64,000 nucleotides of DNA from the NCBI GenBank assembly GCA_903835655.1, contig CAILNT010000056.1, forward strand, positions 62,001 through 126,000, in the 5' to 3' direction. The notes beneath the pieces were generated by a model that was not told the origin of the DNA, made no database searches, and saw only the letters and a program-made list of their open reading frames with translations. This document shows positions 1 through 64,000 of this stretch, piece after piece. The stretch is from an uncultured Pseudomonadota bacterium. Its GTDB lineage: Bacteria; Pseudomonadota; Gammaproteobacteria; Burkholderiales; Thiobacillaceae. Both the position numbers and the translations under genes were made by a program. How positions within the stretch are numbered: position 1 is the first letter of the stretch; every line of letters begins with the position of its first letter.

Positions 1-321
1 GGCGACGAACTCGAGGTGCTGCTGGAGCCAGACGATGCCTTCGGCGAATACGATGCCGAACTGGTGCGGGTGGAACCGGCCGATCTCTTCCCCAAGGATG
101 TCCATGTCGGCATGCAAATGGAGGGAGCCAGCGAGGATGGCGAGCACGCCATGCTCTATACGGTCACCGACGTGGCCGAGGGCCAGGTGGTGGTGGACGG
201 CAATCATCCCCTGTCCGGCCAGAAACTCCGGCTTCAGTGCCATGTGCGCGAGATCCGCGCCGCCTCGCTCGAGGAAGTGGAACACGGCCATGTGCATGGC
301 GCCCATGGTCACCATCACTGA
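1..321 (+). CDS. slyD: FKBP-type peptidyl-prolyl isomerase SlyD, 3' part
   Basis: The gene enters from the left edge already open in frame 1, so the first part of the protein, with most of the FKBP catalytic half, lies outside the window. The 106 visible residues show the SlyD pattern: the end of the inserted chaperone (IF) domain, then the returning FKBP strand with VDGNHPLSGQ, which is highly typical of the family. The protein ends in a short histidine-rich tail (HGHVHGAHGHHH), as in metal-binding SlyD proteins that help deliver nickel to hydrogenase or urease. The tail is shorter and lacks the cysteines of the E. coli one. It probably acts in the cytoplasm as a folding helper. The next gene, accA, starts 62 bases downstream and is probably transcribed separately. 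Confidence 0.93.
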   Translation, partial: GDELEVLLEPDDAFGEYDAELVRVEPADLFPKDVHVGMQMEGASEDGEHAMLYTVTDVAEGQVVVDGNHPLSGQKLRLQCHVREIRAASLEEVEHGHVHGAHGHHH

Positions 322-383
322 CCGCACGTCAACCGGGCAGCTTTAAGTAGAATGGTTGCCCTTTTACCCAGGCTCAACACTCC

Positions 384-1349
384 ATGAAAGTCACTTTTCT
401 CGACTTCGAACAGCCTGTCGCCGAACTCGAAGCCAAGATCGAGGAGCTCTTCGAGGTTCAGGGCGATTCTTCCCTGGATCTCTCCGAGGAAATCGGTCGC
501 CTGCGCAAGAAGAGTTCGGCGCTGACCAAACAGATCTACGGGAAGCTCAACGCCTGGCAGGTTTCCCAGGTCGCCCGCCATCCGCAACGCCCGTACACCC
601 TGGATTACATTCAGGCCTTGTTCACCGAGTTCGAGGAGCTGCACGGCGATCGCGCCTATGCCGATGACCCCGCCATCGTCGGGGGTATCGCCCGTTTCGA
701 AGGCGAGCCGGTGATGGTGATCGGGCACCAGAAGGGCCGTGACGTGAAGGAGCGGCAATACCGCAACTTCGGTATGCCTCGCCCCGAGGGCTATCGCAAG
801 GCCCTGCGCCTGATGCGCCTGGCCGAGAAGTTTCACCTGCCGGTGCTCACCTTCATCGACACGCCCGGCGCTTATCCCGGCATCGATGCGGAGGAGCGCG
901 GCCAGTCCGAGGCAATCGCCCGCAACCTCTATGTCATGGCTGAACTCAAGACCCCGGTGATCTGTACCGTGATCGGCGAAGGCGGTTCCGGTGGCGCCCT
1001 GGCCATCGGCGTGGGCGATGTGGTGATGATGCTGCAATATTCCACGTACTCCGTGATTTCTCCGGAAGGTTGCGCCTCCATCCTCTGGAAGAGCGCGGAC
1101 AAGGCGCCCCTGGCGGCCGAATCCCTGGGCATCACGGCGCCGCGCTTGAAGACCATGGGCTTGATCGATCGCATCGTCAACGAGCCGCTGGGCGGCGCCC
1201 ACCGCGATGTCGAAGCGATGATGGCCTCCTTGCGCACCAGCCTCTCCGAGGTCCTGCACGAAATCGGCGAGCGCCCGCGCAATGCGATGCTCAACGACCG
1301 TTACGCCCGCCTCATGGGGTACGGCAAGTTCAAGGAAACGCGCACCTGA
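384..1349 (+). CDS. accA: Acetyl-CoA carboxylase carboxyltransferase subunit alpha
   Basis: The 321-aa product has the normal AccA length and architecture: an N-terminal helical region followed by the crotonase-like carboxyltransferase domain. Recognisable blocks are [25 protein letters not shown] and [14 protein letters not shown], the last two forming the acetyl-CoA and oxyanion region. With AccD, encoded far downstream at 33729, it transfers the carboxyl group from biotin to acetyl-CoA to make malonyl-CoA, the first step of fatty acid synthesis. The ATG start is the natural family start ([11 protein letters not shown]). tilS begins 14 bases after the stop, so the two are probably co-transcribed, an arrangement common in betaproteobacteria. 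Confidence 0.98.
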
Positions 1350-1363
1350 ACGGCGGCACCGGC

Positions 1364-2671
1364 ATGTCCCGCTCCGCCCGGGGCGGGGCGCTGCGGGATA
1401 CGGTCGCCGACTTCCTGCGGCAGCATCCACCCGGCCCGCGCCTGTGTGTAGGCTATTCGGGCGGGGTGGACTCCACGGTCCTCCTGGCCTTGCTCGCCGA
1501 CTTGCGCCGCGAGTTCGCCTTACATCTGTCCGCCGTGCATGTGCATCATGGTTTGTCCTCGCAGGCCGACGCCTGGGTGACGCACTGCCGCGAGCAATGC
1601 GCCAGCCTGGACGTTCCTCTGCGGGTGGAACGGGTCGTGGTGGACCGCGCCGGTCTGGGCCTGGAAGCCGCCGCGCGGGAAGCGCGTTACCGCGTCTTCG
1701 CCGGTTTGGACGCGGATGCGCTGGTGCTGGCGCACCAGCGCGACGACCAGGCCGAGACGCTGTTGTTGCAATTGCTGCGCGGCGCTGGCATGAAAGGCCT
1801 GGCGGCCATGCCGGAGGAACGCGGCCTCGGCCGAATGAAACTGCTGCGTCCGCTGCTCGCCGTGCCGCGCGGCGAGATCGAGAGCCACGCCCGAGCGCAC
1901 GGCCTGGTCTGGGTGGAAGACGCCAGCAACGGCGATACTGCGCTGCGGCGCAATGCCGCGCGCCACCTCCTGCTGCCGATACTCGAAGACCTATTCCCCG
2001 GCGCGGCGGTCACTCTGGCGCAAGCCGCCACACAATTTGCCGAGACGGCGGGTTTGCTGGATGTCCTGGCGAGTCTGGATGGAGCCCATGCGCAGGCAGG
2101 CCTGGAACTGGCGCGGTTGGCGGGGCTCGATGTGGCGCGTGCGCGCAACCTGCTGCGTCGCTACCTGGAATTGCGCGGAATCCCGATTCGTCGCGAGCGC
2201 CTCCACGAGGCCCTGGCGCAGATGCTGGACGCGCGCCCGGATGCCGAGCCCAGGGTCGATTTCGGCGCAGCCTCGCTGCGGCGTTTCCAGGGGCATGTGG
2301 TGCTGGTGAACAACCCGTCCCCACCGGGGGCACGGGTATGGCACTGGGGCGGCGAGACCCAGCTGGACCTGGGGGGCGCGGGGAGCTTGCGCTTCACCGC
2401 GGCCACGGGTGCGGGCGTGCGCCTGCCCGGCGAGGTGACGGTCAAGCTGCGCGCCGGAGGCGAGCGCCTGCGTCCGGAAGGGGGGCGGCCTTCCCGTACC
2501 CTGAAGAACCTGCTGCGGGAAGGGGCCGTGCCGCCCTGGTTACGCGCGCGCCTGCCGCTCGTCTACGTCGCCGATGGACTCGCCTGGGCCGCGGAAATAG
2601 GCGCCGACGCGGCCTATCGGGCGGCTCCGGGCGAGGCCGGCTGGCTCATTTCGTGGCGGCAACCGGAGTAA
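1364..2671 (+). CDS. tilS: tRNA(Ile)-lysidine synthase
   Basis: This 435-aa protein carries the N-type ATP pyrophosphatase loop SGGVDS at about residues 32-37 and the downstream LAHQRDDQAET motif. TilS uses ATP and lysine to convert the wobble cytidine of the tRNA-Ile CAU anticodon to lysidine, switching it from AUG to AUA reading. A TilS substrate-binding domain and the C-terminal domain (about 350-435, with GGERLRPEGGRPSRTLKNLL) follow. The ATG at 1364 is chosen because it gives the usual short leader before the P-loop; the frame stays open further upstream only by overlapping accA. The last 26 bases overlap the end of the convergent SPOR gene. Confidence 0.97.
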   Translation: MSRSARGGALRDTVADFLRQHPPGPRLCVGYSGGVDSTVLLALLADLRREFALHLSAVHVHHGLSSQADAWVTHCREQCASLDVPLRVERVVVDRAGLGLEAAAREARYRVFAGLDADALVLAHQRDDQAETLLLQLLRGAGMKGLAAMPEERGLGRMKLLRPLLAVPRGEIESHARAHGLVWVEDASNGDTALRRNAARHLLLPILEDLFPGAAVTLAQAATQFAETAGLLDVLASLDGAHAQAGLELARLAGLDVARARNLLRRYLELRGIPIRRERLHEALAQMLDARPDAEPRVDFGAASLRRFQGHVVLVNNPSPPGARVWHWGGETQLDLGGAGSLRFTAATGAGVRLPGEVTVKLRAGGERLRPEGGRPSRTLKNLLREGAVPPWLRARLPLVYVADGLAWAAEIGADAAYRAAPGEAGWLISWRQPE

Positions 2672-3323
2672 GCAGCGCCCGCATGCCCAGTTTCTGCATT
2701 TCCACCCGCGCTTTCTCCGCTTCCGCGCGGTTGTCGAAGGGGCCCAGTTGTACCCGTGTTTCCATGTGGGCATGGATGCCCTGCTTGTTCAGCTTGTCGA
2801 CCAGTTCGCGTGCATGTTCCGGATTGCTGAATACGCCCAGTTGGACCACGAAGCGATCCGTGGCCGCATTTTCCGGCCGGGCGGCGGGATGGGGTGCCGC
2901 CGGAGTGGCGGCGGTGGGCTGATGCGCGGCCCCGGGCGCGGTCGCCGCGTGTGCCGCCGCAGGGTGCCTGGGCGCATTGCTGACCCTGGGTGGGGGCGGC
3001 ACTTCGCCCGCAGCGGCGCGCGGCTTCGCCGCCACGGCCTCCTCCGCTGGCTCGGGCGACTCCGCAGGCGCGGGCTCCGGCGCCGGCGCCGGCGCGACCT
3101 CCCCGGGCGGGGGTTGTGGCGGCGTGGTTTCCTGTGGGGGCGCCATGGCAATGGGGGTGGGCAAGGCTTTCACGGGTTTCGGGGTGCTGCCTCGATCCAG
3201 CCACCACAGCCCGGTGAGAGCCGCGGCCGTCACCACGCCCGCGACGCCCAGTCGCAGCAACGCCTTGCGCCGGACATCGTCGCCTTCCGGAAGCCCTCCC
3301 GCCTGGTTCTCTTCAACGGCCAT
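2646..3323 (-). CDS. SPOR-domain membrane protein
   Basis: The product is 225 aa with a single membrane-spanning helix near residues 26-44 (LRLGVAGVVTAAALTGLWWL), a long Pro/Ala-rich linker of about 100 residues and a C-terminal SPOR domain of about 75 residues (DRFVVQLGVFSNPEHARELV onward). SPOR domains bind denuded septal peptidoglycan, so this is probably an inner-membrane, periplasm-facing division-associated protein. I start it at the ATG at 3323, six bases after an AGGAG; a GTG one codon upstream is possible. It stands alone on the minus strand and converges on tilS with a 26-base overlap. A second, unrelated SPOR gene (dedD-like) is at 35883. The specific division role is inferred. Confidence 0.85.
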   Translation of the reverse strand: MAVEENQAGGLPEGDDVRRKALLRLGVAGVVTAAALTGLWWLDRGSTPKPVKALPTPIAMAPPQETTPPQPPPGEVAPAPAPEPAPAESPEPAEEAVAAKPRAAAGEVPPPPRVSNAPRHPAAAHAATAPGAAHQPTAATPAAPHPAARPENAATDRFVVQLGVFSNPEHARELVDKLNKQGIHAHMETRVQLGPFDNRAEAEKARVEMQKLGMRALLTPVAATK

Positions 3324-3457
3324 CACCCACTCCTCGTCGCGCGCGGCAGGCGCGCTGCCTTTATTTTAGGGGGCATTCATGGTAACTTCCGCGCGCTTTT
3401 TTTGCGTATTTTCAAAGATTTCCCTCTCACTATCCACCCAGCCCGGAGCAGTACAAC

Positions 3458-3886
3458 ATGGCCGTCGAACGCACCCTGTCCATCATCAAACCCGATGCCG
3501 TCGCCAAGAATGTGATCGGTCAGATCTATTCCCGTTTCGAAGGCGCCGGCCTCAAGGTCATCGCCGCACGCATGGCCTGGCTGTCCGAACAGGAAGCCGG
3601 CGGTTTCTACGCCGTGCACAAGGATCGCCCCTTCTACAAGGATCTGGTCGCCTTCATGACTTCCGGCCCGGTGATGATCCAGGCGCTGGAAGGCGAGAAT
3701 GCCATCGCCAAGAATCGTGAGCTGATGGGGGCGACCGACCCCAAGAAGGCGGCAGCCGGCAGCATACGTGCCGATTTCGCCGAGAGCATCGACGCCAATG
3801 CCGTGCATGGCTCCGACGCCCCTGAAACCGCGAAGGTGGAAGTCGCCTATTTCTTCCCGGAAATGAACGTCTACGCCGGCCGCTGA
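3458..3886 (+). CDS. ndk: Nucleoside diphosphate kinase
   Basis: At 142 aa the protein has the standard bacterial Ndk length and is recognisable throughout: the N-terminal [12 protein letters not shown] block, [14 protein letters not shown], and the active-site segment [12 protein letters not shown], in which His117 carries the phosphate in the ping-pong transfer from ATP to other NDPs. It balances NTP and dNTP pools in the cytoplasm. The ATG follows CGGAGC at a proper distance. Ndk heading a cluster with rlmN, pilW and rodZ is a common proteobacterial order. A heptamer inverted repeat lies between this gene and rlmN. Confidence 0.98.
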
Positions 3887-3892
3887 ACTACA

Positions 3893-3958
3893 GCCGAGAG
3901 TAGAGAGTCGAGCGTGGTGAGTAGCCCCCCTCGGCTCTTGGCTCTCGGCTCTCGGCTC
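3893..3958. repeat. Heptamer-iterated inverted repeat between ndk and rlmN
   Basis: The left arm (from 3893) reads GCCGAGAG followed by related gag/tcg units. The right arm (3930-3958) repeats CTCTCGGC in overlapping registers (3942-3949 and 3949-3956), so the left octamer can pair with more than one right copy. The right arm is composed of roughly 7-base units, like the repeat between ispG and hisS but with a different unit sequence. The element sits immediately upstream of, or within, the 5' end of rlmN. Confidence 0.7.
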
Positions 3959-5110
3959 AAATTGCAAAACCTACTCGACCTCGACCTCCCCGGACTCGTC
4001 GCTTTCTTCGAAAGCATCGGCGAGAAGCCGTTTCGCGCCCGCCAGGTGTCGCACTGGCTGCATCAGTACGGTGCCGACGACTTCGCGCAGATGACCGATC
4101 TGGCCAAGTCGCTGCGCGCCAAGCTGCCCGAAGTGGCGGAGATTCGTCCGCCCGTGCTGGGCCACGAACAGGTGTCCGACGACGGCACGCGCAAATGGCT
4201 GCTGGAAGTCGGCCCCATGAATCGGGTCGAGACGGTGTTCATCCCGGAAGCCGAACGCGGCACGCTGTGCATCTCGACCCAGGTGGGTTGCGCGCTGGAG
4301 TGCGCGTTCTGCTCGACCGGGCGGCAGGGTTTCAACCGCAACCTGTCGGTGGCGGAAATCATCGGTCAGCTCTGGTGGGCCAACAAGGCTCTGGGGCGCG
4401 ATCCCCTCACCCCCCCCGCTCTCGAGCGAGGGGCACTTCAAGAGCCGCTGCGCGGCTTTGGCAAGGACGCTGAACGCATCATCTCCAATGTCGTATTGAT
4501 GGGCATGGGCGAGCCCCTGCTCAACTACGACAACACCGTGGCCGCCGTGTCCCTGATGCTCGATGACCACGCTTACGGCCTGTCGAGGCGGCGCGTTACC
4601 ATTTCCACCTCCGGCATCGTGCCGGCGATGGACCGGCTGCGCGCGCAGATGCCGGTGGCCCTGGCGGTATCGTTGCATGCGCCCAACGACGCTTTGCGTG
4701 ACCAGCTGGTGCCGATCAACCGCAAATACCCCCTGAAAGAGCTCATGCCCGCCTGTCAGCGTTATGTCCAGGACGGCCCGCGCGACTTCATCACCTTTGA
4801 ATACGTCATGCTCGACGCCGTCAACGATCGGCCCGAGGATGCGGAAGCCTTGCTGCGGCTTACCCGCGATGTGAGCTGTAAATTTAATCTGATCCCCTTC
4901 AATCCCTTCCCGAACTCCGGCTTCCGTCGTTCGCCGTCGGAGGCCGTGCGGCGCTTCGCCAGCATCCTGATGGGTGGGGGCAAGATCGCCACCACGCGCA
5001 AGACGCGCGGCGAGGATATCGACGCCGCCTGCGGGCAGTTGGCCGGTCAGGTACAGGACAAGTCGCGGCGCGTGATCAACCGCATCGAGCAATTCATGGG
5101 GGAGACATGA
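3914..5110 (+). CDS. rlmN: Dual-specificity 23S rRNA/tRNA adenine C2-methyltransferase
   Basis: A radical-SAM methyltransferase of 398 aa from this GTG. The iron-sulfur cluster motif C-x3-C-x2-C is CALECAFC at residues 126-133, followed by [21 protein letters not shown] and the C-terminal [11 protein letters not shown] with the methyl-accepting cysteine. It methylates A2503 of 23S rRNA and A37 of some tRNAs. Two oddities are visible. The first 16 or so codons run through a heptamer repeat, so the true start may be the TTG near 3962, just before [12 protein letters not shown], where family homology begins. About 20 extra residues ([19 protein letters not shown]) interrupt the usual GRDP...RIISNV stretch and are encoded by palindromic DNA. 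The gene overlaps pilW by four bases. Confidence 0.95.
4402..4470. repeat. Palindromic repeat absorbed in frame inside rlmN
   Basis: Two stem-loops lie back to back: CCCCTC (4403-4408) can pair with GAGGGG (4428-4433), and AGCCG (4443-4447) with CGGCT (4453-4457). The stretch encodes residues absent from RlmN proteins I know and keeps the frame open. It reads like a REP-type intergenic element that inserted into the gene without breaking it. The exact boundaries are estimated by comparison with family memory. Confidence 0.6.
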
Positions 5111-5877
5111 GGTTGCTGATCTTGTCGCTCCTGCTGGGCGGTTGCGCGATGCAGCCAGGCGGAAACCGGGAGGCGCGCGCCGCGAACGGCAACGATTATC
5201 GTGCCCAGGTGCATACCGATCTGGCCGCCAATTACTACTCGCGTGGCCAACTGGCGGTGGCTCTGGAGGAGTTGACGCGGGCGACCCATGCCGATGCCGG
5301 CTACGCCCCGGCCTACAACATGCTGGGGCTGGTGAACGGTGAACTGCACGAGGATCAACGTGCGGAAATGAACTTCCGTCGCGCCATCGAACTTTCGCCG
5401 CAACTCTCCGAGGCGCGCAACAACTTCGGTCTGTTTCTTTGCCAGCGTAAACGCATGCAGGAAGCCCACTTGCAATTCGAGACTGCCCTGGCCGACCCGC
5501 TCTATGCCACGCCCGAGAAGGCGCTCAGCAACGCGGGTGCTTGCAGTCTGGAAGAGGGCGATGTTGCGGGGGCGGAAAGATATTTCCAGCGCGCCACCAA
5601 ACAGGCACCCAATCATGCTTCCGCTCAGTTGGGCCTGGCCGAGGTTCTGTTTCGCCAGGGCCACTGGCTGGCCGCGCGCGGCCAGTTGCGGCGCTTGAGC
5701 GAGCAGACCGAACTCAACGCCCAGGGGCTCTGGCTGGGGCTGCGCATCGAGCGCCGCCTGGGTGACCACGAAGCGGAAGCCAATTACGACGCCCAGTTGC
5801 ATCGGCGTTATCCTGAATCCATGCAAACCCAATGGCTGACGATCGGCCAATACGACCAGGTGGGGAGCTTGTTATGA
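5107..5877 (+). CDS. pilW: Type IV pilus biogenesis/stability lipoprotein PilW (PilF)
   Basis: The 256-aa protein begins with a very short lipoprotein signal ([13 protein letters not shown]) whose lipobox cysteine is residue 13. The rest is made of TPR units, for example [20 protein letters not shown], the [20 protein letters not shown] unit and the [20 protein letters not shown] unit. PilW/PilF is the outer-membrane pilotin needed for secretin PilQ assembly and pilus stability. Its position between rlmN and rodZ/ispG is typical of pilW. It overlaps rlmN (ATGA at 5107) and rodZ (ATGA at 5874), implying translational coupling along the operon. No other pilus genes are in the window except fimV. 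Confidence 0.92.
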
Positions 5878-6872
5878 GCGTGGTGGCGCAATCTGTGACA
5901 TCCATTTTTTTTCCGGGGTTCGGCGCGAAGCTCAAGGCCGCGCGCGAATCGCTCGGCCTTTCCGCGGCCGCGGTGGCAGCCAAGCTCAAGTTGGGCGAGC
6001 GCCAGGTCCTTGCCATCGAAGAGGAGGACTTTGCGCGGCTGCCGGGCGAGATCTTCGCTCGCGGCTTCGTCCGCAACTACGCGCGTCTGGTCGGTGTCGC
6101 CCAGGAGCAATTGATCGTCCCGGTGGAGAGCCACGCAGTCGTATCCGAGACCGTTACCGCACCAAGCGAAGGCGTGATTTTTTCCTCGCCGGGATTGCGT
6201 CGCTGGGTCTTGCTGCCGCTGCTGGCGCTGGGCTTCTTCGTCCTGTTGGTGGCTGTGCTCTACTATTGGTTGCGCCAGGGCGAGGACACCCTGGTCGGCG
6301 AGCGGGCTCCACCCGCAGCGGCCATGGCTCCGCGCACAGTGTTGCCCACCCCGGCACCCGCAGCGCCGGTCGCGCCGGTGCCCACGCTGTCCGTGGCTCC
6401 CGCGGCACTCGCGCCCGCCGACATGGCTCCGTCCATCCCCGTGGGCATGCAACCGCTACCCGTGTCCCCGCTCCCGCCCGCACCCCAGGCCAAACCCGCT
6501 CTGCCGAGTCCCGCCCCCGTGGTACCCCAGGCCAAACCCGCTCTGCCGAGTCCCGCCCCCGCGGTGCTCCAGGCCAAACCCGCTCTGCTGAATCCCGCCC
6601 CCGCAGTGCCCGCCGAGGCTGCAACGTCTCCCGGCCGGGGCCATGCCCTGCGTTTCTCGCCTGCCCTGGATGCCTGGATCCAGGTCGTGGATGGCAAGAG
6701 CCGGCATTTTTCCAAGCTGGTGCGCGCTGGCAGCGTCGAGACCTTTGCCGGCGATCCTCCATTCCGGTTGGTGGTGGGAGAGGCCGCGCAAGTGGATCTG
6801 ATCTACGACGGCCGCCACGTCGATCTCACTCCCTTCATCGGGCAGAAGGTCGCCCGGCTCACCCTGGAATGA
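5874..6872 (+). CDS. rodZ: Cytoskeletal transmembrane protein RodZ
   Basis: This 332-aa protein has the full RodZ layout: an N-terminal cytoplasmic helix-turn-helix domain (about 17-80, [20 protein letters not shown]), one transmembrane helix (about 110-133), a periplasmic Pro/Ala-rich linker, and the C-terminal DUF4115 beta domain (about 258-332). RodZ links MreB filaments to the elongasome and sets rod shape. I start at ATG 5874, which overlaps the pilW stop, rather than at the upstream ATG at 5832 inside pilW. The linker contains three tandem 14-residue repeats. ispG follows after seven bases, as in many proteobacteria. Confidence 0.93.
6483..6608 (+). repeat. Three tandem 42-bp repeats in rodZ linker
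   Basis: Units at 6483-6524, 6525-6566 and 6567-6608 encode [14 protein letters not shown] and two slightly diverged copies. The first two are nearly identical at the DNA level, so copy number may vary between strains. The repeats lie in the disordered periplasmic linker and keep the frame. Confidence 0.9.
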
Positions 6873-6879
6873 CCTCGCG

Positions 6880-8105
<1,226 letters not shown>

Positions 8106-8121
<16 letters not shown>

Positions 8122-8171
8122 GCGGTAAACGGTGAATCAATCACCGCTTCCCGCTTCCCGCTTTCCGCTCC
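8106..8171. repeat. Heptamer-iterated 30-bp inverted repeat at the ispG end
   Basis: The left arm 8106-8135 and right arm 8141-8170 are each about 30 bases and complement each other at roughly 25 of 30 positions. Each arm is built from 7-base units of the type AGCGGnn. The left arm overlaps the last five ispG codons and its stop (8119-8121); the right arm ends just before the hisS ribosome binding region. A long hairpin in the ispG-hisS transcript is expected. Confidence 0.8.
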
Positions 8172-8184
8172 CCGATCACCCGCG

Positions 8185-9468
8185 ATGAGCAACTCCCTCC
8201 GCGCCGTGCGCGGCATGAACGACCTCCTGCCCGTGGACGCGCCGCTTTGGCAATATTTCGAGGCCACGCTGCGCGACTGGCTGAAGTCCTATGGCTATCA
8301 CGAACTGCGCACTCCGATTCTGGAACACACCGGCTTGTTCAAGCGCGCCATCGGTGAAGTGACCGATATCGTCGAGAAGGAGATGTATACCTTCGTCGAT
8401 GAGCTCAACGGCGAGAGCATGACTTTGCGTCCGGAAGGTACCGCGAGTTGTGTGCGCGCGGCGATCGAGCACAATCTCCTGTTCGATGGTGGCAAGCGCT
8501 TGTGGTATCAGGGGCCGATGTTCCGACATGAGCGGCCGCAAAAGGGGCGCTATCGCCAGTTTCATCAGTTTGGCATCGAAGCCCTGGGCTACGCCGGGCC
8601 GGATCTCGACATCGAACATCTGTTGATGAGTGCGCGTTTGTGGAAACGGCTGGGGCTTTCCGACTGCATCCGGCTGGAAATCAATTCCCTGGGGGGCGCC
8701 GAATCCCGCGCCTTGCATCGGCAGAAGCTGATCGCCTACTTCCAGGCGCACGAAGCCTTCCTGGACGAAGACGCGAAGCGCCGCTTGATCGGCAATCCGC
8801 TGCGTATCCTCGACACCAAGAATCCGGCCATGCAGAGCCTGGTCGAAGCCGCACCGAAGCTGATGGAAGAACTGGACGACGTGGCACTTGCGCACTTCGA
8901 GGCGGTCAAGGCCGGACTGGATGCCGCGGGCATCGCCTATTCGGTCAATCCTCGTTTGGTGCGCGGTCTCGATTACTACAACTACACCGTGTTCGAGTGG
9001 GTCACCGATCGCCTGGGTGCCCAGGGCACGGTGTGTGCCGGCGGCCGTTACGATGGCCTGGTGCAGCAACTCGGCGGCAAGCCCGCCCCCGCCTGCGGCT
9101 TCGCCATGGGCGTGGAGCGGCTACTCGCCTTGATGGCCGAGGTCGGCGTGCGAGCACCCGCCGCCGCCGCCGATGTCTACCTCGTCAATGTCGGCGAGGC
9201 CGCAGCCCGCTTCGCCCTGCAAGCGGGGGAGTCCCTACGCGACGCTGGCCTGGATGTGCTGATGCACGGCGGTGGCGGGGGGTTCAAGTCACAGATGAAG
9301 AAGGCCGATGCCAGTGGCGCCCGTCATGCCGTGATCATCGGCGACGACGAAGCCGCCGCGGGCGAGGTCACGGTCAAACCCCTTCGGGAATCGGGCGAAC
9401 AGGTGCGGCTGCCACTGGCAGCAGGGGTGCGAATGTTTCTGGCCCAAAAAGGCTTGTTGATTGATTAG
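8185..9468 (+). CDS. hisS: Histidyl-tRNA synthetase
   Basis: The 427-aa protein is a class II synthetase of normal length. It shows motif 2 ([20 protein letters not shown]), the HisA histidine-binding signature [15 protein letters not shown], motif 3 ([13 protein letters not shown]) and a C-terminal anticodon-binding domain from about residue 325. It charges tRNA-His with histidine. The ATG gives the standard N-terminus ([15 protein letters not shown]). The neighbours ispG upstream and the TPR gene and bamB downstream are the classic proteobacterial order. Confidence 0.98.
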
Positions 9469-9473
9469 ACAGC

Positions 9474-9501
9474 GTCGGATTACGGCTAAACCTAATCCGA
9501 C
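9474..9501. repeat. Short palindromic repeat after hisS
   Basis: GTCGGATTA at 9474-9482 and its exact complement TAATCCGAC at 9493-9501 flank a 10-base loop. It lies in the 61-base gap between hisS and the TPR gene. There is no following T-run, so it is better read as a dispersed intergenic repeat than a terminator; the same style of sequence is common in betaproteobacterial genomes. Confidence 0.7.
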
Positions 9502-9529
9502 CTACGTGATGAACTTGTTAGGAGCTGAA

Positions 9530-10159
9530 ATGGCATTCGATCTGGAAGAACAGGAACAAATTGACGAATTCAAGGTGTGGTGGAAACTGCACGGCATCAA
9601 GGTGATCTGGGGGGTGACGGCCTTCCTGCTCGTTGCCGGCGGCTGGCGTGCCTGGCAGACCTGGCAGTACAAACAGGGGGTCGAGGCCTCCATGATGTTC
9701 GATGCGGCGGTGCAATCGGCCTCCGCGAACAATCTCAAGGCCACCAAAGAAACCACCGCGCGGATCATGGAAAATCAGGGCCGCAGCGCCTACGCCGCGC
9801 CCGCGGCCTGGCTCGCCGGCCGTGTCAATTACGAGGGGGGCGACCTCCGGAGTGCGCGCCCGCAGTACGAGTTCGCCCTGGAACACGCCAAGGACGGCGG
9901 CCTCAAGCAACTCGCGCGCCTGCGCCTGGCTGGCATCCGCTTCGAGGCCAAGGATCTCGTCGGCGCTCTGGGCCTGCTCAACGATGCCTTCGATCCGGCC
10001 TTCCAGGGCCTGGCCGCGCAGCTCAAGGGCGACATCCTGCAAGAACAGGGCAAGAACGACGAAGCCCGCGCAGCCTACAAGCTGGCGCTGGAAAAGCTCG
10101 ACGACAAGAGTTCCCTGAAACCGCTGGTTGAAATCCGTCTGGATGCGCTGGGAGGCTGA
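9530..10159 (+). CDS. YfgM-like tetratricopeptide membrane protein
   Basis: This 209-aa protein has an acidic N-terminus (MAFDLEEQEQIDEFKVWWKL), one transmembrane helix at about 25-42, and a periplasmic TPR_21 domain with alanine-rich helices. It matches the YfgM family, found between hisS and bamB in most proteobacteria, which binds SecYEG and the periplasmic chaperone network. The ATG at 9530 is preceded by AGGAG at ideal spacing; a longer frame opening at 9461 would run through the palindromic repeat and is unlikely. bamB starts one base after the stop. Confidence 0.9.
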   Translation: MAFDLEEQEQIDEFKVWWKLHGIKVIWGVTAFLLVAGGWRAWQTWQYKQGVEASMMFDAAVQSASANNLKATKETTARIMENQGRSAYAAPAAWLAGRVNYEGGDLRSARPQYEFALEHAKDGGLKQLARLRLAGIRFEAKDLVGALGLLNDAFDPAFQGLAAQLKGDILQEQGKNDEARAAYKLALEKLDDKSSLKPLVEIRLDALGG

Positions 10160-10160
10160 T

Positions 10161-11312
10161 GTGCTAACACGTGCCCTGTTGTCTGCCACCCTCGTTATCG
10201 CGTTGTCGGCTTGTTCCACGGTCGGTGGCTGGTTCGGCTCGGACAAGACCGTCGGCAAGCCGGCCGCATTGACCGAAATCAAGCCCAGTGCCAGCCTGGC
10301 GCGGCAGTGGGAAGCACACCTCGGCGGCGCGGGGCCGTATGATTTTTCCCCCGCAACCGATGGCCAAGCCGTCTATGCCGCCGGCAGCGATGGCAGGCTG
10401 GTGAAGCTGGATCTGTCCAGTGGCCGCGAACTCTGGCGGGTGGACGCCGGCCGGGCGTTGAGCGCGGGTGTCGGCGTCGGTGAAGGACTGGTCCTGGTGG
10501 GCACGCGCAAAGGCGAACTGCTCGCCTACAAGGCTGTGGACGGCCAATTCGCCTGGAAAGCGCAACTTTCCGGGGAAATCCTGGTGCCGCCGGTGGCAGC
10601 GAACGGCGTGGCCGCCGCGCGCGGCAACGACGGCAAGATCGCGCTGTTCGAGGTGCGGGATGGCAAGCAGCGCTGGGCCAGCAGTCGCGCCCTGCCCGCG
10701 CTCACCCTGCGCGAACAGGGCTACCTGGCGCTCGGCGACAAGGCGCTCTACGTGGGCAACGCCGGCGGCAGGCTCTCCGCCCTTTCCCTGGTCAACGGCG
10801 CGCCACTGTGGGAAGCCAATATCGCCCTGCCGCACGGAACCACCGAACTGGAACGCATCGCCGATGTGGTCGGCCCGCTGGCGCTGGACGACCAACTCGT
10901 CTGCGGCGCTGCCTACCAGGGCCGAGTCGGTTGCATAGACCGGGTCACGGGAAACGGTGTCTGGGCGCGCGACCTCTCTTCCCTGCGCGGCGTGGACATG
11001 GACGCTCACTTCGTCTTCGCCGGCGATGACCACGGCACGCTGCTCGCCTATGAGCGCGTTCGTGGCGGCAACACCTGGAAGCAGGACAAATTGCGTGACC
11101 GCAAGCTTTCCAGCCCGGTTGCCGTGGCGGAACATTATGTGGCCGTGGGCGACTACCAGGGGCAGATCCACCTACTCAATGCCAGCGATGGTGCTTTCGC
11201 CGCTCGTGCAAGCACCGACGGCAGCCCCGTCCGGGGCGTCATGATTCCGCTCAAGTCGGGCCTGGTCGTGCAGACGGTGAACGGTGGGGTGTTTGCACTG
11301 AAAATCCAGTAA
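10161..11312 (+). CDS. bamB: Outer membrane assembly lipoprotein BamB
   Basis: A 383-aa beta-propeller lipoprotein. From the GTG at 10161, which sits six bases after GGAGG, the signal peptide runs to the lipobox LSAC with Cys18. The mature part has PQQ-like propeller repeats such as VYAAGSDGRLVKLDLSSGRE and VLVGTRKGELLAYKAVDGQ. BamB is the accessory subunit of the Bam complex that inserts beta-barrel proteins into the outer membrane. An in-frame ATG at 10128 inside the previous gene would put charged residues ahead of the signal peptide and is disfavoured. A 323-base gap with repeats and a terminator-like hairpin follows. Confidence 0.95.
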   Translation: MLTRALLSATLVIALSACSTVGGWFGSDKTVGKPAALTEIKPSASLARQWEAHLGGAGPYDFSPATDGQAVYAAGSDGRLVKLDLSSGRELWRVDAGRALSAGVGVGEGLVLVGTRKGELLAYKAVDGQFAWKAQLSGEILVPPVAANGVAAARGNDGKIALFEVRDGKQRWASSRALPALTLREQGYLALGDKALYVGNAGGRLSALSLVNGAPLWEANIALPHGTTELERIADVVGPLALDDQLVCGAAYQGRVGCIDRVTGNGVWARDLSSLRGVDMDAHFVFAGDDHGTLLAYERVRGGNTWKQDKLRDRKLSSPVAVAEHYVAVGDYQGQIHLLNASDGAFAARASTDGSPVRGVMIPLKSGLVVQTVNGGVFALKIQ

Positions 11313-11366
11313 ACGACTATCGTTTTACCCTGGGGTCGTGCCTTGTTCGCATGAAGCCAAGCCCGC

Positions 11367-11453
11367 GTAGGGCGGATGAGCCGGCGGGCCGGCGTTATCC
11401 GCCGAATGACTAACATCCGGCGGAAGGCACGAAAAACCGCTTTTCCGCCCTAC
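11367..11453. repeat. Composite palindromic repeat downstream of bamB
   Basis: An outer pair, GTAGGGCGGA (11367-11376) and TCCGCCCTAC (11444-11453), is a perfect 10-bp inverted repeat. Inside are two smaller hairpins: GGCGGAT (11371-11377) with ATCCGCC (11397-11403), and GGCGGAA (11419-11425) with TTCCGCC (11443-11449). The nested layout resembles a BIME- or REP-type dispersed element. Confidence 0.75.
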
Positions 11454-11589
11454 TTTGCCAGACCGCCAGAATACGTCGGCCAAGTCTCTGGCTGCCCCAG
11501 TCACTCTTCCGCCCGCGGGCGAGGGGAGCGTCGTGAGTCGCTACGCGACTTGCACGGTAACTGGCTAGCCCCAATAATCTTTGCCACCG

Positions 11590-11614
11590 CTGAGCCGGTT
11601 CGCTCGGTTTTTTT
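11590..11614 (+). terminator. Probable rho-independent terminator upstream of der
   Basis: CTGAGC (11590-11595) pairs with GCTCGG (11602-11607, one G-T wobble) across a 6-base loop and is followed directly by seven Ts. It would end transcripts from the ispG-hisS-bamB side. It lies only 21 bases before the der start, so der would need its own promoter overlapping this region, or the hairpin works as an attenuator. Confidence 0.5.
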
Positions 11615-11635
11615 CTCAAATTACCTGACGTCAAG

Positions 11636-13036
11636 ATGAAACCCACCGTAGTCCTGGTCGGCCGGCCCAATGTCGGCAAATCCACGTTGTTCAATCGTCT
11701 GACCAAGACGCGCGACGCGCTTGTTCACGATCTACCCGGTCTCACCCGGGACCGCCATTACGGTCATGGGCGCAGCGGTTCCAAGCCCTTCCTGGTGGTG
11801 GATACCGGCGGCTTCGAGCCGGTGGTGGAGACCGGTATTCTGGCCGAAATGGCGAAGCAGACCATGCAGGCGGTGGCCGAGGGCGATGCGGTGATCTTTC
11901 TGGTCGACGGCCGCGCCGGGGTCACGCCGCAGGATCTGATCATCGCCGAGAAACTGCGCCGCAGCGGCCGGCCGGTGACCGTGGCGGTGAACAAGACCGA
12001 AGGCATGAACCGCGGCGTGGTCAGCGCGGAATTCTTCGAACTCGGCCTGGGCGAGCCCGTCCCCATTTCCGGCGCCCATGGCGAGGGCGTGCGCGAACTG
12101 GTGGAACTGGCGCTGGAAGCCTTCGAGGTCGAGCCGGAGGAGGAAGGGGAGGACGACCATCCCAAGATCGCCATCGTCGGCCGCCCCAATGTGGGCAAGT
12201 CCACGCTGGTGAACACCTTCGTCGGCGAGGAACGCGTCATCGCTTTCGATCAGCCTGGCACCACGCGCGATTCCATCTACGTCGATTTCGAGCGCGGCGG
12301 CAAACCCTACACCCTGATCGACACAGCCGGCGTGCGGCGCCGCGGCAAGGTTACCGAGGTCGTCGAGAAATTCTCGGTGATCAAGACCTTGCAGGCCATC
12401 GAGGATGCCAATGTCGTCGTCCTGGTGCTCGATGCGCAGCAGGAAATTTCCGATCAGGATGCGCACCTGGCCGGCTTCGTCCTGGAGGCCGGGCGCGCAC
12501 TGGTGGTCGCGGTGAACAAGTGGGATGGCATGGAGGGCTATGCGCGCGAACAGATCAAGCGCGACCTCACGCGGCGCCTGGAATTTCTCTCCTTCGCCCG
12601 CTTCCATTTCATCTCCGCGCTCAAGGGGGAAGGCGTGGGCGGACTCATCAAGTCGGTGGACGAGGCCTATGCCGCGGCCATGGCCAAGATGGCGACGCCG
12701 CGACTCACCCGCGTATTGCAGGACGCAGTCAGTCAGCAGCAACCTGGAAGGTCCGGCCTGTTCCGACCGAAACCGAAATATGCCCACCAGGGCGGCAGCA
12801 ACCCGCCGGTCATCATCGTCCATGGCAACCACCTGGAAGGCATCACCGACAGCTATAAGCGCTACCTGGAAAACACCTTCCGCACCGTGTTCAACCTGCA
12901 CGGCACGCCGTTGCGGGTGGACTTCAAGTCTGGCCACAACCCCTTCGAGGCCCGCCACGTCAACCCGCTCACTCCGCGCCAGACACGGACGGCGGAACGC
13001 GACGCGCGCAGGCGGAACAAGACCAACAAGAAGTAG
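11636..13036 (+). CDS. der: Ribosome-associated GTPase Der (EngA)
   Basis: The 466-aa protein has the two tandem GTPase domains unique to Der. The P-loop GRPNVGKST occurs near residue 9 and again near residue 182, with DTAGV and VNKWDG in the second domain and a C-terminal KH-like domain ending in a basic tail. Der is essential for 50S subunit maturation. In betaproteobacteria it usually sits between bamB and hfq, as here, although in this genome an unrecognised gene separates der from hfq. The start at ATG 11636 is the family start ([16 protein letters not shown]). Confidence 0.98.
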
Positions 13037-13122
13037 GCGCAACGGGAGGTGCGCGGATCGGTGCATGGCCCTATGATTGCGGACTTGCGCATCGCCTTCC
13101 AATCGGCATTTCGAGGTATTCC

Positions 13123-14286
13123 ATGCAGTCCGGCCCCAGAGAAATCGTCACGCCCTTTCGACCGATCCCGCTCGATGTTCCCGAGGGGATGAAGCCGAAC
13201 GAGTTTTTCAACAGCAGCGAGAACCTCAGCGACCTGGTTCACAACAACGGCCTGTTGCAGAACCCGGAGGGATTGTTGCTCTACCGCAAGGCACTGGGAC
13301 ACAGCAACGAGTTCGACGCTTCGATCATCTACAACACCTCGCAGACCATCCTCGACCCGCTCGGCCGTCCGGTGCGGCGGACCCAGGTGCCGGATGCGGT
13401 GAAGAATGTCTGGAACCGGATGAACCAGGTCATCTTCGAGGCCATGCTGGAGATGTATCCCGACGCCGACGAAACCCTGGTGCTGACCGGCGAGGCGAGT
13501 CTGGACGCGACCTGGCCGCTGACTTCGCCCGGGGTGCCCAGCATCCGCATGCTGCATAACCACTTCATCGTCTTCAACAAGGCCGATTTGCGCGCAGCAC
13601 CCCTGGCCGACACCAGCAACCCCAACCTCACCGATGGCGGCCAGCATTCGCTGTTCCAGGCCTATATGCGCGAGGTCTACCGCGCCTTCTTCGACGAACT
13701 GGACCTGGAGATCCTGCGGCCCTGCCAGTCCGGCTCCTGCAAGATCGCGCTGACCGGCTACCCGCAGGGCCTGCCGAGCTGGGAAGTGACGGGGGGCGCC
13801 GAATCGCTCAAGGATGTCCGCTTCTGGAAGGAATACGACACCATCCTGAAGGGCTTCATCGACTTCTACCGCACCTTCTTCAGTCAGGTCTCGACCCGCA
13901 ATGCGCCGCTGCCGCGCGACATCTATTTCCCCGGTCTGGTGGAGGAAAAATTGCAGTTCAACAACGATTTCCTCAAGTCCGCGAAGATGGTGCGCGACCG
14001 TTGCATCAAGGACGCCAAATACGCCAACTCGATCCGCTGGCAGCCGGCCTTCAAGCAGTTGATCTACCGCAACGACGTGGGTAAATTGATCGTCACCATC
14101 AGCCAGAACTCCATCGGCAATGCCATCACCGAATTGCTGGGCGTGGTGGTCAATCGCCGACCGGACGCCGATGCTTACGGTCAGGCCGAGCCGGCCTTGA
14201 TCGCGCGCCTGCTGGAAGTGCGTCGTCGTCTGGTCGAAGCCGACCTGGGCCAAGGCATCGCCACTCCGCATTGGGGCGCGTCCTAG
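13123..14286 (+). CDS. Conserved-looking hypothetical protein between der and hfq
   Basis: I do not recognise this 387-aa protein. It is a convincing gene: ATG with GAGG seven bases upstream, codon use like its neighbours, and an uninterrupted frame on the operon strand. No signal peptide or transmembrane helix is visible, so it is probably cytoplasmic. Notable segments are NEFFNSSENLSDLVHNNGLL, a histidine-containing block IRMLHNHFIVFNKAD near residues 143-157, and ALTGYPQGLPSWEVTGGAE around 208. The HNHF block flanked by hydrophobic residues loosely recalls HIT/GalT-like folds, but I cannot support that assignment. It interrupts the otherwise conserved der-hfq adjacency, 86 bases after der and 128 before hfq. 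Confidence 0.8.
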   Translation: MQSGPREIVTPFRPIPLDVPEGMKPNEFFNSSENLSDLVHNNGLLQNPEGLLLYRKALGHSNEFDASIIYNTSQTILDPLGRPVRRTQVPDAVKNVWNRMNQVIFEAMLEMYPDADETLVLTGEASLDATWPLTSPGVPSIRMLHNHFIVFNKADLRAAPLADTSNPNLTDGGQHSLFQAYMREVYRAFFDELDLEILRPCQSGSCKIALTGYPQGLPSWEVTGGAESLKDVRFWKEYDTILKGFIDFYRTFFSQVSTRNAPLPRDIYFPGLVEEKLQFNNDFLKSAKMVRDRCIKDAKYANSIRWQPAFKQLIYRNDVGKLIVTISQNSIGNAITELLGVVVNRRPDADAYGQAEPALIARLLEVRRRLVEADLGQGIATPHWGAS

Positions 14287-14414
14287 CCGAACGGCATGGC
14301 GCTACGGCGCATCGGCCCTGCTGAAGAAAAGCGGGGCCGTGGAAATAAAACCCGATAAAATCCCCGCCCTGGATACGCAAGGTCCGCCAACACCATTCTT
14401 ATAAGGGATACATC

Positions 14415-14660
14415 ATGGGCAAGGGGCAGCAGTTACAAGACCCGTTTCTCAACGCGCTGCGTCAGGAGCAGGTCCAGGTTTCGGTCTATCTGGTCAATGG
14501 CATCAAGCTCCAGGGCATCATCGAGAGTTTCGATCCCTACGTGGTGCTGCTGAAGAACGCCATTACCCAGATGGTCTACAAGCACGCCATTTCCACCGTA
14601 GTGCCTGCTCGCCCCATCTCCGTGCAACGTGCAGCCCCTCCCGCCAGCGAAGTCGGTTGA
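14415..14660 (+). CDS. hfq: RNA chaperone Hfq
   Basis: Hfq of 81 aa, with the family N-terminus ([20 protein letters not shown]), Sm1 motif including [20 protein letters not shown] and Sm2 motif [10 protein letters not shown]. It forms a hexameric ring that pairs small RNAs with mRNAs. AAGGGA precedes the ATG at a good distance. hflX begins one base after the hfq stop, reproducing the conserved hfq-hflX-hflK-hflC cluster. Confidence 0.98.
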
Positions 14661-14661
14661 C

Positions 14662-15840
14662 GTGTTTGAACGTCCAGAACATGGGCAGGCTGTCATCCTG
14701 GCCTCGATCGATTTCGGTGATCCGGATTATGCGGAAGGCTTGGCCGAGCTCGTGCTGCTCGCCACCAGTGCCGGCCTGAATGTCGCCGGCGTGGTCGAGG
14801 GCAAGCGCGGCAAGCCCGACGCCGCGCTCTTCGCCGGTTCCGGCAAGGCCGATGAAATCGGCGATGCTGCCCGCGCCGCCGATGCCTCCCTGGTCATCTT
14901 CAATAACAACCTGTCCTCGGTTCAGGAGCGCAACCTGGAAAAGCGCCTGCAATGCCGGGTGCTGGACCGGACTGCGCTGATCCTCGAGATCTTCGCCCTG
15001 CGCGCGCGCAGCAACGAGGGCAAGCTCCAGGTGGAATTGGCGCAATTGCGGCATTATGCCACCCGGCTGGTGCGCGGCTGGACTCACCTGGAGCGCCAGA
15101 AGGGTGGGATCGGCATGCGCGGCGGTCCGGGCGAGACGCAGTTGGAACTGGACCGACGCATGATCCTGACCAAGATCAAGGGCATCGAGGTCCGGCTGGA
15201 GAAGCTGGCCAACACTCGTGCGGTGCAGCGCCGCAGCCGGCAGCGCAGCGGTGTCCTGTCGGTCTCCCTGGTGGGCTACACCAACGCCGGGAAGTCGACG
15301 CTGTTCAACACCCTGACCCGTGCCGGCGCCTACGCCGCCGACCAGTTGTTCGCCACCCTCGATACCACCACGCGCAAGCTCTGGCTGCCGCAGGCAGGAC
15401 AACCCCTGCTGCTGTCGGATACCGTCGGTTTCATCACCCGATTGCCGCACGCGCTGGTTTCCGCCTTTCACGCTACCCTGGAAGAGACCATCCACGCCGA
15501 TCTGCTGCTGCACGTGGTCGACGCCGCCAGCTCGAATCGCGAACGCCAGCGGGTCGAGGTGGAGAAGGTGCTGAAGGATATCGGCGGGGACCAGGTACCG
15601 CGCATCGAGGTTATGAACAAGGTCGATCTCACCGGGGTCGGCCCTCAGGTGGCGCGGGACGAGTATGGTAAGATCGCCGCCGTTTGGCTTTCCGCCAGGA
15701 CGGGCGCCGGAGTGGATCTGCTCCGCGATGCCATCGCCGAGTTTGCCTGTGATCAACGACATGAAACCCAAGTACTGGCGGCTCAAGAGGCCGAACTTTC
15801 TCAAAGCTATGTGGAAACCAATCTCGATGGCCTGGAATGA
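14662..15840 (+). CDS. hflX: Ribosome-rescue GTPase HflX
   Basis: The 392-aa protein starts at a GTG one base after the hfq stop. It has an N-terminal HflX domain, the glycine-rich linker GGIGMRGGPGETQLELDRR (near residue 150), and a G domain with GYTNAGKST, DTVGFITRLP and NKVD. HflX splits stalled 70S ribosomes, notably after heat or antibiotic stress. The last 14 bases overlap the start of hflK, suggesting coupled translation. Confidence 0.96.
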   Translation: MFERPEHGQAVILASIDFGDPDYAEGLAELVLLATSAGLNVAGVVEGKRGKPDAALFAGSGKADEIGDAARAADASLVIFNNNLSSVQERNLEKRLQCRVLDRTALILEIFALRARSNEGKLQVELAQLRHYATRLVRGWTHLERQKGGIGMRGGPGETQLELDRRMILTKIKGIEVRLEKLANTRAVQRRSRQRSGVLSVSLVGYTNAGKSTLFNTLTRAGAYAADQLFATLDTTTRKLWLPQAGQPLLLSDTVGFITRLPHALVSAFHATLEETIHADLLLHVVDAASSNRERQRVEVEKVLKDIGGDQVPRIEVMNKVDLTGVGPQVARDEYGKIAAVWLSARTGAGVDLLRDAIAEFACDQRHETQVLAAQEAELSQSYVETNLDGLE

Positions 15841-17041
15841 CCCGCAGTGGGGTGGTGGCGGCAACAAGAATTCCGGTGGGCCGCCGGATCTCGATGAGCT
15901 TTGGAAGAACTTCAACCGCCGCCTGAATGAACTGTTCGGCAACAAGGGCGGCGACAAGGAGCCGCAGCCGCCGGGTGTGGGCGGCAATCGCGAATTCAAC
16001 ATTCCCGGCGGCATCGGCCTGCTGCTCGCGCTGGCGCTGCTGGTCTGGCTGGCCTCCGGTTTCTACATCGTCGATGCGGGCGAACGCGGCGTGGTGTTGC
16101 GCTTCGGAAAATACCTCGAAACCACCGATCCCGGCCCGCGCTGGCATTTGCCTTATCCCTTCGAGGATGTCGAGACGGTCAACGTCGAGCAGGTACGCAC
16201 CGTCGAGGTGGGGTATCAGCACAACGTGAAATCCAAGCTGCTGTCCGAATCCCTGATGCTGACCGACGATGAGAACATCATCGATCTCCAGTTCTCGGTG
16301 CAGTACCTGCTGAAGAATCCCGAAGACTATCTCTTCTCCAGCCGTAACCCGGATGAGGCGGTGAAGCAGGCCGCGGAGACCGCGATGCGCGAGATCGTCG
16401 GCAAGAGCAAGATGGATTACGTGCTCTACGAAGGGCGGGCGAACGTCGCCATACGCGCCACCCAGTTGATGCAGCAGATTCTCGATCGTTACAAGACCGG
16501 CATCACGGTCAGCAAACTGAACATGCAGAATGCGCAGCCGCCCGAGCAGGTGCAGGCTTCGTTCGACGACGCGGTGAAGGCCGGCCAGGATCGCGAACGC
16601 CTGAAGAACGAGGGCCAGGCCTACGCCAACGACGTCGTTCCCAAGGCGGGTGGGGTGGCCGCTCGCTTGGCCCAGGAGTCGCAAGGCTACAAGCAGCGCG
16701 TGGTGGCGCAGGCGGAGGGCGAGGCTTCGCGCTTCAAGCAGGTGCTGGCGCAGTATTCCAAGGCGCCGCAGGTCACCCGAGAACGCTTGTATCTGGACGC
16801 CATGCAACAGGTTCTTTCGAATACCACCAAGGTGATGGTGGATGACAAGCAGGGTGGCAACCTGCTCTATCTGCCTCTGGATAAACTCATGAACATGACC
16901 CAGCAGGGCGCGGCCCCGACGCAGGTCGTCCCGCAACAGGTCGAACAGGCGCCACAGCGCCAGGACAGCACCACGCGCGGCGATGAACTGTCCCGCTCGC
17001 GCGATGCTTTCCGCAACCGTGACCGAGAGTCCCGGCCATGA
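15827..17041 (+). CDS. hflK: FtsH-modulating membrane protein HflK
   Basis: HflK, 404 aa, with a Gly-rich cytoplasmic N-terminus (MAWNDPQWGGGGNKNSGGPP), a transmembrane helix at about 62-84, and a large periplasmic SPFH/prohibitin domain ending in a Gln-rich tail. With HflC it forms a cage around the FtsH protease. The ATG at 15827, inside the last codons of hflX, gives the family N-terminus; the frame stays open upstream but encodes no HflK-like residues. The stop codon TGA at 17039-17041 lies within the left ATGAT target duplication of the inserted element that now separates hflK from hflC. Confidence 0.96.
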   Translation: MAWNDPQWGGGGNKNSGGPPDLDELWKNFNRRLNELFGNKGGDKEPQPPGVGGNREFNIPGGIGLLLALALLVWLASGFYIVDAGERGVVLRFGKYLETTDPGPRWHLPYPFEDVETVNVEQVRTVEVGYQHNVKSKLLSESLMLTDDENIIDLQFSVQYLLKNPEDYLFSSRNPDEAVKQAAETAMREIVGKSKMDYVLYEGRANVAIRATQLMQQILDRYKTGITVSKLNMQNAQPPEQVQASFDDAVKAGQDRERLKNEGQAYANDVVPKAGGVAARLAQESQGYKQRVVAQAEGEASRFKQVLAQYSKAPQVTRERLYLDAMQQVLSNTTKVMVDDKQGGNLLYLPLDKLMNMTQQGAAPTQVVPQQVEQAPQRQDSTTRGDELSRSRDAFRNRDRESRP

Positions 17042-17042
17042 T

Positions 17043-17321
17043 CCTTGAATCCTCAGTTGAACACGCCCGAGTGTGCTTATGGCGAGTTGTCTGGCAAGGC
17101 GCGACGACGCGCATGGTCGCTCCCCGCAAGGAGGAGCAGCGGAGTCGTTGGCGGCTCGTCCGCCGTACGAATCCGGCGTACCCCGCGCGGGTACAACGCA
17201 GCCAGGCTTGCAACAGGGTGCGTAGCGGGTTCACCCAAAGGGTGAGCGCAACCGAAGGCGCAATCCTCAATATCCATGGGGCCTCACGGGGAAAAATGAG
17301 CGATCAACTGAGGAATCAAGG
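17043..17321. mobile_element. MITE-like element between hflK and hflC
   Basis: A 279-bp insertion with 18-bp terminal inverted repeats: the left end CCTTGAATCCTCAGTTGA (17043-17060) and the complement of the right end (17304-17321) differ at one position. Both sides carry the 5-bp direct repeat ATGAT (17038-17042 and 17322-17326), as expected of a target duplication. Removing the element and one copy restores ATGATG, in which the hflK stop overlaps the hflC start. Internal hairpins include GTACCC/GGGTAC (17178-17183, 17089-aligned partner at 17189-17194) and TCACCC/GGGTGA (17231-17236, 17240-17245). No transposase is encoded, so it must have been mobilised in trans. The family is unknown; a CCT end with a 5-bp duplication is compatible with IS1380-type elements, a weak guess. 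Confidence 0.85.
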
Positions 17322-18203
17322 ATGATGCTGAAAAATCCCGCAATCGCCATCGTCGGCCTGGTCGTGGCCTTGTTCATCGCCTCGTTGTCACTGTACACGG
17401 TGGATCAGCGCCAGGCAGCCCTGGTATTCCAACTGGGTGAAGTGGTTGCCATCGAGAAGATCCCCGGCCTCTACTTCAAGCTGCCCCTGGTGCAGAACAT
17501 TCGTTATTTCGACACCCGCATCCTGACCCTGGATCCCGTCGAGCCGGAGCGCTTCATCACCTCCGAGAAGAAGAATGTGCTGGTGGACTACTTCGTCAAG
17601 TGGCGCATCAAGGATGTCGAGAAGTACTACGTCAGCTTCAACGGCGACGAGCGGCGCGCAGTCAATCGCCTGGCGCAGACGGTCAACGATGGCATGCGCG
17701 CCGAATTCGGCAAGCGTACCGTGCATGACGTGGTGTCCGGCGAGCGCGACGACGTGATGTATTCCCTGCGCAAAAGCGCGGATGCCGACGCCCGCCGCTT
17801 CGGGGTGGAGGTGCTGGATGTGCGCATCAAACGGGTCGATCTGCCCGCCGAGGTGAGCGACTCGGTCTATCGCCGCATGGAGGCGGAGCGCAAGCGGGTG
17901 GCCAATGGGCTGCGTTCCACCGGTTCCGCCGAGGCGGAGAAGATACGCGCCGATGCCGACCGGCAGCGCGAGGTGATCATCGCGGGCGCTTATCGCGATG
18001 CCCAGCGTGTCAAGGGTGAGGGCGACGGCCGCGCCTCCGAGATCTACGGCGAGGCCTTTGGCAAGAATCCCGAGTTTTATTCCTTCTACCGCAGCATGGA
18101 AGCCTACAAGCAGAGTTTCTCCGGCAAGAGCGACGTGATGGTGTTGCAACCCAATTCCGAGTTCTTCCGCTACATGAAATCCTCGCGTGGCGCCGGCAAA
18201 TAG
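17322..18203 (+). CDS. hflC: FtsH-modulating membrane protein HflC
   Basis: HflC of 293 aa: an N-terminal membrane helix (about 7-24) and an SPFH domain with VDQRQAALVFQLGE and RIKRVDLPAEVSDSVYRRME, ending in the usual SEFFRYMKSS. It is the partner of HflK. The start ATG at 17322 lies in the right target duplication of the inserted element, and its best Shine-Dalgarno sequence (GAGGA, 17310-17314) lies inside the element's right terminal repeat. Expression of hflC relative to hflK may therefore have changed. A truncated DUF2065 gene follows directly. Confidence 0.96.
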   Translation: MMLKNPAIAIVGLVVALFIASLSLYTVDQRQAALVFQLGEVVAIEKIPGLYFKLPLVQNIRYFDTRILTLDPVEPERFITSEKKNVLVDYFVKWRIKDVEKYYVSFNGDERRAVNRLAQTVNDGMRAEFGKRTVHDVVSGERDDVMYSLRKSADADARRFGVEVLDVRIKRVDLPAEVSDSVYRRMEAERKRVANGLRSTGSAEAEKIRADADRQREVIIAGAYRDAQRVKGEGDGRASEIYGEAFGKNPEFYSFYRSMEAYKQSFSGKSDVMVLQPNSEFFRYMKSSRGAGK

Positions 18204-18205
18204 AC

Positions 18206-18319
18206 CGGGCCGGGCGTGAGGCCTTCAGCCGTATGACCCGGTTCAACGATGGCCAGGTTCGCTCCATGGGACTGATCTCCATGCCTGCTGGCCTGATCCT
18301 ACTGTCTCTCTCCCTATGA
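18206..18319 (+). pseudogene. DUF2065 (YjeT-like) remnant, C-terminal half
   Basis: Reading this frame gives GREAFSRMTRFNDGQVRSMG then LISMPAGLILLSLSL and a stop that overlaps the hisZ ATG. This matches the second half of DUF2065 proteins (typically a W-R-E-x-F-R segment, then a D-G-Q-[IV]-R-x-x-G segment and a hydrophobic helix with AGLLLL), which commonly lie between hflC and hisZ. The first transmembrane half and any start codon upstream of an internal ATG at 18233 are missing, so the 5' half was deleted against the hflC 3' end. A 28-residue peptide from 18233 is possible but unlikely to work. Confidence 0.7.
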
Positions 18320-19488
18320 CCCAAGCCTGGCTCCTGCCCGAATACGTCGAAGATATCCTGCCGCCCTATGCCCGTCAGGGGGAGGCACTGCGCCGACGCC
18401 TGCTCGATCTGTTCGATGTGCACGGCTATGACCTGGTCTGTCCGCCGCTGGTGGAATACCTCGATTCCCTGCTCACCGGTGCCGCGCGTGATCTCGATCT
18501 GAAAACCTTCAAGGTTGTGGACGGCTTGTCGGGTCGTTTGCTGGGGGTGCGCGCCGACATGACGCCGCAGGCCGCGCGCATCGACGCACATCTAATCGAT
18601 CACGCCGGGCCGACCCGCTTGTGTTACGCCGGCCCGGTGCTGCACACGCGACCCGCGGGCCTGGCCAGTCGTGAACCTTTCCAGATGGGGGCCGAATTGT
18701 TCGGCCATGGTGGCATCGAAGCCGATCTGGAAATCCAGGAACTCCTGCTCGCCGCCTTGGGTGTGGCGGGCGTGCCCGATGTGCGCCTGTCGTTGGGCCA
18801 TGCCGGCCTGTTCCGTGCACTGGCCGTGGGCGCGCGCCTGCCCGAAGTCCGCACCGCGGCGTTGTTTTCCGCCCTGCGCGGCAAGGATGTGGCCTCCGTC
18901 GAGGCCTTGAGCGCCGACCTGGATGCGCCCTGGCGCGAGGCCTTCCGTCATCTTCCCGGCCTCTATGGCGGAGCCGAGGCGCTGGTTCGCGCGCGCGCCG
19001 TCCTGCCCGACGAGCCGGCGATACGCCAGGCGCTGGATCAGCTGGATCGGATGTTCGCAGACGGCGTTGCCCAGGGCTTGGCGCATATTGCGGTCGATCT
19101 CTCCGATCTGCGCGGCGACGGTTATCACAACGGTGCCATGTTTGCCGCCTATGCCGGTGGCCAGGCCCGCGCGCTGGCACTGGGGGGACGCTACGACGGC
19201 GCCGGCAGCGTGTTTGGGCGGAGTCGTCCCGCTACCGGCTTCTCCCTGAATCTGCGTCAGATGCTCGACTGCCTGACCCTGCCTGCGACGCGTGGTGGCA
19301 TCCGCTCGCCGTGCGTGGAAGACCCGGTCTTGCGCGACAAAATCGCGGCACTGCGCGTGGCTGGCGAACGCGTCGTGGTTGAATTGCCGGGGCAGGAGGT
19401 GTACCGCCAGGAATCGGGCTGCGATCGGCAATTGCTGAAAACGGAACTTGGCTGGATCGTTACAGAAGAGGCGTTCTCGCCGCGATAG
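18316..19488 (+). CDS. hisZ: ATP phosphoribosyltransferase regulatory subunit
   Basis: HisZ, 390 aa, is a histidyl-tRNA-synthetase paralogue that has lost tRNA charging and instead activates the short form of HisG, the first enzyme of histidine synthesis. The core resembles the HisS catalytic domain (VRADMTPQAARIDAHLI, then LGGRYDGAGSVFGRSRPATGFS) but lacks the anticodon-binding domain. Its presence implies that the genome uses a short HisG, encoded elsewhere. The ATG overlaps the stop of the DUF2065 remnant. hisZ-purA after hflKC is the standard betaproteobacterial order. Confidence 0.95.
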   Translation: MTQAWLLPEYVEDILPPYARQGEALRRRLLDLFDVHGYDLVCPPLVEYLDSLLTGAARDLDLKTFKVVDGLSGRLLGVRADMTPQAARIDAHLIDHAGPTRLCYAGPVLHTRPAGLASREPFQMGAELFGHGGIEADLEIQELLLAALGVAGVPDVRLSLGHAGLFRALAVGARLPEVRTAALFSALRGKDVASVEALSADLDAPWREAFRHLPGLYGGAEALVRARAVLPDEPAIRQALDQLDRMFADGVAQGLAHIAVDLSDLRGDGYHNGAMFAAYAGGQARALALGGRYDGAGSVFGRSRPATGFSLNLRQMLDCLTLPATRGGIRSPCVEDPVLRDKIAALRVAGERVVVELPGQEVYRQESGCDRQLLKTELGWIVTEEAFSPR

Positions 19489-20802
<1,314 letters not shown>

Positions 20803-20809
20803 GTCCGCA

Positions 20810-20837
20810 GTCCTGCCCATGACCGGTTGGGCAGGAC
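20810..20837. repeat. Perfect hairpin downstream of purA
   Basis: GTCCTGCCCA (20810-20819) and TGGGCAGGAC (20828-20837) pair perfectly across an 8-base loop, just after the purA stop. There is no T-run after it, so it may be a weak terminator, an mRNA 3'-end stabiliser or a dispersed repeat. Confidence 0.6.
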
Positions 20838-20903
20838 CGGAGGCGTGGCTTTGCCGCCCTTCGACGTGAAATAATCCGCCCCTTACTTTTTTCGCTCCTT
20901 GCC

Positions 20904-22355
20904 ATGACCTCCCCGCGCACGCTCTACGACAAACTCTGGGACGCCCACGTTGTCCGCCAGGAAAACAACGGCACCGCGCTGATCTATATCGACCGTCATC
21001 TGGTCCACGAAGTGACCAGCCCGCAGGCCTTCGAGGGTCTGAAGCTGTCCGGCCGCAAACTGTGGCGGTCGAAGACGGTGCTCGCGACCCCCGACCATAA
21101 TGTACCTACGTGCGACCGCGCCGCGGGCATCGTCGATGCCGTCGCGCGTACTCAGGTCGAGACACTGGATGCCAACTGTGGCGAATATGGCCTCAACGAA
21201 TTCCGCATGGATGACAGCCGCCAGGGCATCGTCCACGTCATCGGCCCGGAGCAGGGTTTCACCCTGCCTGGTGCCACGCTGGTGTGCGGTGATTCCCATA
21301 CCAGTACCCATGGCGCCTTCGCGGCGCTCGCCTTCGGCATCGGCACTTCCGAAGTCGAACACGTGCTGGCGACGCAGTGCCTGTGGCAGCAGAAATCCAG
21401 GGCCATGCTGGTGAAGGTGGACGGCGAATTGCCGGAAGGCGTGACTGCCAAGGACATCGCCTTGGCGATCATCGGCAAAATCGGCACGGCCGGCGGCACC
21501 GGCTACGCGGTCGAGTTCGGCGGTTCCAGCATCCGATCGTTGTCCATGGAAGGCCGCATGACGCTTTGCAACATGGCCATCGAGGCGGGTGCGCGCGCCG
21601 GCATGGTGGCGGCCGACGAGAAAACCATCGCCTATGTGGCGGGTCGCCCGCAGGCGCCGCAAGGCGCGGACTGGGAACAGGCTGCGGCCTACTGGCGCAC
21701 CCTGCATTCCGACGCGGGCGCCGCCTTCGACAAGGTGCTCGAACTGGATGCCGTCACGCTGTCCCCGCAGGTGACTTGGGGCACCTCGCCCGAGATGGTG
21801 TTGTCCGTGGAAGGCCGGGTGCCGAATCCTGCGGATGCGCCGGATGCGGTGAAGCGGGCCGACTGGGAGCGCGCCCTGGTTTACATGGGCTTGAGCGCGG
21901 GCACGGCGATCGCGGAGATCGCCATCGACAAGGCCTTCATCGGTTCCTGCACCAATTCCCGCATCGAGGATTTGCGCGAGGCCGCCTGCGTGGCCCGATG
22001 GGCCGTGACCCATGGTCGCCGCGTCGCTGCGAACGTGAAGCTTGCCATGGTGGTACCCGGTTCCGGTCTGGTGAAGGCCGAGGCGGAAGCCGAAGGACTG
22101 GACCGCGATTTTCTCGCCGCCGGTTTCGAGTGGCGTGAGCCGGGTTGTTCCATGTGTCTGGCGATGAATGCCGACCGCCTGGAGCCGGGTGAGCGCTGCG
22201 CCTCCACCTCCAACCGCAACTTCGAGGGCCGTCAGGGCCCGGGTGGCCGCACGCATCTGGTGTCGCCGGCCATGGCCGCCGCCGCCGCCGTGTTCGGGCA
22301 TTTCGTCGATATACGAGACTTGAAACTGGATAACCAAGGTGGGGTGACGCGATGA
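20904..22355 (+). CDS. leuC: 3-isopropylmalate dehydratase large subunit
   Basis: LeuC of 483 aa, an aconitase-family enzyme that with LeuD isomerises 2- to 3-isopropylmalate in leucine synthesis. The 4Fe-4S ligands are the cysteine of [11 protein letters not shown] and the pair in GCSMCLAMN. Other landmarks are [19 protein letters not shown] and the C-terminal [19 protein letters not shown]. The gene overlaps the next small lipoprotein gene by four bases and starts 101 bases after purA. Confidence 0.98.
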
Positions 22356-22516
22356 CAACACCGCAAAAATGGATGTTGTTCGGTGTGGTGAAATTGGCGC
22401 TGTTGGCGGTGGCCGTGGGTGTGGTGTTCAGCATCTATGGCTGCAATACCGTGCGTGGCGTGGGCCAGGACATCGAAAAGGCGGGCGAGGCCATACAGAA
22501 GGCGGGCAACAAATGA
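22352..22516 (+). CDS. Entericidin-family small lipoprotein
   Basis: A 54-aa protein, too short for routine gene calling but flanked by ATGA overlaps on both sides (leuC stop at its start, leuD start at its stop). A hydrophobic N-terminal segment ends in a lipobox-like IYGC, followed by [20 protein letters not shown], the hallmark C-terminus of entericidin A/B lipoproteins. Tyrosine at position -2 of the lipobox is unusual. Entericidins form a toxin/antidote-type lipoprotein pair in enterics, but single copies between leuC and leuD are frequent in betaproteobacteria and their role is unclear. Translation is probably coupled to the leucine genes. Confidence 0.85.
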
Positions 22517-23151
22517 AACCGTTTACTTCCTTCCGTGGCCTGGTCGCGCCGCTCGATCGCGCCAATGTCGACACCGATGCGATCATCCCGAAACAATTCC
22601 TGAAGTCGATCAAGCGTTCCGGCTTCGGCCCCAATGCCTTCGACGAATGGCGCTATCTGGACCGGGGCGAACCGGGCATGGAGTGCACGCTGCGCCCGGT
22701 CAACCCGGACTTCGTCCTCAACCAGGCCCGTTACCAGGGAGCTTCCGTTTTGCTCGCTCGCGAAAACTTCGGCTGCGGTTCCAGCCGCGAACACGCACCC
22801 TGGGCGCTGGAAGACTATGGTTTCCGCGCCATCCTCGCGCCGTCTTTCGCCGACATCTTCTTCAATAACTGCTTCAAGAACGGCCTCCTGCCCATCGTCC
22901 TGGGCAGTGACGTGATCGACCGCCTGTTCCAGGAAACCTGGGCTTGCGCGGGCTATCGTCTGGACATCGATCTCGCCGCGCAGACCGTGACCACGCCCTC
23001 GGGCGAGGTGATTCCCTTCGAAGTCGATGGCGAACGCAAACATCGCCTGCAAAACGGCCTCGACGACATCGCCCTGACCTTGCAGTACACGGACGAAATC
23101 AATGCCTATGAGGCGCGCCGCAAGGTTGAAGCATCCTGGCTATTCGCCTGA
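22513..23151 (+). CDS. leuD: 3-isopropylmalate dehydratase small subunit
   Basis: LeuD, 212 aa, the swivel-domain partner of LeuC. Typical blocks are [35 protein letters not shown] and [18 protein letters not shown] start it at ATG 22513, which overlaps the entericidin stop and gives the family N-terminus ([14 protein letters not shown]); a longer upstream frame is only the shadow of the lipoprotein gene. A Uma2-type gene, not leuB, follows. Confidence 0.97.
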
Positions 23152-23161
23152 GGAGACAATC

Positions 23162-23623
23162 GTGCACTGGTCTGAAATCATCGATGATCCTGCTTTGCAA
23201 GACTTGCCCTACAAAATTGAGCTCAACAAGTGGGGGGTGATAGAGATGAGTCCGGCATCGAACTGGCATGCGATTACACAAGGCAAGTTGATCAGTGTGC
23301 TGCGACAGTATTTTCAGTTTGGTCTGCTCTTGGTGGAGTGCTCGGTGCAGACGAGTGACGGCGTGCGTGTGCCCGATGTGGCCTGGTGTTCGGACGAATT
23401 CATCCAGTCCCATGGTGAAGCGACCCCGTTCCCGAAGGCCCCCGAGCTTTGCATCGAACTGGTGTCCCCCGCCAACAGCCGCCACGAAATGGAACGCAAG
23501 ATCGGCCTGTTTCTCGAAGCCGGCGCTCTGGAAGTCTGGCTGCTAAGCCGCGTAGGGTTTGAATATTACGGTCCACAGGGTCGCCGCGAACACTCTGCTT
23601 TTGGCATCGAGCCCCAACTTTAA
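23162..23623 (+). CDS. Uma2-family putative restriction endonuclease
   Basis: This 153-aa protein belongs to the Uma2 (DUF820) group of PD-(D/E)xK-like proteins. The predicted core is visible: the GVIEMSPASNWH start of the fold, an acidic strand VPDVAW, ELCIELVSPAN and the ExK-type ERKIGLFLEAGALEVWLL. It begins at a GTG six bases after AGGAGA. It sits between leuD and leuB, where no such gene belongs, and its first half is visibly richer in A/T than its neighbours, suggesting acquisition. Uma2 proteins are abundant in cyanobacteria and scattered elsewhere; their biological targets are poorly known. It is slightly shorter than the usual 180-200 aa. Confidence 0.8.
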   Translation: MHWSEIIDDPALQDLPYKIELNKWGVIEMSPASNWHAITQGKLISVLRQYFQFGLLLVECSVQTSDGVRVPDVAWCSDEFIQSHGEATPFPKAPELCIELVSPANSRHEMERKIGLFLEAGALEVWLLSRVGFEYYGPQGRREHSAFGIEPQL

Positions 23624-23641
23624 CAACTCAAGGAAACCAAA

Positions 23642-24718
23642 GTGAAACTTGCAGTCTTGCCGGGTGACGGCATAGGTACGGAAATCGTCGCGCAAGCGGT
23701 CAAGGTTCTCGCCGTTCTCAAGAGCGAAGGCGCCAGCATTGAGATGGAGTACGGCAACATCGGCGGTGCCGGTTACGACGCCGAGGGTGATCCGCTGCCG
23801 GAATCGAGCCTGAAGCTGGCCCAGGCGGCCGATGCCGTGTTGCTGGGCGCGGTTGGTGGCCCGCAGTACGACCAGCTGGATCGCCCGCTGCGCCCTGAGC
23901 GGGGTCTGCTGCGCATCCGCAAGGAACTCAATCTGTTCGCCAACCTGCGCCCGGCCTTGTTGTATCCGGAACTGGCGGGGGCGTCCTCGCTGAAGCCGGA
24001 AGTCGTGTCCGGTCTCGACATCATGATCGTGCGCGAACTCACCGGCGACGTGTATTTCGGCCAGCCGCGCGGCGTCGAAGTGCGCGTCGGACCCAACGGC
24101 CAAAGCGAGCGGGTCGGCTTCAACACCATGATCTATTCGGAATCCGAGGTGCGCCGGGTGGCGCATGTCGCCTTCGCCATCGCCATGAAACGTGGCAAGA
24201 AACTCTGCTCGGTGGAAAAAGCCAACGTGCTGGAGTGTTCCGAGTTGTGGAAGGAAGTGGTGGCCGAGGTGGCGCAGGACTACCCGGAGGTGGAACTGTC
24301 CACCTTGTACGTGGATAACGCCGCCATGCAGCTGGTGAGGAATCCCAAGCAGTTCGACGTGATCGTTACCGGCAATCTCTTCGGCGACATCCTCTCCGAC
24401 CAGGCTTCGATGCTCTCCGGCTCCATCGGCATGCTGCCCTCGGCCTCGCTGGACGCGAACAACAAGGGCATGTATGAACCCATCCATGGTTCCGCCCCGG
24501 ACATCGCCGGTCGCGACATCGCCAATCCCCTGGCGACGATCCTGTCGGTGGCGATGATGTACCGCTATACGTTTGCGGATGCCGCCACCGCGGACCGGAT
24601 CGAGAACGCGGTGAAGAAAGTCATCGCCCAGGGCTATCGCACCGGCGATATCTGGACCGAGGGTGGCAACAAGGTGTCGTGTTCGGCGATGGGCGATGCG
24701 GTCGTGGCCGCGATGTAA
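23642..24718 (+). CDS. leuB: 3-isopropylmalate dehydrogenase
   Basis: LeuB, 358 aa, oxidatively decarboxylates 3-isopropylmalate with NAD+. It has the isocitrate/isopropylmalate dehydrogenase pattern: [49 protein letters not shown] and the [20 protein letters not shown] signature, then the adenine-binding [15 protein letters not shown]. The start codon is GTG or the equivalent at 23642, after AAGGAAACC. It completes the leuCDB set; leuA is not in the window. Confidence 0.98.
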
Positions 24719-24745
24719 TGCATTTTTTGATTTGAGGCGGATGAA

Positions 24746-25858
24746 ATGAAGCGAGTAGGTCTGATCGGTTGGCGCGGTATGGTGGGCTCGGTGCTCATGG
24801 CTCGCATGTTGGAAGAACACGATTTCGACGGGATCGAAGCGGTGTTCTTCACTACTTCCAACGTCGGCGGCAAGGGGCCCGCCATAGGCCGCGAGGTGCC
24901 GCCGCTCAAGGACGCCATGTCCGTCGACGACCTCAAGGCCATGGATGTGATCCTCACCGCCCAGGGCGGTGACTATACGAAAGAGGTGTACCCGAAGCTG
25001 CGCGCGGCCGGCTGGAACGGCTACTGGATCGACGCCGCTTCGGCCCTGCGCATGAAGGATGACGCCATCATCATCCTCGACCCGGTGAACAAGGTTGTCA
25101 TCCAGAATGGCATCGCCCAGGGCGTGAAGACCTATGTCGGCGGCAACTGCACGGTGTCGCTGATGCTCATGGCCATAGGCGGGCTGTTCGATGCCGGCCT
25201 GATCGAGTGGATTTCGCCCATGACCTATCAGGCCGCCTCCGGGGCGGGGGCGCGCAACATGCGCGAGCTGATCCGGCAGATGGGCGCGGTGCATTCCGAA
25301 GTGGCCGACCTGGTGGCCGACCCGGCCTCCGCCATCCTGGAAATTGACCGCAAGGTGGCGGACTTCATCCGTTCCGAGCGCTATCCGCTGGACGCCTGGC
25401 CGGTCCCCCTGGCCGGTAACCTGATACCCTGGATCGATGTGGCCCTGGCCTCCGGCCAGTCCAAGGAAGAGTGGAAGGCGCAGGTGGAAGCCAACAAGAT
25501 CCTCGGTCGCTCTGACAAACCGATCCCCATCGACGGACTCTGCGTGCGGGTGGGTGCCATGCGTTGCCATTCCCAGGCGCTCACCATAAAGATGACCCGC
25601 GACGTGCCTCTGGACGAGATTCACGGTCTCATCGCCGCGCACAATCCGTGGGTGAAGGTCGTGCCGAATGAGCGCGAGATCAGCATGCGCGAGCTCACGC
25701 CCGCCGCCGTCACCGGCACGTTGACCGTGCCGGTGGGCCGCATGCGCAAGCTCAACATGGGGCCGGAATATCTGACCGCCTTTACCGTCGGCGACCAGTT
25801 GCTCTGGGGCGCTGCCGAACCGCTGCGCCGGATGCTGCGCATCCTGCTGGAAGCATGA
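24746..25858 (+). CDS. asd: Aspartate-semialdehyde dehydrogenase
   Basis: Asd of 370 aa in the Gram-negative subgroup. The NADP-binding start is [15 protein letters not shown]; the nucleophile is Cys135 in GGNCTVSLM; the substrate-binding segment [12 protein letters not shown] and [13 protein letters not shown] follow. It makes aspartate semialdehyde for lysine/diaminopimelate, threonine and methionine, so it also feeds the metZ step encoded downstream. An ATGA overlap joins it to the asd-like gene that follows. Confidence 0.98.
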
Positions 25859-26775
25859 AGGTGAACTCACAGTTCGATCTGGCGGTCTTGGGTGCGGATG
25901 ATCCTCTCGGTGAAGCCGTCCTGCGCCTGCTGGAAGAGCGCGAACTCGCGATCGGCCGGCTGTATCCGCTGACCTTGAACGAGGTCGAAACCACGGTGGG
26001 CTTTGCCGGCAAGGATTGGCCCTGTCTGACGGAGCATGAATTCGACTTCAGCCTGGCGCAGGCCCTGGTCGTGGCGACACGTGCCGGCGCCGCGCGCAGC
26101 CTGGCAGCCCAGGCACTCGCGGCGCGCTCGACCCTGCCGGTGGTGGCGGTCGAGGGCATCGAGCCGGCACCCGCCGTGGTCGTGGCAAGGGTGCTCCGGG
26201 TGGTCGATGCCCTGTCGGGTGTGCACAGCGCGGAAGCCTTCGCGGCCCTACCCGTGGCGATGGCCGGCAAGGCCGGCATCGATGAGCTGTCCAGCCAGAC
26301 GCGCGGCTTGTTCAATCTGGAGAGTCCCGATCCCGAAGTGTTCCCGCAGCAGGTCGCCTTCAATCTTTCACCCTTGCCGGATGCGGAGTATGACGCCGTG
26401 CTGGGTGCGGCCGCGCAGCGCCTGCTGGGAAAGCCGCTACAGGTCGGTTTCAGCAGCATCCAGGCGCCGCTGTTTTTCGGCGCGGCGGTGATGCTGCATG
26501 TGCGTACCGCGCAAGTCGTGGAGCTGGGCGCGTTGCGCCAAGCCCTGACGCGGGCTCAGGGCATCACCCTGATGGAAACCGGGTTGCCAGGCGCCATGCC
26601 TACGCCGGCGACCGATGCTGCGGAAAGCGATGATGTCTTCGTCGGCCGCATCCAGGCGGCGGATAAACATCTCCGCTTCTGGCTCGTGTTCGATCCCATG
26701 CGCCTGGAGGCGCTACAGATCGTGGCGGCCGTGGAAAATTGGATTGATAAGCCGGCAAATTCGATGCTAACGTGA
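25855..26775 (+). CDS. usg: Asd-like protein (Usg family), probably non-catalytic
   Basis: A 306-aa paralogue of aspartate-semialdehyde dehydrogenase. It keeps the Rossmann-like start ([20 protein letters not shown]) and the dimerisation domain, but where Asd has its GNC nucleophile motif this protein reads [11 protein letters not shown], and its only cysteine (WPCLTE) is elsewhere. It is therefore unlikely to be an active dehydrogenase. The Usg family occurs next to asd and fimV/truA in many gamma- and betaproteobacteria, and its function is unknown. It overlaps asd by four bases. Confidence 0.85.
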
Positions 26776-26882
26776 GTCCTCCCAAATAAGTGCGCCCAAG
26801 CCCATGAGATTCCTCATGAATTTGCACAGACTGCCGGCGCGTGCCATTACGGCATAATGGGTTAGAGGACAGGGGCGGAGAA

Positions 26883-29702
26883 ATGCATAAAACCATGAAA
26901 ACCAGCGCATTGTTGTGGGTCTTGCTGCTTTCTGTTGGGGGGGCCGAAGCCGCTGGATTGGGTAAGCTCAGCGTCCAGTCCGCCTTGGGCCAGCCGCTTC
27001 GGGCGGAAATCGAATTGCTTTCCCTCAACAAGGACGAGCTCGCCGGGGTGAGCGTGCGTCTGGCGGGAGCCGAGGCCTTCAGGCAGGCGCGCATAGACAG
27101 GATCGCGGCCCTGACGGGTTTGCGCTTCAGCGTCGAGCAACACGCCAACGGGCAACCGGTCATCCGGATCAGTTCCAGTGTGCCGATCGCCGATCCGTTC
27201 CTGGATATGTTGATCGAGGTCGGCTGGAACTCCGGACGCCTGCTGCGCGAATACACCATCCTGCTGGACCCGCCCAGCGAAGCCAAGCCGGCCCCGGTCG
27301 TGGTGGCGCCGCCGCTGGTCGCCGAGCCGGTCGCGCCGGAACGCAGGGAAGTGGTGGAAAACCCCAGGGTCCGGGCGCCGGAGCCCGCTTCAGCGAACCC
27401 GCCCGGGCGTTACGGCCCGGTGAAATATGGCGAGACCCTGCGCGGGATCGCCGATAAGGTGACGCCGGAAGGTGTCACTCCGGAACAGATGATGGTCGGC
27501 CTCTACCAGGGCAACCGGGATGCGTTTTTCGCGGCGAACATGAATCGCTTGAAGCGCGGCCAGGTACTCGATGTGCCGACGGCCGAGGGCGTACATCTGC
27601 AAGTCTCGCCCGCACAGGCGAGCCGTATCGTCCAGAGCCAGAGCGCGCAGTGGCACGCCTACCGCAGGAAAATTGCCGAAATGGCGACGGAAACGCCTGC
27701 CGCCAAGGCGCCCGCCAGCGGCAAGCTCGCACCCTCCGGTGAGGAGCAGGAAGTGCCTGCTTCCCCGGTCTCCAGGGATGTGCTCAAGCTGTCCAAGGGG
27801 GAGCCCGGCAGCGGCCGCGCCAATGCCAGAACCCAGGAAAAGCTGCAAGCGCTGGAAGAAGAGGTCGCCGCCAAGGGCCGGGCGCTACAGGAGGCACAGG
27901 ATAGGGTGGGTCAGCTCGAACGCACCGTGCGCGACATGCAGAAGTTGCTCGAGCTGAGGGCACAGGAGGCCGCCAAGGCTCCGCCGGCGGTGAAGCCGGC
28001 CGTGCCCGTGCCGCAGCCGGCCGTGCCGCAGCCGGCCCCCGTGGCGAAACCGGTGGCTGCACCTGCCGCAGCGCCCGTAATCAAGGCGAAGCCCGCGCCA
28101 GTCGTATTGCCGACGCCGGTGCCGGCACCGAGTTCGAGCTGGGTGTCCACCTTCCTCGCCAGTCCGCTTTATGTCGGTGGCATCGCCGCGGCCCTCCTGC
28201 TGTCCGTATTGTTGTGGATGATGATGGTGGGCAGCCGTCGCCGTCATGGACTCAACAAGTTCGAAGACAGCATCATGACGGGCGGCGAGTTCAAGAACAA
28301 CGCCGTGTTCAACGCCGCTGCACCCTCACCCGCCGGCGCCAGCACCGAAGGCAGCATGTTGCTGACCGACTTCAGCCGCCTGGGGCTGGGCGCGATCGAC
28401 ACCCATGAGGTTGACCCCATCGCCGAAGCCGAGGTCTACATGGCCTATGGTCGGGATGCCCAGGCCGAAGAGATCCTGCGGGAGGCACTGGGCAAGGATC
28501 CCGGTCGCCACGAAATCGCCTTGAAGCTCCTGGAAATCTATGCCGCCCGCAAGGATGTCGTAACCTTCGAGACCGTGGCCAGCGAGTTGTATGCCGGCCT
28601 GGGTGGGCAGGGAACACCCGTCTGGCAGCGTGCGGCCGAGATGGGGCGCAGCATCGACGCCTCGAATCCGCTCTATCGGGCCAACGAGATTCCCGACGCC
28701 GTCAAGGCGAACGCCCGCCCCGCCGCCGCACCCCAGGAAGCGTTCTCGCCCGATGTGGTGGATGACTGGGATGCCATGGCGCTGACTCCCGAGCAGGGCG
28801 ATGATTTCGAGATCACGGATGCAGCTTCCCCCGCGCTCGGGTCTGAGCCCACGGAACTCATTTCTGTCGCGCCCTCTCCGGAAGAAGCCGCTTTCACCGC
28901 GTCCCTTCCGGCGCAAGAATTCGCCCTGGAGTTCGAGCCAGCCGAGGCATTGGCATCGCTGCCCGCCGATCTCGTACCCTTGCCCGAGGCGCCGGGATGG
29001 GAGAGTTCCCCGGGTTCGACGCACGGGGAAGTCGTCGTGGAGCCCGAGGCTGCGCCGGTAGTCGAAACCGAGTCGGCGGCTCCCGCCTGGCAGGAGCCGG
29101 TCGAGGAGCTGGAATTCGAGGCCACGCCGGTATTCGATGAGGCAAGTGAGTCCACCCCGGCGCGCGCGGCCGCCCCGATGCTCGACCTCTCCGGAATCGA
29201 CCTCGAATTCGATATGGTCGAGCCGGAATCCCTGGATGAGGAACTCGATCTTCCCGCCCCGGAAATCAAGTTGCCCAGGGTCGAGACGCCCACCAAGGCC
29301 CTGCCGGAACCGGATGAGGAGGAATTCATCCCCGATGTGCTGGAGGAATTCAAGCCTCTCGCCAAGACCGAAGCCGCCGCGCCCGAAATTCCGGAAGCCG
29401 CGGCGCCCGCCGAGGTACTGCCGGAACTGGAGGAGGAGGAATTCATCCCCGATTTGCTGGAGGAATTCAAGCCCCTGGCCGAGGTCGTAGCGGCTGCGGC
29501 CGAAATTCCGGATGCCGTGCCGGAGGCTGCGCCGCTCGACCCGGAGTTGTGGGAAGAGGTGAACACCAAGCTCGATCTCGCGCGCGCCTATCTGGAGATG
29601 GGCGACCAGGAGGGCGCGCGGGAAATCCTGGAAGAGGTGCTGGGCGAGGGGGACGTGAAGCAGAAGGCCGATGCCGACAAGTTGCTGGCCGAGGCGGGAT
29701 AA
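26883..29702 (+). CDS. fimV: FimV-like peptidoglycan-binding polarity protein
   Basis: A 939-aa FimV/HubP homologue. A signal peptide ends near GGAEAAG and is followed by the conserved FimV N-terminal domain (LGKLSVQSALGQPLRAEIEL), a LysM domain at about 176-235, a coiled coil (about 318-362), a transmembrane helix at about 426-450, a very acidic low-complexity cytoplasmic region and the C-terminal FimV/TPR motif (NTKLDLARAYLEMGDQEGAR). FimV organises the cell pole and supports type IV pilus assembly, fitting pilW upstream. The ATG at 26883 follows GGAGAA; an ATG four codons later is possible. The acidic region contains a 39-residue tandem duplication. Confidence 0.93.
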   Translation: MHKTMKTSALLWVLLLSVGGAEAAGLGKLSVQSALGQPLRAEIELLSLNKDELAGVSVRLAGAEAFRQARIDRIAALTGLRFSVEQHANGQPVIRISSSVPIADPFLDMLIEVGWNSGRLLREYTILLDPPSEAKPAPVVVAPPLVAEPVAPERREVVENPRVRAPEPASANPPGRYGPVKYGETLRGIADKVTPEGVTPEQMMVGLYQGNRDAFFAANMNRLKRGQVLDVPTAEGVHLQVSPAQASRIVQSQSAQWHAYRRKIAEMATETPAAKAPASGKLAPSGEEQEVPASPVSRDVLKLSKGEPGSGRANARTQEKLQALEEEVAAKGRALQEAQDRVGQLERTVRDMQKLLELRAQEAAKAPPAVKPAVPVPQPAVPQPAPVAKPVAAPAAAPVIKAKPAPVVLPTPVPAPSSSWVSTFLASPLYVGGIAAALLLSVLLWMMMVGSRRRHGLNKFEDSIMTGGEFKNNAVFNAAAPSPAGASTEGSMLLTDFSRLGLGAIDTHEVDPIAEAEVYMAYGRDAQAEEILREALGKDPGRHEIALKLLEIYAARKDVVTFETVASELYAGLGGQGTPVWQRAAEMGRSIDASNPLYRANEIPDAVKANARPAAAPQEAFSPDVVDDWDAMALTPEQGDDFEITDAASPALGSEPTELISVAPSPEEAAFTASLPAQEFALEFEPAEALASLPADLVPLPEAPGWESSPGSTHGEVVVEPEAAPVVETESAAPAWQEPVEELEFEATPVFDEASESTPARAAAPMLDLSGIDLEFDMVEPESLDEELDLPAPEIKLPRVETPTKALPEPDEEEFIPDVLEEFKPLAKTEAAAPEIPEAAAPAEVLPELEEEEFIPDLLEEFKPLAEVVAAAAEIPDAVPEAAPLDPELWEEVNTKLDLARAYLEMGDQEGAREILEEVLGEGDVKQKADADKLLAEAG
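29301..29534 (+). repeat. Tandem 117-bp duplication in fimV
   Basis: Two adjacent 39-codon units (29301-29417 and 29418-29534) each start with LPE, run through EEEFIPD and LLEEFKPLA (VLEEFKPLA in the first) and end in an Ala/Pro stretch. The first part of each unit is nearly identical in DNA, indicating a fairly recent duplication in the acidic cytoplasmic region. Confidence 0.88.
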
Positions 29703-29708
29703 GAAATT

Positions 29709-30311
29709 TTGAGGCTCTCCTCGCATCCGGCTAGCCGTATCCTGATCTACCTCCTGGCAGCCCTGGCAATCCCGGGGCTGCCTTTTTTTCTGCTGCCGCT
29801 ACTCCTGCTCATGGCCTGGGTCGGCGACTCTTCGCGTCAACCGTGGTCATTGATTTGGCGTACACGCTGGCTGTTGCTGGTGATGTTCCTGGGGTACGGC
29901 TTCAGCCTGCCTGGTGATCCCGCCCTGGCTTGGTTGGGTGCTTACTCGCCCAGTCAGGCTGGATTGTTGCGCGGCGGCCAGCAGGCACTGCGCCTGCTGC
30001 TGTTGCTGCTTTGGCTCGACGTCCTGGTGCTGCGTATGCCTACTCCCGCGCTCATGGCCGGTGTCTATATCCTGTTGCGGCCGCTCACCCGGCTGGGCCT
30101 GGATGTGGAACGCGCCGCCTTGCGTCTGGGCTTGACGCTGCGTGCCATAGAAGGCCTGGAGCGAGGGCGGGGCAATCTGCGCCGACTCTTCGCCGAGGAA
30201 CTCGGCGCCGAGTTGCCGACCACGGTCAGTCTGGAAGTCGAACCCCTGCGCCTCCTCGATCTGGCGCTGCCCGTCTGCATCGCCACCATGCTGCTATGGC
30301 TCAACGCATAG
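29709..30311 (+). CDS. EcfT/CbiQ-like transmembrane protein
   Basis: A 200-aa integral membrane protein with an N-terminal hydrophobic cluster (about 10-36), further helices around 54-65, 90-105 and 115-130, and a final helix at the C-terminus. The cytoplasmic segment with RAALRLGLTLRAIEGLERGR resembles the coupling helices of EcfT/CbiQ proteins. It has no ATPase or substrate-binding partner next to it, so a transport role is unproven. Homologues between fimV and truA occur in related betaproteobacteria. The start appears to be TTG at 29709, six bases after the fimV stop; the ribosome binding site is weak. Confidence 0.65.
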   Translation: MRLSSHPASRILIYLLAALAIPGLPFFLLPLLLLMAWVGDSSRQPWSLIWRTRWLLLVMFLGYGFSLPGDPALAWLGAYSPSQAGLLRGGQQALRLLLLLLWLDVLVLRMPTPALMAGVYILLRPLTRLGLDVERAALRLGLTLRAIEGLERGRGNLRRLFAEELGAELPTTVSLEVEPLRLLDLALPVCIATMLLWLNA

Positions 30312-31087
30312 CCCTGGGCCTGGAATACGACGGCCGCGGCTTCCACGGCTGGCAGACCCAGCCTGACGGCAATACCGTGCAGGATCACCTGGAGCGCGCG
30401 CTGGCCGTGATCCACGGTGCGCCGGTCGCGACCACCACCGCCGGGCGCACGGATGCCGGCGTGCACGCCAGCGCCCAGGTCGTCCATTTCGACGCCGTCC
30501 ACGCCCGTCCAGAGCAGGCCTGGGTGCGCGGGGTCAACGCGCATCTGCCAACGGGCGTCACGGTGCTTTGGGCGCGTGCGGTGCCCGTGGATTTTCACGC
30601 GCGCTTCTCCGCTCGCGAGCGGCTGTACCGTTACTATCTGCTCAACCGTCCCGCACGCCCGGCCCTGTTGGCCGGACGGGCAGGGTGGGTACATGGCCCA
30701 CTCGACGAGGCGGCCATGAATCGTGGGGCCGCTTATCTGCTGGGCAGCCACGATTTCTCCGCCTTTCGTGCCGCCGAGTGCCAGGCGCGAACCCCGGTCC
30801 GCGACCTGCGCGAAGCCAGCACCACCCGTTCGGGCGAGATGCTGACCATGCAATTCCGCGCCAATGCCTTTCTGCACCACCAGGTGCGCAATCTGGTCGG
30901 CGCCCTGGTTTGGGTGGGCTTGGGGCGGCGCCCTCCGGAATGGCTGGCCGAGGTGCTGGATAGCCGCGACCGCCATCGCGCCGCCGCCACCTTCGTCCCG
31001 GATGGCCTCTATCTGGCCGGGGTGGATTACGATTCACGCTTCGAATTGCCGCTCCCGTCAACGTCTCCTCTCTCACCGTTGAAATGA
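30296..31087 (+). CDS. truA: tRNA pseudouridine(38-40) synthase
   Basis: TruA, 263 aa, modifies U38-U40 in tRNA anticodon stems. The catalytic aspartate is Asp53 in GRTDAGVHASAQVVHF, and FRANAFLHHQVRNLVGALV is the typical C-terminal block. The ATG at 30296 gives the family N-terminus (MAQRIALGLEYDGRGFHGWQ) and overlaps the membrane-protein gene by 16 bases. It ends in an ATGA overlap with trpF. Confidence 0.97.
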   Translation: MAQRIALGLEYDGRGFHGWQTQPDGNTVQDHLERALAVIHGAPVATTTAGRTDAGVHASAQVVHFDAVHARPEQAWVRGVNAHLPTGVTVLWARAVPVDFHARFSARERLYRYYLLNRPARPALLAGRAGWVHGPLDEAAMNRGAAYLLGSHDFSAFRAAECQARTPVRDLREASTTRSGEMLTMQFRANAFLHHQVRNLVGALVWVGLGRRPPEWLAEVLDSRDRHRAAATFVPDGLYLAGVDYDSRFELPLPSTSPLSPLK

Positions 31088-31728
31088 CTCGAATCAAGAT
31101 CTGCGGCATCACCCGTGTTGAAGATGGGCTCGCCGCCGCCCACGCCGGCGCCGACGCAATCGGCCTGGTCTTCGTGGCCTCGAGCCCGCGCCACATCACG
31201 CCTGGGCGTGCGCGCGAGATCGTCTGCGCCTTGCCGCCCTTCGTCGCCACGGTCGCTCTGTTCGTCAATCCCGCCGCCGCCGAGGTGGAAGCCGTATTGA
31301 AAAGCGTGCGGCCGGATGTGTTGCAATTCCATGGAGAGGAGTCCGCGGCCTTCTGCCGTTCCTTCGGCGTGCCTTATCTCAAGGGCTTCCGGGTGAGGCC
31401 GGGGGGCGATTTGCTACAATCCGTCTCTTTTTACGGCGACGCACAGGGCTGGTTGCTCGATGCGTGGAGCGAAACCGCACACGGCGGCACCGGGGAATCC
31501 TTCGACTGGGCGCTGATTCCGCGAGACTTGCCCAGGCCGGTGTTGCTCGCCGGCGGCTTGACACCTGCCAACGTCGCCGCCGCCGTGCGCCAGGTTCGCC
31601 CCTGGGCGGTGGATGTTTCCAGCGGCGTGGAAGCCGGGGATGGCAAAGCCAAGGGAATAAAGGACACGGCACGGATCGCCGCCTTCATCAAAGAGGTTGA
31701 AAACGTTGACTTACAGCTATCCAGATAA
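31084..31728 (+). CDS. trpF: Phosphoribosylanthranilate isomerase
   Basis: TrpF, 214 aa, a TIM-barrel enzyme of tryptophan synthesis. Motifs: [20 protein letters not shown] with the catalytic cysteine, [21 protein letters not shown], and the phosphate-binding [10 protein letters not shown] plus [16 protein letters not shown]. It opens the trpF-trpB-trpA block; the other trp genes are elsewhere, a split typical of betaproteobacteria. It overlaps trpB by about 30 bases. A TACAAT hexamer near 31415 within the gene could be a -10 box for trpB, but no clear -35 is seen. Confidence 0.97.
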
Positions 31729-32905
31729 GGGCGGCCACTTCGGCCCCTATGGCGGTATCTACATGGCCGAGACCTTGATCCCGGCGGTGGAAGAACTGTG
31801 CCAGCAGTATTTGCGCTTCCGCGACGATCCCGAGTTCAAGGCCGAGTTTGCCCATGAGCTGAAGCATTACGTCGGCCGTCCCAGCCCCATCTACCACGCC
31901 AAACGCCTGTCCGACAGTCTGGGCGGCGCTCAGATCTACCTGAAGCGGGAAGACCTGAACCACACCGGCGCCCACAAGATCAACAACGCCATCGGCCAGG
32001 CGCTCCTGGCGCGCCGCATGGGTAAGAAGCGGGTGATCGCCGAGACCGGCGCCGGCATGCATGGTGTGGCCACGGCCACGGTGGCGGCACGCTTCGGCAT
32101 GGAGTGCGTCGTCTACATGGGTGCCGAGGACATCCAGCGCCAAGCTCCCAACGTGTTCCGCATGAAGCTCCTGGGCGCCACGGTGGTGCCGGTGGAAAGC
32201 GGTTCGCGCACCTTGAAGGACGCCTGCAACGAGGCGATCCGCGACTGGGTCACCAACGTGGAGACCACCTTCTACATCTTCGGTACGGCGGCCGGCCCTC
32301 ACCCCTATCCGATGATGGTGCGCGACTTTCAGTGCGTCATCGGCGATGAGGCGAAGGTGCAGATGCCGGAGCTGATCGGGCGCCAGCCGGATGCCGTGAT
32401 CGCCTGCGTCGGCGGCGGCTCCAACGCCATCGGCCTGTTTCATCCCTACATCGAGTTGGAGGGGGTACAGATCATAGGCGTCGAGGCGGGGGGCTACGGC
32501 CTGGCCACCGGCAAGCACGCCGCGCCCCTGAGCGCGGATGCCAAGGTGGGCGTGCTGCACGGCAACAAGGTGTATTTGATGCAGGATGCGGACGGCCAGA
32601 TCGTCGAGACCCATTCCATCTCCGCCGGTCTGGACTACCCCGGCGTCGGCCCCGAACATTGCCTGCTGAAGGACCTGGGACGCGCCCAGTACGTGGCCAT
32701 AGCCGACGACGAGGCCCTGGCGGCCTTCGACGCCCTGTGCCGCTACGAGGGCATCATCCCGGCCCTGGAATCCAGCCACGCCTTGGCCTACGCCATGAAG
32801 ATCGCGCCCGCCCTGGCCAAGGATAAAGTGCTGTTGGTGAACCTTTCCGGGCGTGGCGACAAAGATATGAATACCGTCGCCCGCATCAAGGGCATCACGC
32901 TATGA
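31697..32905 (+). CDS. trpB: Tryptophan synthase beta subunit
   Basis: TrpB of about 400 aa condenses indole with serine using PLP. The Schiff-base lysine lies in [10 protein letters not shown] (residue 94 from this start), with [18 protein letters not shown] and the PLP phosphate loop [11 protein letters not shown]. Start choice is uncertain: TTG at 31697 gives [13 protein letters not shown] but touches AGAGG directly, whereas TTG at 31706 leaves a better nine-base spacing and starts [10 protein letters not shown]. trpA begins four bases before the stop. Confidence 0.97.
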
Positions 32906-33732
32906 ACGCGTCTATGAATCCCCCCGTGAACCGTATCCAAGCCACTTTCGACCGGCTCAAGAGCCAGGGCCGCCGTGCCCTGATCCCCTTCATCACGGCG
33001 GGTGATCCCTCGCTGGCCGCCACCGTGCCCCTGCTGCATGCCCTGGTGGAAGCCGGTGCCGACGTGCTGGAGCTGGGCGTGCCGTTCTCCGACCCCATGG
33101 CGGACGGTCCCACCATCCAGCGCGCCTCGGAGCGTGCGCTCAAGCAGGGCATGACCCTGCGCGGCGTGCTGGCCATGGTGGCGGAGTTCCGCAAGATAGA
33201 CGCCACCACCCCTGTGGTGCTGATGGGCTACGGCAATCCCATCGAGGCCATGGGCTGGGATGCGTTTGCGCAACGCTGCTCGGAAGTCGGCGTGGACGGC
33301 GTGCTGACCGTGGACTTCCCTCCGGAGGAGAGTTCTGATGCCTTCCTGCATCTACAGCGCCACGACATCGCCCCCATCTTCCTGCTGGCGCCCACCACCA
33401 ACGCGGAACGCATCCGGCAGGTGGCGAAGCTGGCGCGAGGTTACGTCTACTACGTGTCGCTCAAGGGCGTGACCGGAGCCGGCAACCTGGACATTGCGGG
33501 TATCGCCGCGAAATTGCCACAACTGCGCGAGTACATCAGCCTGCCCATCGGCGTGGGTTTCGGCATCCGTGACGCGGAAACGGCCAGGCTGGTGGCCGAG
33601 GTGGCGGACGCGGTGGTGATCGGTTCGCGCATCGTCGAGGAAATCGAAGCCTCCGCAGCCGATTCGATGCTCGATAATGTGAAACATTTTGTGGCCGGCG
33701 TGCGCGCCGCCCTGGACAAGGAGATGTCATGA
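32902..33732 (+). CDS. trpA: Tryptophan synthase alpha subunit
   Basis: TrpA, 276 aa, cleaves indole-3-glycerol phosphate and channels indole to TrpB. Both acid residues of the active site are in place: the glutamate in [18 protein letters not shown] and the aspartate in [16 protein letters not shown] and IGVGFGIRD contribute the phosphate site. It overlaps trpB and accD by four bases each (ATGA), so the three are translated as a unit. Confidence 0.98.
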
Positions 33733-34598
33733 GCTGGTTCCAGAAACTCATTCCCCCCAAGATCAAGCGGCGTGTCGACGAGGCGACCAAGAAGGTCGTA
33801 CCCGAGGGCGTGTGGAGCAAGTGCCCCTCTTGTGACGCGGTGCTCTACGCCGCGGACCTGGACCTCGGCTTGCACGTCTGCCCGCAATGCAATCACCATC
33901 TGCGCATCGGTGCGCGCAGACGGCTGGATCTGTTGCTCGACGAGGAAGGGCGCGTCGAGATCGGCGCCAATGTCCTGCCCATGGACGTGCTCAAGTTCAA
34001 GGACAGCAAGCGCTATGCGGACCGGCTGACCGATGCCACGCGGGAGACCGAGGAGAAGGATGCGCTGGTGGTCATGGAAGGGCGCATGCATGGCGTTCCG
34101 GTGACGCTGGCGGCCTTCGAGTTTCGCTTCATGGGCGGCTCCATGGGGGCTGTGGTGGGCGAGCGTTTCGTGCGCGGCGTCGAGGCCTCGATCCGCGACA
34201 AGAAACCCTTCATCTGCGTTTCCGCCAGCGGCGGCGCGCGCATGCAGGAGGGCCTGATGTCGCTCATGCAGATGGCCAAGACATCGGCGGCGCTGACGCA
34301 GCTATCCGCCAATCGCCTGCCCTTCATCTCGGTGCTGACCGATCCGACGATGGGGGGGGTTTCTGCCAGCTTCGCCATGTTGGGCGATGTGATCGTGGCC
34401 GAGCCTCGCGCGCTGATCGGTTTTGCCGGGCCGCGCGTGATCGAACAGACCGTGCGCGAAACCTTGCCGGAAGGTTTCCAGCGCGCCGAATTTCTCGTGG
34501 AACACGGTGCGGTCGATCGCATCATCGACCGCCGCGAGATGAAACGGGCTCTATCCCGCTTATGCGCGCAACTCGCGCGCAAGCCTTCGCCAAACTAG
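33729..34598 (+). CDS. accD: Acetyl-CoA carboxylase carboxyltransferase subunit beta
   Basis: AccD, 289 aa, partner of AccA. The N-terminal four-cysteine zinc ribbon is intact ([20 protein letters not shown], then CPQC), followed by the crotonase-like domain with [13 protein letters not shown] and [11 protein letters not shown]. The position between trpA and folC is conserved across many proteobacteria. accA lies 33 kb away at the window's left end. Confidence 0.98.
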
Positions 34599-34601
34599 CC
34601 T

Positions 34602-35873
34602 TTGTCTCCCGACCCGGGTGAGTTGAACGGCTGGTTGGCGCTACTCGAAGCCCGCAACCGCACCACCATCGTGCTCGGCCTGGACCGGGTTCGCGTGGTG
34701 GCCGCCCGGTTGGCGCCTGCGGTGCTCGATCCGGTATTTCCCTTGATTACGGTGGCCGGCACCAACGGCAAGGGTTCCGTGTGCGCTTATCTGGAAGGCA
34801 CACTCGATGCGGCGGGGTATCGCGTCGGCTGCTATACGTCGCCGCATCTGCTGCGCTACAACGAGCGGGTCAGGATTGCTGGTCGCGAGGCCAGCGACGC
34901 CGACCTGTGCCGCGCCTTCCGCGCGGTGGAAACCGCTCGCGGCGATACCCCGCTGACCTATTTCGAGCAGGGCACGCTGGCGGCGATGTGGCTGTTCCAG
35001 GACGCGGGCATCGACGTCGCGGTCCTGGAAGTGGGCCTGGGCGGACGTCTGGATGCGGTGAACCTGTGGGATGCCGATGTCGCCGTGGTGAGCAGCGTCG
35101 ACCTCGATCACCAGGCTTACCTGGGCGACACCCGCGAGGCGATCGGCTTCGAGAAGGCCGGCATCTTCCGAAGCCGGTGCCCGGCCATCTGCGGGGACGC
35201 GGATCCTCCGGTCAGCCTGATCGGTTACGCAAACAGCGTCGGCGCCGATCTGCTGCGCCTGGGGACGGAGATCCGCGTCGAAATCACCGATGTCTCCTGG
35301 ACCTGCCGAGTGGGTGACACCGTGTTACCTGCCTTGCCGCGACCGGCGATGCATGGGGCGCACCAATTTGCCAACGCCGCTTGTGCCATCGCCGCCTTGC
35401 ATACCCTGCGCCAGCGCCTGCCGGTGACCCTGCGGGCGATCCGCACGGGCCTGGCGCTGGCACGCCTGCCTGGACGCTTCCATGTAGTGGGCCAGGCGCC
35501 GCTGCGCATTCTCGATGTCGCCCACAACCCGCATGCCGCGCGCGCACTGGCGGCGAATCTGGCTGCCTTGCCCGCAGGGGGAAAAATCCTTGCCGTCTTC
35601 GCCATGCTGGCCGACAAGGAGGTGGATGGCGTGATCGCTCCGCTTGCCCACCATATCGACTTCTGGCATGTGGCGGGACTGGCCGGGCCACGCGGGTTGG
35701 CGGGCACGGACCTGGGTTCGAGTCTGGCTGCGCGTTCGCTGGCCTGCCAGGTGCATGTCGATGTGGCCACGGCCTGGGCAGCGGCGTGCCGACAGGCGGA
35801 ACCGGCTGATACAATCGCCGTTTTTGGTTCCTTCCACACCGTGGCTGAAGTGATGGCTACTATCGCACCCTAA
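34602..35873 (+). CDS. folC: Folylpolyglutamate synthase / dihydrofolate synthase
   Basis: FolC, 423 aa, a Mur-ligase-fold enzyme that adds glutamate to dihydropteroate and folates. It shows the P-loop TVAGTNGKGSVCAYLE, YTSPHLLRYNERVRI, VGLGGRLDAVNLW and the C-terminal DVAHNPHAARALAANL. The first codon is probably TTG at 34602, three bases after the accD stop; a TTG at 34623 is an alternative. A TACAAT sequence near 35810, inside the 3' end, could be part of a promoter for the dedD-cvpA-purF genes, but this is weak. Confidence 0.95.
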   Translation: MSPDPGELNGWLALLEARNRTTIVLGLDRVRVVAARLAPAVLDPVFPLITVAGTNGKGSVCAYLEGTLDAAGYRVGCYTSPHLLRYNERVRIAGREASDADLCRAFRAVETARGDTPLTYFEQGTLAAMWLFQDAGIDVAVLEVGLGGRLDAVNLWDADVAVVSSVDLDHQAYLGDTREAIGFEKAGIFRSRCPAICGDADPPVSLIGYANSVGADLLRLGTEIRVEITDVSWTCRVGDTVLPALPRPAMHGAHQFANAACAIAALHTLRQRLPVTLRAIRTGLALARLPGRFHVVGQAPLRILDVAHNPHAARALAANLAALPAGGKILAVFAMLADKEVDGVIAPLAHHIDFWHVAGLAGPRGLAGTDLGSSLAARSLACQVHVDVATAWAAACRQAEPADTIAVFGSFHTVAEVMATIAP

Positions 35874-35882
35874 CGAACCCGC

Positions 35883-36644
35883 ATGGCTGACATTTCCGCG
35901 ACCCAGGATGCTGCGACCCAGGACCAGATGACCTTGCGTCGTCGCGCCCGGCGACGTCTGGTGGGGGCCATCGCGATCGCGCTTGCCGCCGTGCTGATCC
36001 TGCCCATGCTGTTCGATCCCGAGCCCAGGCCGCTGGGGCCCGATGTGGATATCCGTATTCCCGCACCCAGTACCCCCTTCGAGGCGCTCCCCGCGGCGCC
36101 TGCCCACCCCGCGGTCGCCGCGAAGGAAGTCCCGCCTCAGGAGGCCGAACCGACGCTGTCGGTGGTGGCCGAGGCGAACAAGGCGGCGGGGCCGGAAGTC
36201 GCCAGCATCGAGCCACAGACCCTTGTGGCCGCGCGGAAGAAGGCTGCGGAGCAGGCGTCCGAGGGTGAAGCGGCTGCCAAAGCCGCGAACCGGAAGGGAA
36301 ACGGCGAGAAGCCCGGCGCTCAAGAGGCCGAGCAGCCCAAGCCCGTCGAAAAAACCAAGCCCGTTGAAAAGGCCAAGCCCGTTGAAAAGGCCAAGCCCCT
36401 GCCCAAGCCCAGCGGGCCCTTCGCCAGCCATGGTTTTTATCTGCAACTGGGTGTTTTCGCCAGCGCCAGCAATGCCGGACAGCTGCGGGAGAAGGTCGAA
36501 GAAGCCGGTTTCAAGGTCGATCTACTCACTTCCAACGACCAATACCGGGTGAGGGTGGGTCCGTTCCCGGAAAGGGAGCGTGCCCAGGAAGTCCAGTCCA
36601 GGCTCAAGGCCCATGGCTTTACCTCGGTTTTGCTCGGACCCTGA
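35883..36644 (+). CDS. dedD: DedD-like SPOR-domain protein
   Basis: A 253-aa inner-membrane protein: cytoplasmic N-terminus rich in Arg, one transmembrane helix at about 21-40 (LVGAIAIALAAVLILPMLF), a long Ala/Glu/Pro/Lys linker and a C-terminal SPOR domain from about residue 180 (GFYLQLGVFASASNAGQLRE). DedD is a division protein that binds septal glycan strands. The folC-dedD-cvpA-purF order is the same as in E. coli, which supports the name. The linker contains three KPVEK-type repeats. Confidence 0.9.
   Translation: MADISATQDAATQDQMTLRRRARRRLVGAIAIALAAVLILPMLFDPEPRPLGPDVDIRIPAPSTPFEALPAAPAHPAVAAKEVPPQEAEPTLSVVAEANKAAGPEVASIEPQTLVAARKKAAEQASEGEAAAKAANRKGNGEKPGAQEAEQPKPVEKTKPVEKAKPVEKAKPLPKPSGPFASHGFYLQLGVFASASNAGQLREKVEEAGFKVDLLTSNDQYRVRVGPFPERERAQEVQSRLKAHGFTSVLLGP
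36342..36395 (+). repeat. Three 18-bp repeats in dedD linker
   Basis: Units at 36342-36359, 36360-36377 and 36378-36395 encode PVEKTK, PVEKAK and PVEKAK. The last two are identical in DNA, a likely slippage site in the periplasmic linker. Confidence 0.88.
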
Positions 36645-36651
36645 TGGCGCC

Positions 36652-37134
36652 ATGACCACGCCGGATCTGATCGCTCTCGGGATAGTCCTATTTTCTGGCA
36701 TCCGCGGCCTGATGCGCGGGCTGACACGCGAACTGCTCTCCTTGTTGTCCTGGTTCGCGGCCTTTTATGCTGCGAAGACCTTCTCGCCCTGGCTAGCACC
36801 CTGGCTGCCCGGCACACCGGGCCTGGCGCATGCCGCGGCGTTGCTGCTGATCTTCGTGGCCGTGCTGATCGCCGCCAGCCTGGTCGCCGCCACGCTGGGC
36901 GGCCTGGTCAGGATGGCGGGCCTGGGGCCTTATGACCGACTGCTGGGCGGCTTGTTCGGGAGCGCGCGCGGCGTCATGATCCTGCTGATGCTGACCCTGG
37001 TGGCCGGGCTGACCGCCCTGCCCAAGACCCAGGCCTGGCAGGCTTCCCTGATTCACGGCTACCTGGAACAGGCCGCCGCCAAGATCAAACCCTGGCTGCC
37101 CGCGGAACTGGCAGCCCTGATTCAATACCACTGA
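36652..37134 (+). CDS. cvpA: CvpA family membrane protein
   Basis: A 160-aa protein with about four transmembrane helices (around 6-20, 25-45, 60-85 and 100-120). CvpA was named for colicin V export but more generally supports envelope integrity. The ATG at 36652 follows the dedD stop by seven bases and gives the family N-terminus (TPDLIALGIVLFSGIRGLMR). It lies directly upstream of purF, as in most proteobacteria. Confidence 0.92.
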   Translation: MTTPDLIALGIVLFSGIRGLMRGLTRELLSLLSWFAAFYAAKTFSPWLAPWLPGTPGLAHAAALLLIFVAVLIAASLVAATLGGLVRMAGLGPYDRLLGGLFGSARGVMILLMLTLVAGLTALPKTQAWQASLIHGYLEQAAAKIKPWLPAELAALIQYH

Positions 37135-37144
37135 GGCCTAAACC

Positions 37145-38656
37145 ATGTGTGGCATCGTCGGCATCGTTTCCAGTCAGCCCGTCAACCAGCCGCTCTATGA
37201 CTCGCTGCAACTGCTGCAACACCGTGGCCAGGATGCCGCCGGCATCGTCACCATGGACGGCAGCATGTTCCACATGCACAAGAACTTGGGCATGGTGCGC
37301 GATGTCTTCCGCACCCGTGACATGCGTAATCTGTTGGGCAATACCGGCATCGCCCATGTCCGTTACCCCACGGCCGGCAGTGCTTCCAGCCCGGCCGAGG
37401 CGCAGCCTTTCTACGTCAATTCGCCGTTTGGCATCGTCCTCGCCCACAACGGCAACCTGACCAATACAGCGACCTTGCAGCGGGAACTGTTCATGGACGA
37501 CTTGCGCCATGTGAACACCGGTTCCGATTCGGAAGTGTTGCTCAACGTCCTCGCGCACGAGTTGCAGGAGGCCGTGCATGGGCACCGCCTCACCGTCGAC
37601 GATGTGTTCAACGCGGTCGTCGGCGTGCACCGGCGCTGCAAGGGGGCTTACGCAGTGGTGGCGATGATCGCCGGCTTCGGCCTGCTGGCCTTCCGCGATC
37701 CAAACGGCATCCGCCCCTTGCTGATTGGGCAGATGCAAGGCGATGCGGGAGAGTGGATCATCGCGTCCGAAAGCGTGGCGGCCGAACCGCTGGGCTACAA
37801 GGTGGTGCGCGATGTCTTGCCGGGCGAGGCGGTGTTGATCACCCTGGGCGGCGAGCTGCACAGCCGCCAGTGCGCGAGTGCGACCCGGTCCACACCCTGC
37901 ATCTTCGAATACGTCTATTTCGCCCGTCCTGATTCCATCATGGATGGCGCCTCGATCTACGAGGCACGCCTGCGCATGGGCGAATACCTGGCCGAGAAGA
38001 TCCTGCGCGACTTCAGCCACCTGCCCATAGACGTGGTCATCCCCATCCCGGACACCAGCCGGCCTTCCGCCTTGCAACTAGCCTCACGCCTGGGACTGCC
38101 GTACCGGGAAGGGTTCATCAAGAATCGTTACATCGGCCGCACCTTCATCATGCCGGGCCAGGCTTCGCGCAAGCGTTCGGTGCGGCAGAAGCTGAATGCC
38201 ATGCCGCTGGAGTTCAAGGACAGGAACGTGCTGTTGGTGGACGACTCGATCGTGCGTGGCACGACCAGCCGGGAAATCATCCAGATGGCGCGCGATGCCG
38301 GCGCCCGCGCGGTCTATTTCGCCTCCGCCAGCCCACCGGTGCGCTTCCCCAATGTCTATGGCATCGACATGCCCACGCGCTCGGAGTTGCTGGCCAATGG
38401 CCGCACGGACGAGGAAATCGCGAGCGAACTCGGCGCCGACGGGGTGATCTACCAAGATCTGCCCGATCTCATCGCCGCGGTGAAATCCGTACATCCGGCT
38501 TTCGAGCAGTTCGATGCCTCCTGTTTCGACGGCTGTTACGTCACCGGCGATGTCGATGAGGACTACCTTGCCCGACTGGAGGGGCAGAGGAACGGCGAAC
38601 TTCCCTTCGCTCCGACCACCCGGCAGATGGATCTGAATCTGGCGGGGAACGAGTAG
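37145..38656 (+). CDS. purF: Amidophosphoribosyltransferase
   Basis: PurF, 503 aa, transfers the glutamine amide to PRPP in the first committed purine step. The N-terminal nucleophile is Cys2 in MCGIVGI, exposed after removal of Met1. The PRPP loop is VLLVDDSIVRGTTSREIIQM, and IPDTSRPSALQLA is characteristic. With purA upstream, the window contains two separate purine genes. Confidence 0.98.
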   Translation: MCGIVGIVSSQPVNQPLYDSLQLLQHRGQDAAGIVTMDGSMFHMHKNLGMVRDVFRTRDMRNLLGNTGIAHVRYPTAGSASSPAEAQPFYVNSPFGIVLAHNGNLTNTATLQRELFMDDLRHVNTGSDSEVLLNVLAHELQEAVHGHRLTVDDVFNAVVGVHRRCKGAYAVVAMIAGFGLLAFRDPNGIRPLLIGQMQGDAGEWIIASESVAAEPLGYKVVRDVLPGEAVLITLGGELHSRQCASATRSTPCIFEYVYFARPDSIMDGASIYEARLRMGEYLAEKILRDFSHLPIDVVIPIPDTSRPSALQLASRLGLPYREGFIKNRYIGRTFIMPGQASRKRSVRQKLNAMPLEFKDRNVLLVDDSIVRGTTSREIIQMARDAGARAVYFASASPPVRFPNVYGIDMPTRSELLANGRTDEEIASELGADGVIYQDLPDLIAAVKSVHPAFEQFDASCFDGCYVTGDVDEDYLARLEGQRNGELPFAPTTRQMDLNLAGNE

Positions 38657-38718
38657 CGCGATGCCGCGTGCAGCGCCGGCTTCCAGCCGGCCGTTTCACC
38701 GTTAACCAGGAGACCGAC

Positions 38719-39900
38719 ATGATTCCGGAACAAGCATTCCAGCCTGAGACCCTTGCGGTTCGCGCGGGCACCCAGCGCAGCCAGTTCAACGAACACGCCG
38801 AGGCGATGTATCTCACCTCCAGTTTCGTCTTCGGCAGCGCGGCCGAGGCCGCCGCGCGCTTCTCCGGCGCCGAGGCCGGACCGATCTACGCCCGTTTCAC
38901 CAACCCCGGCGTTACCATGTTCGAGGAGCGCCTGGCCGCCCTCGAAGGCGCGGAGCGTTGCGTGGCCTTCGCTTCCGGCATGGCGGCCATCCTCGCCACG
39001 GTGATGGGCCTGATGAAAGCCGGCGAGCATGTGGTGGCCTCGCGTTCCATCTTCGGTTCGACGGTGCAACTGTTCAGCAACGTCCTCGGCCGTTTCGGCG
39101 TCGAGACGACTTTCGTCTCGCCCACCGATCCGGAGGAATGGCGCGCGGCAGTGCGACCCAATACCCGGTTGTTCTTCGTCGAGTCGCCCTCCAACCCTCT
39201 CACCGAAGTCAGCGACATCCGCCGGCTTGCCGACATCGCGCACGCGCACTGCGCCTGGTTGGCCGTGGATAACTGCTTCTGTACGCCGATCCTGCAACAG
39301 CCCTTGCAACTTGGCGCCGACATTGTCATCCACTCCGCCACCAAATACCTGGATGGGCAGGGACGGGTGTTGGGCGGCGCCGTGCTGGGTGGTAAGGATT
39401 TGATGGAAGGCGTGTACACCTTCCTGCGCACGGCAGGCCCCACGCTCTCTGCGTTCAATGCCTGGGTGCTGCACCGGGGGTTGGAAACCCTGCATCTGCG
39501 CATGCAGGCGCATTCGGCCAACGCCCTGGAACTGGCGACCTGGCTGTCCGGGCACCCCAAGGTGAGCCGCGTGCTCTATCCCGGCCTGCCCTCGCACCCG
39601 CAACATGAATTGGCGATGCGGCAACAAAAGACGGGCGGGGGCATCGTCGCTTTCGAAGTCGTCGGTGGCAAGGATGCAGCCTGGCAAGTGGTCGATGCCA
39701 CCCGGCTGCTCTCCATCACGGCCAATCTGGGGGACACCCGCAGCACCATCACCCATCCCGCCAGCACCACCCACAGTCGCATGAGCCCGGAGCAACGCGC
39801 CGCCGCTGGCATCGGCGACGGACTCCTGCGCATCGCGGTGGGCCTGGAGGCCGTGGCGGATTTGCGGCACGACCTGGCGCGCGGTCTCGACGCTCTGTAG
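38719..39900 (+). CDS. metZ: O-succinylhomoserine sulfhydrylase
   Basis: The 393-aa protein is a Cys/Met-metabolism PLP enzyme. The Schiff-base lysine is in HSATKYLDGQGRVLGGAV, and YARFTNPGVTMFEERLAALE and ESPSNPLTEV match the MetZ subgroup that follows purF in Pseudomonas and many betaproteobacteria. It makes homocysteine directly from O-succinylhomoserine and sulfide. I choose ATG 38719, preceded by CCAGGAGA, not an earlier ATG at 38668. A related substrate preference (O-acetylhomoserine) cannot be excluded. Confidence 0.93.
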   Translation: MIPEQAFQPETLAVRAGTQRSQFNEHAEAMYLTSSFVFGSAAEAAARFSGAEAGPIYARFTNPGVTMFEERLAALEGAERCVAFASGMAAILATVMGLMKAGEHVVASRSIFGSTVQLFSNVLGRFGVETTFVSPTDPEEWRAAVRPNTRLFFVESPSNPLTEVSDIRRLADIAHAHCAWLAVDNCFCTPILQQPLQLGADIVIHSATKYLDGQGRVLGGAVLGGKDLMEGVYTFLRTAGPTLSAFNAWVLHRGLETLHLRMQAHSANALELATWLSGHPKVSRVLYPGLPSHPQHELAMRQQKTGGGIVAFEVVGGKDAAWQVVDATRLLSITANLGDTRSTITHPASTTHSRMSPEQRAAAGIGDGLLRIAVGLEAVADLRHDLARGLDAL

Positions 39901-39918
39901 ATTCCGGGATGTCGTGTA

Positions 39919-39938
39919 GGGGCGCCCATGAGTGCCCC
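39919..39938. repeat. Short GC hairpin downstream of metZ
   Basis: GGGGC (39919-39923) pairs with GCCCC (39934-39938) over a 10-base loop in the 158-base gap before the PAS kinase. The motif looks like half of a dispersed betaproteobacterial repeat. No T-run follows. Confidence 0.45.
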
Positions 39939-40058
39939 GTGCTGCCCTTGCGTGGCGGCCGAGAGCCGAATTGCTCCGGCCGATTACATGTCGGGGATTT
40001 ATGCACGTAGAATTGCCTAAGAAAAAGGTGTACATCCACCGCTCCGGGCACACGATCC

Positions 40059-42206
40059 ATGAACTCAAAATATTCACCGCAATTGAGGCACGAGGCGGAG
40101 ACACGTCTCGCCCGTAGCCCGGTAGAAGGTCCACCCACGCCTTCCGCTGAGGCGTTGCTGCACGAACTCCGGGTACACCAGATCGAACTGGAGATGCAGA
40201 ACGAGGAGTTGCGGCACGCCCAGCTTGCGCTGGAGGAATCCCGCGACCGCTATGTCGATCTCTACGAGTTTGCCCCGGTGGGTTATCTCACTCTCGGTCG
40301 GACTGGCCAGGTTGCCGAGATCAACCTCGCCGGCGCCAGACTCATCGGGGTCGAGCGCGCGAAGTTGCTGCAACATCGCTTCGATCATTTCGTCGTCCCG
40401 GAAGACCGCGACCGTTGGCAACTCCAGTTCCACAGGATCATGGGGCAGCCTTCGGAAAGAGAGGGGATCGAGCTGATGCTGCAACGCGGCGATGGTTCCA
40501 GCATGGATGTCCACCTCGACTGTTTGCGCATCGCAGCCACGCCCCCTACGCTGCGCATGACCATGACCGACATCAGCGCCATGAAGCTGAACCAGCGACT
40601 GCTCGCGGCGAAGGACGCGTTGCGCGAGCAGTTGTTGTTTCAGTCGGCGCTGCTGGAGAGCATTCCGGTTCCCGTCTATTACAAGGATCTCGATGGGCGC
40701 TGCCAGGGCTGCAACCGCGCCTTCGAGGAGATCGTGGGCAAGAGCCGCTCTGAAATCATCGGCAGGTCCGGGTTGAGCCAGGTGATGCCGGAGGTCATCG
40801 AGCAGCACGAAGTCTCGGATGCGGCACTTTCCCGGCGGCCCGGCAACCGGGTGTTCGAGTCCGTGATCCGGGTGGCTTCAGGAAAAACGCGCGACGTGCT
40901 CTTCTACAAATCGAATGTCCAGCGCGGCGATGGCACGGCCGGGGGGGAGATCGGTGCCCTGGTCGATATCACGGAACGCAAGCAGAGTGAGAGTGAACTG
41001 GAGCAGCACCGTCTCCATCTCGAGGCGCTGGTTCAGGAACGCAGCAACAGGCTGCTGGAAACGGAGGCGCGGGCCAGCCATATCCTCAATTCCAGTGCCG
41101 ATGGTCTCTATGGCGTCGATGCCGATGGTCGCATCACCTTCATCAACCCGGCAGCCAGCGCCCTGCTCGGCTATCCACCGGAACAGGCCCTGGGACATTT
41201 CGCGCATAGCCTGTTCCACCACAGCAAGCACGATGGCTCGCCCTATCCGTTCGCGGAATGCCCCATCCACAACGCCCTGCGATTCGGCCAGCATGTCCGC
41301 GTCGACAACGAGGTCTACTGGCATGCCGATGGTCGTGGGGTTCCCGTGATGTATGCCACGCACCCCATGGTGCGGGACGGAAAGATCGTCGGTGCGGTGA
41401 CCAGCCTGGTCGATGTGAGCGCGCAGCGCGCCGCGGCCCAGGCCCGCGAACAGGCTTTGCTGGCGGCCGAGAACCTGGCCCGCTTGCGCAGTGAATTCCT
41501 GGCCAACATGAGCCATGAGATCCGTACCCCACTCAATGGGGTGCTGGGCTTCGCCGATATCGGCGCGCGTAATTATCAGAACCCGGAGAAGGCGCTCAAC
41601 GCCTTCAATCAAATCCTGGGTTCCGGAAAACGGCTGCTCAGGGTTATCAACGACATTCTCGACTTCTCCAAGATAGAGTCGGGCAAACTGCGCATCGAAA
41701 AGACGGAAGTCGCCCCCATCGACGTGGTCAGGCAGGCGGTCGAAATCGTCGGTGCAGCAGCCCATGCCAAGGGCCTCGCATTGCTGGTAAGGCTCGATCC
41801 CGAGCTGCCGCATACCTGCCTCGGTGATCCGCTGCGCCTGGGTCAGGTGCTCCTCAACCTCCTGTCCAACGCCGTCAAGTTCACGCAGGCCGGTAGCGTC
41901 AGCCTGTCGCTATCCCGGCAGGCTGACGAATTGGTGTTCAAGGTCGCGGACACGGGCATAGGCATGGATGCGGAACAACTGAGCCAGGTGTTCGATCCCT
42001 TCCAGCAGGCGGATGGCTCCATCACCCGCAAGTTCGGCGGCACCGGGCTGGGACTGGCCATCTCCAAACGCATCCTGGAATTGATGGGCGGCGGCATTCG
42101 GGTCGAAAGCCGCCCAGGCGTGGGCAGCACCTTCGAGTTCAGCGTGCCCTGTGTCCAGGCGCCTTGCCATGTCGAGCCGGCTCAGCGCCCGAACCAGCCG
42201 TTGTGA
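40059..42206 (+). CDS. PAS-domain sensor histidine kinase
   Basis: A 715-aa kinase without obvious transmembrane helices, so probably cytoplasmic. A short coiled coil (about 30-62, LLHELRVHQIELEMQNEELR) precedes three PAS-like domains beginning near residues 64, 192 and 340. The HisKA domain has the phospho-acceptor His486 in ANMSHEIRTPLNGVLGF; the ATPase domain has the N box LLNLLSNAVKFTQ (about 598) and GGTGLGLAISKR (about 660). No receiver domain is attached and no response regulator adjoins it on the same operon, so it is an orphan whose partner and signal are unknown. Its last 25 bases overlap the convergent small-protein gene. Confidence 0.9.
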   Translation: MNSKYSPQLRHEAETRLARSPVEGPPTPSAEALLHELRVHQIELEMQNEELRHAQLALEESRDRYVDLYEFAPVGYLTLGRTGQVAEINLAGARLIGVERAKLLQHRFDHFVVPEDRDRWQLQFHRIMGQPSEREGIELMLQRGDGSSMDVHLDCLRIAATPPTLRMTMTDISAMKLNQRLLAAKDALREQLLFQSALLESIPVPVYYKDLDGRCQGCNRAFEEIVGKSRSEIIGRSGLSQVMPEVIEQHEVSDAALSRRPGNRVFESVIRVASGKTRDVLFYKSNVQRGDGTAGGEIGALVDITERKQSESELEQHRLHLEALVQERSNRLLETEARASHILNSSADGLYGVDADGRITFINPAASALLGYPPEQALGHFAHSLFHHSKHDGSPYPFAECPIHNALRFGQHVRVDNEVYWHADGRGVPVMYATHPMVRDGKIVGAVTSLVDVSAQRAAAQAREQALLAAENLARLRSEFLANMSHEIRTPLNGVLGFADIGARNYQNPEKALNAFNQILGSGKRLLRVINDILDFSKIESGKLRIEKTEVAPIDVVRQAVEIVGAAAHAKGLALLVRLDPELPHTCLGDPLRLGQVLLNLLSNAVKFTQAGSVSLSLSRQADELVFKVADTGIGMDAEQLSQVFDPFQQADGSITRKFGGTGLGLAISKRILELMGGGIRVESRPGVGSTFEFSVPCVQAPCHVEPAQRPNQPL

Positions 42207-42538
42207 GTGGGGTCCGGGTTCGGCGCGCTCGACCGCTCCGGGCTGCGCTGCTCGAACCCCGCGCCGAAGTTGCTCGCCGCTCCGGCGAGATCCGCGGGGC
42301 CGGGGGGAGGGAAGCCCATCCATGGGGCGATGCCCGCCCCCGAGTGTGGATCCGGGGTGAACGTTTGCAGCATTTCCTGAAACTGGCGCCGCATCATCAA
42401 GCGCTCCTCCGGGCTGGCAAGGCGCCAGCGCTCGCGCAGCCAGTTGCGCTCTTCCGGTGTGAGTTGGGCAACCGCGCCGTCGCCCGCAAGGACGGGCGTG
42501 ACGATTGCGCAGAGCAACAGGGCTAGCAGAATCTTCAT
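42182..42538 (-). CDS. Small exported protein, DUF3106-like
   Basis: A 118-aa protein with a clear signal peptide (MKILLALLLCAIVTPVLAG) and a charged helical stretch LTPEERNWLRERWRLASPEE then RLMMRRQFQEML, which resembles the LxPEE-x-R-x-R-x(n)-M pattern of periplasmic DUF3106 proteins. The C-terminal half is Pro/Gly-rich and low in complexity. AAGGAG stands before the ATG. It is divergent from the OmpR-type regulator gene with 97 bases between starts, so the pair may share control and it could be a target of that system. Function unknown. Confidence 0.7.
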   Translation of the reverse strand: MKILLALLLCAIVTPVLAGDGAVAQLTPEERNWLRERWRLASPEERLMMRRQFQEMLQTFTPDPHSGAGIAPWMGFPPPGPADLAGAASNFGAGFEQRSPERSSAPNPDPTHNGWFGR

Positions 42539-42605
42539 CGCAACTCCTTTCCACGCGGGGATGTTAAGCGGGGAGGGACAATACAGGGGTTTCCATATGC
42601 GTTAG

Positions 42606-42618
42606 ATTTGTAACAAAT
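42606..42618. promoter_or_regulatory. Palindrome upstream of ompR-type gene, possible autoregulatory site
   Basis: ATTTGT-A-ACAAAT is a perfect 13-base palindrome, 18 bases before the regulator ATG and within the divergent intergenic region. Its core TGTAACAAAT resembles sites bound by E. coli OmpR, which contain GTAACA-like cores. Control of the regulator and perhaps of the divergent small gene is an inference. Confidence 0.45.
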
Positions 42619-42635
42619 TGTTTCGGGGTGACGTG

Positions 42636-43325
42636 ATGGAAAGAGTGCTGGTGGTGGACGACGACGCGGGCCTGCGCGACCTGCTCTCGGAATATCTGGC
42701 GAGGCAGGGGTTTCTCGTGGAGACCGCGCGCGATGGTCGCGAGATGGATGAGCGCATGGCGCTGGCCTTGCCCGATCTCGTGGTGATGGATCTCATGCTT
42801 CCGGGCGAGGATGGTTTGGCCCTGACCCGGCGCATCAAGGCGCGGCACTCGCTGCCTGTGATCATGTTGTCGGCGCGCGGCGAGGATATCGACCGCATCG
42901 TCGGTCTGGAAGTCGGCGCCGACGACTATCTCGCCAAACCATTCAATCCGCGCGAACTGCTTGCCCGCATCCGGGCGGTATTGCGCCGAGGCACGCTTGA
43001 GGCGGTGCACGATGAAAGCGTTCATTTCGGCCCCTTCAGCCTGAATGTCGCGGCACAAGCCCTCGCCCGAGAGGGGGCCGAGATCCCCCTCACCCAGGCC
43101 GAATTCACCCTGCTCAAGGTGTTCGTGGAACATCCCAACCGGGCCCTCTCGCGCGACCAGATCATGGATTGGCTCAAGGGCTACGAGCGCGACCCCTTCG
43201 ACCGTTCCATCGACGTGCGCGTGACCCGCTTGCGCCGCAAGCTGGAGGACGATCCCACCAATCCGGTCTACATCCGCACGATCTGGGGTCAGGGCTATCT
43301 GTTCGCACCCAAGGGCCGCGGATGA
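42636..43325 (+). CDS. ompR: OmpR-family response regulator
   Basis: A 229-aa regulator. The receiver domain has the acidic pocket VDDDAG, phospho-acceptor Asp52 in VVMDLMLPGEDG and the conserved lysine in LAKPFNPRELLARI. The C-terminal winged-helix domain includes LTQAEFTLLKVF and RSIDVRVTRLRRKLEDDPTN. It resembles OmpR more than other subgroups, and the kinase follows after 10 bases. The ATG at 42636 gives the family N-terminus (MERVLVVDDD). The name is by similarity; its regulon is unknown. Confidence 0.9.
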   Translation: MERVLVVDDDAGLRDLLSEYLARQGFLVETARDGREMDERMALALPDLVVMDLMLPGEDGLALTRRIKARHSLPVIMLSARGEDIDRIVGLEVGADDYLAKPFNPRELLARIRAVLRRGTLEAVHDESVHFGPFSLNVAAQALAREGAEIPLTQAEFTLLKVFVEHPNRALSRDQIMDWLKGYERDPFDRSIDVRVTRLRRKLEDDPTNPVYIRTIWGQGYLFAPKGRG

Positions 43326-43335
43326 TTTCATATCC

Positions 43336-44664
43336 ATGAGTTTGTCGAACTTCCTTCCTCGTACCCTGTTCGGCCGCACCGCGGTCGCCCTGCTGCTGGC
43401 TTTCCTGGCGTTCGAGAGCCTGGCTTTCGTGGTGGTCTGGCTGACCCTGATTCGGCCCATGGCGGCGCGCTCGGCGGATGACCTGGCGGGCAAGATTTCC
43501 CTGGCGGCCAAGACCTGGGTGGAATTGCCGCCGCAGACCCGTACCGATTACGAGATGGAACTGGCCTTCCGTCATGACCTGGAACTGGGCGAGGCGATCA
43601 AACCCCTGGCGGAGGTGGCGGCGCCGACCTGGTTCGGCGAACTCCTGGCGGCTTCCCTCGGTCGCCGCATGCAGCAGGTAATCGTGCTCAAGCGCGGACC
43701 GGAGACCCACTGGGTCTGGCTGGATCTGCGCCTGGCGCACAAACGATTAAGGGTCGGCTACGACCAGGATCGCTATGCGCTGCAAGCGCCGCTGGCCGCG
43801 GTCGGGGTATTCCTGCTGGGGGCCTTGTTGACCGTGGTGACCGCGCTACTCCTGGTCGGCCGCGCCAGCCGCCAGTTGAACAGCCTGGCGCGTAAGGCGG
43901 GAGAAGTGGGGCAGGGTAGGGATCCGGGGGCATTGCCGGAAACCGGCCCACGGGAGATTCGTGAGCTCACCATCGCGTTCAATCGCATGGCCGGCGAAGT
44001 CCATACGCTCCTGGAAAACCGCACAGTATTGTTGTCCGGGATTTCCCACGACCTACGCACGCCGATCACCCGCCTGAAGTTGGCGCTGTCCATGCTCGAT
44101 GCCGCCGATGAAGCACAGGTGGAGCGCATGGAACAGGATCTGGACGAGATGAATCGGTTGATCGGCGATATGCTGGTGTTCGCCCGAGGCCTCCAGGTCA
44201 ACGAACCGCGAGCCTGCGATCTGGTCGCGGTATTGGGTGAACTGGCGCAAGCCGCAGCGCGTCTGGGGCCGGTGAACTGGCGGGTGCCCGCGACGGCCTG
44301 CATGGCGATGCTGGGTGAGGCGGCCTTGCGCCGCATCGTCGCCAACCTGCTGGACAATGCGCGGCGTTACGGCGGTGATGCGGCGATCGACCTGGTTCTC
44401 GATTGCTCGGCGACACACGCGCGCATTTCCGTGCTGGACCGCGGCCCCGGGATTCCCGAGGCGCAGCGCGAGGCGGTGTTCCGTCCGTTCCATCGCCTGG
44501 AAGGCTCGCGTAGCCGCGACAGTGGCGGCAGTGGCCTGGGCCTGGCGATCGCGCGGCAACTCGCCCAGGCATATGGCTGGCATATCGAGTTCAACCACCG
44601 CCCAGGCGGCGGACTCGATGCGGCCCTGGTCGTGAGGCGTGAGGCGTGGGTGAATCACGGGTAA
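43336..44664 (+). CDS. envZ: EnvZ-type membrane sensor histidine kinase
   Basis: A 442-aa kinase: transmembrane helix about 15-36, periplasmic loop of about 110 residues, second helix about 153-176, HAMP domain, HisKA with His238 in [17 protein letters not shown] box [12 protein letters not shown] near 332 and [12 protein letters not shown] near 398. It should phosphorylate the preceding OmpR-type regulator. The periplasmic loop is long enough for signal sensing, but the signal cannot be inferred. The gene ends 32 bases before glyQ, with a TAAAAT hexamer overlapping its stop that could be part of the glyQ promoter. Confidence 0.9.
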
Positions 44665-44696
44665 AATCGCCCACCTTTTCGCTCTGGTCACACACC

Positions 44697-45619
<923 letters not shown>

Positions 45620-45623
<4 letters not shown>

Positions 45624-47719
45624 GCGCCAGCCTGCTCGTCGAACTGTTTGTGGAAGAACTACCTCCCAAGGCGCTGAAAAAACTCGGCGAGTCCTTTGCC
45701 TCCACGCTGGCCGATAGCCTCAAGGCCCAGGGCCTGGCCGCGGCCGAAGCCGTGGTCACGGCCTATGCCTCGCCGCGCCGTCTGGCCGCCCATGTCACCT
45801 GTGTCGCCCCCCGTGCCGCCGATAAACAGGTGGCGCAGAAACTCATGCCGGTGGGCGTGGCGCTGGACGGCAACGGCCAGGCTACGCCGGCTTTGCTGAA
45901 GAAACTTGCCGCCATGGGGCTGGACGCCGCGGTCGTGCCGCAACTCAAGCGCGCTCCCGACGGCAAGAACGAGGCCTTGTTCTTCGATACCGTGGTGCCG
46001 GGGGCGATCCTGGCTGTCGGTCTGCAGAAGGCCTTGGACGAAGCACTGGCCAAGTTGCCCATCCCCAAGGTCATGACCTATCAACTGGCCGATGGCTGGA
46101 GTTCGGTCAACTTCGTGCGTCCGGCGCACGGCCTGGTGGCCTTGCATGGCGCCGCGCTGGTGCCGCTTTGCGCCCTGGGGCTGAATTCTGGACGGGAAAC
46201 CCAGGGGCACCGCTTCGAGGCCCGCGTGCGTCCACTCTCGATCCGCGACGCCGATAGCTATGCCTCTCAGATGCAGGAGGATGGCGCGGTCATCGCCAGT
46301 TTCGCCGCGCGCCGCGCCGAGATCGTGCGCCAGCTCCATGCGGCGGCTGACCAGGTCGGCGGTGGCGTCAGGGTGATCGAGGACGAGGCTTTGCAGGACG
46401 AAGTCACCGCCCTGGTCGAGCGGCCCAACGTGCTCCTGTGCCAGTTCGAGCCGGAGTATCTACAAGTGCCGCAGGAATGCCTGATTCTCACCATGAAGGC
46501 CAACCAGAAATACTTCCCGCTGCTGGACGCTGCCGGAAAACTCACCAACCAGTTCCTGGTCGTCTCCAACATCTCCCCCACCGACCCTTCCCAGGTGATC
46601 GGCGGCAACGAGCGGGTGGTGCGCCCGCGTTTGAGCGATGCCAAGTTCTTCTATGACCAGGATCGGAAGAAACCCCTGGCTGCACGCGTCGAGGCGCTGA
46701 ATCGCGTCGTCTATCACAACAAGCTGGGCAGCCAGGGCGAGCGCAGCGAGAAGGTACAGATGATCGCCGCCGCCATCGCCACCTTGTTGGACGGCCGCCT
46801 CGAGGCGGATGTCACCCTGGCGGCCAGGCTGGCCAAGACCGATCTGCTCACCGACATGGTAGGCGAGTTTCCCGAACTGCAAGGCGTCATGGGGCGCTAT
46901 TACGCGCTCAACGACGGACTTCCGGTCGAAGTGGCCGATGCCATCGAGGACCATTACAAGCCGCGCTTCGCCGGCGACAGCCTGCCGCGCGGACAGGTGG
47001 GTGCGGTGGTGGCGCTCGCCGACAAGCTGGAAACCTTGGTCGGCCTGTTCGGCATCGGTCAGGTTCCGACTGGGGACAAGGATCCGTTCGCGCTGCGCCG
47101 CCATGCCTTGGGCGTGATCCGCATCCTGGTGGAACGCAACCTGCCTTTGCACCTGGATGCCTTGCTGGTCGTGGCGGCGGGTGTGCGCGGATTTCCGGAA
47201 ACGATAGCCGCCCAGGTCGGGGAATTCATATTCGAACGGTTCGCGGGCACCTTGCGGGAACAGGGCTATACGCCGCAGGAAGTCGATGCCGTGCTGAGCC
47301 TGCGCCCGCAACGCCTGGGCGACACCCCGAAGCGCCTGGCGGCCGTACGTGCCTTCGCCTCCCTGCCCGAGGCGGCGAGCCTGGCCGCGGCCAACAAGCG
47401 AGTCGGCAATATCCTGAAGAAAGCCGAGGTCGCGGCGGTGCCGGTGACCAACCCCTATCTGCTCCAGGAGGCGGCGGAGATTGCGCTCAACGCCGCCCTG
47501 GCCGAAGTGGAACCGGCCGCGGATGCGAGCTTCGACGCGGGCGATTACGCCGCTTCCCTGCAAGCGCTGGCCGCGTTGAAACAGCCGGTGGACGCCTTCT
47601 TCGACGCCGTGATGGTCAACGTGGCAGACGCGAACCTGCGCGCCAATCGCCTGGGTCTGCTCGCACGCCTGCAGCGCGCCATGAACCGCGTGGCGGATCT
47701 GTCGAAGCTGGCGGTGTGA
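45620..47719 (+). CDS. glyS: Glycyl-tRNA synthetase beta subunit
   Basis: GlyS, 699 aa, the tRNA-recognition subunit. It begins with the typical [20 protein letters not shown] and contains the HD-like segment ([20 protein letters not shown]) and the C-terminal anticodon-binding DALR region ([20 protein letters not shown]). It functions only with GlyQ. gmhB and plsC follow, an order seen in many betaproteobacteria. Confidence 0.98.
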
Positions 47720-47765
47720 TTGGCGAATCGTATCCTACACATCCCCTGATACCGGAGGCGTCTCC

Positions 47766-48308
47766 ATGAAACTCGTCATCCTCGATCGCGACGGCGTCAT
47801 CAACTTCGACTCCGATCAGTTCATCAAGAGTCCGCAGGAGTGGCGGCCGATTCCGGGCAGCCTGGAAGCCATCGCACGCCTGTGCCAGGCGGGGTACCGG
47901 GTGGTCGTCGCCTCGAACCAGTCCGGGGTGGGGCGTGGCCTGTTCGACATGGCCACGCTCAATGCCATCCACGCCAAGCTGCACAAGCTGGTGGGGCAGG
48001 CGGGCGGACGCATCGACGCGATCTTCTTCTGCCCGCATGCGGCGGATTCCCGGTGCGCCTGCCGCAAGCCCAAGCCGGGCTTGTTCCAGGAGATCGCGGC
48101 GCGTGTGCATCGCGATCTGCGCGGCGTTCCGGCCATCGGCGATTCCCTGCGCGACCTACAGGCCGCGCTGGCGGTGGGCGCGCGGCCGATCCTGGTGAAA
48201 ACCGGCAAGGGTGCGCGCACCCTGGAGGGCGGCCAGATGCCCGCGGGCACGCCGGTTTACGAGGATCTGGCAGCCGCCGTCCAGGCCATACTCGCGGAAG
48301 CGGCGTGA
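47766..48308 (+). CDS. gmhB: D-glycero-beta-D-manno-heptose-1,7-bisphosphate 7-phosphatase
   Basis: GmhB, 180 aa, a HAD phosphatase in ADP-heptose synthesis for lipopolysaccharide inner core. HAD motif I is LDRDGVINFDSD; motif II is VVASNQSGVGRG; the zinc-binding cysteine/histidine cluster is CPHAADSRCACRKPKPG; motif IV is AIGDSLRDLQAA. GGAGG precedes the ATG. Its neighbours glyS and plsC are the usual ones in this group. Confidence 0.95.
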   Translation: MKLVILDRDGVINFDSDQFIKSPQEWRPIPGSLEAIARLCQAGYRVVVASNQSGVGRGLFDMATLNAIHAKLHKLVGQAGGRIDAIFFCPHAADSRCACRKPKPGLFQEIAARVHRDLRGVPAIGDSLRDLQAALAVGARPILVKTGKGARTLEGGQMPAGTPVYEDLAAAVQAILAEAA

Positions 48309-48321
48309 TATAGACACGACC

Positions 48322-49023
48322 ATGCTGTTCATTCGATCCCTCCTGTTCCTGCTGATCCAGGCGGTTCTGACCGTCCCCTTCAGCCTCCTGATCCTGCTGG
48401 CCGCACCCGTGCCGGCGCTGCCGCGCTATCGCTTCATCCGCCTCTGGGGGCGGGGGGTGATCTGGCTGGCGCGCTGGGTGGTCGGCATCCACTTCCGCGT
48501 CGAAGGTCTGGAAAACCTGCCATCGCGGCCGGCTGTGGTGCTGTCCAAGCACCAATCGGCCTGGGAGACCATCGCCTTTCAGCAGATTTTTCCGCCCCTG
48601 TCCTTCGTGCTGAAGAAGAGTCTGTTGCGCATCCCCTTTTTCGGCTGGGGGCTGGCGCTGTTCTCGCCCATCGCCATCGACCGTGATGCCGGGCGCGAGG
48701 CACTGAAGCAACTGGAGAGCCAGGGGCGTGCGCGCCTGAACGCGGGTTTCTGGGTGCTGGTGTTTCCGGAAGGCACGCGTATGGCGCCGGGCGAGAAGGG
48801 CGACTATCAGGTCGGTGGCGCCTGGCTGGCCACCCGCTGCGGTGTGCCCGTGGTGCCGGTGGCACACAACGCCGGGCATTGCTGGCCGAAGCACGCCTTT
48901 CTCAAGCGTCCGGGCGAAATCACCGTGCTGATCGGCCCTTGCATCTCGACCACCGGGAAGAAACCGGCCCAGGTGCTGGCGGAAGCGGAAACCTGGATCG
49001 AAGCCGCCATGCAGCGCCTCTGA
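48322..49023 (+). CDS. plsC: 1-acyl-sn-glycerol-3-phosphate acyltransferase
   Basis: A 233-aa membrane-anchored acyltransferase of phospholipid synthesis: N-terminal helix (about 3-27), the acyl-acceptor motif in the form SKHQSAWETI, which is H-x4-E instead of the commoner H-x4-D, a glycerol-3-phosphate site including FPEGTRMAPGEKG, and VVPVAHNAGHCW. The H-x4-E form occurs in a subgroup of proteobacterial PlsC-like enzymes. The ATG at 48322 follows the gmhB stop by 13 bases. Confidence 0.9.
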   Translation: MLFIRSLLFLLIQAVLTVPFSLLILLAAPVPALPRYRFIRLWGRGVIWLARWVVGIHFRVEGLENLPSRPAVVLSKHQSAWETIAFQQIFPPLSFVLKKSLLRIPFFGWGLALFSPIAIDRDAGREALKQLESQGRARLNAGFWVLVFPEGTRMAPGEKGDYQVGGAWLATRCGVPVVPVAHNAGHCWPKHAFLKRPGEITVLIGPCISTTGKKPAQVLAEAETWIEAAMQRL

Positions 49024-49035
49024 TTCCGCTGATTC

Positions 49036-49773
49036 GTGTTTTCCTTTCTCCGCAAGCCGACTGGGCCTTCCCCGATACGGGAGGAAAGGTTCCGCTTCAG
49101 CCTGGACGAGCAGACGCTGGATTGCCTGCTGCGCCGCAGCCCACGCCGCCGCAGCCTGGCCGTCAGGGTCTCCGATGCCGGGGAGGTGGTGGTCAATGCG
49201 CCGCAGCGTCTGGGGGTGGTCGACATCCACGGGTTTCTCCAGAAACATGCCGACTGGATCAGCGCGCGCTTGCTGGCCGCGCGCGCGCAGCGTTTCGTAT
49301 GGTGCGATGGCGCGTTGCTACCCTACCTGGGCGGCCAGTTGCAGCTGCGCCTGCTCGATTTGCCCGGTCTGGCCCGCGTGCGACGGGAGGGCGATTGCCT
49401 GCTGTGCAATGCGCGGCCGGACCAGGCGCCGATCCTGGTCACGCGCTGGTATCAGCGCAGTGCCCGCGTCCTGTTCGGCGAACGCCTGGCGCATCATGCC
49501 GCCCGTGCCGGCTGCGCCCAGCCGCCACTGCGTCTGTCGAATGCGCGCGGGCGCTGGGGCAGCCTCTCGCCCAAAGGCGTGGTGAGCCTCAACTGGCGCC
49601 TGCTCAAGGCAGGGCCGGAGCAGCTCGACTATGTGATTTGCCACGAGCTCGCGCATTTCCGCCAGCGCAACCACTCGCCGGCGTTCTGGCGCGAAGTGGC
49701 GCTACTCTTCCCCGAGTGGAAGCAGGTTCGCGGCGAATTGCGGCTCGACGGCCGTCTTTATTTCCAGTTCTGA
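49036..49773 (+). CDS. YgjP-like zinc metallopeptidase-fold protein (M48/DUF45)
   Basis: A 245-aa protein of the DUF45/YgjP family. The zinc motif is [20 protein letters not shown], with HExxH in the form HELAH and a third ligand in the NHS segment; upstream lies [20 protein letters not shown], the other family hallmark. The substrate is unknown. It begins with GTG at 49036, 12 bases after plsC. Adjacency to plsC is common in betaproteobacteria. It carries no signal peptide, so it probably acts in the cytoplasm. Confidence 0.85.
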
Positions 49774-49777
49774 CGCC

Positions 49778-50608
49778 ATGATCCCCTGGCTCCGCCCCGG
49801 CATGCCTTTCCCTTCCGTGGCGACGGCGCTGACGGAACCCAACGGATTGCTCGCGGCGGGCGGTGAATTGACCGTCCCGCGCCTGCTCGATGCCTATGGC
49901 CAGGGCATTTTTCCCTGGTTCAATCCCGGCGAGCCCATCCTCTGGTGGTCGCCCGATCCGCGCATGGTCCTGTTCCCGGACGAATTTAAAATCTCGCGCT
50001 CGCTCAAGAAAACGCTGCTGCATGCCGATTACAAGGTGCGGGTGGACACGGCGTTCGCTCGAGTGATGCGGGGATGCGCCGAGCCACGCAGCATGGGCGG
50101 CGGCACCTGGATCGACGCGCCGATGATGACGGCCTATGGCGCACTGCATGAGGCGGGCTATGCACACTGTTTCGAAACCTGGATGGCGGGCGAATACGGC
50201 GAAGAACTGGTCGGGGGGCTTTATGGGGTCGCAGTGGGCAGGGTGTTCTTCGGAGAATCCATGTTCAGCCGCAAGACCGATGCCTCGAAGATCGCACTGG
50301 CGCATCTGGTCGCCCATCTCGGGCGGCACGGCTTTGGCGTCATCGACTGCCAGATGAAGACCGCGCATCTGGCCTCACTGGGCGCGCGCGCGATTCCTCG
50401 CAATGAGTTCGGCCACTTGCTGGCGGAATGGACACGGCAGGTCCCGCAACCAGGCGCATGGAGCGACCGTTCATCGCTGGCTTGGTCGCCGCCATCCATT
50501 CAGCCCGCAACTGGCAATGAACGGTTCCCTCACCTCCAACCCATCTCCCGCGAGGCGGGCGAGGGGGGCATAGAGGGTCGCTCGCGCGACATGGCTGATT
50601 CCGCATGA
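49778..50608 (+). CDS. aat: Leucyl/phenylalanyl-tRNA--protein transferase
   Basis: Aat transfers Leu or Phe to proteins with N-terminal Lys or Arg, marking them for ClpS/ClpAP degradation. The core is typical: [52 protein letters not shown] and [20 protein letters not shown]. The protein is 276 aa, about 40 longer than usual: after [15 protein letters not shown] the residues are unlike the family and are encoded by repeat-like DNA that includes the hairpin CCCGC/GCGGG (50547-50559). The stop overlaps the bpt start by four bases. Confidence 0.95.
50466..50605. repeat. Repeat-like DNA forming the aat C-terminal extension
   Basis: The stretch contains CCCGC-gag-GCGGG (50547-50559) and G-rich/C-rich segments, and it encodes the non-family tail of Aat. 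Its composition resembles the palindromic insert in rlmN. Boundaries are approximate. Confidence 0.45.
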
Positions 50609-51351
50609 GCTTCGCGGCCGAACTGCCCATCTACCGCCTCCAGTTTTATCTGACGGCAAACTACCCCTGTAGTTACCTCGCCGGGCAGCAGGCGCGCTCC
50701 CAGGTGGCCGCACCCGGTGGTCTGGTGGATACGGTGGTTTACAGCGAACTCATGCGCCGGGGTTTTCGCCGCAGCGGCCTGCACGTCTATCGCCCACATT
50801 GCGACCATTGCCGCGCCTGCACGTCGGCTCGGGTGCCGGTGGCAAGCTTTCACCCCGGTCGTACGCAGCGCCGTTGCCTGGACAGGAACGAAGATCTGGA
50901 ACTGCGCCTGAAGCCGCTGCTCTACGACGAGACGCACTACCGCCTCTACCGTCGTTACCAGGCGGCACGCCACGCCGGCGGGGGCATGGACCAGGACGAT
51001 CGCGAGCAATACCGTGGTTTTCTCCTGCAAAGCCGGGTAGATAGTGCGCTGGTCGAATACCGCCTGAATGGCGAACTGGTCATGGTGGCGCTGATGGATC
51101 GGCTGCTGGACGGTCTCTCCGCCGTCTACACCTTCTTCGAACCCGGCCTGGAGCGGCGCAGTCTCGGTGTTTACAGCGTGCTCACGCAGATACGGCTGGC
51201 GCGCGAGCTCGGCCTGCCCTACCTCTATCTCGGTTACTGGATCGCGGATTGCCGCAAGATGGCCTACAAACGCGCCTACCGCCCCTTGGAAATGCTCCTG
51301 GATGGGCGTTGGCAGGGTGTGGCGGCGGAGAGTGAAAAATGCGCCGTTTGA
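50605..51351 (+). CDS. bpt: Aspartate/glutamate leucyltransferase (Bpt)
   Basis: Bpt, 248 aa, adds Leu to N-terminal Asp or Glu, the other branch of the bacterial N-degron pathway, so aat and bpt form a functional pair. Family features: the N-terminal cysteine set ([13 protein letters not shown] and [15 protein letters not shown]), [15 protein letters not shown] and [19 protein letters not shown]. The ATGA overlap with aat indicates coupled translation. Confidence 0.95.
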
Positions 51352-51431
51352 GCCGTTGCGCGCCGGGGTGGCTGGTCATCCCGGACGAACGCGCGGGCGT
51401 GCATGGATGAAGGGGAGGGTGCGAGGCATGT

Positions 51432-51448
51432 TCCTGCCGCTAGCAGGA
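51432..51448. terminator. Hairpin in the bpt-PilZ gap
   Basis: TCCTGC (51432-51437) pairs with GCAGGA (51443-51448) over a five-base loop in the 130-base gap. There is no T-run, so termination is uncertain; it lies about 33 bases before the next start and may instead sit in that gene's 5' leader. Confidence 0.3.
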
Positions 51449-51481
51449 TGTCCAGGGAAACGTCGGACTTGAGGAGATAGA

Positions 51482-52405
51482 ATGGCCGAAGACAGTTACA
51501 GCTACATGGTGCCAGTACGCAAGGCCGAGATCGAGATCGGAAAACCCCTGAATTTCGCGGTCTATGACCCGGAGCACAATCTCCTGATGAACCGCGGTGT
51601 GGTGGTCACCTCGGAAAACCAGGTCGAAGTCCTGCTGGACAGGGGGCTGTTCCGCGAGCGGACGCGAGAGCGCACCGGCATCATCGCCGCCCGGCTCGAT
51701 GACGACCGGCAGAAAGCGGGTGCGGCCGGGAAGCCGGTGGAAGAGAGTCTCAGTTTCGAAGAGATCAAGCTGATGCCGGGCGATGCCTTGCAGCTTCAGC
51801 CCATGCTGGAAGGTCAGGTCGAGCGCTTCACCGTGCATGTGATCGGGGTGATGAAGCCCAGGAGCGTGCTGGTCACCGCGCCCGTGGTGGAAGGCAAGCT
51901 GATCTTCGTGCGCGATGGCCAGACTTATCTGGTGCGCGCCTTCTCCGGTCTGAATGTCTGCGCCTTCAAGGCGCGCGTGCTGAAGTCGCAATTGCAGCCC
52001 TTCCCCTATCTGCACCTCTCCTATCCGGATTCGGTGCAGGCCATGCGCATCCGCAAGGCGATGCGCGCCCCGGCCAACATCATCGTCGCCGTGCAGGATG
52101 GTGAGGAAGGCCGGCAGATCGGCGCGGGCCGGATGGTGGATCTCAGCGTCGGTGGCGCCAAGATGTACTCGCCCATGCAACTCGGCCGGAAGGGCGATGC
52201 CCTGTGGCTTTCGTTCAAGGTCAAACTGGGCGATATGGAGGAATACGTGAAGACCCCGGTGGTGATCCGTTCCGAAGGGATGGAAGACGACGAACAGGGC
52301 AAACCCATGAAGGTCTTCGGCATCCAGTTCGGTGAACTCGAGCAATCGCAGCGCCTCATCATCATGAATCTGGTCTATCAACACCTCCTGAAGGAGGGCG
52401 TCTGA
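51482..52405 (+). CDS. PilZ-domain c-di-GMP-binding protein (YcgR-like)
   Basis: A 307-aa cytoplasmic protein with an N-terminal region (about 1-90) resembling the segment found before PilZ or HD-GYP domains, a YcgR-type N-domain (about 95-190) and a C-terminal PilZ domain. The c-di-GMP-binding motifs are both intact: RKAMR (R-x3-R, near 197) and DLSVGG (D-x-S-x-x-G, near 220). It is likely to link c-di-GMP to motility or surface behaviour. A GGDEF-EAL protein that could set c-di-GMP levels is encoded 4 kb away. GGAG precedes the ATG. The stop overlaps the thyA start by one base. Confidence 0.85.
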
Positions 52406-53199
52406 TGCGGCAATATCTGGATCTGCTCGATCATGTGCTGGCGCACGGCAGCGCCAAGGAAGACCGCACCGGCACCGGCACGCTTTCCGTGTTCGGTTAT
52501 CAGATGCGTTTCGATTTGCAGGCCGGGTTCCCCCTGCTCACCACCAAGAAAGTGCATCTCAAGTCCATCCTCCATGAGTTGCTCTGGTTTCTGAAAGGCG
52601 AGACCAACATCCGCTATCTCAAGGAAAACGGTGTTTCCATCTGGGACGAGTGGGCGGACGAAAACGGCGACCTCGGGCCGATTTACGGCTACCAGTGGCG
52701 CTCCTGGCCCACAGCAGACGGCCGCCACATCGACCAGATCGGCGAAGTGCTGGAGACCTTGAAGAATAATCCGGATTCGCGCCGCATCATCGTCTCCGCC
52801 TGGAATGTGGGCGAGCTGGCCCATATGCGCTTGCCGCCCTGCCATGCCTTCTTTCAGTTCTACGTCGCCCAGGGTCGGCTCTCTTGCCAGCTTTACCAGC
52901 GCAGCGCCGACATCTTCCTGGGGGTGCCCTTCAACATCGCCAGTTATGCCCTGCTCACCCTGATGGTGGCGCGAGCCAGCGGCCTGGAGCCCGGCGACTT
53001 CGTCCACACCCTGGGTGATGCGCACATCTACCTCAATCACCTGGAGCAGGTGGAAACTCAGCGCGCCCGTTCACTGCGCCCCCTGCCGACCATGCGTCTC
53101 AACCCGGCGGTGACCGATCTGTTTGCCTTCCGGTACGACGACTTCATCCTGGAAGGCTACGATCCCCATCCCGGTATCAAGGCACAGGTCGCGGTATAA
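52405..53199 (+). CDS. thyA: Thymidylate synthase
   Basis: ThyA, 264 aa, identical in length to the E. coli enzyme. The nucleophile is Cys146 in [12 protein letters not shown], with [18 protein letters not shown] near the start and [35 protein letters not shown] later. It methylates dUMP to dTMP with methylene-THF; folA is not adjacent. The ATG shares its A with the last base of the upstream stop codon. Confidence 0.98.
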
Positions 53200-53211
53200 C
53201 CGGGTGGTGCC

Positions 53212-53706
53212 TCAGTTTTCGTCGAGGAGGGCTTCCAGTTTGGCGATGGTCTCGGCATCGTCCCATTCGATCGAGCCGAACAGGCCTAATCGCAGCTGAC
53301 CCCGCCGGTCCACGACATAGCTGGTGGGAAATGCAAAGACTTGCCAGGGTTTGAGCGCCGCACCCTCGGCGTCCATCAGGATGGGGAAGTTCACCGGTAC
53401 CTGGCTCAGGAAGGCGTGGATATCGTCCGGAGTATCGCCCGCATTGACGGCCAGGATGGTGAAGGGGCGCGCCTCCAACTTCTTGGTCAAACGGGCCATG
53501 GACGGCATTTCCTTGCGGCAGGGTGGGCACCAGACCGCCCAGAAGTTGACCAGTACGACGCGTCCGCGCAAGGCGTCCAGGCTTGCCTGCCCCCCGTCCA
53601 AGCGGGGCAGCGTCAGCGCCGGTGCCGGTTTCTCCGGGATGGGCTTGAGTTCGCCGGCCCAGGCCGTGGACGTGCAGATCGCAAACAGCAGGAATAGTCG
53701 TTTCAT
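53212..53706 (-). CDS. TlpA-like periplasmic thiol-disulfide oxidoreductase
   Basis: A 164-aa thioredoxin-fold protein with a signal peptide (MKRLFLLFAICTSTAWAG) and the redox site WCPPC inside LVNFWAVWCPPCRKEMPSM. The rest follows the TlpA/ResA pattern, with the cis-proline segment FAFPTSYVVDRRG. Such proteins reduce disulfides in the periplasm, often for cytochrome c maturation, but the partner here is unknown. It starts in an ATGA overlap with the upstream minus-strand gene, so the two are probably one operon. Confidence 0.88.
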   Translation of the reverse strand: MKRLFLLFAICTSTAWAGELKPIPEKPAPALTLPRLDGGQASLDALRGRVVLVNFWAVWCPPCRKEMPSMARLTKKLEARPFTILAVNAGDTPDDIHAFLSQVPVNFPILMDAEGAALKPWQVFAFPTSYVVDRRGQLRLGLFGSIEWDDAETIAKLEALLDEN

Positions 53707-54476
53707 GGGGAGTCAGTCAGGGGTTTGAGTGCATCCAGCAGGAGTGTGCCCAGATGGGCCTGGGCGTTGATTTCCTGTGGCGTGTTGTCGCCGCGACCGT
53801 AAAAGCCGTCGCGCAGGCCTGGCAGCACATTCATCCAGACTCGGCTGCCCGCGCCCTCGAGGAATCCCTTGAGGCGTTCGCGCCACCAGTAACCGGCGGA
53901 CGATTTCGGTTGCAGGATGACCAGATTCAGGTGGGTCAGGTGCACCACCGGGTCGTAGTCCGGTTCCTGCCCAGGCAGCAGTTCCCGATAGAGTAGCGGC
54001 CACATCAGCAAGGCGCCGGCCAGCGGGTCGGGCACCACATCGGCGTGGCGACCATGCCAGTCGCTGGCCATACGCAAGGCGAGGGTCGAGACCCGACCAT
54101 TGGCGATGAGGACGATGCGCTTGCCCGGGCTCTGGCGGCGCAGGGTTTCGAGCCAGTCGCTCATGTCCCGCACCGGAACCTGGTTCCAGCTGCTGGGCAG
54201 CAGCGGTAGAAAATAGGGGGTGAGGCAATCGGTGAGCCAGATTTCCATGCCCTGCGCGGCCATGTCGGCGGCGGCCTTTTCTTCCTCCGCGCTGCGTTCG
54301 TCGGTCAGCCAGACGGCCAGGATTTTCCCGGCGGCAGGGTAGCGCTGGCTGACGATCTCGGCGCCGGAAGGTAGGTGCTGGCTGACTTCGATCGCTTCGG
54401 CGCGGCCGGTGAGCATTGCCAGCAGGGCAAGCAGGGCGAGGCTACGCTGCGGCGGAGGGCGGCACGGGTTTTTCAC
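53703..54476 (-). CDS. Exported protein of unknown function, alpha/beta-hydrolase-like
   Basis: About 257 aa from a GTG at 54476, which gives a signal peptide (PQRSLALLALLAMLTGRAEA). A longer frame upstream would overlap the ROK kinase gene and put Cys/Pro-rich sequence before the signal, so it is rejected. The mature part has alternating hydrophobic strands and helices: GKILAVWLTDERSAEEEKAA, GMEIWLTDCLTPYFLPLLPS and RIVLIANGRVSTLALRMA, the last placed like a nucleophile elbow but without the G-x-S-x-G serine. It is probably a periplasmic protein of hydrolase fold that may have lost catalysis. Family not recognised; co-transcribed with the TlpA-like gene. Confidence 0.65.
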   Translation of the reverse strand: MKNPCRPPPQRSLALLALLAMLTGRAEAIEVSQHLPSGAEIVSQRYPAAGKILAVWLTDERSAEEEKAAADMAAQGMEIWLTDCLTPYFLPLLPSSWNQVPVRDMSDWLETLRRQSPGKRIVLIANGRVSTLALRMASDWHGRHADVVPDPLAGALLMWPLLYRELLPGQEPDYDPVVHLTHLNLVILQPKSSAGYWWRERLKGFLEGAGSRVWMNVLPGLRDGFYGRGDNTPQEINAQAHLGTLLLDALKPLTDSP

Positions 54477-54519
54477 CCCACGGATGGTATCGAGTTCAGG
54501 GTGCGGCGTGAAGTCGGCG

Positions 54520-55479
54520 TTACGGCCGCTCCCCGCCTCCCCACAACCAGGCGGCGCCGCGCACGCCGCTGGAGTCGCCGTGCAGGGGGCGCACGAGGCG
54601 GGTCGCCACGGTGTCGGAAAACACGTAACGGCCCCAGAGGCGCGGCACGTTTTCATACAGGCAGTCGAGGTTGGAGAGGCCGCCGCCCAGGACGATCACG
54701 TCCGGGTCGAGGATGTTGATGACCAGGCTCAAGCCGCGTGCCAGGCGGTCTTCGTAACGCGCCATCGCCGCCTTGCAGTCGGCGTCGTCCAGCAGAGCGA
54801 TTTCCGCGGCACTCAGGCAGCGTCCCGCGTGCCGCTCCAGGTCGCGGGCCAGTCCCGGTCCGGACAGCCAGGTTTCGAGACAGCCCTGTCTGCCGCAATA
54901 GCAGGCGGGGCCGGGACGCTCATCGTCCTGCGGGTGCTGCGGAGCCCCTTGCGGGTCAGCCGCCTCGAGGAGCCGGCGTCCCCCTTGCGGTGGCAGGGGG
55001 TTGTGGCCCCACTCTCCGGCGATGGCATTGCTACCCGCCCATACCTGGCCGCGCACCACGATGCCGGCGCCGCAACCTGTGCCGAGGATTACCCCGAACA
55101 CGACCTCGGCACCCGCCGCCGCGCCGTCGACGGCTTCGGACAGCGCGAAGCAGTTGGCATCGTTGGCCAGGCGGATTTCCCGTTGCAGTCGCGCTTCCAG
55201 GTCCAGGCGCAAGGGCTGGCCGATCAGACAGGTGGAATTCGCGTTCTTGATGAGTCCGGTAGCGCGCGACTCCGCTCCGGGGATGCCGATGCCTACCGTG
55301 GCGGATGCGCCCAGTTCGCCCTCCGCAGCCGAGACCAGAGTGACCACCGCGTCCAGGGTGGCGTGGTAGTCGCCCTGCGGCGTGGGGAGTCGGTGCCGCA
55401 GCAAGGTCCGGCCGGCCGGGTCGAAGGCCGCGACTTCGATCTTCGTGCCGCCAAGGTCGACGCCGATACGCAGGCTCAT
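54520..55479 (-). CDS. ROK-family sugar kinase
   Basis: A 319-aa ROK protein resembling fructokinase/N-acetylglucosamine kinase: phosphate-binding GVDLGGTKIEVAAFD at the N-terminus, NDANCFALSEA with the catalytic aspartate, and the zinc signature CYCGRQGCLETWLSGPGL. It lacks a helix-turn-helix, so it is a kinase, not a repressor. Between GEWGHNPLPP and GPACYC about 20 extra residues appear (GGRRLLEAADPQGAPQHPQD), encoded by repeated DNA. The ATG at 55479 is the family start and overlaps the GGDEF-EAL stop by four bases. The sugar cannot be fixed from sequence. Confidence 0.88.
   Translation of the reverse strand: MSLRIGVDLGGTKIEVAAFDPAGRTLLRHRLPTPQGDYHATLDAVVTLVSAAEGELGASATVGIGIPGAESRATGLIKNANSTCLIGQPLRLDLEARLQREIRLANDANCFALSEAVDGAAAGAEVVFGVILGTGCGAGIVVRGQVWAGSNAIAGEWGHNPLPPQGGRRLLEAADPQGAPQHPQDDERPGPACYCGRQGCLETWLSGPGLARDLERHAGRCLSAAEIALLDDADCKAAMARYEDRLARGLSLVINILDPDVIVLGGGLSNLDCLYENVPRLWGRYVFSDTVATRLVRPLHGDSSGVRGAAWLWGGGERP
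54926..55005. repeat. Palindromic/direct repeat absorbed in frame in the ROK kinase gene
   Basis: CCCCTTGCGG occurs at 54945-54954 and again at 54981-54990, with the palindrome CCTCGAGG (54963-54970) between. The stretch encodes residues lacking in other ROK kinases and leaves the frame open. Like the rlmN insert it appears to be an intergenic-type repeat that entered a coding sequence. Confidence 0.6.
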
Positions 55480-57293
55480 GCGGCGGCCGGTCGGCCGAAC
55501 AGATAGCCCTGTCCGCGGCGGCAACCGAGGGCGCAGAGGAAGGCTTGCTGGTCCGGAGTTTCCACGCCCTCGGCCACGACCGACAGGCCCAGCGCTTCGG
55601 CCATGCCGACGATGGCGGTGATGATGGCGGCGTCATCGTTGTCATGCGGGATATCCATGACAAAACTGCGGTCGATCTTGAGCTTGTGGATGGGCAGGCG
55701 TTTGAGTTGCGAGAGGGAGGCATAGCCGATGCCGAAATCGTCCAGCGACAGGCTGACGCCCAGGGCGTGCAGGTCGTTGAGGATGTCGACCACGCCCTGA
55801 CCCGCACCCATGAGCGCGGTTTCCGTGATTTCCAGATCGAGGTGGCTGGGCGGCAGCCCCGAGTCCAGAAGGGCCTGGCGCACACTGGCCAGCAGGGTGG
55901 GGCCGTTGAACTGGCGCGCCGAGACGTTGACCGACACGATGATCTCGGTCCGGCCCGCGTCCAGCCAGCTGCGCGTCTGGGTACAGGCTTCATGCAGGGC
56001 GAAGTCGCCCAGGGCATGGATCAGGCCGGTTTCTTCCGCCACCGGGATGAACAGGGTGGGCGGCACTTCCCCAAGATCCGGCGAATGCCAGCGCATCAGG
56101 GCTTCATAACCGGCCGGCCGGCCCGTGCCCATCTCGACGATGGGTTGGTAGACCATGCGCAGTTCACCGCGTTCGAGCGCGCGCCGCAGGCCGGCTTCCA
56201 GGGCGAGGCGATCTTGCGCCCGGTGGTCCATTTCCACCGAGAAGAAGCGCCAGGTCTGCTTGCCTGCCGCCTTGGCGGCATAGAGGGCGCTGTCGGCGCT
56301 GCGCAGGAGCTTGTCTACGCTGTCGCCGTCGTCAGGGTAGAGGGCGATGCCGATGCTGGCATCGATGCCGAGTTCGTGGCCGTCGACGCGCATGGGTTGG
56401 TTCAGCGTCCGCATCGCTTGCGCGGCCAGGTCGTTTGCCTGGTGCCGGTCGGCGCCCTCCACCAGCAGGGTGAATTCATCGCCCCCCAGGCGGGAGAACT
56501 TGGCACCCGTGGGCACGATGCGGCCGAGTTGCATGGCGACCGCCTTGAGCAACTGATCGCCGATGGCATGGCCCAGGCTGTCGTTGATCACCTTGAAGTT
56601 GTCCAGATCGAAGAACAGCAGGGCGGCGTGCCCGCCACTTCGGGCTGCACGCGCCAGTACCTGTGCGGTAACGGCTTCGAAATCGCTGCGGTTGGGCAAG
56701 CCGGTGAGCGTGTCGAAATGGGCCATCTGCAGCATGCCGTCCTTGGCGCGGCGGCGGCTGGCCATCAGGGCGCGGGCGAGCACCAGGGCCAACAGGGCCG
56801 CGCCCAGCACGACGCTGACGAAGCCTTGCAGCCGCTCGCGCAGTGGTGCGAGGTCGGCGACCAGGCGAATTTCCGCGACCGCCATGTCGTGCTGCTTCAG
56901 GGGCATCCGGTACTCGATACTGTCCAGACCAAACCATCCGGCCCAGAAGGGCGCATCCCCGCCCCTGCCGGCCTTGCGGTAGCTGGCGAAGGTGCTGCCA
57001 TCGCGCAGGAGAATCCGGGCGGAGAGGATTTCCGGTGCAAGCCGGAACGCTGCCAGATCGTCCTGCGCGGAATCTGCATTGCGCACGATCACGGCCGCGG
57101 CGCTGTTGACGGCAGCCAGGCTCGCCTGCGCGGCCAGATGCTGCTGGAAGTCCTGGCGTAAGGCGGTACTCTCGGAGGAGATCAGTACCAAGGTGGCGAT
57201 GCCCAGGGCCAGCGCGGTGGAGAGCTCGTGGACGCGGTCCAGGACGGCGTCGATCATCGGATTCAGGCGCAAGGGACGCGACCGGCGGGGCAC
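55476..57293 (-). CDS. GGDEF-EAL c-di-GMP turnover protein
   Basis: Up to 605 aa from a GTG at 57293; an ATG at 57257 is an equally good start. An N-terminal helix (about 22-40) and a second (about 158-178) enclose a periplasmic CHASE8-like sensor. The diguanylate cyclase domain has an intact RLGGDEF motif, and the phosphodiesterase domain an intact YEALMRW with downstream DDFGIGYASLSQLKRLPIHK, so both activities may be present. It is the first gene of the minus-strand group; its stop overlaps the ROK kinase start. The PilZ protein gene nearby is a possible effector. Confidence 0.92.
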   Translation of the reverse strand: MPRRSRPLRLNPMIDAVLDRVHELSTALALGIATLVLISSESTALRQDFQQHLAAQASLAAVNSAAAVIVRNADSAQDDLAAFRLAPEILSARILLRDGSTFASYRKAGRGGDAPFWAGWFGLDSIEYRMPLKQHDMAVAEIRLVADLAPLRERLQGFVSVVLGAALLALVLARALMASRRRAKDGMLQMAHFDTLTGLPNRSDFEAVTAQVLARAARSGGHAALLFFDLDNFKVINDSLGHAIGDQLLKAVAMQLGRIVPTGAKFSRLGGDEFTLLVEGADRHQANDLAAQAMRTLNQPMRVDGHELGIDASIGIALYPDDGDSVDKLLRSADSALYAAKAAGKQTWRFFSVEMDHRAQDRLALEAGLRRALERGELRMVYQPIVEMGTGRPAGYEALMRWHSPDLGEVPPTLFIPVAEETGLIHALGDFALHEACTQTRSWLDAGRTEIIVSVNVSARQFNGPTLLASVRQALLDSGLPPSHLDLEITETALMGAGQGVVDILNDLHALGVSLSLDDFGIGYASLSQLKRLPIHKLKIDRSFVMDIPHDNDDAAIITAIVGMAEALGLSVVAEGVETPDQQAFLCALGCRRGQGYLFGRPAAA

Positions 57294-57469
57294 GCCTGGA
57301 GGGCTGCGAGCGGATCGACACGGATTGCCGGCGCAATCCCCATGGTTATATGCATAAAGTCATATTACTTCGAAAGCGGGAAAAAGTCGGGCGCGATTCT
57401 ATACGGCTTGCGGCATGAGGTGCTGCCGTGATGGTATGCTGGCCTGCCACGAGTACTGACCGCATTCCC

Positions 57470-57895
57470 ATGACCCTCTCCGAATACGCCCCCCGCAACG
57501 AAGTCGAGCGGCTGTTGATCGCAATGAACGAGGGCAGCATCGAGCCCGAAAATTTCGCCCGAGAGTTGATCGCCCAGCAGATTTTCATCCCGATCAAGGA
57601 TGAGAAACACCAGATCGCCGGTTTTCAACTCTCGACCAAGGCGCAGCCCCTGGTGATCGAGGACGACGAGGGGAATCGTGTGCTGATCGCGTTCACCGCG
57701 CCGGAGCGGGCCCGCGATTTCATCGCCGAATTTCCCGGCCATGGCGGCGGCCTGCTCACCGAAGTATCCTGGATCCTGCGGCGCATCGGTGCCGACATGG
57801 GTTTGTCGATCAACCCAGGCCAGGATCTGGGCTTCGATTTCGACCCCGACATGGTGGCCATGCTGGCCTCGTTGCTACCCGAGGAAGCGGTATGA
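57470..57895 (+). CDS. SseB-like protein
   Basis: A 141-aa cytoplasmic protein with the pattern of SseB N-terminal domain proteins: RNEVERLLIAMNEGSIEPEN, then a beta-rich middle (QPLVIEDDEGNRVLIAFTAP) and a C-terminal helical region. SseB-domain proteins are small, of unclear role, and unrelated to the translocator SseB except by name of domain. The ATG at 57470 starts the recognisable domain. It forms an ATGA overlap with the next gene. Confidence 0.75.
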   Translation: MTLSEYAPRNEVERLLIAMNEGSIEPENFARELIAQQIFIPIKDEKHQIAGFQLSTKAQPLVIEDDEGNRVLIAFTAPERARDFIAEFPGHGGGLLTEVSWILRRIGADMGLSINPGQDLGFDFDPDMVAMLASLLPEEAV

Positions 57896-58464
57896 CGACC
57901 ATGCACACCTTCCCGCGTCCCGATTTTCTGCCGCCGGAACCCGGCGTGGGCGAGCGCTGGTCGGCCGAGTTCAATCGCTATGACGAGGGTGTGCGCTATG
58001 TCTACCGCTTCGGCGCGCACGAACTGACTCTGTTCTGGCCCGCGCCCACCCAGGAAGAAATCACGGGCCTGCGGGATGCCGAGGTCGAAGTGGGCCTGTT
58101 CAGCCAGGGCCCGGCGGGTTTTCTGCTCTACAAGATACGGAACGTGTGCGAATGGTCCGATGCCTCTTTCAACGTGCATCGGCTGCCCGAGGAAGAACGC
58201 GAATTGCCCGACGAGGCGCCGGGCGACCGCGCCCGACTGAAGCTCACCCTGGTCGATGCCGAGGAGGGTATCGTGCGCTCGCGTCGCATCCTGTCGCTGG
58301 ACAAGGTGATGACCCAGGCCCTCAAACATTGCCTGCGGGAACAGGCGGCCCTGCCGTTCAACCGCCTGAGCTACGATGCCGCCGTGCAGGCAGTGCACGC
58401 GCGCTACCCCGATTCCGACGCTTTGGCCCTGGCGGCCGAGGTGGTCGAAATGGCGCTGGGGTGA
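57892..58464 (+). CDS. Hypothetical protein coupled to the SseB-like gene
   Basis: I do not recognise this 190-aa protein. It has no signal peptide or membrane segment. A beta-rich N-terminal half (VRYVYRFGAHELTLFWPAP, then FSQGPAGFLLYKIR) leads to an acidic, helical C-terminal half (QALKHCLREQAALPF). The start codon overlaps the previous stop and GAGGAAG lies before it, so the two proteins are made together and may form a complex. The GlcD-like gene begins eight bases after its stop. Confidence 0.75.
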   Translation: MTTMHTFPRPDFLPPEPGVGERWSAEFNRYDEGVRYVYRFGAHELTLFWPAPTQEEITGLRDAEVEVGLFSQGPAGFLLYKIRNVCEWSDASFNVHRLPEEERELPDEAPGDRARLKLTLVDAEEGIVRSRRILSLDKVMTQALKHCLREQAALPFNRLSYDAAVQAVHARYPDSDALALAAEVVEMALG

Positions 58465-58471
58465 CGCCGCG

Positions 58472-59863
58472 TTGACGCCTTCCCTCTTCCCTGAATTCCA
58501 GGCCCTGCTCGGCCCGGATCGGGCCTTCTGCGATGCGGAGACCCTGGCGCACTACGCCAGTGACGAGACGCCCAGGTCGTGCATGCCCGAGGCGGTGTTG
58601 TTCCCGACTTGTCAGCACCATGTGGTCGAGATCGTGCGCCTCGCGAACCTCCACCGCATTTCCCTGACCGCGCGCGGCGCGGGTTCCGGAAACGTCGGCG
58701 GGGCGATGCCGGTTCCAGGTAGCGTGGTGGTGAGCTTCGAGTGCATGCAACAAATCGTCGAGTTCGATGTTGCGAACCGCCTGATGGTGGTGGAACCGGG
58801 CGTGGTCACCGATGAGATCGACCGCCTCGCGCGCACGCGTGGCCTGATGTATGCGCCCGACCCCGGCTCCGGCGCCTACTGCCGCATCGGCGGCAACCTG
58901 GCGATGAATGCGGCGGGCCCGCGCGCGGTGAAATACGGCGCCACCCGCGACCATGTGCTGGGACTCACCGCGGTCACCGGCGACGCTCGCGTCATCCACA
59001 GCGGTGGGCGCACCACCAAATATGCCACCGCCTACGATCTCACCCGTCTGCTGGTGGGCTCGGAGGGCACCCTGGCCTACATCACCCAGGCCACCTTGAA
59101 ACTGTTGCCCGCGCCCGAGACCGTGGCCACCTTGCGCGTCTGCTATGCCAGCAACCAGAGTGCTTGCGAAGCGGTGAGCCGGGTGATGAGCCAGCCGGTC
59201 ACGCCGTGTGCGCTGGAGTTCATGGATCATCGTTCGCTCCTGGCCTTGCGCGACCATGGCGGCGAGGCTTTCGCCGCCGCGGCCCTGCCACCGGGCACGA
59301 AGGCCGTGCTCATGGTGGAAGCCGATGGCAACTTCGAGGATGTGCCGCGTCAGATCGCCGCCCTGGAAAAAGCACTGGCAGGGCCGGATTTGCTGGAGAT
59401 TCAGAGCGGCTTCACCCGGGAAGCCATCGTCCGGCTTTGGACCGCGCGCAGGTCGCTCTCGCACGCGGTCAAGCGCATCGCGCCCCTGAAAATCAACGAG
59501 GATGTCGTGGTTCCGGTGGGGCGATTGGCCCAGTTGGTGAGCGCCATAGAAGCCCTGGCGGAGACTCACCAATTGCCCATCGTCGCCTTCGGCCACGCCG
59601 GCAACGGCAATCTGCATGTCAACATCATGGTGGACCATGGCCGCAGTGAGGAAATTGCGCGGGCGCGCACCTGCCGCGCCGCCCTGATCCATGCCGTCAT
59701 CGGCCTGGGCGGCAGCCTGTCGGGCGAGCACGGCATCGGCAGCGAGAAACGCCATTTCGTGCCTCTGGAAGTGGACGCGCCCACGTTGGACCTGATGCAC
59801 GGTCTGAAACGTCTTTTCGACCCGCAAGGCGTGCTCAATCCGGGAAAGAAATTGCCGGATTAG
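58472..59863 (+). CDS. FAD-binding oxidase, GlcD/D-lactate dehydrogenase-like
   Basis: A 463-aa FAD-linked oxidase. The N-terminal PCMH-type FAD domain has ARGAGSGNVGGAMPVPGSVV and GGNLAMNAAGPRAVKYGATR; the C-terminal half has the 2-hydroxyacid oxidase signature FGHAGNGNLHVNIM and GGSLSGEHGIGSEKR. The likely substrates are D-lactate, glycolate or D-2-hydroxyglutarate, which cannot be distinguished here, and no glcE/glcF partner is adjacent. The start is uncertain: TTG at 58472 gives LTPSLFPEFQALLGPDRAF, typical of the family. Confidence 0.9.
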   Translation: MTPSLFPEFQALLGPDRAFCDAETLAHYASDETPRSCMPEAVLFPTCQHHVVEIVRLANLHRISLTARGAGSGNVGGAMPVPGSVVVSFECMQQIVEFDVANRLMVVEPGVVTDEIDRLARTRGLMYAPDPGSGAYCRIGGNLAMNAAGPRAVKYGATRDHVLGLTAVTGDARVIHSGGRTTKYATAYDLTRLLVGSEGTLAYITQATLKLLPAPETVATLRVCYASNQSACEAVSRVMSQPVTPCALEFMDHRSLLALRDHGGEAFAAAALPPGTKAVLMVEADGNFEDVPRQIAALEKALAGPDLLEIQSGFTREAIVRLWTARRSLSHAVKRIAPLKINEDVVVPVGRLAQLVSAIEALAETHQLPIVAFGHAGNGNLHVNIMVDHGRSEEIARARTCRAALIHAVIGLGGSLSGEHGIGSEKRHFVPLEVDAPTLDLMHGLKRLFDPQGVLNPGKKLPD

Positions 59864-59914
59864 GCACTCGCTGCGAGATCCACGGAAACCCTACAATTCG
59901 CCGGCAGCCCTCGA

Positions 59915-60781
59915 ATGTCCCTCACCGAACGACTGACTCAGTACGAAAAACTGATGCGCCTGGACAAGCCCATCGGCATTCTGCTGCTCGCCTGGCCCAC
60001 CTTCTGGGGTTTGTGGCTCTCGGCCGCGGGCAGGCCGGAGCCGATGCTGGTCTGGATTTTCGCACTGGGCGTGGTGTTGATGCGTTCCGCCGGTTGCGTG
60101 ATCAACGACTATGCCGACCGCAACTTCGACGCTCATGTGGAACGCACCCGGAACCGACCCATGGCGGCCGGCCTGGTGAGCGGGAAGGAGGCGCTGTCGC
60201 TGGCTGCGGGCCTTTGCCTGCTGGCGTTTATCTTGATCCTGCCGCTGCAAAACGGGCTGCTGTTGGGCCTGTCGTTCGCCGCGGTCTTCCTGGCGGCCTC
60301 TTACCCCTACACCAAGCGTTTCCTCGCCATCCCTCAGGCCTATCTGGGCGTGGCCTTCGGTTTCGGCATCCCCATGAGTTACGCGGCCCAGTTGCAATTC
60401 ATCCCGCTCGAGGCCTGGTTGTTGACGCTGGCCAACGTGTTCTGGGCCATCGCCTATGACACCGAATACGCGATGGTGGACCGCGAGGACGATCTGAAAA
60501 TCGGCATCAAGACTTCGGCCATCACTTTCGGGCGCTACGACGTGGCCGCGGTCATGGCCTGTTATGGCCTGACCTTGCTGATCCTGGCTGGGGTGGGGTG
60601 GCGCTTGCATCTTTCCTGGCCATTCCACGCCGGCCTGGGAGTCGCCGCCGGCCTGGCCGTTTACCATTGGACCTTGATCCGCGAACGCGATCCCGTTCTC
60701 TGCTTCAAGGCCTTTCTTCATAACAACTGGTTTGGCGGCGCGGTTTTCGCCGGCATCGTCGCCAGCCTGCTGCACCTGTAG
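59915..60781 (+). CDS. ubiA: 4-hydroxybenzoate polyprenyltransferase
   Basis: UbiA, 288 aa, a membrane prenyltransferase with about eight helices that joins the polyprenyl chain to 4-hydroxybenzoate in ubiquinone synthesis. Both Asp-rich motifs are present: [20 protein letters not shown] and [12 protein letters not shown]. No ubiC is adjacent. The start gives [20 protein letters not shown], as in the family. Confidence 0.96.
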
Positions 60782-60796
60782 AGACTAGGAGCCGAA

Positions 60797-61501
60797 ATGG
60801 ACCGTGCCCTGAATGACGACGAACTCGACGAACTCGATGCATTCTTGATGTCGGAATCGCTATCCGAGGAGTCGATGGATATCTCTGCGGTGGACGGCTT
60901 CTTTGCGGCCATCGCCCTCAATCCTGATTTCATCCTGCCCAGCCAGTGGCTGCCCTGGGTATGGGACATGGAGGCGGGTGCGGAAACCCCCGCGTTCGAG
61001 AGTGTGGCCCAGGCCGAACGCATCAGCGGGTTGCTGCTGCGCCACTACAACAGCGTGCAGGAGGCGGTCAGCGAGGACCGTTTCGCGCCGCTGATGTACA
61101 CGCTGCAGCAGGAAGACGGCAGCGAACTCTACGACGCCGAAGGCTGGAGCATGGGCTTCATGCTGGGAGTCGAGCTATTCAAGGAAATCTGGTTGCCGGT
61201 CCTCGGTTCGCACCCGGAATGGCTCGCCCCCATGATCCTTCTCGGCACCGAAGATGGCTGGGATGAACTCGAGGCAGGGGAGGCGCCCATGGACAGGATA
61301 CGGGCCGCGTATGAAGCGATTCCCGATATCGTCGAAGCCCTGTTCCAGTATTTCCTGCCGCAACGCGAGGCCGCGGCTCAAGAGCGCGTGACCGCCACGC
61401 TGCGCCGCGCCGGCGACAAGGTCGGGCGCAACGATCCCTGTCCCTGCGGCTCGGGCAAGAAATTCAAGAAGTGCTGCGGCGCGGGACCGACGCTGCACTA
61501 A
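60797..61501 (+). CDS. YecA/UPF0149 family protein with SEC-C motif
   Basis: A 234-aa protein: the N-terminal UPF0149/YecA helical domain ([20 protein letters not shown] and [20 protein letters not shown]) and a C-terminal zinc-binding SEC-C motif ([18 protein letters not shown]), the same tail used by SecA to contact SecB and ribosomes. Such proteins may bind ribosomes or nascent chains; the exact role is not established. GGAGCCGAA precedes the ATG. Confidence 0.88.
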
Positions 61502-61508
61502 CCCGTCC

Positions 61509-62252
61509 GTGATACCTCCCCAGTTCGAGCGCAGCGAGATTCTTATCGGACCCGAGGGCGTGGTGCGCCTGGCGTCTTGCCATGTGTTTCTCGCCGGTTT
61601 GGGCGGGGTCGGTTCCTGGTGCGCGGAAGCGTTGGCGCGGGCCGGGGTGGGGCGGTTGACCCTGGTGGACATGGATACGGTGGCTGTCTCCAACATCAAC
61701 CGGCAACTGCCCGCCCTGCTCTCCACGGTGGGGCGTGGCAAGGCCGAAGTCATGGCCGAGCGCATACGCGATATCAACCCGGATTGCCGCCTGCGTGTGC
61801 TGACCGACTTCCTCACCCCGGACAACATTCCTGCGCTCTTGCCGGTCGATGTCGACTACGTGATCGACTGCATCGATTCCCTCAACTGCAAGGTCGCGCT
61901 GATCGTCGCGGCGCATCGCCGCGGTCTGGCCGTCGCCGCCAGCATGGGGGCGGGCAATAAACTCGATGTGACGCGGGTACGGGTGTCCGACATCGACAAG
62001 ACCGAGGTCGATCGACTCGCGCGCCTGGTGCGCAAACGCCTGAAACGGCAGGGTGTGGAAAAGGGCGTGCTGTGCGTCTGGAGCGATGAAACCGGCCGTG
62101 CGCCCCTGCCGCCCGAGGCAGTGAGCCAGGGCCGCGCGCGCGCGGTGAACGGCACGATTGCCTATCTGCCCCCCTTGTTCGGACTGATGCTGGCGGGCGC
62201 GGTCATTCAGCGCCTGTTGCTTTCGTCGCCGACTTCGGTCGGAACGCCTTGA
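61509..62252 (+). CDS. tcdA: tRNA threonylcarbamoyladenosine dehydratase
   Basis: TcdA (CsdL/YgdL), 247 aa, an E1-like ATP-dependent enzyme that cyclises t6A37 to ct6A in tRNA. The nucleotide-binding loop is FLAGLGGVGSWCAEALARAG, followed by LVDMDTVAVSNINRQ and YVIDCIDSLNCKVALI. The start is a GTG at 61509. The last 50 bases overlap the convergent mog gene. Confidence 0.93.
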   Translation: MIPPQFERSEILIGPEGVVRLASCHVFLAGLGGVGSWCAEALARAGVGRLTLVDMDTVAVSNINRQLPALLSTVGRGKAEVMAERIRDINPDCRLRVLTDFLTPDNIPALLPVDVDYVIDCIDSLNCKVALIVAAHRRGLAVAASMGAGNKLDVTRVRVSDIDKTEVDRLARLVRKRLKRQGVEKGVLCVWSDETGRAPLPPEAVSQGRARAVNGTIAYLPPLFGLMLAGAVIQRLLLSSPTSVGTP

Positions 62253-62754
62253 TCACTTCCTCCCGCGTTTCCAGATACGTCCCGCCGATCAGGTCGATGC
62301 CGTAGGGGACGGCGGCAAATACGCCATCCAGGGTTTCCTTGATCGCCTTGGGCTGGCCCGGCAGGTTGAGGATCAGGCACTGGCCGCGCACCACGCCGAC
62401 TTGTCGCGACAGCAGAGCGGTGGGGACGTATTTCAGGCTGACCGCGCGCATCTGCTCGCCGAACCCCGGCAACACCCGGTCGGCGACCGCCAGCGTCGCC
62501 TCCGGCGTCACATCGCGCGGCGCGGGCCCGGTGCCGCCGGTGGTGAGCACCAGGCAGCAGCGTGTTGCGAGTTCGATCAGGGTCTGCTCGATCAGCGGCT
62601 GTTCGTCCGGGATCAGGCGTTCGACGAAATCCAGTGGGTTATGCAGCGCTTCCTGCAGCCAAGCCTTCAGGGCGGGCAGTCCCCGGTCCTCGTAGACGCC
62701 GGAACTGGCGCGGTCGCTGATGGAAATGAGGCCGATGCGGGCGGTCTGAGCCAT
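62203..62754 (-). CDS. mog: Molybdopterin adenylyltransferase Mog
   Basis: Mog, 183 aa, adenylates molybdopterin before metal insertion. The family pattern is clear: RIGLISISDRASSGVYEDRG, LVLTTGGTGPAPRDVTPEAT and ILNLPGQPKAIKETLDGVFA. Other molybdenum cofactor genes are not in the window. The final 50 bases overlap tcdA on the other strand, an unusually long convergent overlap. Confidence 0.95.
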   Translation of the reverse strand: MAQTARIGLISISDRASSGVYEDRGLPALKAWLQEALHNPLDFVERLIPDEQPLIEQTLIELATRCCLVLTTGGTGPAPRDVTPEATLAVADRVLPGFGEQMRAVSLKYVPTALLSRQVGVVRGQCLILNLPGQPKAIKETLDGVFAAVPYGIDLIGGTYLETREEVIKAFRPKSATKATGAE

Positions 62755-62832
62755 GAAAATGTCCTGTGCGTAGGGGAGGTGAGTCTAACCGGCCAGGACC
62801 GGCGCGCACCCGTTTGCGGGCCGCGCGGGTCT

Positions 62833-62860
62833 GGTAACAAACCCTTACCGGCCGGTAACA
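62833..62860. promoter_or_regulatory. GGTAACA direct repeats upstream of the small exported protein gene
   Basis: GGTAACA occurs at 62833-62839 and 62854-62860, exactly 21 bases (two helical turns) apart, with the 14-base palindrome TTACCGGCCGGTAA at 62845-62858 overlapping the second copy. Spacing and symmetry suggest an operator, perhaps for an OmpR/PhoB-type regulator, in the 194-base divergent gap between mog and the small gene. No -10/-35 pair is certain. Confidence 0.35.
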
Positions 62861-62948
62861 CAACACCGACAACGAGCTTACATCGCCGCCGCAAGATACG
62901 ACTCAGCCGCAGCGCATTCCGCGTGGCGGTTCACCTGGGAGTCATATC

Positions 62949-63245
62949 ATGAAATCAGTTACTTTGTTGCAAGTCGCCGGCGTTTGCGCTTTCCTGGTTG
63001 GCGGTGCGGCCAATGCCGCCGATAGTTGCCTGCTGTCGGCCCTGGCGCGCCCGGCGCTGACCGCAGATGTCGGCGGCAATGCCGGTTGTCGTGAGGCGAG
63101 TCGGGGCCATGCGGCCGTCCAGGATCAGGACCTGGTGGCCACCCTCGCGCCCATCGTCGGCGGCATGGCGAAAACCGGCATCCAGACGGCGTCCACGGTG
63201 ATGCGCGTGTTGTCACACGAAGCGGGGCGCATGCTCGACGAGTAA
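62949..63245 (+). CDS. Small exported protein of unknown function
   Basis: A 98-aa protein with a clear signal peptide (MKSVTLLQVAGVCAFLVGGAANA, cleavage likely after ANA) and a mature part of about 75 residues with two cysteines, DSCLLSALARP and GCREASRG, that may form a disulfide. GGGAG stands seven bases before the ATG. No family is recognised. It stands alone between divergent mog and convergent hemH, downstream of the putative operator at 62833-62860. Confidence 0.7.
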   Translation: MKSVTLLQVAGVCAFLVGGAANAADSCLLSALARPALTADVGGNAGCREASRGHAAVQDQDLVATLAPIVGGMAKTGIQTASTVMRVLSHEAGRMLDE

Positions 63246-63283
63246 GCGCGTCATGCGGTGGGGGCGTTGCACCCCACCGCGCG

Positions 63284-64000
63284 TCATGCCTTCGCTCCCA
63301 GGGTGCGGGCGCGCTCGGTCCGCTGTCGTTGTTCCCGATTTTCATCGGCCAGACTCCAGGAATCGGCGATCCAGCCCCCCAGATGCGCCTGGACCAGATC
63401 GGCCAGGGCAGCGATCCACAGGGGGCGGTCATTGAGCGCCTGGATATATCGGAATTCGCCACCGCCGGCATTGAGGAAGGTAGCTTTCCCTTCCATCGCG
63501 ATTTCTTCCAGTGTTTCCAGACAATCGGCGGCGAAACCGGGGCAGACCACGTCGATGCGCCGGGTCTTGGCGCGGCCGAGCTGTTCCAGCGTCGCCGCGG
63601 TATAGGGTTGAAGCCACTCGGCGCGGCCGAAGCGGGACTGGAAGGTGACGCGGAACTGTTCGGGAGCCAGGCCCAGCGCCGCCGCGAGCAATCGCCCGGT
63701 CTTGCGACACTCGCAGTGGTAGGGGTCGCCCAGGTCGAGGCTACGCCGTGGCGTGCCATGAAAGCTCATTACCAGCACTTCGGGCCGGCCGTGTTCCGCC
63801 CAATAGGCTTCGACGCTCTGACGCAGAGCGTTAAGGTAGCCCGCGTGGTCGTGGAAATGCTTGATTACGCGGGTTTCCGGTGGGTTGCGCGTATGCAGCA
63901 GCGTATCCCATACCGCGTCCATGGCGGAGCCACTGCTGCTGGCAGCATATTGCGGGTAGAGGGGAAGAATCAGGAGGCGATCGACCCCCCTCGCCTTCAT
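63284..64000 (-). CDS. hemH: Ferrochelatase, 3' part
   Basis: The C-terminal 238 residues of HemH; the gene continues past the right edge, so the N-terminus is missing. Ferrochelatase inserts iron into protoporphyrin IX as the last step of haem synthesis. The family core is visible: [20 protein letters not shown], the [20 protein letters not shown] block and [15 protein letters not shown], then a [13 protein letters not shown] block with the conserved catalytic glutamate region. The visible methionine at 64000 is only the first residue inside the window. Confidence 0.93.

Follow-up and report, generated by a model that had tools for sequence, protein, structure and literature searches.

A mobile element of 279 bp (17043-17321) splits the ATGATG stop/start overlap of hflK and hflC in the window, the whole 64-kb stretch of DNA analysed here. 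It is probably a non-autonomous, MITE-like member of a large proteobacterial family whose insertions at start codons are survivable through a ribosome-binding site borne by the element's ends. The features of the junction, by position in the window, are:

15827..17041, + strand, hflK (Pfam Band_7 and HflK_N; start taken from a simple gene caller)
17025..17029, + strand, GAGAG, remnant of the native hflC Shine-Dalgarno sequence (GGGAG in the sister genome G008)
17038..17042, + strand, left target-site duplication ATGAT, which retains the hflK stop
17043..17060, + strand, left terminal inverted repeat, CCTTGAATCCTCAGTTGA
17061..17181, + strand (the hflK-hflC strand), conserved folded core, degenerate in the window copy (covariance model R1, 58.3 bits, E = 1.2e-11)
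17304..17321, - strand, right terminal inverted repeat, one mismatch to the left repeat
17310..17314, + strand, GAGGA, proposed new hflC Shine-Dalgarno sequence, 7 bases before the ATG
17322..17326, + strand, right target-site duplication ATGAT, which provides the hflC ATG
17322..18203, + strand, hflC (Pfam Band_7)

HflK and HflC, which flank the element, are both intact Band_7 proteins, and the hflK stop TGA (17039-17041) lies within the left duplication. The neighbourhood order is hfq-hflX-hflK-hflC, in which hfq and hflX are putative names given to the translations. The original prediction had described inverted ends of 18 bp with one mismatch, an ATGAT direct repeat on both sides and internal hairpins. 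Sequence comparison bore out the ends at 17043-17060 and 17304-17321 (24 nt at 92% with the flanks counted), ATGAT is present at both 17038-17042 and 17322-17326, and internal folding was confirmed with z = -5.35, none of 200 shuffles being equally stable. Within the 64-kb window, the end sequence (≤3 mismatches) occurs at these two places only, with 0.05 occurrences expected by chance, and 16950-17450 yielded nothing resembling a promoter or a terminator.

The hflK/hflC junction of sister genome G008, the nearest relative (HflC 97% identical), aligns through with a single ATGAT and no element, thereby representing an empty site; therefore, 284 bases were indeed added at ATGATG, as had been proposed. 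None of the 29 relatives compared, G008 included, carries the element at this junction (the 30 returned loci minus that of the genome under study; 61 genomes had a match). Judging from these alignments, the insertion is later than the split from G008. The empty site, the 5-bp target duplication and the multi-copy family described below support the earlier view of a MITE-like insertion placed exactly at the overlap.

The other copies expected in the same genome (3.67 Mb) do exist: the end sequence gave 106 matches with ≤3 mismatches, 51 forward and 55 reverse, vs 0 for its reversed control. Among the regions fetched from this genome, 32 two-ended copies were found, 19 of them with perfect 5-bp duplications, and the elements have the properties of MITEs, being short, multi-copy and without a transposase gene, with terminal inverted repeats and target duplications. 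Matches at the DNA level were obtained in 32 of 61 genomes searched, including 22 of 23 genomes in the genus (counting the genome under study). Several of its contigs, such as C100, C104, C13, C58, C116 and C121, end 136-141 bases inside a copy, so that near-identical copies have probably broken the assembly and led to an underestimate of the copy number. Two full-length members queried against 72,556 plasmid records and one of them queried against 50,697 phage records generated no match, and exact CCTAGAAACCTCAGTTGGAC was not found in viral contigs.

Target sites were analysed in the 68 copies whose duplications are perfect, 19 from the genome under study and 49 from relatives, after removal of one wrongly paired row of L235. 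The duplications follow the consensus W-T-N-A-W, with T in the second and A in the fourth position invariant, a pattern to which ATGA conforms, whether as an overlap or as a start, as do the stops TGA and TAA. As a null, all occurrences of the target 5-mers within those sequences were taken, empty sites were rebuilt, and genes were called on them with a simple, purpose-written caller using codon usage and Shine-Dalgarno matches. Insertions within coding sequences numbered 7 of 68 vs 47.2 expected. Among the 61 non-coding insertions, 20 had a start codon exactly within the duplication (6.1 expected, P = 1e-6), 15 had a stop codon there (5.1 expected, P = 1e-4), and 8 had both (2.0 expected, P = 7e-4). 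The excess was weaker in the genome under study alone, with 7 of 17 at starts (2.9 expected, P = 0.018) and 4 at stops vs 1.5 expected (P = 0.06). Among the interrupted genes are those for a cytosol aminopeptidase, two histidine kinases, an outer membrane efflux protein, a phosphoesterase, a pyrophosphatase and MlaE; as hflK and all nine downstream genes tested contain Pfam domains, the interrupted genes are real. In a scan of the order, counting open frames only and without a null, a frame of >100 codons ended in the duplication in 6 of 17 elements with usable duplications, and in two of these six (L417 and L423) a long open frame also started there.

Variation at the element ends provided a natural control for a link between insertion site and translation, and makes the idea testable. 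Read outward, the ends contain GAGG or GAGGA 7-8 bases before the duplicated start, and in some family members CGGC, CAGC or CCGC replaces the CCTC of the ends; predicted pairing with 16S rRNA is -5.9 to -7.3 kcal/mol for ends with the signal vs -1.8 to -3.4 kcal/mol for the other cores. The end signal was at least as strong as that of the average gene (median -5.8 vs -4.9, P = 0.005). The pooled set comprised 125 copies, with three copies of mixed ends set aside. Copies were counted if they were 100-450 bp long, had at most one mismatch between their duplications and ended at least 250 bp from the edge of the fetched stretch; those with weak ends or with identical flanks were dropped. Among non-coding insertions, exact starts accounted for 26 of 72 where the ends have the Shine-Dalgarno core and for 2 of 29 where they lack it (P = 0.003); at stops there was no difference (23/72 vs 11/29, P = 0.64). 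The difference at exact starts was also found with perfect duplications only (19/56 vs 2/22, P = 0.045) and at ATGAN sites only (23/33 vs 1/5, P = 0.05), where 31% of background sites are starts. New ATGAN loci were sorted by hand by the gene-facing end; of the 51 new loci, 18 that lacked a second end or a duplication and another 3 located within genes were left out. With the new loci added, starts made up 29 of 42 ATGAN sites with the signal and 3 of 12 without it (P = 0.009), counts that omit three loci whose gene-facing end is atypical (L356, at a start, and L359 and L362, elsewhere); placing these in the signal-less class gave 4/15 starts, and P was 0.04 when one start three bases off was counted as a match. 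These comparisons are to be read with two differences between the end classes, namely their phylogenetic spread and their target mix (ATGAN sites in 33/72 with the signal vs 5/29 without). The pattern suggests that end signal and start-codon placement are linked across the sequenced copies, members with the signal being enriched at starts and members without it not.

The following course of events is proposed. A transposase supplied from elsewhere would insert the element at a 5-bp W-T-N-A-W site, duplicating the 5 bp, and the ATGAT of a stop/start overlap would be a suitable target. After insertion the upstream gene would keep its TGA in the left copy and the downstream gene its ATG in the right one, so that neither protein would change. 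The inverted ends would place GAGG or GAGGA 7-8 bases before the duplicated ATG and thereby give the displaced gene a substitute ribosome-binding site, which would make start-codon insertions survivable and hence account for their excess. The excess would then reflect survival rather than targeting. An ordinary MITE with an A/T-rich target, which has no link to translation, survives wherever no protein is broken and carries GAGGA incidentally, is a possible though unlikely alternative: it agrees with the strong depletion of coding insertions, with a stop enrichment that is independent of the end signal, and with a predicted fold that buries the signal (see below), but it leaves unexplained that starts are still threefold enriched among non-coding sites of the same 5-mers and that this enrichment is confined to elements with the signal.

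At hflC itself, the native Shine-Dalgarno sequence lies inside hflK and reads GGGAG in 27 of 29 relatives and GAGAG in the genome under study, a change that is synonymous in hflK (CGG to CGA, Arg) and that adjoins changes common to the sister. Predicted anti-Shine-Dalgarno pairing is -8.9 kcal/mol in the sister, -4.2 kcal/mol for the native upstream region here, and -6.7 kcal/mol for the GAGGA of the element. These modelled values and the lost GGGAG fit a replacement of the hflC signal. Across 26 interrupted starts, native signals showed no weakening relative to the full set of starts (P = 0.45; compared with random sequence, P = 0.10). General decay of the native signal was thus not found, and the loss at hflC is one case.

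When the mRNA was folded with the signal taken as 17309-17313, one base to the left of GAGGA, the signal was predicted to pair with the left end in a stem formed by the two ends, with an unpaired probability of 0.00; a ribosome placed on the hflK stop released it weakly, raising the predicted value to 0.09. The original prediction that the right end supplies the hflC ribosome-binding site is supported indirectly. In its favour are the start enrichment of family members with the signal and the loss here of the old core kept in most relatives; the buried signal and the lack of general loss at interrupted starts count against it for hflC itself. HflC would presumably be translated from the element-borne site. 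That the insertion instead uncoupled and lowered hflC, with the old coupled start 284 bases away and the new signal locked in a stem, we hold to be unlikely; the near-zero accessibility of the signal, even with a terminating ribosome, and the loss of the old GGGAG would favour such an outcome, but hflC is intact and its product 97% identical to that of the sister, giving no sign of decay, and the family excess at starts suggests that insertions of this kind are tolerated.

The interior of the element is a conserved, covarying and strand-specific fold, as judged from aligned copies. In 31 elements, 23 of 59 pairs showed changes on both sides, and 96.7% of alignment cells paired vs 31-40% when the pairing partners were slid, a comparison favoured by prediction of the structures from the same alignments. 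G-U pairs outnumbered A-C mismatches in the interior by 165 to 13, which indicates that one strand is the folded one. The scan of the order yielded elements with both ends at 25 of 30 loci (a few of them from the genus of the genome under study), 233-237 bp in length and 62% identical on average. With four more elements added to these 25, 39 of 59 pairs carried double changes, 96.3% of cells paired vs 36-42% slid and 80.8% shuffled, and double changes occurred in 240 cells, compared with no more than 50 after sliding and 77 after shuffling; here too the structure had been predicted from the alignment itself, to its advantage over the slid versions. In searches with a 120-position core model, matches were obtained in 89 of 399 genomes from the order (48 of 159 genera) and in 46 of 369 from the class (37 of 272 genera). 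The window copy, which was not in the sequence set behind covariance model R1, is by its sequence a longer, degenerate derivative of the 234-bp family core. A search of Rfam (release 15) with 16700-17700 of the window gave 0 matches at E ≤ 1, and 15 related loci at E ≤ 5 gave one tRNA and three matches far below the cut-offs, none inside the element; the family is thus a widespread folded one without a match in that release. It may be as DNA, in transposition, that the fold has its role, or else as RNA.

The core hairpin (CAAGGCGCG ... AAGGAnnnGCAACGC) was also observed within inverted ends that have no relation to those of this family, as in some of the weaker matches at class level:

L460, 1479-1736
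L462, about 1400-1690
L464, 1478-1737
L467 (Halomonas sp. PA16-9), about 3903-4168

In L460, L462 and L464 the core is present once on each strand. The core of L460, lying between other ends, matched 2 of 72,556 plasmid records, from Halomonas sp. PA16-9 and Methylophaga frappieri, and L459 had no match in plasmid or phage records.

A more speculative reading, which we consider distinctly unlikely, is that the element acts as a mobile module of folded RNA that preserves operon function: the end stem would juxtapose stop and start across 284 bases and hide the Shine-Dalgarno sequence until upstream termination releases it, so that coupling survives, and the core would be a separate module, as if taken up by several unrelated mobile elements (L460, L462, L464). 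Insertions at starts showed no orientation bias (15 vs 14; under a second score 14 vs 11, with 4 left unscored), an argument against a role as RNA in cis that depends on one strand. Insertions at stop codons only were mostly antisense (14 vs 1, 5 unscored). This was rejected as a sign of function, because it is explained by the target: in insertions outside genes that touch no start or stop, the centre base in the frame of the element was a pyrimidine in 33 cases and a purine in 11 (P = 0.001).

Such orientation by the centre base of the target, together with the strict W-T-N-A-W consensus that contains ATGA, TGA and TAA, would also fit a transposase that actively preferred start and stop regions, e.g. 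through transcription or a DNA feature, with survival playing no part. This is very unlikely, since the same 5-mers elsewhere, used as the null, still leave an excess, and under targeting there would be no reason for the end signal to matter. Finally, that the 279 bp are an ancestral spacer or regulatory RNA conserved in the hflKC operon rather than an insertion can be dismissed despite folding better than shuffles and the conserved family core fold, as the element has many copies at other loci and the empty site in G008 and the 29 of 29 relatives without it refute ancestry at the junction, the outcome that the original prediction had named as fatal to an insertion.

For the preferred reading, a non-autonomous element surviving at starts through its ends, we infer that a transposase supplied elsewhere mobilises it. 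The nearest candidate by end sequence and duplication length is the IS1380 family, in that IS1380 ends and those of the element begin CCnTGAATCC and both have a 5-bp duplication. Duplications of 5 bp are listed for IS1247 (Table 2 of PMC3281130); this length is not specific to the IS1380 family. An IS1380-type IS in relative G016 (L189 1249-2968, ends CCCTGAATCCGCARGTT) has ends similar, not identical, to those of the element and lacks a 5-bp duplication itself. A search of draft assemblies for an IS1380-type transposase (PF13701) with the ends of the element found none in the genome under study, 23 genomes of the genus and 117 of the family, the first of which gave one PF13701 match. IS1380 loci were rejected as partners on checking end matches in 19 and any inverted ends in 15, all of which had other ends; no IS1380 element among the loci examined has the exact ends of the element. 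Long end-to-end pairs appeared as three rows at two places. No transposase was recognised at either of them (ORFs read by eye): one spans a sugar-transferase-like gene, and the other is 586 bp long without an ORF >119 aa. The IS with matching ends asked for by the original prediction was thus not found among the IS1380-type loci and end-to-end pairs examined.

ERIC and REP/BIME are folded repeats placed between genes that act on mRNA. Their sequences are other ones, and they are not known to be placed at start codons with a substitute Shine-Dalgarno sequence. MITEAba12 (PMC6382973) and BOX/RUP (PMC3049150) are likewise short, without a transposase gene, with inverted ends and target duplications, and present in many copies near genes. 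Unlike these, the present family keeps one covarying interior fold at nearly one length across bacterial families, and there is a ribosome-binding signal in its ends that goes with placement at start codons; the folds of MITEAba12 are described as weak (PMC6382973), and reading frames created by pneumococcal BOX elements as without good Shine-Dalgarno sequences (PMC3049150). In the open-access literature, among the matches listed, there was no report of the element, of its ends, or of MITE ends giving Shine-Dalgarno sequences to starts, and matches to short strings in a sequence search of that literature concern other organisms or subjects, judged by title. New here are the target consensus with its start and stop excess, the dependence on the end signal, and the conserved covarying interior fold. 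They suggest a rule by which mobile DNA may enter gene-dense operons harmlessly, via stop and start codons, the duplication, and a ribosome-binding site in the ends.

Some copies depart from the usual form. L067 (3110-3159) and L068 (3053-3102) contain 50-bp hairpins composed of two family ends back to back with almost no interior. L227 contains a 586-bp element (2263-2848) whose ends are of the family type and whose ATGAT duplication is perfect; the core model did not match this element, and it has no internal ORF >119 aa. A shortened 132-bp copy in L085 (2917-3058) lies at an ATGA stop/start overlap upstream of a gene for a 981-aa SMC-like ATPase (AAA_29), which we take to be possibly a Wadjet-type defence gene. 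In L062, a lone family end repeat without a partner (5902-5925) has its Shine-Dalgarno sequence just before a start that lies 3 bases into the flank; the gene encodes 300 aa, presumably a XerD-like recombinase, and the end looks as if it had been kept after loss of the remaining element.
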